Shown one piece after another: positions 1 through 64,000 of a stretch of DNA of 64,000 nt (position 1 is its first letter; the number at the start of each line of letters is the position of its first letter). The stretch is from NCBI GenBank assembly GCA_023053545.1, contig JAKZAN010000004.1, positions 5,890,001 through 5,954,000 of the forward strand. Direction: 5' to 3'. A program made the position numbers and the translations under genes. A model generated the notes under the pieces. It worked only from the letters and a program-made list of their open reading frames with translations. It made no database searches and was not told the DNA's origin. The DNA comes from Lepidurus packardi. Its lineage: Eukaryota; Arthropoda; Branchiopoda; Notostraca; Triopsidae.

Positions 1-3000
1 TCCAAAGAGATAAACCGGAAAGTCTATGTAACCAGGGCGGCCGGGATGGGTGGAGTGGGTAAGGTGGCTGGGGTTGGAAAGCAATACTTCGTCATGGTAA
101 ATGGCTAACCTTCACCTGCAGTCAAGTTTAGCCCTCCTGGATGAAGGTTCCTTCCACAGTGTAGCAAAGAACCTTAATTCACAATTCCTATCTTCCTATC
201 ATGCCAACCTACCAAGTTAAACCACAAAACGAAGAGGAGGTGCTTCCCAAGATCCACAGCCTGGTATTAGGAAGGTTGAATTCCCCCTGAAAAAAGCTGG
301 CATCGTTCCTTAACTCTGAAGAAAGGACTACCTGTATGGTTATGGTTATGGTTAGCCTTAGTTTAGCTCTTTTTTCGGTGTTGATTCCATGTATTCAGCA
401 ACCGAAGCAACCGAAAAAAGTCCCCCCCCCCCCTCACTAAAAAGGGAAGTATAGAATTTTGGCGGGGCTTTTTTGTAATGCATTAAATGGTAATAGTTGG
501 GGTCGTATTGCTGTTGCTGTTGCGCCTCCTAACGTATTATCCTCTGCCTGGAAGTAACCCCTTTATACCCTTATCGCTAATTTTAAGCCTTCAATGACTT
601 CTTAACTTGGCCACCAAATCGCTATGATTTGGAACATTTTGTAATTCTTTTCGAACAAAGTTGTTGGGGGAAAGAAAGAGAAAAAAATGAAAGGGGTATT
701 AAGGTTTCTGGTGGTCGCAGACAAGACGATTTCTTTTCGCCAGGAAGGGATATTTAGACTGGAACTTATGAGTTTCATGACCAGGCAAAAAAAAAAACGA
801 AAACCTAACTTGGTTGCACTTATAAAATGGCCTTGTTTCCTTGGCCAACAAGTACTAAGATATAGTCTGTATGGAAAGTGCTGGTATTAAAGAGGAATCG
901 TGAGAAGAAGCTAGACCTAAATTCCAACTGCTGTGTCTTGGCTAAAAAAAAAAAATACTTCATGGCGACGAAACTCTCGCTATGGTTCTTTAATTTGCGG
1001 TACAGGGTGATTACACACCATTAAGGATTCACGGCAAACATGAGCGAAAAAAAAGTACCAGGGAGAGCTTTATTCAGTTGGTTAGTTGGTTATCTTTTCG
1101 GGAAAAAAAGAAAACAAAAATAAGAAATTAAAAATAAAGAATTTATTTTTTCTTAAAAAAGGAAGAAACCCAGTTCGCTCTTAGAGACAAGAAGCCTAAG
1201 CTCCTAGCTTGCACACCACCATGCATACATGTCCACCACCGAAGAAGAGCACAACTGTACCGACAGACACGTGAGGTCACGTGACCGTGACGGATAGCCC
1301 GGAAAATCAACATGGCGCCCGTCGTGCTGCCTTGTATATACAGAAAAAGAGAACATTAATGAGCGTGTAACAATAGATTAAGCAATGTCAAGTTATACCA
1401 ATCATTTACATTAGATTTGCACCCGTCATTACAATTGCGTGACCCCAGAAAAGATCACATTAAGCCTACAGTCAATACACTGTACGGAATCTTTACAGTT
1501 TGCTTTAAATGTACGGACATTACTTTACCGCCAAACCAAGGAATTTTAGAATTAAAAGCAAATTCTATAATACTTTAATACGGACGAATAAGGCAATTTA
1601 ACGAATTTGGTTCAAATTTCAGATATAATTATTGTTAAAAAGGCTTTTAAAGATAGAAGAATATGATTCCATTGAAGAATTGGAACAAGCCCATACTTTA
1701 TAGCCAATAAATAATAGTAAAAGTAAAATCAAATTGTATTTTCAGCAATTAACTATCGAATTTAATTTAAAATCTTAATTTGAAGCCATTTTACTTCAGA
1801 ATCTCGTAAAATTACAATACTAAATAAGAAATTTCCCTAATTTACTACCGAAACTCTTAAAATTTTGCACTCTTAATCTTATGAAAGGCTCTACGTAATT
1901 AGGGAGCAATAGATCAAAATTGAGACGGGAATAAACTTAAAAAAATTAATTTGGTAAAGCTAAACTTGACATTATTGGTACTATTACATATCTAAGTTAT
2001 TCAGGATTATACATTTTTCTGGGACGGGTGCGGTAGGTATATATAAAGGCTATTCACATAGTGTCTATATAGTATATAGCATTACTGATCCTAAGATGTA
2101 GGATTCCCTTCGGAGCCCCCCCAAGCCCCCAACCTCATTTCCCGCCCCAATCGAATCGGACAGCGGAAAAGGATTGCGTTTTCCTCGGCGACGACCCCCA
2201 AAGACATCCGCAGCAAAAGGGGAAATCGAGGCACACAGCACAGCGAATTTATATATTGTGAACTCTATACATACTCTTTATATGGTAACAGAACAAACCC
2301 AGGACAATATCACAGCCAAAGCAGGAAACCTTTTGAATCCAAGAAAGCCCTGTGCTATTCCTTCCCTCCCCCTTTCACAAAGCTAAAAAGATGAGACAAA
2401 AACAACGAAAGACTGATTTTTCCACATTTTTCAAATCAAATCCTTCCATCATATACCAAAAAAAAAAAAAAAAAAACTCGCCTCCGCTTTTCTAACCAAA
2501 AGGTTCTCTGATCTCCCCCTCTTCTTCTGTGGGATTTGTGTTCTCTATCACGAACCTAAATCCCATTGCCAACCCTGAATCAAGAGGAAAATTGTCAGTT
2601 AACTTTGATAGAAAGGCGCGGATCAGAGTAAGAGATAAGACTCTTTCGGACGGGTCGCCCCATATTCATCCCTTTATATATATGTATATTTATACAGAGA
2701 GATATACACATTTTTCTCTCATCTCTAAGGCAATGGGCATATGTGTATAACCGCCTTTAACCCCAAAACGCACAGCCTCCACCATGAGTCAGGTTCCAAG
2801 TGTATTGTTAAACCTTTATCAGCAACAGCATCTCCCCTTTGCAAATACGCACGTCTTCCTTGTCGCTCACTACCGTCCTACCGTTTTACCGGGTGTCCTG
2901 TCAAACCCATAAGCAACGGCATATATAGTCGGAGTATATACTGTTATGCTTTCCAGTTTACTCATCCTCTATAAGCAGAAAAAGACGAAGACGAACAAGA

Positions 3001-3179
3001 AGAAAAAAGAAAACGAGACGAAAATCCTTATAATACGAAGCATAGAGTGACCTCGTCACTCTGATTGACAGACTTGGCAGCCCAAGCAACTGTGAGGATC
3101 ATCCGAGGACAACTGCTTCCAAGTCTTCCTTATACAACGTCCTCCAAAGCCTCCAAAGCCTCCGAAAACTTTCGTATCG
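1..3179. other. Non-coding stretch, no gene recognised
   Basis: I see no conserved protein, RNA gene or mobile element here. The stretch holds homopolymer runs (C-run near 421-433, A-run near 2458-2477), an AT-rich block at about 1380-2000, and a palindromic E-box cluster around 1270-1285 (GTCACGTGAC). A TATA-like string followed by AAAGG lies near 2037-2048. The short open frames here have random composition and no splice-supported neighbours. It may be intergenic or part of a long intron of a gene outside the window. Confidence 0.6.
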
Positions 3180-3188
3180 CACCAGAAT

Positions 3189-3400
3189 GCATATAGACAA
3201 AAGCCAACCCGTCCTAACCACAGCGTTGCCAGATGTTGTCAAATTTAGTTGAGGTCTATGGAGAAAGCGATGAAATTTAAAAATTTAAATTAATTAAATT
3301 AAAGTTAACAAATTCTGCTGGCAATTGGCAACGCTGGAAGGACTTTCTCCATTTTATTTTCCCTATCCTGGTTAGGACGGGTTGCCTTTTGGCTATATGC
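3189..3400. mobile_element. Small non-autonomous DNA transposon (MITE), probably Mutator-like
   Basis: The two ends are inverted repeats: 32 positions align with 2 mismatches, starting GCATATAG and including AACCCGTCCTAACCA. Both sides are flanked by the same 9-10 bases (CACCAGAAT, at 3180-3188 and 3401-3409), read as a target-site duplication. A second inverted block (AGCGTTGCCA) lies inside, displaced on the right side by an extra segment of about 35 nt. There is no coding capacity. A 9-bp duplication fits the Mutator/MULE superfamily better than hAT (8 bp) or mariner (TA); that assignment is inference, the structure is visible. Confidence 0.8.
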
Positions 3401-3475
3401 CACCAGAATGGTATCAGAATGGCTGGTACACTGTTAAAACATCTAAATAAATTTCCAATATAATATGCAAGTATA

Positions 3476-3826
3476 AATATTGTTAATTTCTTCCCAATTG
3501 TACACCGTTTACCATATTTATTTTATTATTGCAAGTTTCAGCGGTGGATTTACCATCAAATTCTACCTTGGTAAGGTAATGTTACAATTTGAGCCTAATG
3601 TTAAACTTTTTTTTACCAGTTGTTTCCGTATAGCACATTTTCTTTGTCGGAAATATTGTTAATTTCTTTTCAAGTCAACGCCGTTTACCATATTTTTGGA
3701 ATATTACAAGTTCAGGGATGGATTACTATCAAATACTGCGTTGGAGCGGTAATAATACAATTTCCGACCAACGTTAAACTGTTTTTTATCAGTTGTAACA
3801 GTAGTACACTTTCTTTGCCGGCATAA
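3476..3826. repeat. Tandem repeat, about 175-bp unit, two clear copies
   Basis: Two adjacent units begin with ATATTGTTAATTTCTT and share GCCGTTTACCATATT (ACCGTTTACCATATT in the first), a TGGATTTACCATCAAATTCT-like segment, an ACGTTAAACT-like segment and a closing ACACTTTCTTTG-like segment, in the same order and orientation. The first unit is about 3476-3652 and the second about 3653-3826. A more decayed third copy can be followed around 4020-4090 (caaattctg, then gtgctgtaatagcacaatt). No coding potential; it looks like minisatellite or satellite DNA. Confidence 0.65.
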
Positions 3827-4140
3827 ATGATACCAGGTAACATGAATTTCTTGCGATACATGTATACTGGAAAAAATGACCATTCATAATAACATAAGTA
3901 CACTTAAACTGTACTAAAATTACTTTAAGATTTATTCTTTATTAAGATTACTTGTAACGTCTTTTATACCACATTATATTAAAAATAATAAGAAATCTAT
4001 CAATAATATAAAGACTTTCTATAGTCAATAAGGTTCAAATTCTGTTTTGCTTTGGTGCTGTAATAGCACAATTGTATTCTATAATTTTCGCAAATTTAGT
4101 TTCCTTTTTCACAGTTTTATTTTATTGGCCATGTATGACT

Positions 4141-7100
4141 GCTCTCTTTGAAAGAGCTCTTCTTTCCACCCTTCTTTATTCGTTTCGCCAACGCGCACAT
4201 TAGATAGTTTTAAAAAACTTCAAAGCAAAAACCACAAGTGTGTGCGTAGGATGGACTGTTTTGGGTGACCCCCATAAGTAATGATAAGGTTCATTTCACT
4301 CCCAATTCCCTTCTGCTCCGAAATCGACGTATATATACACTAAACTATAAGGAGCCATAAGGAGTATAGAAGTAGGAGGAGGGGTGGAAAATGGGAATAT
4401 GTTATGAAGTAGGAGGGGATTCGAAAATGATGATAATCGAGTTGCGTTCGATGTTCAATATTTTTCTTTTTTAAAAAAAAAAAAGCTCCGGGACTTGTGA
4501 CGGCTTCAAAGGGAGGATCAGTTTGGGGGAAAGGAGATGCTTTTGGTACGGCAAACGGTCCCGCAACTGGTTACAATCTCTCTCTATGTGAATAATTCCC
4601 CTGACTGTTCTATCACACATGGAGAGTGACAGATGCGGCGTTACCAAACACGGATGACATCCTTGATGGGGACAGACTTATTTGAGCCGGAGAGACCCAT
4701 CACACATTCAAGGAGGGTGGGGATTTAAGCTACAAAGTTTTAAAAATATATGGGCATGTTGCATTTCTGAAACGTCGTTACTGGTGCCAACTCAAACTCA
4801 AACTCTACTTCAATTCTCTCTCTCTCTCTCTTCAAGTCCCTTCTCTCGTCCCAAATGGGTTATAAGAGGCAAAAGGGGTTTTATTATAACGCCTAAATGG
4901 ACCCAATAACAAGGACCTATCTAACAAATCCTAACCTATCTGTGTGCTTCAAATTGTGCTGCAGATGAGATGAGTCACTCTCGAGATTCCGCCACCTGCC
5001 CCACACGAGTTCTCTCACTGACCATAACGTTTCAAGCCTTTAATCCTCGTTGTATTCTTGTTTTATTTGTATATATTTATTTTATAAAGGACAGCCCTTA
5101 GGCTCTAACCAAACTTGAAAACTTGGGAAACTTGGCGACACTTGAAATGTATCAGGGATTAACTTGGCTGGTGGAGCTCCAGAATATTCTTTCGCTTTTT
5201 TGGTATCTTTAGGATATAGAGCTATGTTGACTGCGGTTTTTCCAATTTCCGAGTTCATTTTTCCTAATAACTTTTTTCCGTCTTTTCTTAAACCAAACCC
5301 TCTCTTCCTCCAGCATCCCCCATCCTCCCAATCTTCCCTTTTCCTTGGTCCCGAATTTCCTTTCTTTAATTCAACCAATGACATCCCAGCGTCGCGTACG
5401 TCGCAGCCTCCCGCAGCTTACGGTCGTCATGGCAACCGTCGTCTCAAGATGAGCGTTGCCATACCAACCAGGACCCTTTGGCGGAGCTGACGGAGCTCGT
5501 ATTGAGCGACAAGAAAGGAGACAGAGAAAAACGTGGGCCTCGCTGCATTCGACGTTTCTAGCGACAGCAAATTATTTTTTCTTTTTTTCTCTTTTTTTCT
5601 TTTTAAAAAGAAGAAAAGCGAGAAAAAAATTTGTCTAGGCGGCTCTAGCGCCCCAAAGAGACACAGTAAAAGAAAACTCTTCCAAAATATCAAGAAAATA
5701 AAGAGACAGGGCCAGGCTTTTGTTTCCGGACACAAAAAATGACGGTAATTTTTAGGCAGGAAATCGAGAACCAAGTCAAAACGACTCGGTTTATATATAC
5801 GCTATTACCGTATTACCGCTTGCTGCTCCCCGCACATCTCCGGCAAAACTGCCATTAAAAATATCCCCGGCCTTTTCTAACTTCGTTGGATCTTCCTTTT
5901 TTGTATCTTATCTCGTTAAATTTTTAAAATTTGTTTCCTCTTTATCGTTCAGGGATTACGGTTAGAGGCCTAAAAACTATTACCTGGACGAATTGCACCA
6001 TTAAACAGGAAAATTTTCCTTGAAATTGACATGACAATTTTTTTTTTATTAAATTTGTGTTATTTTTTTACTCCGTTTAGGAGAAGGGGGATGCATAGAT
6101 CTGTTCATCAAAGAGCCTGTTAGTGTAGCTTAATTGCAATCGTTTCCTTGTCTCTTTTTCTTTAGTTATGTCCCATCGACCCCCTGGTGACTTAGTAGTG
6201 CGCCCCCCTGACCTAACACATGTTCACATCTCCAAGTGGAACAGTTGGGTTCGCCGTTTGCGTTGGAGGGGTTGTTCCGTTTTGCTGTCCGGCCTTTTCC
6301 ATTACATACTCACATACACACACATACACAGACCCACATTCATTGTGAATTACCCTTTTCTGGCCTAGTCCCTCTTAATGTCGGCTGCTTTTCTTTCTCC
6401 GTGTTATAAAGACCAACGTGCAACAGCACCCTAGGGGGCAATCAGTCACAGGTGACGGGACAAGTTCGCCCCCTTTTTGGTTTTAGACCTCGTTTCCTCG
6501 TATTCCATCCTGGCACCCTATATATAAGTTTACATCTCTCTCTCTGCGATCTAACATGTAAAAACCCCCATTGCTCAACGACGAATTCGTCTCTCTTGTA
6601 TGCCTCTATAGGACACCATATTTAACATCAGGCAGGGTAAAAAGGGATCCCCCTTGATCCTCGTGATACTCTGGGTCGTCACTTTGGATTGTCCCTTGCC
6701 TATAATACATCCTAGCCTTCAATCGGACACAAGAGGACCCTTGAGCTGGTTGTAAGCCATTACTGATCACCCTTCCTTTTACTTTGAATCAGGCTCAGAT
6801 GCTTAATGCTTAACGAGTCTGTCTTACATTTGTATTATAGATAACTTATGTGTTATATATGTATATATGTGCGTGTGTGCACCATCGCAGCAATCTTGGA
6901 TTCAGATTAGCATATTGTAAAGCTTTAGCACAACTGATAGCCTCGTATTACTGCTACTATTTGGTTACAAGAAAAGGTAACTTCAAGTAAATATTTACTT
7001 GATAAAACGCGTGATTGGCTGCTGCTCAACAGTGAAAATAAGGAAGCATAGGTTCAACATACGGTATTCCTTCGAACACCTTAGATAGCGTAGCGACTTT

Positions 7101-9192
7101 TCTGCTCTGGACGGCGTTAGGTTCACTAAGTTAAGATTCCTCGCTTGGTTTCTCGTCCAAAACTTATACAAGAAATAAATTCATCAAAATTAAGCCAAGA
7201 CCTTTCCTAACTATTACTGGGCTGTTGGAACGGCTTCGCTGCATGCCGGAGCAATGCTAAAAACCCGTTTCACATGATTCATAATTTGTCATTGTTGGGC
7301 AAACAGAAGTCCGGCCTGACCTAAATTGGTTTCCTGCGTTACATTCTCTGTCCTTGTAGTAGACACTGGGATCTTATGCCAATGATAAGTTTTATTAACA
7401 AGTCTATGCCTGTGTAGTTATAATAGCAGAATGACACAAGTTTAGCCAGTGAGAAAGAGATTAGGTCGCACAGAAGGACAACCAGGAAGCAGAAGATGGC
7501 ACGCAAAGCACATTTTTTATGTGCAAAGTGGTAGAGCTAAAGGACACTTGGAAAGAGAAGTGAGAAGAAGAAGCAGGAAAAAAAACGAACTTGGGAATTA
7601 ATAGTGGGACTTTCTAGGATATTAATGGCACCTTGCAGGCAGAGGGAATTCCAGATCTGAAAATTGCAGTCGTGAAACAAAGCCTAACAAGCAACCCAAC
7701 ACATTACTGTAACAACAACCTCGAAGCAATCCTGCTAAGATACAGAACCAAGATAATGCGTGCTTGGATCTGTATATAGACTGCGGTTAGAAGCACTTTT
7801 GGGTTCGAGTTAGACTGTGTGGGATAGCAAAATTGAGCTCATAAAAAAAGAAAAATCATAACCCCTCAAAGAATAAAAAAATAACAAGAACAATAAAGAA
7901 ACAAAAAGGAAACTTTACAGGTGCATTAAGGCCACATAAACTAAACTATCAGAGTCCTTTTTTAATGGCAACTTTTTGAGCGGTGCGCATTTCGGTGTAG
8001 GTGAGTTTTGAAGGTTCTGCTGAGTTGATGGGGAAAGGAAGCGCATTAGAAGGCAAAGAGATGCTGTTGCTGGCACCAGCCGTTGTTGACTTTTCATTTC
8101 CCTCTAAGCCCCTTCTTGCAAGCTTCTCTCTTTGGCTCTTTACTCTCAACCTAATCAAGCTTGACACGCCAACATCCACGACGCCTTACTCTCTTTTGCA
8201 TCTTATATATGTGTATATTTATATTGCCCTGGTCTCTTTTTTCTTTCCTCCCTCCAAACTTCCCTTCCACTCGCTTTTGCAAACTCATCTCCGAAACCTT
8301 CGCACTTGATGATGGTGCTCGATGCTCTCCCAAGCATATACATACCAGCAACGTCAAGCATTAGCCCGTGTTTCCACTTATTGAAGACAAGGAAAATTCT
8401 GTGTCACCCCTGTCGACAACAAACAGCTCAAAATAAGCTGCCAAGTGCACCTCATCATCGCCTTCTAGAAAATAAGAAAATACAAAAAATTCTAAAAAAC
8501 ACAAGCTCATCAGCACAAACTCACCTTTGCTAAACTTATTATAACACAAACCCATCTCTTCTACACAAATAGAAATGGCGTGAAGGGAACTCCCCAAAAT
8601 TATCCTCTAAATTTAGCTCTTTGCAAAGAATCATCTGTACAACAATAGCCTGCCCGAGATGCATGTCTATATATATACATACATAGGGTTATACCCGGTG
8701 TATTCGCGTTCACAGACCTTTGCATACGTTGGCAAAATAGCACAAATGACGATGCTGGGCGCAACTTAAACCAAAAAGGGTTATTCTTTAACTCGACACA
8801 AGAATGTATAAATTCATTCGATTCAAGAATTCGTACAAAAAAACCTACCGCCCAAGTTTGTATACAAAAGCCTTTTATTCTATATACAATTGTACAATTG
8901 TTTTGAAGGAAAACCGGGGACACCTTGACCCGCTTGACTAGAAATCAGTCACGTGGTAAAGCCCCATCTCCCATGCCTTCGGAATTCCATAAAGGTGTCA
9001 AGCCAAGAAAGAATGTTGGGCTTCCTTTTGACTCCTTTTCCCACACCACACAGTTCAAAAAGCCTTAAGCTTGCACGCTTGCACTAACTAACTAACCAAG
9101 TCCAGGGAAAACAGTCAAACCGAAGTGGTCCAAAAGAAGAAAATCTCCAATCAAACCAAGACACGCCCAGCCTACCCACTTGATTTATCCCA
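4141..9192. other. Non-coding stretch, no gene recognised
   Basis: Five kilobases without a recognisable protein, RNA gene or transposon. There are TA-rich and CA/TA microsatellite patches (for example near 4330, 6300-6330, 6850-6880, 8200-8225, 8665-8685) and polypyrimidine tracts. Open frames of 60-115 codons occur on both strands, often overlapping on opposite strands, which is typical of chance. Confidence 0.55.
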
Positions 9193-9470
9193 TTGATCCT
9201 ACAAACAAATCTTACAATTCAGGAATTCGAAAAAATATATCTTTTTCGAATTCTACTCAAAATTTAGGATTTTTCCTCGAAGATTTTCTTCAGAATTTTT
9301 CTAAAAGTGACCCTACATACAAATCTTACACTTCCAAAATTCGAAAAGAATATATTTTTTTCAAAAGGTAGGATTTCTTCAGGAAATTTTTTCAGAATTT
9401 TTCTAGAATTAAAACACCGTGCAACATTCTCCGCTTAAATCCGAGTATAAACGGTGTTTTAATGTATTTG
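9193..9470. repeat. Two tandem ~110-bp units followed by a short hairpin
   Basis: The segment from GATCCTACAAACAAATCTTACA at 9196 recurs from 9310 (ACCCTACATACAAATCTTACA), and both contain an AATTCGAAAA/ATATAT palindromic core and end with TTCAGAATTTTTCTA. Directly after the second unit, ATTAAAACACCGT (about 9409-9421) and its reverse complement ACGGTGTTTTAAT (about 9449-9461) form 13-bp perfect arms around a 27-nt loop. This looks like a decayed small foldback or MITE remnant; the family is unknown. Confidence 0.5.
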
Positions 9471-11600
9471 CTAAGGGAATTCAGAGTTCGGGCTCCACAA
9501 TCCGTCGCAAGAATACTGGTACTACTCTGTAGTCTGCAAGTCTGCATCTGAACCAAATCAGACACTTCTCCAGTACAAAAAGTCAAAGCTTTGACGGCAA
9601 GATTACCTACAAATGGGAAATGCTATGCAATTGCTCATATTATTAAGCTTTTTACGACTCCCACTGTTTTTTGTCATCATTTTCAGTTTTAACTACCCGT
9701 CGAAAAAACCATTGACTTAAATTAAACCTTACAAAAAGTGAAAAACCAGATAATGGCGCTCAAAACACAAACTTTGCTCGCATTACAAATTAGTCACAAC
9801 CTAGTATACTTGCCAGCAGCAGGTTACAGAAAACTCTTAAGTACTTAAGCTGACAAGAAAACCTCTTTCGGTGTAAAACGTTTTCTCTGGGGTTTACAGA
9901 ACTTCGCGTCATTTTTTTTTTTTTTTTTTTTAGGGGGCGGGGCTTTACCTTATCCTTTTCTTCCTCCTCACTAGTTTAAAAATACAATTTTAAGTCCTTT
10001 ACTCGGTCAATCCTTATTCGGCCAAGCTTTACTCGGCCTATTGGCTTGACCGAAGTATCGACCGAAGTATTGACCGAGGATTGACACAGGATTTGTTACA
10101 ACAAAACCAAAAGTCCCAATGCTTGTGGCTTTGGTGTTTGCAGGTAGTAGGGTCTATGTGTAGCAATTGAGTTATTCGAGCGAAAAATAAAGGGATTTGG
10201 GTTGAAAACAAAGTTTAACTTTTACCGGGAGTGGAAGTCTCATATAAGCTGACTGCTTGTTTGGGGGTATAGAGTATACGATACTATATAGGATTGGGGG
10301 ATTGGGAAATTTGTGGTAGGCTCAGCACAGTGTTCCGTATGTGTCTGGAAGGTTTTGGGATGCTGCAATGGGAAGAGGATTAGGATTTTACTACGGTTGT
10401 TGATGCTATATAAGGAAAGGGGGGAAAAGAGAAAGGGAAAATATTAACCGCCAAAGCGTTTTAAGGTCAGAGGTCAACTGCAGCTGTCACAACCAACGTG
10501 GCATTCTGCACAGGATTAGTACAAACGCACCTTTCCCGGGGCTTCCAAATCCCCACACTGTTTCGCTCTTGCGACAAATCTGCATTTGAACGCTTTAACG
10601 TCTCTTCTTCGTGTCATCCATCCGTTAAAAAAAAATACAAAAAATAACCTCAGCTTTTTGTGGGCAAAAAAGCGCCGAAAACTTAACATGTGGTCCCCCC
10701 TTTTCATATCCACATTCGTCAATTATCTTCCGAAAAATGAAAGTAGCCATATTGTTAATTTGTCACCACCCTCTATTGTACCTCTTCCCCTTTCCTACCG
10801 CCCCCTCACCTCCTCTCACACACTCTAGTAGCTTTTGACCCTACCCCGAACCTGATTGTGGTGGAACAGAGAAAATGCAACCCAGTTTATTTGGTCCATA
10901 CAAAATTACAATAGGGAACGAAGGGCCCGTTTTTATGCTCATGTTATTCAAACCAGCTAGAATCACAGACCACTTTCCTCCTCGTATTCCTGCATAATTC
11001 TCCCTTTAGGCACAAAAAAGTTTGCTTGCCTATAAGAAACCGGGATTTTTCGATGAACTGTATAAAACCATACCACAAAATGTTGGAAAAGGAGGGGGAG
11101 GGAATATTTTGATGAATATTTCCTTGTCGCTCTAGAGAATCGCTGCAGTTAAAAAGCAACAACCAGACTGGACTTTTTTAAATCCGTCAATAAAAAAGAG
11201 GACTAGGACCGTGCAGCTTATCTTATATGACATTTACCCCCTTGTGCACCCTCTTGGCTGGTCTAGATATATACTCGCTATACTTCGTGCCTTTTTTTTC
11301 TTTATTTTATCCCCTCGTTTCACGTCTGCACGGGACGGAAAATCGTTGGTTGTCGTCGCCTTATCGGACGGCACACGCGCTCTAACGCGTGTGTGCATTG
11401 TGACCTAACGTGAAAGCAAACAATGCCCCACAAACCTACCCCCTTTCGCTTTTTGCTTACTTACTTCTCGACTTTCGACCCCCAAAGAAATGTGGAGCAG
11501 GGTGGAGAAATCTTACACTTCTATTAAAATCATCCCAATGCTTTACAATATACATCTCTTCCAAACTGTACACCTTTATAACCTCCAACCTGCGCGCCAT
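9471..11600. other. Non-coding stretch with a GACCGA motif array
   Basis: No gene recognised. At about 10000-10085 the motif TCGGTCAAT/ATTGACCGA recurs in both orientations: ACTCGGTCAATCC, ACTCGGCC, then three near-copies of TTGACCGAAGTA in a row ending ATTGACCGAGG. A poly-T run lies near 9913-9931. The rest is unremarkable mixed-composition DNA. Confidence 0.5.
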
Positions 11601-11625
11601 TGTGCGCAACCTGCGCGCAACTATT

Positions 11626-12377
11626 TCTTGTGATTTTGCAATATTTTTGAGCGTAAATTTACGATAAAATTTAACCATAAGATCAACTGTACTAACCGTG
11701 AGACCAACCATATATTGCATAAATATGCTTGTGATTTTTGCAATATTTTATGCGTGTAAAAGTACGATAATATTTAAGCGTAAGACCACTCCATTATTTC
11801 TACAGTAATTTTATACAATAATGTAATAAAATGCTTTCATCTGTGCTTGGATTGTAGTCTAACTAATTTGCAATGGTAATTTTTTACCAATACAGTGTTT
11901 TAGTGTCGTAAAAGGTTACCGCACTATTTTATTGTAAGCACTTTCCAGTGCATAAATACTTGTAGCGGGTTCCACTTGCCGCGCTGGTGCAATATTTTTG
12001 GCACTCAGTGTGTGTACACAGTGTGTAAGCATAGATATGTTTGACAAACTGAGTGCCAAAAGTTTGGCACCAGTGCACCCAGTGGAACGCGGTATTATAG
12101 AGAACGAAATAAATATAGTTATAATTTCTGTACACAGCTCCCTTTCCACAGGTTTCTTTGTTGCGGTTGAAATTTTCTTTATTGGTGGTTTCCCATAAAG
12201 AAGGAGGCCTTCCTCTCTTCAACAATGAAAATGTAAAAAGGGGGAAATCTTTCTGTGCCCTACCATTTACTTAAGCCAGTTTATTGCATTGCCAAAGTTT
12301 ACCACACAATAGTAATTATAAGATAATCCCAACTTTTATACAATCACTCAATCATAAGATAACTCCAACTTTTCTAC
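11626..12377. repeat. Cluster of short direct repeats around a foldback element
   Basis: A block of about 60 nt starting CTTGTGATTTTGCAATATTT (near 11626) is repeated about 103 nt later (near 11729), with the shared parts ACGATAA-ATTTAA and AAGATCAAC/AAGACCAC. Further right, ATAAGATAATCCCAACTTTT (near 12318) is repeated as ATAAGATAACTCCAACTTTT (near 12354). The string AAAAGGTTACC appears on both sides (about 11909 and 12421). The cluster is AT-rich and non-coding and encloses the foldback element at 11965-12092. Confidence 0.5.
11965..12092. mobile_element. Foldback / hairpin MITE flanked by TA
   Basis: The two arms of about 45 nt are inverted copies: the left runs from GCGGGTTCCACTTG to TTTTTGGCACTCAG, the right from CTGAGTGCCAAAAG to AGTGGAACGCGG. 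They are separated by a loop of about 38 nt. TA dinucleotides sit directly outside both ends (11963-11964 and 12093-12094), as expected for Tc1/mariner-type insertion, although a TA flank alone is weak evidence. No coding capacity. Confidence 0.6.
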
Positions 12378-12429
12378 CAACATTCAATTCTTTTTTTGGT
12401 GTTTTATCTGGTTGTATATAAAAGGTTAC

Positions 12430-15400
12430 CACCATATTTGACAATAAAATTAGCAAGAGATTTTGTGCAGTGTATTCAGAATCAAGAGCGGTTTCCTTGT
12501 TGGAAGAAATTCTTTTGTCGAACCGTGTACAAGTTGAAGAACAAGGATTTGTATACTATTTTCCCAATACATCGATTAAGGCAAGGGGGGGGGGGGGGCA
12601 AAATAATAAATAACCATGCTTTTGGTGTCCCCGCAGAAAATAAAAGAAAGTGCTATTGTTGCACACCCTGGCCTTCGTTTGTTGTCCCTGTAAAAGCCCA
12701 CCTAAAGTATGGAAAGGCCAACAATGGTCCAACACATGCCCACATATGCTATTCTTCCTTCTTTCCGACTTGCTTTTTGATCTGGCGGGCGGGGGGGATC
12801 ACTAAAGCCAAAAGGTGTCGACAGGTCAGCAAAACCAAACGCAGGTTACTTTTTCCCTCGACTTGATTCCTTTTTTCTCAACAAAGGGAAACCTCTGGGC
12901 ACATCAGAGCAATAGCCCCCCACCTCTCTTCAGCTCTTCGATTCTTTTGGCTCTTTATAGATAATAAGAATAAAGGTCCTCGGCAAAAGCCGAAGCCAAA
13001 AAGACAAAGCTTTAAGGGGGGGGGGGGGGTCATCGCTATTGCTGCAGCAGACCACGGAATATCAGGCGAAGGGTCGTCCTCGTCCGCACTGCTAAAGGTA
13101 AGAGAGACAAAGGCTACCGCTCTCATTCATCAGCCTCACCTGGACAGGTCCATAGATCAAATAAAGAGAATCTTGGGAGTTTTATATTAGCTGCTAGAAG
13201 TATGGAAGCCAAGAAATCAAGCCAAAACTGAAGGAGTTCGAGTCGTATGTTATCTTGCAAAGAGACAAAATAAGGAAACATAAAATAAAAAAAAGTTTGG
13301 CCCCCCAACAATAAATGCCTTTTTGATGACTATGGTTATCCACACTCTTAAAACTTGCTCAAAAGAATAAATAATAATTCAGAAATAAGCATGAAAAACT
13401 AGGATTGAACACTATGATTCTTTAGGCAAATTAGCATAGTTAAAGGGCGTGTCCATTAGTCATTAAGCCAGGTCGCTGATTATATATTACACACAGACAT
13501 AATCAAACGAAAAAAGAGAGGGTGCAAAAGAATAGCTTGTACAGTTAGGCCCCGCAAAGCAAAGTATACGAAAAGTGAGTAGATCCATGCGAGTTGTCGA
13601 CCAAGGCAACCGGGTAATTGTCTACTAACTAACTTACTAACTCGATGCCGATGTGTTGGTGGCTGTTGCTGCCCCTGATGTTGCCACATGTTCGAATTGC
13701 ATTGACCCTTGACCTCAGCTTCTGATGGGCTTTTCCAAACCCGAGCTTGAAGGGTGGGGGTGGGGGAGATCAGCCTATATTCCAACCCCCACCTCCTATC
13801 TTCACTTCCGAACACAATACTCTTCACATACGACAAAATAATGTCCTCGCGCCACTGCCAATTTCTCTAACTCGATTCAGAGACCATCACCGCACCCAAA
13901 ATCATATCTCCGGCCCCCCAGAACTCACTACATAAACCACCCTTATAAGTCTTAACTCCATTCACGCCTTATATAGAGAATATATTACTAATATTATACA
14001 GGAAATATTGGAATATTACAACATTTTTTGGGAGTTATATAGCAAACCAAAAATCTACCAATATGGAGTATATAAGAGAGAACATAGTCAAATTCTCAGT
14101 CTTTCTAGAACAGAAATTTTTTTCGACTCAAATTAAGATCAAGCCAAAATTGTGGACATCTTTGAAACTGCAAGAAACTGGCACAAACTCTTCTATTATT
14201 CCGTGTTAGAAAAAAAACAACTTAATATGACGAAAAGCATGAGGGGTAACAAAAAAATAGAACCTCGCGAGTCCACTTAGGGTTTAGAGAGACATAATTT
14301 TCATTCTCTTGATGCTCATGGCATGTAAAAAATAATCTAAAAAATAAATAGAAATAGAATAAAAACTTCTTGAAACCATGTCGTTGGCCCATTCTTGGCA
14401 AGCTGTTTAGACGACCGAAACGAGCCATTGGTCGTGTCTCCCATAATAGTTTGATGCCCTCCCAAAACAGCCAACTGGGTTTTCCTCTAAATATATAACG
14501 TGAATTTTTTTTTAAAAAGTCGGAATAATAATAACACTAAAAAAGTATTTGTGTTCCAACATGGACACGGACAGCTACATGTAACTGCCTGTATTTTTTT
14601 TTTTTGAGAACGAAAAAAGGTTGGTGGTAGAAGCAATGCATCACCAGGCGAAGTTGCAGAACGCCAAAAGGAGCTATGATTAGTAAGTAAGGCTGTTTTA
14701 AAACATAGTAGCCGGTTAATAACCCGATATAAAGCGTCGTTTGGGACCTGGCGCATGGAGGGGCACGGCATATAACTACCACCATTGCAACACCTCTGAT
14801 AACAATGCTTATGCGTGTTTTGTGGTGCTGAAGCCAAACTGCTTTCGCTATAGCTCAACCATCAAAAAGGAAGAAGAAGCCACCACCTATACGACAATGA
14901 GCTTGCATGGCCGTATCTGAGGTGCCAGGCGAGTCAAGCAACAAAAAAAAAAAAATCAACTATACACCTCTTCCATTATTATATTCTTAGACACTATTTT
15001 TGCTCCCAACCATTTTAGAGAAGCTTCTATATTTTTTAAGGCTTCCAAAATGTGCAACAGGTAAACACCTTTTTGGGGTTTCCTTCCTGGCCCTTGCAGC
15101 CAATGAGCCCCGCGCTTTGGTAAAAGCCGGAGTTGTAAATTACATGAAACCCGGCTTTAGGACCGCCAATGTAACGGCCCCTTTATCACACCTATACGCT
15201 ACACCTTCGTTTCCAAGATATCTTTTTTTCGTATCTCCATTGTATATAGGACCCATATAATGAATGCATAATATCTTTCTCCTTTCATCCCAAAGCCTCT
15301 GCTATACCCTTGTTTCTTCCATAGGATAGATTGCGTCTATTTACACACATTACACATAAGAAATAGAGACTACAAGGACATGCACATGAGAAAAAGTAAG

Positions 15401-17780
15401 AGATGATTATAAAACATCCAACCATCCAGCTTCTGGGGTTTCGGGCAAGTTTGAAAGTACAACGCACCAAGTATTCCAGCTGTTGTTTGTTGGTCCACTG
15501 GCAGCGCAACAGTAATTCTGCAACACTTAAGGAAAATTATTGACGGTTGGCTGCAAAAAAAGAAATTAAGATAAAAAAAAAGTTACTCGGCTGGTAATTT
15601 TTGAGGTGGTTTTAAAAATACGCTATACAACTGTAAAAGAAAAAAGCCATCTTTTTGCGGTTCATGGGATGCGGTGGTCCCCGACACGATCCCAGGCCAG
15701 GGATCTCACTAATCATGGTTCCGAGAGATGGAAATGTCAAAAACGGCAACGCCTTGTGGCGTGCAACACTCGCATTTCCAGGTGGAAAAAGAAAAGTTAC
15801 TTTCCACGGCCAAAAAGTTTGCGCCGAGGATATCTACTGTACGCATTTTCCCCCCTTTCGGAGGTCTATACTGGCAATCCTTATGAAAGTTACATTATTT
15901 CTTGGAACAAGTAAGAATTGACAGCAAATCGCTTTCCTTCTATTTTCTTTTGTCTTTCTCCATCCTTCCGACAAATCTTTTACGAAATTATTATAAGATA
16001 CTATTAAATAAATCTGTAGTAAATTACTAAGAATGATCAAAGAATGACTAAAGAAATTATTATAGAACTGCTGAAAAATTACCAAAGAAATTATTAAATC
16101 AAAGAAATCCTTAGAATTTCTTCGAAGGAAGAAACAAATTCTTCGAATTAAATCAAAGAAATTATTAAACGCTGCTATACTTTTCCTCGTCCATGCAAAT
16201 TTGTCGCGTTGTTTAGATCCTATGATTTAATCCTTGTTTAATTTTTCTTATTTAATCATTATTATTTAACAACTATTGCATTATTTAATCTTTAAGAAAA
16301 AAGAGGTTCTAGGATCGTTGCAAAATGAAAAAGACATGCATATTTCTGAAACTTTCAAAGTCTAGAGATTTGTGCTATATGCTATGCTCTTGGCGAACAA
16401 AGTCATGCATCTTTTAGGTAGACAGAATCGACACAAACCATTTGTTTGCCCATCAAAGGAAAACGAAAACAAAACCTGTGCTCATCCTTCACCATACTGG
16501 CGGACCGAGCAACCAAAATCAGGGTGTGTGGAATTGGGAAGAGTTGGGGGAAATGTGTGTGTAGAGTACCGTACATACAACATACATTTGTCCTAACTAA
16601 ATGCGAAAAGCTATATACCTTCCCAAGTTTCCTTCGCGCCAGCACTTTTAAGAGCGAATACTTGAGGGACCCAAATTATTTGCATAGTTTGCATAGCACA
16701 GACTGACTGACATTTCATCCGCGCGCGGCCCAAAAACTTGTGCAGACAAAGATTCTTGGTGTATACATACATACATATACTCTTTTGGAATGTGCACGAG
16801 AGCGTATAAGAACTTCATCAACTTTTCCTTGCTAGTTTTCCAGGAAGTTTGAGTCTGGTGACGACCCAACGGCCTCTTTCTCTCTCGAACTTTCCTCAGC
16901 TAACAAGTTACAAGCGAATCTAATCACAACAACGCAGGAGTCGCTCAGCGTGACTCAATAAGAATGCTATGGAAATCATATACACCATTTATGCAAAGCA
17001 AAAGGCGTATATAGACGCTCACAGGATTCGCTTTCCCGCGCGTATTTCCCCACATAATGTGTGAATAGCCCTCTATTTCATGGGCTAATCTGTCTTCTTC
17101 TTTCCCCCACTATTTCCTTTTTTTTTTTTTTAAATAGCGTCGACCGGCTTCAAACACACACGGACAGCCCACGTATCTACGGGCTTCACACGGACCCATA
17201 AAAAAGGAAGAGGCAGGTTTTGAATATGTAAAGCTGAGTCAGGAAACTGCCGTGGCCGGGAAGTGATAAGGTTGTGGAGCTTTTTCCTATAGACGACGTT
17301 GACGTTTCCAGACATCCCCCCAAGACTAGGTCAGAGGTCAGGGGAGAACCACGTGGCTGAGGAAATGAGAACACAAAGGGCGGAACTAAGGGGCACGTGT
17401 CACCCTGTCAGCCCCAGAACTAAAAGCTGTAACGCGATCGACGTCCACGACGTCGCTCCTGAAACCGAAAGGGTTTCCAACATCGCCCACTGAAAAGCAA
17501 CGTGACAGTTACGTCAAACACACTAACGCGCCTATACTATAGCCAATCTTGTTCTGCCTTGTATATTCACACTAAGGAAATAAACGAATAAAAATACGAA
17601 AAATTTTCTTGACATGTTTTCCCTAACAGGTAATCTAAGATTGCTAAGAAACTTCAAAATTTACCATATAATTTAATTCATGCAAAAATAACATTAAAAA
17701 TGTAAATGTTTAAAATCATTGAAACATGGCAAAGATCTTCTCCTATTTCTCCTGTATTACTCAGGTGGCGTTCAGCGTTC
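12430..17780. other. Non-coding stretch, no gene recognised
   Basis: No conserved protein or RNA gene seen. There are long G runs (about 12585-12598 and 13017-13030) and a purine-rich tract. Around 15960-16170 the short motif AAAGAAATTATTA recurs three times. Near 17350-17520 there is a concentration of ACGTG and GACGTC sites (for example two GACGTC within 20 nt near 17440), which could be bZIP/bHLH-type regulatory sites but could also be chance. Confidence 0.5.
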
Positions 17781-17782
17781 CG

Positions 17783-18116
17783 GTAACAATAGTTCACTAC
17801 GTTTCTATTACAGTTCTACAATAAAATACAATCAATGTGCACATAATCACAGTGGCTTAAAAAATGCCAAAAAATTTCTTTAACAATTTCCATAAATTTT
17901 CCATAAATATACGAAACTACTTGTTACAATTTGCTAATCATTTTATATGTATTATAATTGTGTGTATGTTACAATTTGTTACAATATGTTACAACATACA
18001 ATATATTTACAATATATTTGTTACAATATGTTACAATTTGCTACAATTTTTTTAACAATAGTTCAATACGTTTCTATTCATTTTCAATTCAATTCAATTC
18101 AATTTCTATTCAATTT
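17783..18116. repeat. Simple AT-rich repeats (TTACAAT and ATTCA types)
   Basis: From about 17920 to 18050 the motif GTTACAATATG/GTTACAATTTG recurs many times in the same orientation. It is followed at 18075-18116 by an ATTCA-type microsatellite. The string AACAATAGTTCACTACGTTT at 17783 is repeated with small changes at about 18053 (AACAATAGTTCAATACGTTT), so the array is bracketed by a direct repeat. Confidence 0.6.
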
Positions 18117-21100
18117 TGCAGGTTTGAACAGTGTGAATTTACTTTGAATTATAGTGTAATATATGAAAATAATACAAATATATCGTATTATATACATTTT
18201 TATTGGCCTAAAGGAACCATAATATTTGCTTGTAAAATTACCTAGAATATTTTTTTTACCGTGTACTAACTTATTTTGATACCGGACAAGCTGAGGTTGG
18301 TTTCAGCTGAAGTTAAGTTTAAAAAAATTCGAGGCTTTCTCTAAGGTTAAAACCTGATCCCAATAAACCATGCGGGGGTGTATGCACTAAACAGTACATG
18401 CAATAGCCAGTTTAAGAAATATAGGCAAAAACAGTCCAAGTCGAGACGTATAGTAACAGAAATCAGTATAGTATACAATACACTATAGCATTAGTACAGG
18501 TTGATATTACCCTGGGGCTAATGATCCAATTTAAATGCATGATGCTGGAAGATGGGCAACTTGTTGGGGAAGAAGGGGAAGAAAGCCGTGTCAAACGCAC
18601 ACGCACATCACGTCCGTCTCCGGGAAGGATTAACGTGAGCGATGGGGGTCGATCTACTTCGATGCACACATTAGACCTCTATATACGCTCAAGCGTCTTT
18701 CTCTGTAGCTCTGCCCTTCAACTTGGTTGGTTTCAGCTGACATACGACAACCTTTCCGTGTAAAACACAAAAATAAAACATTTTTTTCCTTCAATTCAAC
18801 ATCCTATACTTTCATCTCCGGGGCCTTTTACTTTCCCAAACAGTCACCACCATCTCACCCAGGAATATGCAAAAAAGCGGGTAAGAGGAGGAGGAAACGG
18901 CCAAGAAAAAGAATGAACTAAAGTAAGAGTACATAAACAGTCCTTTATTCCACATCCTCTTAGGCATAGGAAAAGAAAACGAGAAACTGTGTACATGCCA
19001 GGATGCTTTGCGGACGGTGCTGATGCGAGGGGTAGATTAGGTCAAAGTCCGCCAACGGAGGGATTCGTTCCGACGTTCCGAGCACCCTATCAGACCAAGT
19101 CCAGCAATTCCCATCAAGAAAAGGAAACTGTATTACAAGTTATGGCCGCTCTGACCCGGACTTACTATTATTGGCCTACGCTATGCTTTGCCATGCCCGA
19201 GCAAGAGCACTACCACACACACAAAAAGGACGAAAAACAGGAAATAAAAAATAAAATAAATAAAAAAACTAACTCCCTCGTATGTCCACCTACCATACAA
19301 AAGAATAGTATTAAAGGAACCCTACCCCCGTTTCTAAACCTCCTCACCCCCAACATTACTGCAGCAATACAAACACATATTAAAGCATGGTGACAATTAT
19401 CTAGCCTTATTTGCAATATACAAAAGAATCGTCTCCAGAACGAAAGTTTTTCCTTATTTTTTAATTCCTGCGTAGAAAGTATACACGCTTTAACGTTAAC
19501 GGGTACGAAGGGATGGGATGCTCTATAAAAGGAAAGAAATGAAAGTACTATATGCAAACTGGCAAGTTTTTTGTGCGAGTGCGCATTTGCTTTTCCTTTC
19601 CCGCCAAAGTACCGTTGCGAGTTTGGTACTATATAAGTGTGTGTAGGTACGTCTTTATGTATAATATACATGTACATAGATATACACAACACGTTACAAG
19701 AAGGGAAAAAGCTCTTGGTGTAGTACATATGCTATGTGCACATGTGTAAGATAGCTGCAGAGAGAGTCTATGTGCCGCGTGTGTGTGTGTCGCGGAAAGG
19801 GGACCATAAAGGTGTGATATGTGTTGGGAGGTGAGAAAAGCGGCCTGAAGCTATTTTAATAAAACCCGAGGGGGCTCTCCTAATGCAAATCGCAGCAGGG
19901 TGTCGTTGCCGTCCGTGCCATGCTCACGTAGCTCGTAAAACTCGACTAAATGGTGGACACGCAGCTTACAACCTATGTCTCCAGCACCCGACAGAAGCAG
20001 CCTTCATTCAGTTCTTTCCAACAGGGGTTTTATATTACTGCTTGCAACTTTGCTACCTAATGTGAACCATTTCTTTTCCCCTTAATTCCCAACGAAAAAC
20101 TTAGAAATTTAAGCTTCATTGAGTAAAAACGGTACGAATTAACCCTTAGTTTAACCCTGCGATCTGTTAACTTCCTTCCCGTCAAGACCATCCCCTTTCG
20201 CAAGAAAGACAAAATTTGAGGGCACAAAAAGGCAACCCAAACCCCCACAGTCTTTGGAGGTTCGCAGGTTAACGATTATGGCTTCTATTGACAAAAAGGT
20301 GATTCGTGATTCAGGGTATACCGATGAGCATGGAGCCCCTGGATCGCAAGATGCACAAACCCTGGTAAGTACATAACCCTGTCATCAAATCTAACAACGC
20401 ACGTCTCCCGCCGAGTTCGCCCTGCAGTAGAGAAAATCTTATAGAGGAGCGTAAAAAGCAACGGAGAAACAGTAGTAAGCGAGGTCACTAGGGGGTCAAG
20501 TGCACCGCAGTCACACACTGGGCGCACGTAGATTTGTATGCAACACCACATGGGGCACATGTATACGGTTCTAAACTAGCATATTTTATAAGGAAATACA
20601 TATATGCAAGTTATAAGGCGTACATAAGAGGGACCCGTAAGATCAAAAACGTAGAAAGTTATTTCAAGTAGGGATTATTTGCTTGGCGTATATATACAGT
20701 CTATATAACTAGTAGATATGAAGTAATACACTACAGGGTGCAAACTTGGGAAGAAAGCCTTTTAAACGAGTAAACCCTTAGGAAAGAAAACCAAAACAAT
20801 CGAGAGTCTTAGACTCGCGAGTTAGGATATCCCACATCGCTTCGAAACGTTGGTTACGTATCAGATAAAGGGTTACAGGGTACTAACTTAGTTAGGGAAT
20901 CAGAACACGTAGGAATTTCAGGTTAGTGATAACTTTTTTCTGTTCGTCAAAGAAGTGTTACTATTGCCAATTAATAAATGTTGTAATTTAATCACAATAT
21001 ATTAAAAATTAACAATTTATCAAATTCTAAACAAATTCACATTCTTTTAACCGTTTTAACAATTATTGTAACTTTATAACTATTTTCTTGTTATTTATTT

Positions 21101-21339
21101 CTTATAGAAATTTAGTTGTGATTATTATGGTTATTATGATTTCGATTATTATGATTATTCGATTATTATTTCGATAATTAAGCTTCTGAATTAGTATGAC
21201 TTAAATGCTAGTTGTAAAACAGTTCATTATTGTAATTTTATATCTTATCATAATTGTTGACTTGTATAATTATTATACTAACTTCTGATTAGTTGTCAAT
21301 CAGGTATGATCCATTAGCTACACTGTTAGTGAATTAAAT
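18117..21339. other. Non-coding stretch, no gene recognised
   Basis: Nothing recognisable as a gene. Two overlapping frames (134 codons plus, 172 codons minus, 18989-19728) oppose each other, have low-complexity content and no homology I can recognise. Around 21110-21170 there is a GATTATTAT-type simple repeat. Confidence 0.5.

Positions 21340-21342
<3 letters not shown>

Positions 21343-21396
<54 letters not shown>
21343..21396. repeat. (AT)n microsatellite, 27 units
   Basis: An uninterrupted AT dinucleotide run of about 54 nt, continuing as imperfect TATA sequence to about 21403. Such tracts are prone to length variation and to assembly error. Confidence 0.95.
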
Positions 21397-21403
<7 letters not shown>

Positions 21404-24400
21404 AAATGAAATAATTAGGATAACCATGTCATAGTAAAGCTTCACACCCATTCCTAACCCACAAGCTTGAATCATGAATTGCACAGGACTTATATATAAC
21501 CAACAAAAAGAGATCAGAAGGGGTTGTGTGTTGCATGGCTGCAAAATGTCCCACGACACACATCAAATCCGTACCAACTGCTGATTGTGGTGTTATATAC
21601 GACTATGGGTATAATACCAAAGTAAAACTGCGACAAAGGCCGCGCAACACCACACACACATAGCATATACAAGCTCGATTATATATATACAAGCGCCAAA
21701 AAAGAAAAGGAAAAAAAAGTACATGTGCGTCATGTGGCGGGAATCCCGACCCCCTGGGGATACCCCTACATTCTCCCTTGCTTACTAAACAGCCTCTCGT
21801 TTCCTTCCGCGGACATATCCGTCAGTTATCCTGGGGCATGTATATGGGATCACATTACCGAAGAGATGTATCTAATCGCGTTATGCATCGTCTCCGTGTG
21901 GGTGTTAAAATCTCGTGCATATAAGTATACTTTCTGGGGAGAAATTTTCTGCCGGTATTTGCCGATATTGTAGAGCTTGGAGTGAATACCTGGCAAGTTG
22001 TTCAGATTGTCACTTGTGTTTGACATAGTTTTCGATGCGTTAAACCTCAACAATAATATACAAGTGCAGTGCAGGTAAACAAGGCCGGAAGTATATATAC
22101 ATGCAGGCAAAAGTTTGGTTTTGTAAGTAACATTATCACGCATAATGGGCAATCCGCGGGTATTTATGGCCTGCAAAGAACGGGTATGGACTCAGCAGGA
22201 CGTCCCTAGCACCAAGAACCCATGCATATACACGAACACGCTAAGGTTCCATTGTTGGAGCAGTACACAGTACACAGCGTATGCTAATACTCCCCGTCGT
22301 TTTACTGCAACAATGCACGAGACCTATGAACGCCGTCACCTAATACTATAGTTGTTCCTTTTTTATTCTGCTTTTCAGTTATTTATTTTTCTTTTCTTTT
22401 TTTTTTTTTTTGGTAAGTTAGGTACCTCAAAATATGTTCTTTTTCGGGTTTCTTACAACTCCCACTGCGGTTTCTAGATGGGGAGTTAGATTTACGGTAG
22501 CAAGCCCCAGCATTTTCCCTTGTTTCCTTTTTGCTCTCCTCTCTCGCGCACTGTGTGTGTAAGGCTGATAGAGCGCCGCGCGCTAATTTATAACACCAGC
22601 TTGTAATAAACTCGCGACTATGTCTAGTAGCTTTACTACTAAGCTGCTGGAAGCTTCAGAAAAAGTATGAAAAATACTTGAACAACGAGCTACACAGTAT
22701 ACAACTACATCGTTCTACGCTTCTGACAGCATTTTTTCTGTCGCCTCGTCTTCCTTTGCCAAATTTCGCTCGGAAACTTTGGATAATTTCCGTTGGAAAC
22801 TTTAAACTCTAGGCCATCAAGGAAACATTAGCCTGAAGCTATATTAAGACTGGTATGTGTAGGGGAAAATGTTTCTTGTGTTTAATGCTACACTGTGAGA
22901 ATTTTTTTGTATTTTTGCAATTATTTATTGGCATCATTGTAGGCACTATTCCTTACAAATAAAGGTTAGTATGCTAACCGTTTTTGTAAGGAATTTCAAT
23001 ATGCTCATAGAAATAGTAGAAATTTATGCAAAACAGTGCCTCAAACCTTTGTACTTAAATTGATAATATTATAAATATTGTGCAATATGTTGTAGGCCTA
23101 AAAGGCTCCACAACATTGCATTGTGAAATTACTAAGATTTGTATGCCGTGTAAAAACAATAATTCACGATCTTTATACAATACTATAAACTAATACCATT
23201 TCACAAAGGTTGTTATATGCTCAAAATGGTAGATTTAAAATCATTAGACCATCAAACAATGTCACAATTTAGTACGAAATACAACCTTTCCTCACGTAAT
23301 ATTAATTAATTAACAGCTTTAATTAATGAAACCTCGAGGATGGGACGATAAACTAACCATTTCTGATGCTATTGTTTAGAGATTAAAATGTTGTGCGAGA
23401 AATGACAATTAACTACGGCTTTGAATGACGATATTAGATTTGCGCTCGGAAGTAGAGTATATTCGAGAATTTAGAACCAGACACCATTTGGGGTTCTTCA
23501 GAAACGATGTTGGCCGAATTGATGTTCCATACAGCACATCGCCCCGAAAAGCAAAACCCTCCTTTGATGGACTCTCAAACCCGAAAATGAAAAGAGATGC
23601 TAATAGTATGCGAGGAAAGATCTCCGAGGTTATGAGAAATGTTCGGATGGGATGGAATGGGATGATCAAGGAAAATCCAGACAGGATTTCAGGAAAGGAG
23701 TTTGGGAAAGTGAGACGGTGTACAGTGGTAATCACCAGGTATAGAGTTTCGGCCAAATACCGAGTTTGTACCGCTTTTACACGTGTACACCATGTACTAA
23801 GTAATGCTGTTAACGAGATTTTCGCTGGCCCCAGTAGTTTTCCAGTAAGCACCGCCAGCCCATTCCGACTCCCAACGTGCCTTCAATAAGCCCTTTTGCC
23901 CTTCTAAAGAAACCATCCCAACTGATGAGGATGCTCATCATTTACATACGTGCCTTGTACTATGTATACATATCCAGGAGGGGGCAATCAAATCCTCTTA
24001 AAACTTTAAAACTCTTGAATGCAGAAGGCGGGAAACCTTGACTCTTTCGAAAAAATTCTCTTTTCTTTACTTTTATTTTCGCTTAGTAACGCAACAACTC
24101 CCAATTAAATGTCTCAAGCAGTTACGCATGGAAACTTAGAAAATAAATGTTAAAAAAGTTTGGAAGGGATCCTGTTTAAAGACGGATTGTTGTTTTTTGA
24201 GACTCTCAATTTTGAGCAGACGCTCCCGGAATTCAAAATGTCGATGGTAGCATTGGATAAGATTTCTGAAAAGAAACGAGCGGTCATTGATGGATGGGGT
24301 GTAATTGCCCCCCTTAGTCCATAGGTTTTTACCACAACGGGATATAGCGCCTTCGCACTCCGAACAGAACAGAACTTATCTATGCTACTGAACAAGCCCA

Positions 24401-27400
24401 TCAAAAAGACTATGCAAATGAGCTTTAGCGCGCATCGCAAGTGCTTATGGGAAAGAAAAAAATTAGCGGCATTTCTCTTCCAAAGCCTTTCCCATATCCA
24501 TATTTTTACACGTTACTTTGGCACCCCTTCCTTCTCCGCACGTTTTTATGCAAAATAACCCACAACTTCTCCACCTCCTGTTTAAGTATGCTTTATAAGT
24601 ATATTTTTTTAGTTATGCTGTGCCAGCGCATCCGAAAGGAAAAGAAAACGTTCCAACTGTTTCCATTTCCTTCAAAAAGGCATGCATAATGACGAAATAT
24701 GGCAAATGCAACCCGCAACAATGACTGTACACTTGAGCACACAAGAGCAGAGCGAATAATGTGTGAAGACAAAACCTATGGTTAATCAGAGGAAGGCGGT
24801 TCCGGAGGAGGGTTAATCGAATGTAGGAGGGGGTAAGAGAGGGTAAACAAGCTCTTCTATCATGCGAGTAGGTGACAGGGGTAGGACCCTACCTGTCTTG
24901 CCTCTTTAATGCTACCTGGTACCTGCCATACGTAGAGAATCTATACGTGAATTATGCTCTTAACACATTAGGGAGGAAGGTAACTCGGTTGAAACGGTAC
25001 AGAAACCCATAGACCCATCATAACTTTCCAATGCCAGCAGAGAAGATTGACCTCCCTGGCTTCTTGATTTGATTTTCCCCTCCAACCCGGCCCATCTTCA
25101 AATTGCCAGTTTTGCGCACAGGGAGGTCTAAAAGTAAAGGTTATTTCACACTTGGAACCCCAAGTGTGTTTAAAGACCCTTTTCCTCGTTTCGCATTTGT
25201 TTGAAGCCTGTATCGTGTGTCTGATTGTCTGCGCGGCAGTCTCTAGTTTAAGCCAGATACAGTTTTCTACGGACTATTTACAAAGCGATGTAAATATAGC
25301 TCTATTTCTCCTACAAAAGTTCCTTCTCATAGCTTTCATCGTTACTTTGCTATGAAGAAAGATGATAAGGCTCTCAAAAGTGAAACTTTCATTACGGGTG
25401 GTGTTTTCCATGGAGAAAGGGCGACTAAGCGATTCAACAGCGAAAAGGGTAGAAACGAAGTAAATTATTGTGTTGCCTGATAGTTTAACTGTTGGTGTTT
25501 TGTAGTTCGATATATTCAAACCGCGCAGTGCAATAATGAAATACGAAATAATAATAACCAGGTAAATCGTTCTATGCCCTACCAGCTCCTTAAACAATGA
25601 GTACTGTTGGTGAAGTTCCATTGTTGGTGTTCTTTCGATAGGAAAAGAATGCATCCAGCGCAATAATAAAAAGTAACGGAACTTTTTTTTTTTACATTTT
25701 CTACGCCGACACCCCCTAACCCTATACAGCAACATGGAAGAACGTGAAATTTACAGCTCTCGAGTTTGAGGGGATATAACGTGTCAAACTGCAACACATG
25801 ACGAGCCCCTGCCATGGTTTTGCTACAAACTGCTATTTCCTGTACAACTGCGTGCATACAACTCAACAATATGTTCCCCATGTGTTTGCCAGTTTGGTCA
25901 CGCTTGTCATCAAATAAACCCAATGGCCGCCTCGCACGTCCACCCCTGTTCCTTCCCAAAAGCAAAGGCGAACGTTGATAACTTGATTGGGCCATTTTCA
26001 AGTTTACAACTTCGGGATCCAAATTGCGACTCCGAAACTTGGATCTACAATAAGCAGAGATGCCTAACTAAAAAAAGAAAAACATGCATCTTACCCAATA
26101 ACTCACGAGGATATCGTATTTTGGCACTTAATTAGCACACAGTTTTCCCTTGTTAACGCACATTTTCACCAAGAGCTGCGAGATAACTGCGTCAACAAGG
26201 GGCGCATACAATGACGGACGACGTTCGAAGACTTCCATTGACAAGTCGTTAAAATTCCCATGATAATTTGCTGTCACTTGGGCCCTTGGAGCTCATTAGC
26301 TAAGGAATGCATGTTCACACGTCAAGAAGGACCTGAATTTTACACCACATATCATTGAAACAGTAGCATATGAGCATTCTTGAGCCCAAAAGTCTATATT
26401 CATCGCTTGCACGCACCAGTCTGTTTGGGAACTAGGCCTCTATTTTAAATCCGTTGTCTCCATTTACCTTCGTAGAGTGAAAAAAAAGTTTGATTTTTAT
26501 TCCTAGTTAATTTTAGTGGGTTTCATAAATAATTACGTGATTCAAACGAGTAATTAAATTAGAAAACCCAGACGAGAAAAACTGTGGTCTGAGACAAAAC
26601 CACAACCAATATGAACGCAAGAGGAGGGGCGCCTGTTTCCATGAAAACTGTGGTATGTATGAGTCTCTCCTGTTTCACTTGTAGGTAATTTAAAGGGTTC
26701 GATATGGGGTTAAATCGGCACAAATGGGAATTACTGAGTGTAAGGGAGGACTAGGATTAGCGGATGTGGTCAAGTGCGTGGGTATGGGCACATGGTTGTC
26801 CTGACACTCTTGACAAGCCGTTTCATTATTCATTGGGGCTAATTAACCCGCGGGATCATTGGTGAAGTTTTGTAGCGGTTCAGGTCCGCTGACTGACACA
26901 TGAGTGCATCCAACGGAAGGAAGGCCTAATGACCCGTGTCTGCACCTCAGTTGAGTGCAAATTAAGGAACAAAAAGGGGGTGAGCTCAAATTCCAAATAC
27001 TTACGAAGAATTTCGAGCGGAAAAATCGAGACCTAGCCCTTGGATCACGGCACAAAATGTCACTTTCTGCTTTTCCTTTGCTCCTGTTTGTGTTTTAGTT
27101 TCGGGTCTCGCAAAAACCCCGCAGTAAAGTTTCTTCTTCATAAAGCAGGGCATATTTGTTTGCCTCATGTTTCGAGGCGTCTTTCCTCTGGTCTGGAACA
27201 TGCATTTTGCGCCAGTGTTCGCTGATGTGATGTGCTATTGATGTGGTCCTTCCTTCCCCACGCTGATGTATGACAATTGCATGCGGTAGAGTTGCCAAGC
27301 AACAGCAAATCTGCCCTGTTTTTTAACGGTTCCGCCAACACGAAAGGGTTTTACAAGAACCAAGAGAGGGAGAGTTCTCCAAACCCAAGAGAAGCGCAAT

Positions 27401-28089
27401 ACCGTGTAATGCGGGGCCTTAATTGGGATTCCAAATCACTTCCGCTTCCTTGGACCATCAAATGAAACTCGCATCGACCCACATCTTCGCAAGTAAACGG
27501 TCTGGAAAAGCAACAGTCACCATAGATACGGTATAAAGAAAAGGAGAAAATGGGGAAAAAAGCGCGCGCTGCATGAATTACATTCAATGCACTTTCGGGA
27601 AAGCTAATGACAAAACACGCTTTTATTCCGAAAACGCACTTGGCAACAATACAAGACGGGAGATGTATGTGTCATTACAGACTAGGGTTACCTTCTTCCA
27701 GAGTAATTTCTACAGAGAATAAACGAGAAGATAGGTGAATGATCTGAATACATAACAAGTTGTAGACCGAATACAGATACTCAATCATGGCAAAGAAACG
27801 AAGTGCGATTGCTTGAAAACATATGGTTGATTGGATTGAATTGGTTGAAAACATAGCAACCAAACAGAAATGGAGGGGAACGGAGCAAACGGCGTTCCAG
27901 CGAACCAAAGAAGCGGACCAGAATCCAAGTAGACAGCCAGCTGCACTTCAGATAGCTTTACATCCTAGTTGATTCGCGTTTTAATTAGGTTATCTGACAC
28001 CATTAAGTTGAATTCCTAGGAAACAAAAGAAAATCAAGTTGGTTCTTCCAAGCTCTAGTTCGAGTTACTTTAAGGGCTTTCAACTTAGG
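21397..28089. other. Non-coding stretch; two hairpins and one open region of unknown nature
   Basis: No gene recognised. At 22949-22993 TTCCTTACAAATAAAGGTTAG faces CTAACCGTTTTTGTAAGGAA across a 4-nt loop. At 23082-23119 GCAATATGTTGTAGGCC faces GGCTCCACAACATTGC across 5 nt. Homeodomain-type TTAATTAATTAA / TTTAATTAATG strings cluster at 23296-23330. The interval 23409-23889 is open on both strands (154 codons plus, 147 codons minus) but neither translation resembles a family I know. A further imperfect inverted repeat (GGGTTTCATAAATAATTACG against its mirror) lies at about 26518-26570. Confidence 0.5.
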
Positions 28090-29128
28090 TTAATTTAACC
28101 TCAGTCGAGCTAACGCTGATGGAGGCTGTGCTTTAGCCACACGTCTGTCATCTTCGTCATCGCTAGTATAGTTGGTAGCAGCCAAAGGAGTCGTGGTAAC
28201 AGCGCCTCGCGAAGATGTAGCTTGCATTAATTCGGCGTCAGGACCCGTCTTTTCCTCGTAAAGAAGAATGTTGAGGGTTTCTTCATAAATCCTAGCCTCA
28301 GGAAACTCTACTTTAGTATGCTTCTTATCCGTGGCGTAGACAATCGAGGTACAGCATACTTCAGCGACTTTTTTGCCATGCCCGAAAAATGACCAAAGAC
28401 AAATCTCGTTGGAACCAATGACGTCTTTGATGAACAGAACCCGTCCGGAAAACCGAAGCGAGACTTTATCGAACAATTCGATATTCTTTAGAAGGTTATC
28501 ATCCGATGCACTAAAAAGCAAACATTTGTCAAGAATAGCTGAAAAAAAAAAATTTGGGTGGATAAATTATGTTAATTTTCTATACCTCGTGTAGGAGTAC
28601 TTATTGTTGTGTCGATTGAACTGCAACTTAACGACAGGTTTTGCTGAGGTAGAGATAAGCAACTGCTCTTCGCGCTGCGAAGTGATAAGGGGAACTCGAC
28701 AAATAGGTTCCGGTTCATGGTCTTTTTTCTTAAGGAAAGCTTCACATGCAGACACCAAGTCAGAAATACAATAGTATTTCGCTTCGTTTAGCAATTCAGC
28801 AACTTCTCGTTTGCTTTCCGGTAAAGGGACACTTCCGTCTCGCAGAAAGTTCAGTATGGTACCAAAATGCTTCCCACTCCGATCAATCAAGATCCAGCCT
28901 TAATAGAAACCCAGCGATTTTTACTCAGTAATTTCATTCTCTGTGGATAGTTTTACCTTCTGAATCTGTCAGTACTTCCATTCTTCCACTAAACATGGCA
29001 CGTAGCATTGTGTCATGTTTAGTTAACGTGCCAATGGTTGTGTAATGCAGAGAGCCTCCTACATTGAGCTTCACATACTGGGAAGGGTTCCCTTTGATTA
29101 CAGTTCTGTGGTCCCCAGTTCCTGACAT
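28090..29128 (-). CDS. BTB/POZ adaptor for CUL3 ubiquitin ligase (BACURD; KCTD10/KCTD13/TNFAIP1 group)
   Basis: Three coding exons on the minus strand, 29128-28957, 28898-28586 and 28510-28090, with GT-AG introns of 58 and 75 nt and consistent phases, give a 301-residue protein (vertebrate TNFAIP1 is about 316). The N-terminal BTB domain begins near residue 15 with [18 protein letters not shown], then [20 protein letters not shown] and [19 protein letters not shown]; the family core follows ([67 protein letters not shown]). Relatives bind CUL3 through the BTB domain and bring RhoA and other substrates for ubiquitination; that role is taken from the family. The C-terminal tail is acidic (TSDDEDD). 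A splice acceptor (CTTAG) 7 nt before the ATG suggests a leader exon upstream. Assignment to the group is firm; which of the three vertebrate paralogues it matches is not meaningful in an arthropod. Confidence 0.95.
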
Positions 29129-30343
29129 ACTGTACCTAAGAAAGATACAAAATAACTATATGATATATGCAAGAGAAAATTACATGGAATGAATCCTTAC
29201 TTTTGAGTTTTGTTTGGTTTTATTTAATGAATTAACGTCATAAAACAGATTTCAGAACGATCACAATGTTTTCTTTGAAGCCTCTGCTTATTGATATCGA
29301 ATGTCTGAAGACAATCGATAGAGAAGTGAACCAAAAGACTGTTTTCGAGGTGTTGATGAAACGATAAATGCGAAACGCGAAAGGTAAACGCAAAATGATG
29401 CTGTGAGACCGCTCGAACGAAATCCCGTGAAACGGAGTAAAATGCGAATCTGTAGCTTGAGAGAAGTTGTATTGTTGTATCCCTATCCTGCTTGTAGACA
29501 CATCCAACGGGAGACGTGAAGTGCGAAACACGAAATGGTCAAGAAAGCGAAACACGAAATGGTCAAGAAAGCGAAACACGAAATGGTCAAGAAAGCGAAA
29601 CACGAAATGGTCAAGAAAGCGAAACACGAAATGGTCAATAAAGCGAAACGTGCTACTGTCCCACAAATTTACAAGGATAGGAAAATTTGGCGGAAAGGGA
29701 CGAAGCTTATTCAACTAAATAATGAATTACTCGGTTAATATGCATACTTGACATAGGGGTTCTTCAGCAATAGCACTTCATTTGGTCTGTTCTACAACAT
29801 ATCTTTTTACTTTTTCAGACCTTACTCCCCTTTAAAGGGTGCATAAAGAACAGATCAAATTAAAAGTTCTGGCTGAAGCGAATATATTATGTTATATTAT
29901 CTGACACTTTGTTTTTGAATTTGTGAAATTCCAATAAAGAGATTTGGATAGTAACAAGACTTGTGTATCGTTCGGAGAACTCATTTCTCCACACTGACCC
30001 CCCTTTCATCAAAATGGGCCCCTTTTATACCCGGGGTTAAAGCGAATATTAGAACAGATGTATAACAGAAAGGTACAGAATTACACATAGGATCCCGAAT
30101 TACATATTAAAAGAAAAGATACAGAATTACACATTACACGTGTACAGAGTTTCGCAACCACATCAAGCATAGTATATAACTTTTACACCAGATTTTACAC
30201 CGGGCGTTTACATCAGATTCTGTCTTAAGGATGTAAAATGACATAATCTTTGAAATAAGTTTAGAATGTAGGAAAGGGTTGGTAAAAGACCTTGAATTAA
30301 AAGGCAGCAATTTCATCGTAAAGATGGGAAGTTCTAATCTCGT
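29129..30343. other. Intergenic, between the BACURD start and the sushi-gene 3' end
   Basis: Contains the 24-bp tandem repeat at 29523-29642. A related GCGAAA/AAATGCG-rich stretch lies at about 29350-29450 and reappears, inverted, near 34500-34600. The part from 29930 to 30060 has an AATAAA and, on the minus strand, a TATAAAAGG; it faintly resembles a long terminal repeat but has no partner in the window. No gene recognised. Confidence 0.5.
29523..29642. repeat. 24-bp minisatellite, five copies
   Basis: The unit GCGAAACACGAAATGGTCAA plus GAAA is repeated five times head to tail; four copies are identical and the fifth differs by one base (AATAAA for AAGAAA). Because 24 is a multiple of three and the unit lacks stops in several frames, it produces artificial repetitive open frames on both strands. 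It lies about 400 nt upstream of the BACURD start codon, so it may be in that gene's leader intron or promoter. Confidence 0.95.
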
Positions 30344-33300
30344 CTAAGTAATCAGTGGATCATTTTGAATTTCGCCTTTAGCGTCTGACACATATCCTTT
30401 TCCGGTTCTTTTATCTCTTTCGACATGGAATCGCAAATGCATGGAATCATACGACTTGTCTTCTGTCTTGCGCCTAGAAAGTACATGTTCTTTTCATATT
30501 AACCTTTTATGACATTATATCAAACTTGTTTTACCTTTGCTGTCGTTTGCAAAAATAGCAACATGCCAAAATTGAAAACAATATAGTGGAAATGCACGCC
30601 CCAATAACCGTGCCAATAAAAGCTGTCTTCCAAGAACTCTCTATTCAAATAATATTCGATATGTATGTTTCAATAAAATAATTCCAAATCTTGCTTACCA
30701 CAAGCAGATTCATCTAGGCTATGTATTGTTGAATTCGGGTACTCCAGATATTCCGTCAAATTCTCGCTCCTTGAAGTGTCTGTAACAATAAGCTCTGTCG
30801 TAGTTGTTGTTGGTACCTGGCAGATAAACTTTGATGGTAGATTGGACCAAGTACCGTGTGCTTGGCAAATAGAAATGCCTAGTCCTAAATGTTGTTCAAA
30901 GATCAGTATATGTAGTGTATTAATTAAGGTCAAAAGAAAAGTGGCGCAGGAAACCAACTTGGTCCAGGACGGACTTGTACTGTTATTCGTGCTTGCCTGA
31001 AAGTTGCTGAAGTTTGCAACAGCAAATCACGTTGATTTCCTGCGTTATCTTTTTTGAACATTATAGTGCTACTATAATGAATGCTTGAAAGTACAGTGAA
31101 AACTGTTTAACATGAAAAACCTGTTAACACAAAATAGAATTCCAGTCTGGACAAACGCTATGTAACTACATCAATCTTTTAGCACGAAATCCTTTTAACA
31201 TGAAAAAATATTCCGGTCCCTCCGGTTTCGTGTTAAACAGTTTTCACTGTATTTACTTTGGCCATTAGCTGGTTCTGCAAGATTGACGCAAACGTATGTT
31301 GCTTGAGAACCTTCGGAATAACCTTGTATGTTTGCCAGTATAGTGTTAGCAACCGAAGGCGGTTCGCTACAGATAATTTTACCTAGATTTTTTAAACAGA
31401 TAATTAGATTGCCATGAAGAAAGAGAGTATGTTTCAATGTGTTTCAGTAAAATTTTTCTTCTTTTCCGTTAAATAAAGACAAAATCTTGTTTACCACAAG
31501 CAGATTCAAAACTATGTATTCCCAAGTAGCACAAGTTGGTCGAAGGAACGTCTGTTTCTGACCTTTAACGTCAAAAAGTGACGTTATTTCAACGTTGCAA
31601 AGACATACAATTTGCAATCTTTGGTAATCTTTTAATCGTTGGGGAAAGAAAAATCCCCGTAGGACTATATACTTGACTCTGAGCAACGTTGTTTCGACCT
31701 AAAACGGACGATACCTTGGACGTCTAAATTTGACGATTATACAACGTAAAGGTGACATACAATTTGCAGTCCGTCTGAACGTCACAAAGTGACGTCAATT
31801 TCAGACGTCGGCGACGTCATTTCAACTATTTATCGACCAACTTGTGCTACTTGGGTTGTTGAGTGTAGATAATCCAGATTTTCCGTCGAATTCTTGCTCC
31901 TTGAAGTGACTGTAACAAGCTCTGTCGTAGTTGTTGTTGGTACCTGGCAGATAAACTTTGGTGGTAGATTAGACCAAATACCGTGTGCTTGGCAAATCGA
32001 AATACCTAGTCCTAAATTTGTTTTTCAAAGATCAGTTTATGTAGTGTATTAATTAAGGTCAAAAGAAAGTAATGCAGGAAACAAACTTGGTTCAGGCCGA
32101 ACCTGCAGTGTTACTCATGTTTGCCTGAAAGTTGCTGAAGTTTGCACCAGCAAATCAGGTTGATTTTCAGCGTTACCTTTTTTGGACCTTATAGCGTACC
32201 ACTGAGGAATGCTTGAAAATATTTACTTTGGCCATTAGCTGGTTCTGCAAAATTGCTGCAAATGTATATTGCTTGAGAACCTTCGGAATAACCTTGTATA
32301 TTTGCCAGTATAGCGTTGGGAACCGAAGGCGGTTCACTACATGTAATTTTACCTAAGTTTTTAAACAGATAATTCGATTGCAGTGAAAAAGGGAAGTATA
32401 ATATTTTCTACGTTTGCAGTGTAAACCATGATCCGCATAACGTAACCATACTCCGAAACTGGTACAGAGCAATACTTTGTCAGCAATCAGTTCAAAGCCG
32501 TCTTTACATTCAACTATCGCGACTGAGCGATCGAGTTTGTAGTAAATTCGTGCGTTTGCAATAAGGCTCTCTAAATCGATGCAACCTTGAGGAAAAATTA
32601 GTTATGTAAGGCATTAGTTAGTTTTTATTACTTGTGCCGGTCGTGAAAGATGCTTGCCATTTTTCTAGTTTGCATGTGGGTGTTATGGTCCTTGGCCAAT
32701 GTGTATAAGCTCCGTCAGGATCGCAATGTCGGTAACTAGGACCGATCAGCGTGAATCCTGACTGGCATTTGTACTCGACTCGCTTGGGTTCTACGTACAC
32801 GGCTGAACCAAAAGCCGGAGCTTCCGCTGATCCACATTCCGTGTTCCCTTGGAAATAGAAGTGTATTATACTGTATATAGGTTGAATATGTTGTGGAATA
32901 TTTACCATAATAAGCATAAGCTTCGATATCACAGAAAACCAGTGGCTTGTTGCCAGCAGTGAGTTCTTCTATCAAAATAGTATCACCAGGGCTTCCACCT
33001 GGAAAACCTTCGTTTTTTTGGTCAGGGCAATATATCGGTATTGCATATTTGTTGTTATTTCCTTCATGCAAGCCGCAAAGCGTTGATTTTTTAGTCAAGG
33101 TATCTATAACTGACACCTTCACGCTAAGTTCTGTGTTGTCTATTGAGAATGTGCTTAGTTACATGCCAACGTCTATAAAATAGTACTTCGTGAGAAAAGC
33201 TTGACTAGCCGAACACCAAGTTTCCGCTCCAAGCTTATGCGTACCCAGCGAGTTTTTCCTATTGGCTGTAGTTCAAGGCAAGGAGACACAAAATCGTCTA

Positions 33301-33783
33301 CTAAATACTTGTTTTGCGATCCATTGACCGAACTTGGGTAGACTTTTATCGTTTCTCTCTGATAGACGATATTTGGCACTTTTGAAACACACACAAAAAA
33401 CATGTTCATTATACGAAGATCGGAAGATAGATGACAATGTCTGGCGCATTACAGACCATCAAACACTTACAGCAAATGGGAATTGTTCCTGTCCATGAAC
33501 CGTCACGGGAACATGTTCTTGAGTATTCCAAATTGTAAAATAAATTAAATGTTCCTGGACAGGAGTAAGCGACTGTCTGGTTCTCGGAGTAAATTGCTAG
33601 TTCGGGGGAAATTTTTCCATTATGTGATTTTCCAGGGATTCCACATTTCGTATTCGCTGTTTAAGAAAGTTGTTAAGCATAGAACATTATGGAATATCGG
33701 AGCTTTTAATACCTACCTAAAGTTCCGTAGGCTAACAAGTACGTGCAGTATGACACTAAGAACAGAGTTCTCTGTACAGACAT
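30344..33783 (-). CDS. Transmembrane sushi (CCP) / fucolectin-like (FTP) receptor, Furrowed-like
   Basis: Exons (minus): 33783-33717 signal peptide (MSVQRTLFLVSYCTYLL...); 33656-33471 CCP1; 33378-33187 and 33130-32906 an F5/8-type FTP domain (SVNGSQNKYLVDD...C, LCG, IYC, VFCDIEAYAYYG); 32847-32632 CCP2; 32585-32412 CCP3; 32352-32227 plus 32011-31495 CCP4 and linker, interrupted by a transposon; 31382-31257 plus 30884-30699 a duplicate CCP4 and Thr-rich linker; 30640-30535 membrane span (FIGTVIGACISTILFSILA); 30473-30344 tail of about 43 residues ending NDPLIT. Exons 1-10 are all in phase 1, so they can be skipped or swapped. Without the first CCP4 the protein is about 535 residues. Each CCP has four cysteines and the expected Trp or aromatic. 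The HxRxD fucose motif of sugar-binding FTP lectins is not visible, so lectin activity is unproven. Likely a surface adhesion or recognition protein; Drosophila Furrowed also combines FTP and CCP domains. Confidence 0.85.
31094..31249. mobile_element. pogo/Tc1-mariner-type MITE (156 bp) in a sushi-gene intron
   Basis: The ends are inverted repeats (CAGTGAAAACTGTTTAACA / TGTTAAACAGTTTTCACTG), flanked on both sides by TA (31092-31093 and 31250-31251). The sister copy of the duplicated block has the uninterrupted empty site GAAAATATTTAC near 32215-32226, which shows insertion after duplication with TA as target. CAGTG-type ends and a TA target fit pogo/Tigger-like elements. It lies only a few bases inside the donor site of the exon ending at 31257. 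No coding capacity. Confidence 0.9.
31521..31855. mobile_element. 335-bp MITE inserted in a coding exon of the sushi gene
   Basis: Terminal inverted repeats CCCAAGTAGCACAAGTTGG (plus TCGA in from the end) occupy both ends. Inside, GACATACAATTTGCA occurs twice in direct orientation and there are CRE-like TGACGT palindromes. The sister exon (30699-30884) reads CTATGTATTGTTGAAT; here it is CTATGTATT, element, TTGTTGAGTG, so the target duplication is TT (2 bp) and the interrupted sequence is the linker exon of the receptor. The superfamily is not clear from the ends. Read from the exon into the element on the minus strand, a stop appears at 31830-31832. Confidence 0.9.
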
Positions 33784-34897
33784 GGTTTCACGATTTCGAA
33801 AACTCCTATACTGAGGACTGCCTTACAAGAGAAGGCGAATGTTATATTCTCTAGGATATGGTATTATTGAAATGTCACATATTAATTTATCCTCAATACA
33901 CTTCCTTTATGACACAACTTCCTACGTCTAAACGCAATTCTCCCGTTACAGATGATTACAGATGATTGTCGTTCTGATATTATAATCGGAATAGTTTATA
34001 GTATTAATTTGTTTTTCCTAAAACTTTTCCTCAAGCAAAAGATCCAGGAATTTATATTATGCTCTGAATTAAACTGTTATATTGCTTTGTCCATTGTAAC
34101 ACTATAAAAGTCTCAGAAAAATCTTAAAATAAATAATGCAATCTGTGTTACGATTTCCTAATTGTAATAATGCCGTTTACTTTTAATTTAACTGTAATTT
34201 TACAAATTACAAGAATTACTCTTATTCATATTGTGAATTAAAAGTTTTATTGGTAGTTTTACAATACTCTATTGTAAGTTTCGCAACCACATCACTTTGA
34301 TGCTTAAGAGATATTTAAACTATATTTATTACAAATTCGATTATAGAGTTATGTTAAATTATAGTTCAGGTTATTTTAGGTTAGGCAGGTTAAGCCAGGT
34401 TAAATTACGCTAGGATTAGGATATATTTTTAATATTTCATGTGTTCTTTAAGTATTAATTGAACATTTAACCTACAATATCTTTCAAGTTAAAGTTTCAG
34501 TTTACCCGTTTCGAGGGATTTCGCTCTTGCGGATTCGTAGGATTATTTCGCGTTTTACCACATCATCTTTCGCATTTCACGCTTTATTGACACCCACAGT
34601 CTGGCGTTAGTTGCTTAAGTTAGTCACTAATTCTACCAAGTAGCGCCAACTAACGTTATTTTAGTAAGTTAAGTTAGTGTATGAACGTGTTTTTCTCTCA
34701 GTTTAAAAAATCGAAAGAAACATTGTGTTCATTGTTTCAGCCAGGCAGAGGGTAAGGAAGCTAACATTTATTAGCTAAATATGTATTTTGTATGTATTTT
34801 TCCGTCTTTCTTTTTCGTTGCATTGGCCGTTACCAAACCTAATGTAATGCTTTCACTTGCGACTTGGTTTCGCAGGTCTAGCTAACAGTAAACAACA
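33784..34897. other. Intergenic between head-to-head sushi gene and Piwi
   Basis: AT-rich from 33850 to 34460, without a gene. The string GTTTCGCAACCACATCA near 34277 also occurs near 30148. At 34500-34600 lies an inverted relative of the GCGAAA-rich stretch at 29350-29450. A plausible Piwi leader exon ends at 34751 (GTAAGG donor) with its acceptor (TTTCGCAG) at 34875. Confidence 0.5.
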
Positions 34898-38727
<3,830 letters not shown>

Positions 38728-40080
38728 AAAAGTGATCTGTAGTGTTCGTCATACTTGCTTTCAATCATTGTTGACGTTTTTCCTACCTCGGGTAAAGAAC
38801 ATTAGCTGATAGTTTTTAATCGTTTGAGAAATTAAAGCGGTTAATATGCAACCAAGAAAAATGGCTGCGTCACTGTTAAGAGAGGTATTTTCATAATACT
38901 ATGTACTCAGGAAGCAAACTATTTTCTTTTCAGTATTTTTTCGCATTTTTTAACGCAAATTGTAACTGGCAACAGGTAAGAATAGAATAAATCTCGAGCT
39001 TGTAATTTTCATGTGCTTTATTAGAAGTGAATTAGACATGTCACATGAAAATTCAATTAGACCGGCAAATGCCTGTAGACAAGAAATACAAATTCTGAAA
39101 TTGGAGATATTATATTTATTTAAATGTAAATATCTTTCACTGGGATTGAGAAAGTGAGCCCAAACGCATTTCAAACTCCCATGTTTTGGTATACTAAAAA
39201 GCAGCTTTCGAACTACCTTATCCTGTTGAGTTTAGACCTAGAATAAATTCTGAGATAGCTAAGGTTAAAAGTATACTACTGCATTCTAACAGCGAAGGAA
39301 AATAAATATTCTTGAAGAGCTATAAGAGCGCTTTTGAAAACAAAATTCCAAGTCCGCGCGCGAGTCCGAATACACTTCCGAAAGCGCTTCGAAAAGAGGA
39401 TTCACATCCGGTCCCTTCCGCTACGTGAAATAGGTCATGGTTTGATTTGATCTGATCTGAAAAACAAGAGGCGGATGTTCTCCTAGCATGTACAATAAAA
39501 TTAATCGACAATAATTGAATTGTTTTTCACCCAACCACAAATCCAAAGAGAAATAACCGATTCTAACCGGTCCTACTAAAACCCAGAGTACTCAGACTAT
39601 TTCCTAGATTAACCATTTGAAGGTTTTAAGCTTATTAACTTAAATGTATAGTTAAACTAAATCTCAAAACCAACACTCCCATCCTATACAAAATAACTTC
39701 TTCGGGAATTAACCACTCACCTGAACGATTTAGTTGCCTGGTTCTTTTATTGCATGCCGTGCCTAGGATATACATCCGATTTGCCTGATTAACTAACGAA
39801 GTTACTAGGTTTGTACCATCTTTTTCTACCATTTTACGTTCTCTGGACCCGTAGCACGATCCCCCCAGACTACGTTTGGTATTCTCGTAATTGACTATTG
39901 ACCTAGTTTTTGTTTTTACCGTGTAGTTTACAGTCCGTGGATAGTTTTGTCTACGACATTATCGACCATTCCGACATTATCCCCATTATCCCCTTCACAA
40001 CGTGATCCAGGATATACTCAATATCGGAAGCTTCTTAACTTTCTCTTACACGTACGCATTTACAACGCATTATCTTGGAT
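38728..40080. other. Intergenic, Piwi 3' region to GST promoter
   Basis: A likely Piwi polyadenylation signal (ATTAAA) lies near 38831-38836. A possible two-exon micro-ORF starts at 38861 (see findings). The rest, including GC-rich repeats of TCCGCGCGCGAG type near 39353, shows no recognisable gene. A minus-strand frame at 39635-39832 has no family I recognise. Confidence 0.5.
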
Positions 40081-40085
40081 TTCCA

Positions 40086-40142
40086 CCAATCACGATGACT
40101 CGTGAGAATGGGGATCGCATTGTCCATATCTCGCATATAAAG
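40086..40142 (+). promoter_or_regulatory. GST-1 promoter: CCAAT box and TATA box
   Basis: CCAAT at 40086-40090 inside CCAATCACGATGACTCGTGAG, and TATAAAG at 40136-40142. The same arrangement, with much sequence identity, stands before GST-2 (41894-41950). A leader exon starts about 25-30 nt downstream and ends at 40243 (TTAATCCG before GTAATTAAC). The TGACTCGTGA string resembles a bZIP (AP-1/CncC-like) site but is not a full antioxidant-response consensus. Confidence 0.7.
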
Positions 40143-40488
40143 ACCAGACTGCCAGCAGGCGAAGCTTCTTACCGCACAGACTCTCCAACGGACAACATCT
40201 AGTTTCTAACGTCTTCTGAGGCTTCTAGAGAAGAATTAATCCGGTAATTAACCTTAAAATTTAATTTGTTTACTCTTTTCACAGGTAAAGCTTTTTAAAT
40301 TTTGTTTTGATCAAAGCTTAGAGCTTCGGACGACGGGAAAGTTGGCCTTGAGTAAGGCTTAGATGCTTGCATTTAGAAGTTTTCTGTCTCGAACGCTTGC
40401 AGACACACTAATTAAAGAAGTTTTTCAGCTGACTCACTTCCCTCGCGACGTCGTTTATCGCGCTTGTTATTGGCTTCTTCTAGGCACC

Positions 40489-41301
40489 ATGACCATTGAC
40501 TTGTACTACATGCTCTTGAGCCCCCCTTGCCGCGCAGTTATGATGGCAGCCAAAATTCTTGGAGTTGAACTCAATTTGAAATCGACTGACTTAATGGCTG
40601 GCGAGCATTTAAAGCCCGAGTACATCCAAATGAACGTTGAACATACCGTTCCCACCTTGGATGATAATGGCTTTGTTTTGACGGAAAGCCGTGCTATTAT
40701 GTCGTATTTGGCCAATCAGTACGGAAAGGAAAGCACGTTGTACCCACACGAGCCCAAAGTGCGTGGTTTGGTCGATTCAAGGATGTACTTTGATATGGGC
40801 GTGCTTTACCAACGGTTTGGCGACTACTGCGTAAGTTATTTTATAATTCTTGTATCATTACCCATGTTAATAGTACATAAACGTTCCTTTATTTACTTGT
40901 AATGTGTCTAGTTTCCTGCCATGTTTGATGGCCAAGACCGAGAACTTGACGCCGACAAAAAGAAGAAAATGAACGAAGCAATAGGGTTTCTGGATACTTT
41001 CTTAACCAAGAGCAAATACGCTGCCGCAGATCATCTCACTTTAGCTGATCTGACCCTTGTTGCATCTGTCACGACAATGGAAGTAATGTTTTTTAAAGAT
41101 ATTTTTTTTTAAATTAAGGATATCAAGCATTCCTATCTTCTTTTCTAGGCTACACTTCCCGAAATTTTTGCTTCTTTTCCTCACATTCAAGACTGGTTAG
41201 TTCGCTGCAAGGCTCAGATCCCTGACCACGAAACCACAAATCAGAAGGGTGTCGATATTGTTGGAGAAATTGCCAAGAATACCATTCACAAACATATTTA
41301 A
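40489..41301 (+). CDS. Delta-class glutathione S-transferase, copy 1
   Basis: Coding exons 40489-40830, 40912-41082 and 41149-41301 give 221 residues, the usual delta GST length. The non-coding leader exon ends at 40243 and its 240-nt intron ends at 40483, so the ATG sits 5 nt after the acceptor. The thioredoxin-like half has S11 in the S-P-P-C-R motif (catalytic Ser of delta GSTs; sisters have S-A-P-C-R), V54-P55-T56 and E66-S67-R68 for glutathione binding. The helical half contains DHLTLADLTL. It should conjugate glutathione to electrophiles in the cytosol. The leader intron stays open and in frame from an ATG at 40363, giving a possible 42-residue extension if retained, but a sister-conserved acceptor argues for the short form. 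Confidence 0.95.
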
Positions 41302-41893
41302 GAATTATTTCCGCTTCAAAACTCACTCGTTCTGAGTGTCCAAGTTTACTTTCTATAGGAGTTTTACAAGAACTGGCCATGTTATTGTACTTCATTCTTT
41401 TCACCCAGTAAAAGCAATTAAACATATTCTTAATTTGGTAATATAGTACAGTATTGGAAAAGTGTAAACCTTATTAATGATGGTTTAATTTCCCACCTTT
41501 CCAAGATATTTCTTTGCCGTGGCTTTTTTGCCTTTGAGCATTTTTTTGGTTTCGATATTAATTTTTCATTTACAAATAACCTCACGCGCATGCATACCGT
41601 CCTAGTTTCTAACTGAATAGAAATATTAACTGAAATAAAAAACATTGAAAATAAATTTTTAAAAAATGGTTAAGTTACGATCTGTGATCTCCATGCAAGG
41701 CAGCCTGACGATTTACCACTGTTTACGCCTTTATAGTATATAGGCGTGCAAGAACTATACGTTCGGTAAAGCTGTTTTTGTTTGTGTTAAGCTGTGTTCA
41801 GCGTGATACTAACAGTAGCGAGGGAAGCTTTTTGAAAATTTCTTTTATACCAGACAAGCATTTAGCACGCATGGGATAACTTCGCAATTTCCG

Positions 41894-41950
41894 CCAATCA
41901 CGATGACTGGTGAGAATGCGGACCCAATCCGACACTCCTCGTATATAAAG
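41894..41950 (+). promoter_or_regulatory. GST-2 promoter: CCAAT box and TATA box
   Basis: CCAAT at 41894-41898 in CCAATCACGATGACTGGTGAG and TATAAAG at 41944-41950. The block is a paralogue of the GST-1 promoter; 20 of 21 bases around the CCAAT box match. The leader exon ends at 42053 (TTTAACCG before GTAATTAAC), matching the GST-1 leader. Confidence 0.7.
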
Positions 41951-42504
41951 CCACGTTTGCCAGAAGAGGAAGCTTACTTATCGTGCGGACTCTCCAAGAG
42001 ACGACATCTAGCTGCTTTACCGCTTGTGAAGCGTCCAAAGACGAATTTAACCGGTAATTAACGTTAGAGTTTGCGCGTTTATTGTGTTAAAACCTAGCTT
42101 ATTCTTTACTCAGTAGATAATTGATAGCTTCGACAATTTATAGTATTAAACATTCATTAAATATACCTGTTGTTATCCACAAGCTAGCGCAGTATTGATA
42201 ATTTAGTTTTGTGTAAAGCTTAGGAATTTAGGACGACATGCAAGTTGGCCTTGAGCTTGAAAACAGCTTAGGGCGCGGAAGCATGTATTTGGAAGTTTGC
42301 TGGCAGGAACCTTCGTGCAGACGTGTATTAATTGACGAGTTTTAGCTGACGCAGTCGTTTCTTTTCTCTTTTGGAAGAAACTTTCATTTCCGGTCAGATA
42401 GTAACACAAGCAAGAACATGACTACTGTTTTTTATTGTCGATTTTTTTCTTACGACGTCGGTTTAACGCGCTTTATTGTTATTGGCTTTGTCTTTATAGG
42501 CACC

Positions 42505-43323
42505 ATGACAATTGACCTGTACTACATGCCATTGAGCGCCCCTTGCCGCGCAATTATGATGGCAGCCAAAATTCTTGGAGTGGACCTCAACTTGAAATTG
42601 ACCGACTTGATGGCTGGCGAGCATTTAAAGCCCGAGTACATCCAAATGAACGTCCAACATACCATTCCAACCTTGGATGACAATGGCTTTGTTTTGACGG
42701 AAAGCCGTGCTATTATGTCGTATTTGGCAAGTCAGTACGGAAAGGATAGTACGTTGTACCCCCAAGAACCCAAAGTGCGAGGTTTGATTGACTCTAGGAT
42801 GTATTTTGATATGGGCGTGCTTTACCAACGCTATGGCGAATACTCCGTAAGTTGCCTTTTTTTACTAAAGTTTGGTTACACGAGCATACTTTAGTATAGA
42901 GATGACCCTTTATTATTATTGTAACGTTTATAGTACCCTGCATTGTTTTTTGGACAAAACACACAAGATCCTGAGAAGAAGAAGAAAATGGAAGAAGCTT
43001 TAGGGTTTCTGGAAGCTTTCTTAACCAAGGAGAAGTACGCTGCCGGAGATCATCTTACTTTGGCTGATCTGACTCTTCTTGCATCTGCAACAACAATCGA
43101 AGTAATGCGCTTTTAGAGAGATTTATTTTCGAAATTAGAGTAACTATAAGCATTTTATCTTCCATTCTAGGCTACATATCCCGAAGTTTTTGCCTCTTAT
43201 CCTCACATTCAAGATTGGCTAGTTCGTTGCAAGGCTCAGATCCCTGATCACGAAAACATAAACCAAAAGGGAGCAGATGTTATTGGAGAAATGGCCAAGA
43301 ACACGATTCACAAACAAGCTTAG
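42505..43323 (+). CDS. Delta-class glutathione S-transferase, copy 2
   Basis: Coding exons 42505-42846, 42934-43101 and 43171-43323 give 220 residues. The leader intron runs 42054-42499. The protein is closely similar to copy 1 (S11 in S-A-P-C-R, I54-P55-T56, E66-S67-R68), with a different linker after the first coding exon (FFGQNTQDPEKKKKMEEALG). Intron positions are identical in all three copies, so they arose by tandem duplication. Function is by family: glutathione conjugation and detoxification. As in copy 1, the leader intron is open in frame from 42418. Confidence 0.95.
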
Positions 43324-44418
43324 AAGTTATTTCCGTGCCAAGTCTTATTGTTTCCATTGAAACTTTGTAAAAAGCTGGCCATCTTGTCTTTGCTTCACCG
43401 TATACTGAACAATATATAGAAGCAATTCGTTAAGAAAGAAGGCTTCCTTATCTAAGATAGTACAGCAAAAAGTTAACAATTTTTGTTAATGAAGTTCTAA
43501 ATTTTCCGCATTCCCAATATTAATTTATTTGCCCATTCTGTCGCTATTTAATATATTAGTGTGTAATTATAGTACTCGTAAATTTATCTTACATTTGCAG
43601 GCTATATTACCTTCGCTGATTAATATTTACTCACTATAACGACAAATTGCCTTTCACTTGCGCTAAACTGGTACTTCTTCTAGAAATACCTACTTATAGC
43701 TCTTTTAAACTAAGTGATTAGCTATATTTCGTATCCTGAGATATGCAAAGCGATAATGATATGATATAAGGGTTGGAATGCATCGTCATCATAACATTCA
43801 GTAAGCCAACGTTAGTAACAAACCATTATGACAACTTGACTATCCCCCACCATGATAACGTTTTAGATTACGGCTTGAGATCGTACGATCTATAATACGC
43901 CTCGTGTAACGGTTCGACAAGAAGAATCGCTATTCTAAAAGTTGGGGGTGGCTGTCAGTGACAAAACTAAAACGTTTAGACAAAAACGATTTTAGACAAA
44001 AAAAAACTGAGTCTGGTAATTGACACTTTTACAAATAAGATCAACATTTTAACGTTATTTTTTCTTACCCAGACACAATTTTATTTAGTTTGGGCTTGTC
44101 TAAAGAAAAATCTGCTTGCATGCGGAATCTTAGCTAAGTCTTTAATCACGTAGCTTTCTCTTAGGCTTAGACGAAAGATGGGTTTCCTTGAAAACAGCTA
44201 TTAGCAGATGCTCGCACATGGAAGTCTTCTTTCGCGAAACTTCACACTCTTTAATTGACATGATATTTACTTGAATTATTTTTTCCTGTTTACTTATTTG
44301 GGAGAAGATTATAATTTCCTAGTTTACGATTGTAAGACCAATATAAGGCATAGTGGCTATTTTGTTGCAGAATTTTTTCCAGACACCTTTCCAATGAGCT
44401 CGTTATTTTCTAGGTACA

Positions 44419-45231
44419 ATGACCATTGACTTTTATTACGCGCTCCCAAGCGCTCCTTGCCGCGCAGTTATGATGGCAGCTAAGATTCTTGGTGTGGAAC
44501 TCAACTTGAAATCGGTTGACATGAGGGCTGCCGAACATTTGAAACCCGAGTTTATCAAAATGAATATCCAACATACAATTCCAACCTTGGATGATAATGG
44601 CTTCGTATTGACCGAAAGCCGTGCCATGATGACATATTTGGCTAATCAGTATGGAAAGGATAGCACTTTGTACCCAAAAGAGCCCAAGTCGCGAGGTTTA
44701 CTTGATTCGAGAATGTATTTTGATATGGGCGTGCTTTACCGTCGCTATGCCGAATACTCCGTAAGTTCTATCCCCTAAAGATACTTTTATTATATATTGC
44801 ACAATGTATCCAAAAATGCCTGTATTTAATGTTAAAACGTTTTTAGTATCCTGCTCTACTTCACGGCCATCAATTAGACGCAGAGAAAAAGAAAAAGATG
44901 GATGAAGCTCTTGGGTTCCTGGAAGCTTTCTTAACGACGACGGAATACGCTGTTGCAGACCATCTGACTTTAGCAGATATTACTCTTTTTGCAACTGTTA
45001 CGACGATTGAAGTATGCGAATTTCTCAAAGTTGTTTTGGGAATCACGCTAGTTGCTGTTTGTGTATTTCTTCCTGTAGGCTACATATCCCGGAGTGCTTG
45101 CTTCCTTTCCCTGCATTCAAGATTGGCTTGTTCGCTGCAAGGCTCAGATCCCTGACCAAGAAAACATAAATCAAAAGGGAGCCGATTTTATTGGCGAAAT
45201 AGCAAAGAACACGATCCATAAAGAAGCTTAG
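44419..45231 (+). CDS. Delta-class glutathione S-transferase, copy 3
   Basis: Coding exons 44419-44760, 44847-45011 and 45079-45231 give 219 residues, with S11 in S-A-P-C-R, I54-P55-T56 and E66-S67-R68 intact. An acceptor (TTTTCTAG) ends at 44413, so a leader exon is expected, but I cannot find a copy of the CCAAT/TATA promoter seen at copies 1 and 2 in the 1 kb upstream. It may use a diverged promoter or be expressed by read-through from copy 2. Its stop codon is followed after 2 nt by a copy of its own start region (45234-45277). Confidence 0.95.
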
Positions 45232-45233
45232 AA

Positions 45234-45277
45234 CCTTTCCAGTGAGCTCGTTATTTTCTAGGTACAATGACCATTGA
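45234..45277 (+). pseudogene. Stub of a further GST copy (acceptor, ATG and first codons only)
   Basis: The 44 nt match 44386-44429 upstream of GST copy 3 at 43 of 44 positions, covering the polypyrimidine tract, the splice acceptor, the ATG and the codons for M-T-I-D. The match then stops abruptly. The stub directly abuts the end of copy 3, so copy 3 lacks the 3' flank seen in its sisters. This is the footprint of unequal exchange or deletion of a fourth copy, or an assembly collapse of a longer array. Confidence 0.8.
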
Positions 45278-47027
45278 TATGGAAATTTGTTACCAAACGC
45301 AATGCTTCATATTTAACTAAATAATATTAAATTATGAATCAGAATTATATTGCCTTGTGTCTCACAACTACAATACACAGGGTTTACCAGGTAAACCTAT
45401 ACATTGTGGAGACAACATTACGTAATGGACGTACGGTATAACTAAGTAATATAACTGAGACAAATATAGTAATTAATCACAATTCGTCTCATGATGTTTT
45501 AAGTTTCAATTCCCTATCGTTCCTAGGTCACGATGGACTGCAAGCAGTTGCTAATTTTGTCAGAAGAGGGTACTGATGTTAAACTAAAAGAAACAGAAAG
45601 AGAGAATTGAAGAATACTTTTTCTGAAAATATCTTAGCGTATGCAAGCGTTGCGATCTTTCTTTCATTACGGAGCATGTTTTCTCTAGTTTCTTTTTGTT
45701 CCAGGCATTTAACTTTTCTACGAATTTTAATTTTGCTATACGAAGTTTTTCTTACGAGCTTATTTTTCATAAATGATTGAGTGTTTTTCTCACTCACTCG
45801 TTTCTCACTCATTATCCAAATTGCATTAGGCATCCGAAATCTGAACAAAAAGTGGTAGTCAAAATTTTAGTCGTGACCCACATGCTCAAAGAAAGGAAAA
45901 CTTGCCTGACTAGTCTTTGCCTGACACAAACTTTAATGACTTATACTTTCCTTTTATAAGCCAAGATAACATTGAGCCGCGATTAAAATAGTACTTACTT
46001 TCCTTTACAGTAACCTATAAGGATGGACCTTATTGCTGTACTTTGCTAGAATATATAGCATATGAAACAGTCCTTATCTGTAGCTTAACAACTATATCAT
46101 GCACATGCAGAAAATTATGCACACATAACAACGAACCAGTAAGTTTCTTTTAATAATATCAATGCGAAAAATAAAATAGACATTAGACAAATAAAATATT
46201 TTTAAAAAAATGCAATCTAACCAGGAAGAACATATTGGCGCGGACTGAGATCGCCAACTACGGAATGGGGTGGGAGCAAGGTTAGTAATTTTATTTTTTT
46301 TGGTTGGACCTTGAATGGCTCTCTTGCTGTTCTTTAGGCGGAAAAGAAGGGCGAAACCAGTTAAATCAGCAGAACGACTTACAGTTTCGGTTCAAGCCAG
46401 TGAAGGCCGCCTAAAACCAACACTGTTAAGCGCAAATTGCCCACGCACATAATTCGGTGTAATAATCCGAGCGCTAAAAGGAGGGGTTTAACTTGAGGTT
46501 TAACTTGAGATTTAACTTGAGGTCTATTGCCCCAGGTATACATGTATGTATGTTTCCATAACACACCTTGGCCCGTATTCTTGTATCCTACACCTCCCTC
46601 ACGCGCAACATAGGCGCGATTTCAACTTTCACTTTCCCTCTTGCAGCTATACGTAAATCGAACTGCAGCCCAAGATTCAGGTCCAGTCTGAAATAAACTT
46701 TGTCAGAAGAAACGATTGCAAACGCATCGTGTCGTGTTAATAGGTTCAGTACCAAATTCAGTTCCTCTCCCGTTGCCTAAAATCCTTCTTGTTTTGTTTT
46801 TTACGACAGGCTAATTTGCCGCAATGCTTACGTTCCATTTGCGTTAGTGAAAAACTACAGCTTTGAAGTGCTCCCAAGCAGCTCCTTGGTTGTTGCAGCA
46901 CTCGACCATTTTATCACTTGTAAGCATTTAGTTAAAATTACAGTCGAAAAGGCCACGTGTTTAATTTCACTCATCTTTAGCAAGTTCTCTCTCCTTCAAG
47001 TGTGAATTTCGGTGCCTTGGTGGAAAA
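45278..47027. other. Intergenic; weak exon candidates
   Basis: No recognised family. There are clean splice-like signals: a GTAAGT at 46139, a GTTAGT after 46281, an acceptor near 46337 and another at 46980. A 12-bp repeat (TTTAACTTGAGG, about three copies) lies at 46486-46523. These may be leader exons of the secreted-peptide gene that starts at 47028. Confidence 0.4.
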
Positions 47028-47264
47028 ATGCCAAGCTCAATAGTGTCGGGACGATTATCAGTCGTAATAATAACGCTCGCACTTGTCATGTGCTTCCACT
47101 TCAGCCTGGCTGCGCCCATTTTTTGGCTGGCGCCAGCCTCTCCAGGTTTCAGGCCCGACAATGCAGGCTGGGGCTACGGAATACAGCCATGTCGAGTGAT
47201 CAACCCTGATCCCTACGCTTTCCCTAACGCATTACCGTATCCGGCCTCGCCACTCTGTATATAA
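47028..47264 (+). CDS. Putative small secreted peptide, unknown family
   Basis: A single open frame of 78 residues. It starts in a good context (GGAAAAATGCC) with a typical signal sequence: polar start (MPSSIVSGR), then LSVVIITLALVMCF and a small-residue cleavage region (HFSLAA). The mature part, about 50 residues, is Pro/aromatic-rich (APIFWLAPASPGFRPD, YPASPLCI) with two cysteines about 20 apart, which could form one disulphide. There is no dibasic processing site. A splice acceptor at 46980 suggests a leader exon. I recognise no family. It could be a cuticular, antimicrobial or signalling peptide, or a chance frame; the signal peptide is the main support. Confidence 0.5.
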   Translation: MPSSIVSGRLSVVIITLALVMCFHFSLAAPIFWLAPASPGFRPDNAGWGYGIQPCRVINPDPYAFPNALPYPASPLCI

Positions 47265-47672
47265 GGCTCACTTACGACTTTCAAACAAATTATACGCAAA
47301 AATCGTAATTGCGCTCACGAGTAAAAATCAAAGTTTAACAAAAACATTTTCGTGTCCTTCCACTCAAATATAAACCGATCAGGGTGCTTTATTTTGTTTC
47401 ATTTTGAATTAGTAATAAAGCTCTTGTATTGCACATTTATAAATACTCCAGCCAGCGGTCAGCAGTAGCACCATGCAGATCAGGGGCCACAAATGAATAC
47501 ACGTTTTTTGTCGTTTGTGGGCGGGTTGAGGGTGGACTAAAGAGTGGGGGGGGGAGCAAAAATTAAGTAAAAGATGAGGACTTTTTGGGAGTAAGTGGTC
47601 AAGCAATCTTATGTACAAAAACCTGTACAATATATATAAAAACTCTATTTTCATATTTATGCGACTTGTGTT

Positions 47673-50600
47673 TTAGACCATCTGCGGTCTCCATGAAGGG
47701 CAAGCACCACCGACACTACCGGGATTGGTATGGTAATCTCCACGCATATCCCGGTGCCAGACCTGAGGATGATGAGGCAAGTGCTGCGGGTAGAGATTAG
47801 GCGTGTGATAAGCGTTAGATGTATGGTAAGCACTAGCACTGACGTTGCTACCGATGATGGATCCTCCTCCTCCTACTAGTCCCGGAGGAGGACCGCCTAC
47901 GCTCGTGTAATAAGGCACAACTGGAGTAGGAGCCGGGCGTGGGAAACCACCCCGATTGTTGCCAGCGTACAATGGCTCCATCAAGTCTCGTTCACATCTC
48001 CCACTAGATAAGCCACCAACCCCTCCGGAAGAAGAATGCTGATCGGTTTGCTGCGAAGGGAGCAAACAAGGTGTTGTGCTCATGTCTTTGGTTTCGGCTG
48101 CTGATAAATTGCCGTGGCGAGCAACAGGGGATGCTTTGGTCTGCCGATTCTTGACACAATACACGCTGATCGCCACGAATAAGATCAAACCCAAGCAAGC
48201 AGCTGGTAAGGCAATCACAGCTGTCGTCGGCCAAGCCGGGACTACGTCATAATTGACATTAACGGCTGTTAAAAAAAAGAGTTATTAATTACTTAAATAA
48301 CGGATTAATCTTCTGTAATCGTTCTGCTATTCTAACTAAGCTGAAGAACTATTCCAGCCTTGATACCATATTTTGATTATCATTATTTTAATAGCACTTT
48401 ATTAATACCAATATTTTAACATCTTCTATTTAATACGATTTTTTAATTGAATTTTATGGATTCATTTAATGGATTGATTCTAATTCGCTAATAATTCTCT
48501 ATTTAGTAAAAAAATTAGACAATTTCTTTAGCTCATAAGCAATTAGTCGTTTATACTTTAAACTGACTACATTCTGATTAACTAGTTATTTTACTTCTAT
48601 CATTTTTGGTTGTTTTAGGTTTGTTTTGAACTATATAGTCGAATTATTATCCTACTGTATATCTATAGCGCACAATTATGACTTATTAAATAATTTTTAA
48701 AAAAGGGGAATTTTAGGTCGAGAATGATGTTTGAGAATTTTAAGTTGAAATTGGCTTACGAGGCATGACTTGTAGGGCAGCTTCTTTGTAGCTGAAGCCC
48801 ACGCTGTTGGTAGCTACGCAAATATAAATGCCTTCATCAGCTAAAGTAATATCTGGCAACATGAGTTTGTCAATGTAAGTGCCGTCTTCGTTCTGCAGGG
48901 CTGGTTTCCCTGCACGAAGCACTTTGTAACGCCAACCGCCCACCTTTTCAACGATTACAAATGAACATTAGATCTTTTTTGATACGGGGTAGTTCAAATA
49001 TGAACGTAAAGAGAAATTATTTTGTCCTTAAGAAATAGTGTTTCCTTACGTGTAAAATGCCTTCGGTGGGAAGTAGAATATCCGGGTGAGAGTCGCTGTT
49101 GTGGTGATCGATAGGATTGAGTCGTTTGAGCCATTGCAAGAAAGGCACGTCGTCGCTATGGATTCTGCACTGAAACCTGGCCGTGTCGCCAGCAATCAAC
49201 GTCTGGTTCATCGGGTACAGGCTGTCTAATTCAGGTTTCATAGGGTTTCGTTCTTTAGGAAAAACATTTAAAGAAAACAACATTAATTTTGAAATGACAA
49301 GCCAATAAATGTATAAGTCATACGGCTTACCAATAACTTCGACTTGGAACGTAGCATTAATTGTACCGTAAGCATTCACAGCTTTGCAGGTATAACTACC
49401 CGAGTCTTCTTCCGACACGGAATTCAAAACTAGAGTCCAGGGCCCATTTTTTCGCTCAAACGGTAACTCGATACCATCCTAATGCGAGAAAATGAAAGTT
49501 ATTTTTATTATATACAAAATTATCAAATAAACATATACAGTTATTTGTTAAGGATCCCATATAACTTAACTTGTTTTACAGAACCTACTGCTAGGTGGCG
49601 TGCAATGTTTTGCATGGGTGTATATGAACGCGCATTGCTTCTGCGCATAAACCGACGAGCCGAATAAGTTCATATCACGCGCTCAATTTGCATGAAATTT
49701 CTCTTACAAAATGCACTAAAATAATACCTAAAGCACGTCAGTTCCAAATTCGCAATTTGCTTGTTTTCCCTTTTCGTCAAAAAATTAATTTGCATGTATC
49801 AAATTAGTAAAGGCAAACAATAAAAAAGTAATACAGTCTTGTCCTACGTTTTGATATTACTACATTGCTATCGGAAAGTTTTGTAGAAAACTGCGTCTAC
49901 TTTTTACGTAAGAGTTATTCTGCCTTCCCCCATGCTTTCGTGACCGAGGAAGCTAAGCTATGGGGGAGCCGACAAAATGCAGAAGTGAAAAATTACAAAA
50001 CGCAAAAGCTGACAAAATGTAACAGCAAGGCGTGTTTTTACTCGAGTCCACGTGAGACGAGGCAATGGGTCCCCATCAGCGACGCATTTGAGCCTCAGAG
50101 TGGCGCCCACAGGTAACTGAATTAACGAATGGCTGGGGCGACTTAATTCCGTCCACAAGGGCATCACACCTTGAATGCGGTTCACAGTAGGTTCTCCACC
50201 AACGTCCGAGTCGACGAATACTAAAGGCAGCTCGGTAGTAGTTCCACTCGGGTCTAAGGATTACAGTCATAAAAAATTAAATTTACTACTGAATCGAATT
50301 AACTAACTGAATAATTAATTAACTCTCCTAAATAACATAGTAAACCACCAAAGTTTTGCCTAACATTTTCTGAAAATCAGAACAAAGATTGCAACTACAT
50401 CTTGACGCTAAGACGTAATAGAATTTAATCAACGAAGATTAAATTTAATCAAAGATAACGGATTCTGTCTTGGTATATAGCGAACGGTGATGATTGGTCG
50501 TGGGAAAAAAGTCTAACGAGTGGGAAAAGTTGCAGCTGATTACTCTCCGGAAATCACAGTTTGTCGCTCTGTACCGTACTTTGATTCGTACCGTACAGCA

Positions 50601-51815
50601 TGGACGTTGCGTGCACCCTTAATTTGAATTTATAACCTCCGTGCGCTGGACATTTACTGCCATAACTTCCTTCGTCGGCCTTCAGCAACTCGTTTATTTT
50701 GCTTCTGTTTTTTTTATTACTATTTATTTGGCTTTTATAGTTTTTTATCTTTTCCAGGTCAGTAGAAAAAAACGGAAGGAATTTCCAAGAATTACGTTAC
50801 AGACTTGTGTTGTCGCGGGTTGATTCCTTAATTTCTTTCCATATTTACACATCTATTGAAAGACCCTAATGAGTTTTCCAGAGCGTTAAGCCTGCGAAGA
50901 ATGTCAATAAAAAACAACCCCCAAAAAAGTTAAGCAGGGAGGAACTTTTTTCCCGTGGATGGCACAAGAAAAATAGATTCCTGTGGTTAAAGAAGAGCGG
51001 TTTTCTGTGGGGGTGAGGCATTGGTGTGAAGCGGAAGAGGGACGAGATTTCTCAAAGGCGAAAGGCAATGTCAGGCTTGAAACAGCTGTTGAAATCGTTT
51101 CCCAACCCCGCGCGAAACAACATCGTTGTTTTTATAAGAAACAAGCTAAAAGCGAGAAACTTCTGAGGGAAAACCAAGAAGCGGAAGCTTTTCTTTGGAG
51201 GTTTTTCTTTCACCCGAGTTTGTACTTCCTCTTGTCCAGCATGGCTTTAATTAGCTTACCTACAACAATCACTTGGAAGGAAACTTGCTCGGTTCCAAAT
51301 CCGTTGACACCTTTACACGTAAATTGTCCAGAATCATCAGGCACAGCTTGGCGGATCTTCAAACCTTGATTGGTCGTCTTGTAACGATCCCATCCGGCAG
51401 TAATGCTTTCCCCATCCTTCATTCAGAAATAAATCAAAAGAAAGATAAATAAAATATAAGTAAAATAAAATAAAAATAAAATAGAAATAAATAATATAGA
51501 AATAAAATCAAATAGAAATGAAATAAAATAGAAATAAATTGAAGAAGTTGCACAATTGGCTACATGACTATTTAAAAAAAATAAACTCCACCTTCATTAA
51601 AAAATAGAAGTTGCACAATTAACTTACTTAGTATTCTGAAAACCGTTTACCTCGTGTTATATCAAGCTAAAATAATAAAAAGTGTACAACTTTATACAGT
51701 ACCTTGAACCATTCAATTATGGGAGAAGGCGTAGCTTGAATGGGGCATTTGAGAACCAAATCACCGGACTTGAGGATTTGTCGGGGTGGCACAGGACCAG
51801 TCACGTGTGGTGGTC
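47673..51815 (-). CDS. FGFRL1: Fibroblast growth factor receptor-like 1 (FGFRL1), 5' end incomplete
   Basis: Exons on minus: 51815-51703 and 51416-51260 (Ig1: PPRQILKSGDLVLKCP, DGESITAGWDRY, FTCKGVNGFG); 50253-50042 and 49478-49331 (Ig2: LPVGATLRLKCVADGDPLPR, SGSYTCKAVNAYGTINATFQ); 49252-49050 and 48943-48760 (Ig3: TARFQCRIHSDDVPFLQWLK, EGIYICVATNSVGFSYKEAA); 48265-47673 (membrane span ALPAACLGLILFVAISVYC and tail). The tail is about 150 residues, His/Tyr/Gly/Pro-rich (LYPQHLPHHPQ), with no kinase domain before the stop. Three Ig domains, one span and a short tail are the hallmark of FGFRL1, which binds FGF without kinase signalling. The Ig2 start is preceded by an acidic linker (VFVDSDVGGE). 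Introns are longer than elsewhere here (up to 1 kb) and AT-rich, and one holds a MITE. The signal-peptide exon lies upstream; 57299-57356 is a candidate. Confidence 0.92.
49552..49970. mobile_element. MITE of a ~400-bp family, copy 1, in an FGFRL1 intron
   Basis: Starts GGATCCCATATAACTTAAC and ends, inverted, with GGCTCCCCCATAGCTTAGC. The interior carries GGGTGTATATGAACGCGCAT and GCTTCTGCGCATA, followed by TTTGCATGA, found in the same order in the copies at 58586 and 62513. No coding capacity. I could not define a target-site duplication, so the superfamily is open. Confidence 0.8.
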
Positions 51816-54800
51816 CTGTAAATACAAAAATACAAAATAGAAAATCAATATACCACTTTCGGTTTTACTGTCACTTGCTCCGCAAAGCCCTCCCGCCACG
51901 ATATCGAAACGCTATCCAACAAGCCAAAAATTACGCTATAAATTCCGTGTCTTACAAGCACCCAAACCTTTTTATTTTTTTAAATAAAGGGAAGAAAATC
52001 CAATTGTCTAATTTTGCGCTTCAGTAGCCTCGACTTGAGAGCTCAGCCCCCAAATTGAGTTTTCACACATGAGCACTTTATATCTTTCCAGGAGGCGGAA
52101 CGACAGCTATCTCTGGCCCTTTTGGAGGTCTATTGTTATATGTTTTTTCTCGTCATCCCCCCGAGTCCTAAAGAAAATGGACACTGGCACAATAGATAGC
52201 ACTTCTGTTTTCCTGGCGTTGGTCAAAAGAAAAAAACGTGTGTATGGAAATAGCAATGGTCCGGAATGGAATAACAGTTTGGTTGGTATATCCCCGAGTA
52301 TGATGTGAAAAGACTGTAAAGGTTGTGGGTGGGCTGAAGACGGCGTAATTAAGGGCCATTACTGCGACTAGATATGCCAGGAATCACGGGAGGGGGGTCG
52401 CCCGCCCAAATGTCCCCAGAGCATTTTTTTTTTCATTTTTATTTTCCAGTCTGTCGGTTGCTCCAATTTTGGGACCACTTCCAAAGACAATTAACTTGTC
52501 ACCGATCCCCCCGCGAGTCCACTTTCGAAAAGTATTCCTTTTTTTCCCGTCCTTCGTTTCTTCGTTATCAAAGAAGGGGGGGAGAGGCGGAATTCCTTGG
52601 GATGCTGAGTTTATCTTAGCGGAAAATTTTAGCATGGGTCATAAATCGGGCTAATTTTGAGTGAGACTGACAGGGTTGGGGGTGTCATATTTTGGATGAT
52701 ATGTTTTATTAGGGGGCTGGGTAGTTGAGTTGAGTTCATCAAGAAAAAAGCATGACTGCATACGTTCCGTGTCAGTCATCTTCGAGGGAGGCGTAACATA
52801 ACCTTACCATTGCTAAAGAGTTATGGGCCATGTCAAACAGTTGGTGGTGGTCCCATTATGCATAGACGAGAGCGACAAAGCAAAAACCTTGGGACAGCCC
52901 CCGAAAAAGAAAAAAAATCTCCATTGCTTGCATTTGCAAGTCTTAGCATATGTAGCTTATCTGTATAGCACAGAATAACACGGCCATCTATTTATGGTGT
53001 TTATCAGGAAAGGTTATGCTCCACTGCAATTCATTAAGATGCCTTAAGAGTTTGTGTTTCTTGTGCTGGGGAGCTTCCGAGGTTGCATGTATTTGTATAT
53101 CTCGGAAGATATGTTGGCAAGTTTCATTGAATCTGTCAGCGGACAACCTATAAGGGGGTTTCGTTGGAACATCTTATAAGCTTCCTGTGCTTGGCCAGAA
53201 CCTTTATAATGTATACGAATTACGCCTCCTCCGGCGTCCTCCGGTGCAGCGGGAGTCCCGCGTGAAGACGGATATATATACGGACTGGCTTGGAAGCACA
53301 AGTCAGCAGGCAGTCCCAGGAAGAAGAGCGAGGAATAACGTAAACCGCAAACCGAAATGCAAACTTCTACGTTTGCCACCTTCATACAAACAATTTCACT
53401 CCGGACTCTTGACATATGTTTCTTGTGAGCTCTAACTCGGTATAACTCGAGGAAAACAGAACTTAAATGCGATATATTAGTACAAGACATATCTTCGCGC
53501 GACCTATCCGTGGCGCCTTTGCCTTCCCTGTGGACGTATTAAGGCGTGTGGAAGTTAATGATGCCAACTGGAACATCGTTTCTCCAAAATCTTTGAACCA
53601 TAAGGGGGGAAATGTGTGCGGAATCGAAGGTTTTCCCCTTCTAACTAGCGCCTTGTCAGCAAGAACACCGACGTTTGTCGGTTAACACCTCTCCCCCAAC
53701 GTCTTCTTTTTGCCCCGGAAACTTTGTTTTATTGCTTCGGACTATTTGGAAAGCAACGTTCGTTAAGTTGCTTGGTTTAACTCCCTACAACAAGCAAGCA
53801 ACGCATTGGATAGCAACAGTAAGTATAACATGACTATAATGGAGGGCCACAATCAAAATAAATTGACCCTTTTAACTGTTAGGAGTGTTAAGACTAAGGT
53901 GTTCACCTGGCTAAGTTTGTCACGCTTCGTTTTTTTATGGTTTATTGAAAAGTTTACATACCTTTCACTCCCGAGTCCGCGAGAGCCATGGAAATCCAAA
54001 TGTTCGACAAGCAGATGTATGAGATGACGGTAGTTAGCCCAGATGACCTCATCTTCGAAACATCAGGTCTCTTTCTTGGTTCTGCTCTGCCCACCCGTGC
54101 AACCAAATTCCAAATTCACGATTTTCTTCCAACTTTTTTTTATTGTTATGGTTATTTCCAAGTCCGCCCGCGTTGAGAGTTAGCACACCAATCTGCATAG
54201 AACGAGAAACCAGCAAGCAGCCAGAGAAAAACGTGCTACATTATTTTTCAAATCTAAGCAAAACAGAGGTTGTATGTGTTGGACTTTCGCATAATTTTAC
54301 AGTGACAATAGTCACGAAAAATAGGCGGAGACTCCTCTGCTTTGGTTTGTCCATACTGTGGAGTGCTTAAAGGAGGAAATGGGAATAAAAAACGTATGGT
54401 TCCAAACCCTAGACATTTTTCCATATGCAAATCTGGACCAGTACAACCTTTTCTCAAGTCAATGCAAAGCCAACAAGTCGGCGCATAATATACAACAGCA
54501 TAGTTCTGGCATGAACATGGCATATCGTCCTATAGAGAGCTTCGAACGTTTTCGCTCTTTTCGCCTTTGGAAGTCGTTGTGGTGCTGTGTAAGTCAAATA
54601 TAACGTTATTATAATGCTCCCACCTCGTTGCTTTCATACTTGGCTGGCTTTGATGCTGCATCTCATTCCTGCGGTTATGTATAGTACCGCACCAAACAAA
54701 ACAGCCGGTCTTTTCTTACAGCACCAGGAAGATGTATGGGGCGGGTTTTTTGCATAACAATTAGGGACCATGGGCACACTCTCTTGACTTCGGTCAAGGC

Positions 54801-57800
54801 TTTTATGTTTGGATAATCCCATAATAATACATACATACACCAGGATGAGGTTTGGTTTGGACTAAAAACTGTTTCGCTTGTTTAGTTCCATATGAGGGGG
54901 AGGATCCGTGATTAGAAAAGGGAAGGCATGCAACTGACGGATATTCTTGCCGAAGCCTGAAGACGTAGTATTCTGCAAGGCTCGATTCATCATCGCGGGC
55001 ATCGAAATCTTTTTCTAAGACTCTGAGACTCGCTTATGGGCGCGGGAATGGATAAAATCTGCATTTGCTTTATATAACGGGGATAAAAATTCACACTCGG
55101 AATTTTTCTTGTGTAGTCCTCGAAGAAAAGTTAAGACTTTTATCTTCCCTCGATAAGCGTACGTTGCTTTTGTAACGCATCAAGAACCTTTTGCTTTGCC
55201 ACTTGTATGCAAACCAAAATCTGTAGGGGCCACTATATTCTTAACAAACTTTGTATATACGTCTTTAATTTCAATACCTCGAGAGAAAGAGAATTATACG
55301 AAAAATTAGCTTCGCTTGTCTTTACCTTCTGTCACAGTATTTAGCTTTCGGAACAAAGTTACACGCTTACTTTCGGAACTATCATATCCAATGGCTTTTA
55401 TACTAAATTTCGCTCCAGCTACCAAGGATGCAAATTAGCGTTTAAAAATTTCTGTATCTGTACCTGTGGGTGCAGTTCGGAAGACACATCTAGGCATGGA
55501 CAAGGACTGTAAACTTGAGTATTCCAGTTAGTATGTGAAAACTATACCACAATCACCCCGCGTGAATTACGAAGGGAGGCCAGGGCTCTTAATAAAGTTC
55601 GGAACCCACGAGGCATTAAATATGCCCAACAAAAATCGACGATGTCAAGTGTTAGTATTTCCCCACGTTCTTCTCCCCCTTCAACAGTTAACGCAAAAGA
55701 CACATGGGAGTTGGGGGAAACACGAGCTTAAAGTTAGGGAAATAGCACGTCTTTCTTGCACTCGAGCTGCACCAACACTGCCATTAACAGAGACAGAGCA
55801 GAGCCACATCACGCAGAGAAACTCCCATGCAGCGTGTATATGCGTATATACAAACCGGCTGTAGAGCAAGAGCAGACATGGGAAACCAGAAACTCCCTCG
55901 CACTTTTAACTCGAGCATGAAAAACACTGACACGCTAGTACGGTACAGTAGTATATATGCTATTTAATTTGGTGGTGGTTTGCCAAACGCTCATATTTTC
56001 CATTCTGGGGGAATGGGAAGAGGGAGAGTGTACTAATCTTCCCAAGACTTGTCAAGGCTTATACAGTTTTTGACCCTGCATGGCCTTCGCTCTCAGTTTT
56101 CCTTTGGGTCCTTTATCGAAAATGAGGTTGCTTCTTCTCTTTTGCCTTCTTATCAGGCATACAAGCGAGGCGACCGGACCCGAGTGGACTGGACAGCAAA
56201 AGCAGGCAAAAGCTTCCTGCTCGACAACAAAAGAACGAAAATGAAAAGCTTAGGCACCCAAAGACGTCCAATTATTATTATATACTGAGATTGGGAACAG
56301 TCAGTGTCAGGGAGGACATCCATTAGTTACAACTAAATAAGAAAAGAGTCCCCTCTTAATGCTCCTTCAATTCTTACGGTACGGATTTGAACATTTGGAA
56401 GGAGAGGTTCTGATGAGACAATTCTGTGCTCCTTTTCAAGGCCTATGACTAGACAAATTTTGAATGAATTTTTCAAAGGCCTCTCTCCCCCCTGATCTTC
56501 TCATCTTCCTCTAGCCCCACTATGCCCTGCCCTGTTAATGGAACTCTCTCGGAAAAATCCCCCGGATTAAGTTGTATGGAGTTCGCGGGGTTCCACAGCA
56601 ACAACCCCCTGTCATATTGTCATTTTGGAAACACTAGAGAGCCGAAATGAAAAGAAGAGATGTGAAGAGAAGTAAAGTGAGAGAGAGGGAGACAGCGAGG
56701 GGACAATTTAGGGTTGGGATTGTAGCTTCTGGTAAAACTGTAAGTGCTGCTAAGACCATTGTCAAGGATACTTTGGTTGACGAGAGGGGTTAGCAGTTGG
56801 GAAAGCGAAAAAAAAACGAAGAAGCGACGGGTTAGAGCCCCGTCACTAATGAGAGACTTGCCCCCTCTCATTAGCCTGAAGACCTGGGGTACAGTACACT
56901 TGGAAGTGGTTTAACGCCTGCTGCTGCGGGGGCAATCTTGAACCACGCGTTTTTATCATTTAATTTTAAGCAAAACCACACGTTCTTCCAGAGTGGCCAA
57001 AGTTCACGACTCGCCCTTCCTTTGTGGTTCACCTTATACAGTTATATACGATTCCGGGGACGTCAGTCTACAGGGTTCTTATGGTTCGCGAGCAAAAGGA
57101 CGAGTATATGGCATCATTAGCTGTGAAAGTCATTGACGAAGGGTCGTTTCATTAAGGAAAATAGCTGGTAGCCTAATACCATTACGGGAGGGGAGGCAGC
57201 TTTAGGGGAATACAAGGCGAATAAAAACCTCTTTCCGCCTAGGACCGCGAACCGTGAATGTGTGGACGAATGGCTGAAAGCTTTAGTCGTGTATAAACCT
57301 GAAAGAGCCATTAAAGTTAATACGAGGAATCGAGGATAAAATCTTAACACTCGCATCCCTTTGTCTTCCTTTTTTCTCCCCCGTTTCTTCTTTAGAAAAC
57401 CACAAATATGTGTGTTATGTCATACACATATATGGGCGTCATGTCAGGGCTTGATGGTTGTGTCGTTGGTGAAACCTGATGAAAATGGGGTGTATATTCC
57501 AAGTGTGCAGTACAGGGTTCGTGGCGCGGTAAGGATATAGTCAGCTTTAATCTCTTCATCGCCATGAAAAGAGCAGAGGGACAGGAAAGCTTCTCTTGTC
57601 TCTTAATTTATTGGGGGAACTTGCGATTTCATCGTGGAAAGGTTTTGGGACCATAAATCCCCTGATATATAATGCCATCAGTCCAACAGAGTCACAAGGA
57701 AAAGTCTTATTTATCTGCTTAGCAGTACTGTTGCTTATGTCATTTCCGGATTTAAAACAAAAACAAATAAATAATAATTTTCAAGAACATCTAAAGAAGA

Positions 57801-58585
57801 CTTGCAGATGAACTTCAACATGGTAAAAAATGTCTGGTCTCAACTCAACCCTCAACCGTAAATTCCGGGAATTTATTTTTTCGGGTACAGTTAACGCATT
57901 TCCCGAAAGAAGATGAATGGCTTTCCCACTTGCTATGATTGTTTTCAAGGCTTAAAAAGCACTAAAAAGTGTAGGAAAAAAAGAGGAAAAGCTGACGCGT
58001 CCTTTTCTATTTTTCCTTACTTTCGTTTTGTGTTGTTCGAGAAAGAGAATCTCACGAGACGTTAAGCGAAAATTTTTGGATAAATTTTTTGTTTCCCAAC
58101 ACTATATAGCTTATACAGAGAACAAAAGAACATGGACAGCTGCCTAGGACTTTAATCTAAGAAAAGAGGTCTAATATACGAAGTTGAATCCTCCCGCAGC
58201 AGCAGCTGAACAATAAAATAAAGTAGACTTGGTTTGCTGGTGCTTTGGGGGAGACCACGTAGGATTACGACGAGCTTCATTATCTTCAGCATCAGCCACT
58301 ATATAGCGAAGTCCTCCGTAAAGGAGTACGTTTTATGGAGTTCTTCCCCGGAGTCTGTACTAATCCTTTAGTTCTTCTGTTTCCCTCTCGAATTTTTTAC
58401 TTCCTTTTTTATGTAAATACAGAAAAAAGATCTTTGTTTAAAGTTTCCCAAAAGTCCAAGGCATTAATTTCAACCCCCTTTATTTACATCAAAGTTAGTA
58501 GTATCGTACCGACATAACTTGGCGCTGAAATAAGATTGCGGCTTGAGTTTTGATTATGAAGAAGATCAAGATCCCATGTTGTAAT
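51816..58585. other. Sparse non-coding stretch, probably FGFRL1 5' intron and flank
   Basis: No conserved gene apart from the candidate signal-peptide exon at 57299-57356 (minus). Composition resembles the 1-28 kb desert: polypurine tracts, TA-rich patches and chance frames of 60-150 codons. The 148-codon minus frame at 53044-53490 and the 109-codon plus frame at 55535-55864 have no recognisable domains. Confidence 0.5.
57299..57356 (-). CDS. Candidate signal-peptide exon of FGFRL1
   Basis: Minus-strand ATG at 57356 opens MRVLRFYPRFLVLTLMALSG, a good secretory signal, and reaches a possible donor (G followed by GTTTAT) in phase 1. That is the phase needed to join the first visible FGFRL1 exon, which begins GA-CCA-CCA at 51815 and would read on as G-P-P-H-V; human FGFRL1 also has GPP just after its signal peptide. 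The donor is weak and the intron would be 5.5 kb, much longer than its neighbours, so this stays a candidate. Confidence 0.4.
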
Positions 58586-58984
58586 GGCTTCCTGTACAAT
58601 TTAGCTTGTGACACCCAAGCTGCCACAAGGAGGCACCCAGTGCTTTGTATGGGTGTATATGAACGCGCATTGCTTCTGCGCATATGACAAGTAGGATAAC
58701 TTGATAACCACGTACCATTTGCATGACATTTTTCTTAAACAAATGCCCTAAATAATAGGACTCTATGGCTTGCACTTTTGCTTTTCAATGCCTATGCGAA
58801 AAATTTATTCGAATTTATAAATTTGGTGAAGGCAAAGGTAGAAAACTAAAATTGTGCCGAGCATTCTTCTAGATTAACCACATTACGGTCAGAAGGTTTT
58901 GTCGCATTTTTACTTGCTTTTCACGTAAATGGTTTTTGCTTCCTCGTGCTATCGTGCCAATGAATACTGAGCTATACGGGAGCC
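58586..58984. mobile_element. MITE of a ~400-bp family, copy 2
   Basis: Left end GGCTTCCTGTACAATTTAGC, right end GAGCTATACGGGAGCC, inverted to each other. Shares GGGTGTATATGAACGCGCAT, GCTTCTGCGCATA and TTTGCATGACATTTTTCTTA with copy 1, and AGCTTGTGACACCCAAGCT with copy 3 (AGCTTGTTAAACCCAAGCT). Non-coding. Confidence 0.8.
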
Positions 58985-61882
58985 TTTAAAGCCCTTGTGT
59001 GGAGCAGAGCCGTCCAAACTTACTCACATCGTTCCCCCTTCAACGCTTTCCGATTCACAACCGCGATGCTTAATTAGGCAAGAGTTCTAAAAGGGGAAGC
59101 TCATCAATGGTACTCGGTGTCTGAACCGGAAGCGTGGTTCGTGCTCCGCACACGCTACCAAGGGTGTGTTACGCGCGTTATTATTGCTCTTTACCACGAC
59201 ATACAATCTATATTTATAGAATGTGTATCTAACCGAAAGATGCGAAGTCGTGGTCATTTGGCCCTTGGCCCGTTTTTTCTTTCCCCTTGGTTATGGCTAA
59301 CAGCAAACACTCTGGCAACTGACAGAAAGTGTCAGCGCTTTCCGGTAGTGGATGGCTCGTAACGTTTTACTTGAACGTTACATTCTTTTGTGATGCATGT
59401 GTACCGTGTTATAACAAGAAAGCCCGTAAACTGAAACCTTTCCTCTGTTCTGATATGTAACTTTCTTCCTGAAGTATATTTGATGCTGTGCAATAACTTT
59501 ATGGAGCCAAGAGTTTAGATACGAAAGGAAAAACTCCTTTAGAGCTTTTTCAAGGTACACGGGAAGCAGAAAGACAAAAGGAACAAGTAAGAACTCAATT
59601 TGACCCAAATTAGGCACCATTACTTTTTTTCTCGTCATGATGACTATGGAATAAAAGAACACAAATGATTTATCCCAGTTGGCCTTTGCTGCTGCACACA
59701 TAAGAAATGACTTTCGCGGCGGGCGGTAAGCTTTTTGGAGCTTTGGCGCTTTACAATGAAGAAAATGAGTTAATTTTCTCAGGGAGTTGTAGCGTAATGA
59801 CGTCGTATTTATGGTTCGGTTAACTAAGCGAGATGGGAAAAGGTTCCGGAGAGCTTTGCTCATGATGAATAATGTTGAATTTTTGTTACGAGGGAGAGAG
59901 AGACAGAGAGACGGAGAGGGGAAGGAGGGTGAACAGGAGGGTAACTGAATTAGTCGTATATACGAGTTTTACCCGAAAAAGAAAATAAAGGACTTGGTTT
60001 ATGGGGCAAATGAGCGTCAGCTGGCCCTGGAAATTTGGGTAATATTCCTCATTTTCATGTGCTTTGCAAACGAGGGGTTGTGCGGGTTGCAATGTTAGCA
60101 TTGGGGAAAAAGGGACTTTGGTGGTAAGCGGTGAGGGCAGGGAAAAGGAAAAAAAACGAGAAAAAAGGGCGGAAAAAATAACAAGAAGCAAAAGGGGTCG
60201 TTCGAAAAAGAGGTAAGATTATTGATGGGAGACGCCACGTGGTTCCGACGTTAGCACATCCACCAGTAATTAATCTGGATTTATTGGTGTCGTAAAGGTA
60301 CAACTTTGGGTCGCCATTTTTTTTTGCAATTCCCTTGCAACACAGAGAAATTTCTGTGTGGAAGTTGTAACTCGTTCTTTTTATGTGGAGTTTAAAAAAA
60401 GAAACGACTGATTTTGGGTTGGAAATCTGTTAGAAAAAGGAAACCTGCGTTGCAACGTTGCATCTGATGCCGAGAGTTTTTATTTTTACTGCCACAAGGG
60501 TGTGGGTTTCCGTCCGTTCGAAAAATAAAAACCTGTAACAAGGCTTTAAAGCGCCGAGGGTTCCTAAAGGTGCTTTGAGTCATTTATCTATGCTGGAGAA
60601 TCTGTCACACAAAAGCCCCAGCCCGTACCATTGTGTTGCGTGAAAATTGAAGAAAGGCGTGTGAAAGGAGACAGCCAGCCAACTATTATTCGCATCGCCC
60701 TCCAAAAGGTGAAGAAGGAGGTCAAATAGCACTTGGTTTCATGTTACGTGGGTTAGGATCTTTGAATTTCTGGGCTGATTTTGAGAGTAATATTCGTATT
60801 TATACGCTTATGTGTTGATGGCTATTTGCCGTCAAATATTGATATTTATGTCTGATGGAGCGTTGAAAGCTACAAGGCAAAAAGGCATCTCTCTCTCAAG
60901 CTATGATGGACGAGGTTGAGGTTCAGAAATTGGCTTTGAATCCCTGGTGGTGTGGGTCCATCATAGATGTCAACTAGCTGGCACTCCCGCGAGTTTAGAA
61001 GGAAAATATATAATGTAAGCAAAAAGAAGAAGCGGCTTTCCCATGGTATACGGGCCGATATTCTTTTTTTGCTGTACAGTTTTGCTTTCTTCCTTGGGAT
61101 TTTTTGCATACCAAATAAGAAGTACAGACAGGGCGGACTTCTTGTGAAGGATGAGTCGTTGCGATTCACCAGAGGGTGCAGTTGTTATAGAGGAAGAATG
61201 GTCACTTTGAATGGTAACTTGGAAACTGGCACAATAGGTCATTAGGATTGATTAGGGTATTGTATACACTATCTTACAATGAATGGTAAAAGCAGGGCAA
61301 GAGTATATATTAGACAATGTGTAGAACCACAATCTGGGATAGTGTTTCCATTTCAGCGCCGCAAAGGATGAGCTGATGATGATGAGATTAAATTGTTTGG
61401 TATATAAGATACAGTTGATGAGAGTTGACAGCATGAGATAGATAGAGATGAATTGTATACGAAATAAGAAAAAGTGCAAAAACCTGTTTTGATTTTAATT
61501 CACTTGTGGGTTGACTCGTGGACGAAAATAAGGTGATCTTTCAAGTAGAACTATTATAAGTACAAATGATTACGTATAAAATACACAAAATCCCCCAATA
61601 GCAATCAGGTCTTCCATTATAAAAATCTATAGAAATTTACAAATAGCAGTGCATCCAAAAGAAAACCTCATCCGGGAAGCAGCTTCCGTTTACAATCTTA
61701 TCATTAAGTCGCCTTTGGTTTTTCCATTACTTCTTCAGACAATTCAAAAGCGTAAAAGAAAACCACACCAGGCAGGCATTTACTTCCTTTTCTTTCGCTA
61801 GGGAGACCTACAAAAGGGAAGAAATCAGAAACGGCTACATTAGTGAGATTTCAAACACAGTTACTGCGCTGAGCCGTGAACA
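58985..61882. other. Non-coding stretch, no gene recognised
   Basis: Opposing open frames (for example minus 59378-59863, 161 codons) have no recognisable domain or splice context. Purine-rich AGAGAG tracts lie near 59890-59930 and 56680. No mobile element recognised. Confidence 0.5.
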
Positions 61883-63707
61883 ATGAAATTCCTTACTCTG
61901 ATGTGCTTAATGTTGGTCGTAGTCAAAACTTCCGGTAACTATTTAATTACTTAAATATGTATTGAATGACATACAATGATTTTAAAATACAAGGAAAAGC
62001 GCGGCTGTGTGGATTTCCAGGAGTACCTGACAAGGGCTATGTAATTCCAAGAAAAAATCTGTATAATGAAGACGAGCAAGTAACGTACAGCTGCAAAAGT
62101 CCTTATGCCACCTTGATATCCGAGTCCAGTGAACAAATGCGAAGGACTTGCAAATGCAGTAGGATGTGGAATGGCACCCTTCCGACTTGCAGTAATCAAC
62201 AATTTATTGGATTGTACACACATAATTCCTTTTTAATTTCTTAGACTATTATGATTTACTTTGGAACAATCCTTTAACGGGTAGTGGCATAGCTGATTTT
62301 TCCAACATGGTAGATGACGACAAAACTACCTGTTCGCGGTTGTTTCTTCCAAATGGGGAAATCTCTACTGAAATAACCATATTTAACTCTAGTATTGAGA
62401 GTACCCATAGTGTTCAATTACAAGTCCAGTTTGGGAAAATAGGTAAATGACATACTTCAAAGATAACTAATAATTAAAAATGTATTTGAAATCTGAGATT
62501 CTAAGATTTGAAGGCTCCTGTGTAGATTAGTTTTAAATAACATAATAGCACGGATAACGCAGAAGCACTCCAGAAATGCCTCCATGACTTTTATAAAAAG
62601 CTCTTGACAGTAATGTAGGTAATAATAACGCAAAGGGCATGATTATCTGTACTTTCTAATTTTCGTGTTTATCAATTGGACAAACGCACACTAATTCTTC
62701 GCTTAAAGCAAAAAAAGCAAAATTGCAAATTGAGAAATCCATCTTGCAATATATATTATTTTAGTGTATTTTGAAGAAAAAGTCATGCAAGTAGAACGTG
62801 GTTATAGAGTTACCCTGCTTGCAGTTTTATGCGCAGAAGTAATGCGCGTTCCTATAGACCCATATTTAAAGCACTGCACGCCACCTGGCGTTAGCTTGGG
62901 TTTAACAAGCTCAGCTATACGGGAGCTTTAAGATCAGACATTCTAATGTTTTAATATTTATGATAACTGTTCTTTTCTTCATGTTAGAGGGACTTTCAAG
63001 TCAAACAACTATGATGATAAAAATAGAAGATCATAGTATAGCGGATACGTTTTCGTGTAGCCATAAGGGTGGGTTTGTACCAATTCCAGTATTCGAATTT
63101 ACCGAGCTTTCTATTAATTGTACGAGAGGACAACATGTACCGATGTCCGATACCCGGTTGACCATAAAACTGCATTTTTCAAGACCTAACGGACAAAAAA
63201 ACTTGGACATATCAGTCTGTTCTCTGAGATTACTTGCGCTCATAAGTATAAGATAAAAGGATTTTGTTATAAAATGAGTTTAAAATATGCTAACAGAAGG
63301 GGCGAGTTGCGGAGAACCAGAACATCCAATCAATGGAAATGTAACAGTCGCCTTAGGCATTAGTGCTCTTTACTCTTGCGATACTGGATACGAACTTTTT
63401 GGTCAGGCTCACAGAGAGTGTACATTGAGCAAAGGAGAAATGGCTTGGACACACAAGATGCCAATATGTATCACACCTTCGGAGAAAAGTATGTAAACAA
63501 TGTATGATAATTTTCCATTGACGTGCTTTTATGTAGAGTGTCACACATTGCCCAAAGTCCAGAACGGATATTTAGTAGATACCGGATGCCTTGCACTTCT
63601 AATATGTTTTCCCGGATACATTCGTGGTTCTACACACAGTCAAGCCTACTGTAGCGAGTCTACTAGTTGGACATGGAAGTGGAATATTACTGATCAGGGA
63701 TTTGTCT
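61883..63707 (+). CDS. Second sushi (CCP) / fucolectin-like (FTP) gene, 3' end beyond the window
   Basis: Exons, all joined in phase 1: 61883-61934 signal peptide (MKFLTLMCLMLVVVKTSG); 61994-62191 CCP1 (six cysteines, with an extra CKC); 62245-62442 and 62988-63245 FTP domain in two exons (NMVDDDKTTCSRLF, DTFSCSHKGG, SINCTRG, ISVCSLRLLAL); 63297-63488 CCP2 (CGEPEHPINGNVTV, YSCDTGYELFG); 63537-63707 CCP3 (CHTLPKVQNGYLV, WKWN), ending at a GTAAGT donor. Order, domain split and phases match exons 1-6 of the minus-strand gene at 30344-33783, so they are paralogues in opposite orientation. Introns are 48-60 nt except the one between the FTP halves (545 nt), which holds a MITE. The rest (more CCPs, perhaps a membrane span) must lie past 64,000. 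No fucose-binding HxRxD motif is visible. Confidence 0.85.
62513..62927. mobile_element. MITE of a ~400-bp family, copy 3, in an intron of the second sushi gene
   Basis: Inserted in the opposite orientation to copies 1 and 2. It begins GGCTCCTGTGTAGATTAGT and ends CAGCTATACGGGAGC. On the minus strand it reads AGCTTGTTAAACCCAAGCT, GGTGGCGTGCAGTGCTTT, GGAACGCGCATT and CTTCTGCGCATA, matching the other copies in order. AT-rich outer bases (CTTTAAA-like) are shared beyond both ends, so the true ends may lie a few bases further out. Non-coding. Confidence 0.8.
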
Positions 63708-63744
63708 GTAAGTACGGTACCCAAACTAGTCATCGCTGAATGGA

Positions 63745-64000
63745 CTATGCATATTGACATAGTTTTTCCGTTGTTTCGAGCCATCCTGTCGTAACTAGAC
63801 TACTGCTATACGTTTGGGTAGCAGGATTGGGCTCTCAAGACGATATCCCTTCTAAAATCACCAATCAATTAAGGGAGCTGGTCATTCAATTACATGACTT
63901 GCTCCTTTAATTGACTGGGGAGTTTAGAAGGAATATTAAGTATAACAGTAGGCTGGATGACAGGATTGAAACAACGGAAAAATAGTGTCATAGGTCAATT
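63745..64000. repeat. Large imperfect palindrome at the window end
   Basis: The inner arms 63848-63884 and 63895-63931 are inverted copies (31 of 37 positions) with a 10-nt loop. The outer arms also pair: TTTTTCCGTTGTTTC and TCCTGTC-ACT-CTGCTATAC on the left match, inverted, GTATAACAGTAGG, GACAGGA and GAAACAACGGAAAAA on the right. Pairing continues to the end of the sequence, so the right arm may be cut off. It lies in the presumed next intron of the second sushi gene. At about 80-85% arm identity it is an old foldback element rather than a sequencing hairpin artefact. Confidence 0.7.

Follow-up and report, generated by a model that had tools for sequence, protein, structure and literature searches.

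A minus-strand gene in the stretch of DNA analysed here (the window; 64,000 nucleotides, C3:5,890,001-5,954,000) contains a Sushi (CCP) exon pair as two tandem copies, and each copy is interrupted by a different short transposable element that is missing from its sister copy at the exact base. The element in the intron of copy 1, which we call E1, measures 156 bp and belongs to a Tigger/pogo-type family; the element in the second exon of copy 2, E2, measures 335 bp and belongs to a family of the TRC/CACTA type. The arrangement points to three successive events. The exon pair would have been duplicated in tandem within a gene for a probable single-pass membrane protein, E1 would then have been pasted into a TA of the copy 1 intron, and more recently the linker exon of copy 2 would have received E2, an internally deleted element, whose insertion duplicated 2 bp. 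Both are cut-and-paste DNA transposons that lack coding capacity; the transposases that moved them would come from genes at other places in the genome. We hold this scenario as a whole to be highly probable. All genome searches reported below covered 108.6 Mb in 344 contigs.

The duplicated exon pair and its two insertions

Pairwise alignment of window positions 30660-31435 with 31430-32405 gives one block in tandem, broken by two large one-sided gaps that correspond to E1 and E2. The tandem duplication of a two-exon block of CCP domain plus linker, which an initial annotation of this DNA had proposed, is seen directly in this alignment, with K2P distances between the copies of 0.103-0.106 for exon sequence and 0.136 for the intron. 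Exon A, which encodes the first half of the Sushi domain, lies at 31257-31382 in copy 1 (A1) and at 32227-32352 in copy 2 (A2), with 126 nt each. Exon B, which encodes the second half of the same domain and the linker, lies at 30699-30884 in copy 1 (B1; 186 nt) and at 31495-32011 in copy 2 (B2; 517 nt including E2); all four are on the minus strand. The splice sites were read from GT/AG dinucleotides and the open frame rather than from transcripts, and at these predicted sites every boundary is in phase 1. When A1 and B1 are joined, they match the Sushi family PF00084 with 21.4 bits, just above the cut-off of 20.7. A hydrophobic stretch with a basic end, read by eye within 30520-30660, follows downstream, and the gene product is therefore likely to be a membrane protein, probably of the single-pass type.

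E1 occupies positions 31094-31249 and is recognized by the alignment gap, its inverted arms, its family and its TA duplication (31092-31093 and 31250-31251). The second TA coincides with positions +6/+7 of the predicted splice donor of exon A1. At the corresponding site, copy 2 has a single TA (32220-32221). E2 occupies positions 31521-31855, and is likewise defined by the alignment gap together with its terminal inverted repeats (TIRs), its family copies and a 2-bp duplication, here TT (31519-31520 and 31856-31857); the copy alignment gives a single TT (30726-30727) in copy 1. None of these elements and sites is assigned to a strand. The placement of E1 in the intron of copy 1 and of E2 in the exon of copy 2 with reciprocal empty sites, as first annotated, is upheld by the alignment, and the element lengths and duplications given there were correct to the base. 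Both inserts are bounded by inverted repeats, one of the two points on which the annotation had staked its reading beforehand: the arms of E1 are 29 nt long, including a little flank, and 93% complementary, while those of E2 are 23 nt long and 100% complementary. With at most one mismatch, 19-base TIR patterns match the genome 40 times for E1 and 41 times for E2, and the reversed control matches 0 times, so these counts are not due to chance. The description of the two as unrelated short TIR elements also stands.

A pairwise gap is symmetrical, and this symmetry is all that speaks for reading the gaps as deletions in one copy instead of insertions in the other. Both segments, however, belong to repeat families dispersed through the genome, whose other members have the same ends and target duplications, 13 full copies of E2 lie in different flanks, and the E2-less state is common to three paralogous exons. 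Deletion is ruled out by the dispersed E2 copies with their differing flanks and by the E2-less paralogs, and we assign it a negligible probability.

With insertion as the preferred reading, the order of events can be considered for each element. Three paralogous exons of the same chromosome (C3:5.55, 5.69 and 5.85 Mb; loci L081, L083 and L082) run through the site of E2 without interruption, with TG in place of TT in the 5.69-Mb paralog. The divergence of E2 is 0.009, compared with 0.10-0.14 between the exon-pair copies. On these two grounds, the sequence comparison places the insertion of E2 firmly after the duplication, as the initial annotation had proposed for both elements. For E1 it is the empty site in copy 2 that carries this order, because the divergence of E1 from its family majority (0.075; majority from ten rows, with L080 at 0.43 and L041 at 0.12 as outliers) is about half of the intron distance of 0.136 and thus close to the per-copy divergence since the duplication. 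The same agreement in age would also be compatible with an E1 inserted ahead of the tandem duplication and afterwards removed precisely from copy 2, which would make the empty site secondary. Such elements, however, generally leave some bases at the site when they excise, and copy 2 shows a clean single TA with no footprint, so that we regard an earlier E1 as decidedly improbable and retain its insertion after the duplication. The paralogs are uninformative on E1, since two of them are without the Sushi pair and the third could be aligned only to the start of the intron.

The two paralogs at C3:5.85 and 5.69 Mb, in which the Sushi exon pair is absent, show the linker followed directly by sequence that otherwise stands before exon A; the number of Sushi exons thus varies within this gene cluster. 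Beside the third paralogous exon lies a copy related to E1 (C3:5,549,670-5,549,786, L081:71-187; 72%), which was apparently inserted independently, because its position and strand are different. Two further features of the window were observed. Positions 29523-29673 hold a tandem array with a 24-bp unit, whose successive 55-nt registers are 98-100% alike and whose last fades at 69%. At least three similar glutathione transferase ORFs stand in a row at 40363-44775, and the first matches enzymes of the delta class, an arthropod class, best, on which ground we take the host to be an arthropod.

The families of E1 and E2

The genome search suggested with the initial annotation finds both elements elsewhere in the genome. 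For E1, at least 43 alignments fall within the element (43 of 50 alignments; 40 of 158 candidates scored), and a 22-base TIR pattern with at most three mismatches has 250 genome matches, against 7 for the reversed control. TA stands on both sides in 12 of the 14 copies with both ends read, and is absent from one side in the other two; this count leaves out L042, whose right end was not found, and L074, which has one end, and includes L005 with a left end set by eye from the alignment.

The pogo-like label of E1 is borne out at C3:3,291,164 (L074), where a right TIR of the E1 type, followed by TA, stands about 30 bp beyond the end of a broken ORF. This ORF matches DDE_1 with an E value of 2.8e-21 in one piece and 0.012 in another, and shows a weak match to a Tc5-type HTH (E 0.0042). 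The 2,251 bases read at this locus yielded no left TIR, so this partner is linked to E1 by one end only. MITEs of the Tigger/pogo group, within the Tc1/mariner superfamily, are characterized by a TA duplication, TIRs beginning CAGT and a DDE_1 transposase. E1 shares the TA duplication, the CAGT start and the DDE_1 remnant before the right terminus, and differs in that the only partner located is broken and seen without its left end. Judged from its sequence, E1 is a Tigger/pogo-type MITE.

For E2 the genome search returned 44 alignments, of which at least 13 are full length (330-335 bp; 40 of 47 candidates scored). All 13 full copies carry CCCAAGTAGCAC at both ends, with TIRs that start CCC. 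Identical 2-bp flanks occur in 12 of the 13, compared with 19 of 156 mismatched flank pairs; the exception is L012, with CT/TT. The duplicated dinucleotide is TT, TA, AA, TG, AT or CT. Because it varies across the family, TT is a feature of the window copy, for which the first annotation of the duplication is correct, and does not serve as a target rule for E2. Duplications of 3 bp or of 4 bp were found at none of the 13 copies.

The E2 copies are very similar to one another. Eight of the 13 are without substitution relative to the family majority, six of these eight are also without a gap, and the copy in the window has 3 substitutions in 335 positions. Four long elements (3,457, 8,585, 6,038 and 10,125 bp) match the first 107 and the last 218 bases of E2 at 97-100%. 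A 2-bp duplication flanks three of the four, the 8,585-bp element on C4 being the exception, and three of the four contain matches to the transposase query, with no match in the 3,457-bp element on C16. E2 is thus a young, internally deleted copy in which the two end regions of longer elements are joined. It is short, homogeneous and without an ORF, as a MITE is, but 13 full copies are few for a MITE. The search for autonomous partners, also proposed at the outset, accordingly yields transposase pieces in three of four long elements for E2 and the broken, one-ended remnant for E1.

The long E2-type elements have additional features of their own. In all four (L050 and the other three), a 108-bp subterminal stretch located about 110 bp in from the right end occurs in two copies that are 80-81% identical; subterminal repeats are frequent in CACTA elements. 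About 1.9 kb of extra sequence in one long element holds an ORF that matches Viral_Rep (L057:4930-5491, C1:4,215,929-4,216,490; PF02407, E 5.1e-14) and looks like a fragment of an endogenous CRESS-DNA Rep. The 10.1-kb element contains about 3.7 kb of extra sequence with ORFs (L053:97-2389, C1:3.2047-3.2070 Mb) of hAT-like appearance; the three pieces scanned gave no hAT Pfam match. A family related to E2 occurs at seven places that are 73-74% identical to its last 174 bases (C5:12,362,238; C5:12,171,510; C4:10,743,959; C4:7,543,223; C2:5,654,103; C5:26,057; C3:971,483).

Superfamily placement of E2

The E2-type transposase is represented by a 661-aa frame and a 655-aa relative. The 661-aa frame at C4:2,492,843 is 97% identical to the transposase query over residues 1-125; in an alignment of the frames, its last residues are not common to its relatives, and the DNA beyond it looks like a retroelement. 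This protein and the 655-aa relative give weak matches to Transposase_21, DUF4218 and DUF1258, each below the cut-off of its family (Transposase_21: E 2.2e-4, 20.9 bits, cut-off 28.6). A genome search with Transposase_21 (PF02992) at E values up to 1 listed 12 places, with the loci of the E2-type transposase not among them, so the superfamily placement of E2 relies on combined features. A sequence search of the PDB with the transposase returned two hits with E values of 0.25 and 0.39, which we take to be chance.

These features come from the termini, the target duplications and the conserved residues of the transposase. A sister family (L059) has a terminus that matches the E2 TIR at 18 of 19 bases and, 1.3 kb inside, a frame of 755 aa from the protein family of the E2-type transposase; no right terminus was recognized for this element in the 10 kb read. 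Among six aligned transposase frames, C(2)C is present in all six and HGLIH, an H(3)H motif, in five, which are those reaching that far. The L062 frame has DG, CDAPA at 320, CQKC at 340, HGLIH at 550 and AEN at 573, in that order, and C(2)C and H(3)H stand between the second D and the last E if the catalytic D and E residues are assigned as we propose. DeMarco et al. 2006 print a motif I of Transposase_21 that they describe as present 'in most of the elements'. Of this motif the protein has the hydrophobic lead with DG, and WPI, but lacks the intervening F/Y, so that the full pattern is not matched. The account of the CMCT group in PMC12730594 states a rule of C(2)C and H(3-4)H and duplications of 2 to 5 bp, and describes CMC/CMCT termini as 5'-CA..TG-3' 'in most cases'; those of E2 are CCC..GGG. 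TRC, the animal group of CACTA, is described with CCC as the stated core of its ends, duplications of 2 bp and a Transposase_21 protein (PMC1636069), and it is to this group that we assign E2 on the combined sequence features.

Might E2 instead be a member of a different superfamily in which duplications are short or ends read CCC, such as ISL2EU or a piggyBac-like group, its link to a TNP2-like transposase being accidental? The Pfam scores below cut-off and the CCC start of the TIRs, as in piggyBac, would fit this, as would the absence of CA..TG termini, which most members of the wider CMCT group have (PMC12730594). On the other hand, 4-bp duplications are absent from all 13 copies, three of the four long copies enclose transposase pieces within the same TIRs, the relative with the nearly identical terminus carries a frame of the same protein family, and the L062 frame has the ordered series from DG to AEN. 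We consider such an affiliation very unlikely, and TRC remains the preferred placement.

Individual candidates were rejected on their target duplications and ends. Plant-type CACTA elements duplicate 3 bp, which none of the 13 E2 copies shows, and the ends of E2 read CCCAA rather than the core CACTA. PiggyBac elements duplicate TTAA and have TIRs that begin CCC; no TTAA duplication, or any other of 4 bp, was found at the 13 copies. Tc1/mariner and hAT do not fit a duplication of 2 bp and varied sequence, which is neither TA nor 8 bp long. At L060:3060-7127 (C2:3,077,959-3,082,026), an open frame of 1,356 aa that matches both MULE transposase and C2H2 zinc fingers lies between a terminus of the TRC type and a transposase frame of the same type.

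The host gene and known transposon systems

In exon B2, the open frame runs into a TAA immediately after the 23-nt terminal repeat of E2. Translation into this stop would yield a protein without copy 1 and the membrane anchor, unless B2 is skipped. With E2, the exon is not a multiple of three; A1, A2 and B1 are multiples of three and all boundaries are in phase 1, so skipping of B2 would keep the frame. Should E2 still be mobile and segregate at this locus, the gene could switch between a membrane form and a truncated secreted or exon-skipped Sushi receptor, in a cluster that varies in Sushi exon number; we think this unlikely. The E2 family, with its high proportion of copies free of substitutions, is young enough to merit testing for current activity, and a single locus yields base-exact target duplications for two element families.

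The initial annotation called the locus an unusually clean record, which overstates the case, as the 2006 work on SmTRC1 had already made this use of paralogous empty sites (PMC1636069). E1 and E2 are members of known transposon kinds and the method is a known one; the case is tidy but ordinary, and because both element types and the method were already known, the gain lies mainly in the annotation of this genome. A full-text literature search limited to the first 13 bases of the E2 TIR gave a sole, unrelated match (human fever genes). The DNA transposon catalogue of Daphnia pulex lists CACTA with 3 to 18 and Pogo with 3 to 9 copies by BLASTN (PMC2884549); its likeness to E1 and E2 is one of family names.

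For E2 the closest known systems are the TRC (Transposon Related to CACTA) elements. Like those described in PMC1636069, which include SmTRC1 of Schistosoma and elements of Tribolium and Aedes, and like Spongebob of Hydra (PMC4298943), E2 combines TIRs that start CCC with a 2-bp duplication and a TNP2-like transposase. E2 differs from these elements in that it measures 335 bp, is internally deleted and carries no ORF of its own family, and the Pfam match of its transposase lies under the family cut-off. The TIR of the Tribolium element starts CCCTAGTAGCACC (PMC1636069) and that of E2 CCCAAGTAGCACA, with 2 of the 13 bases different.
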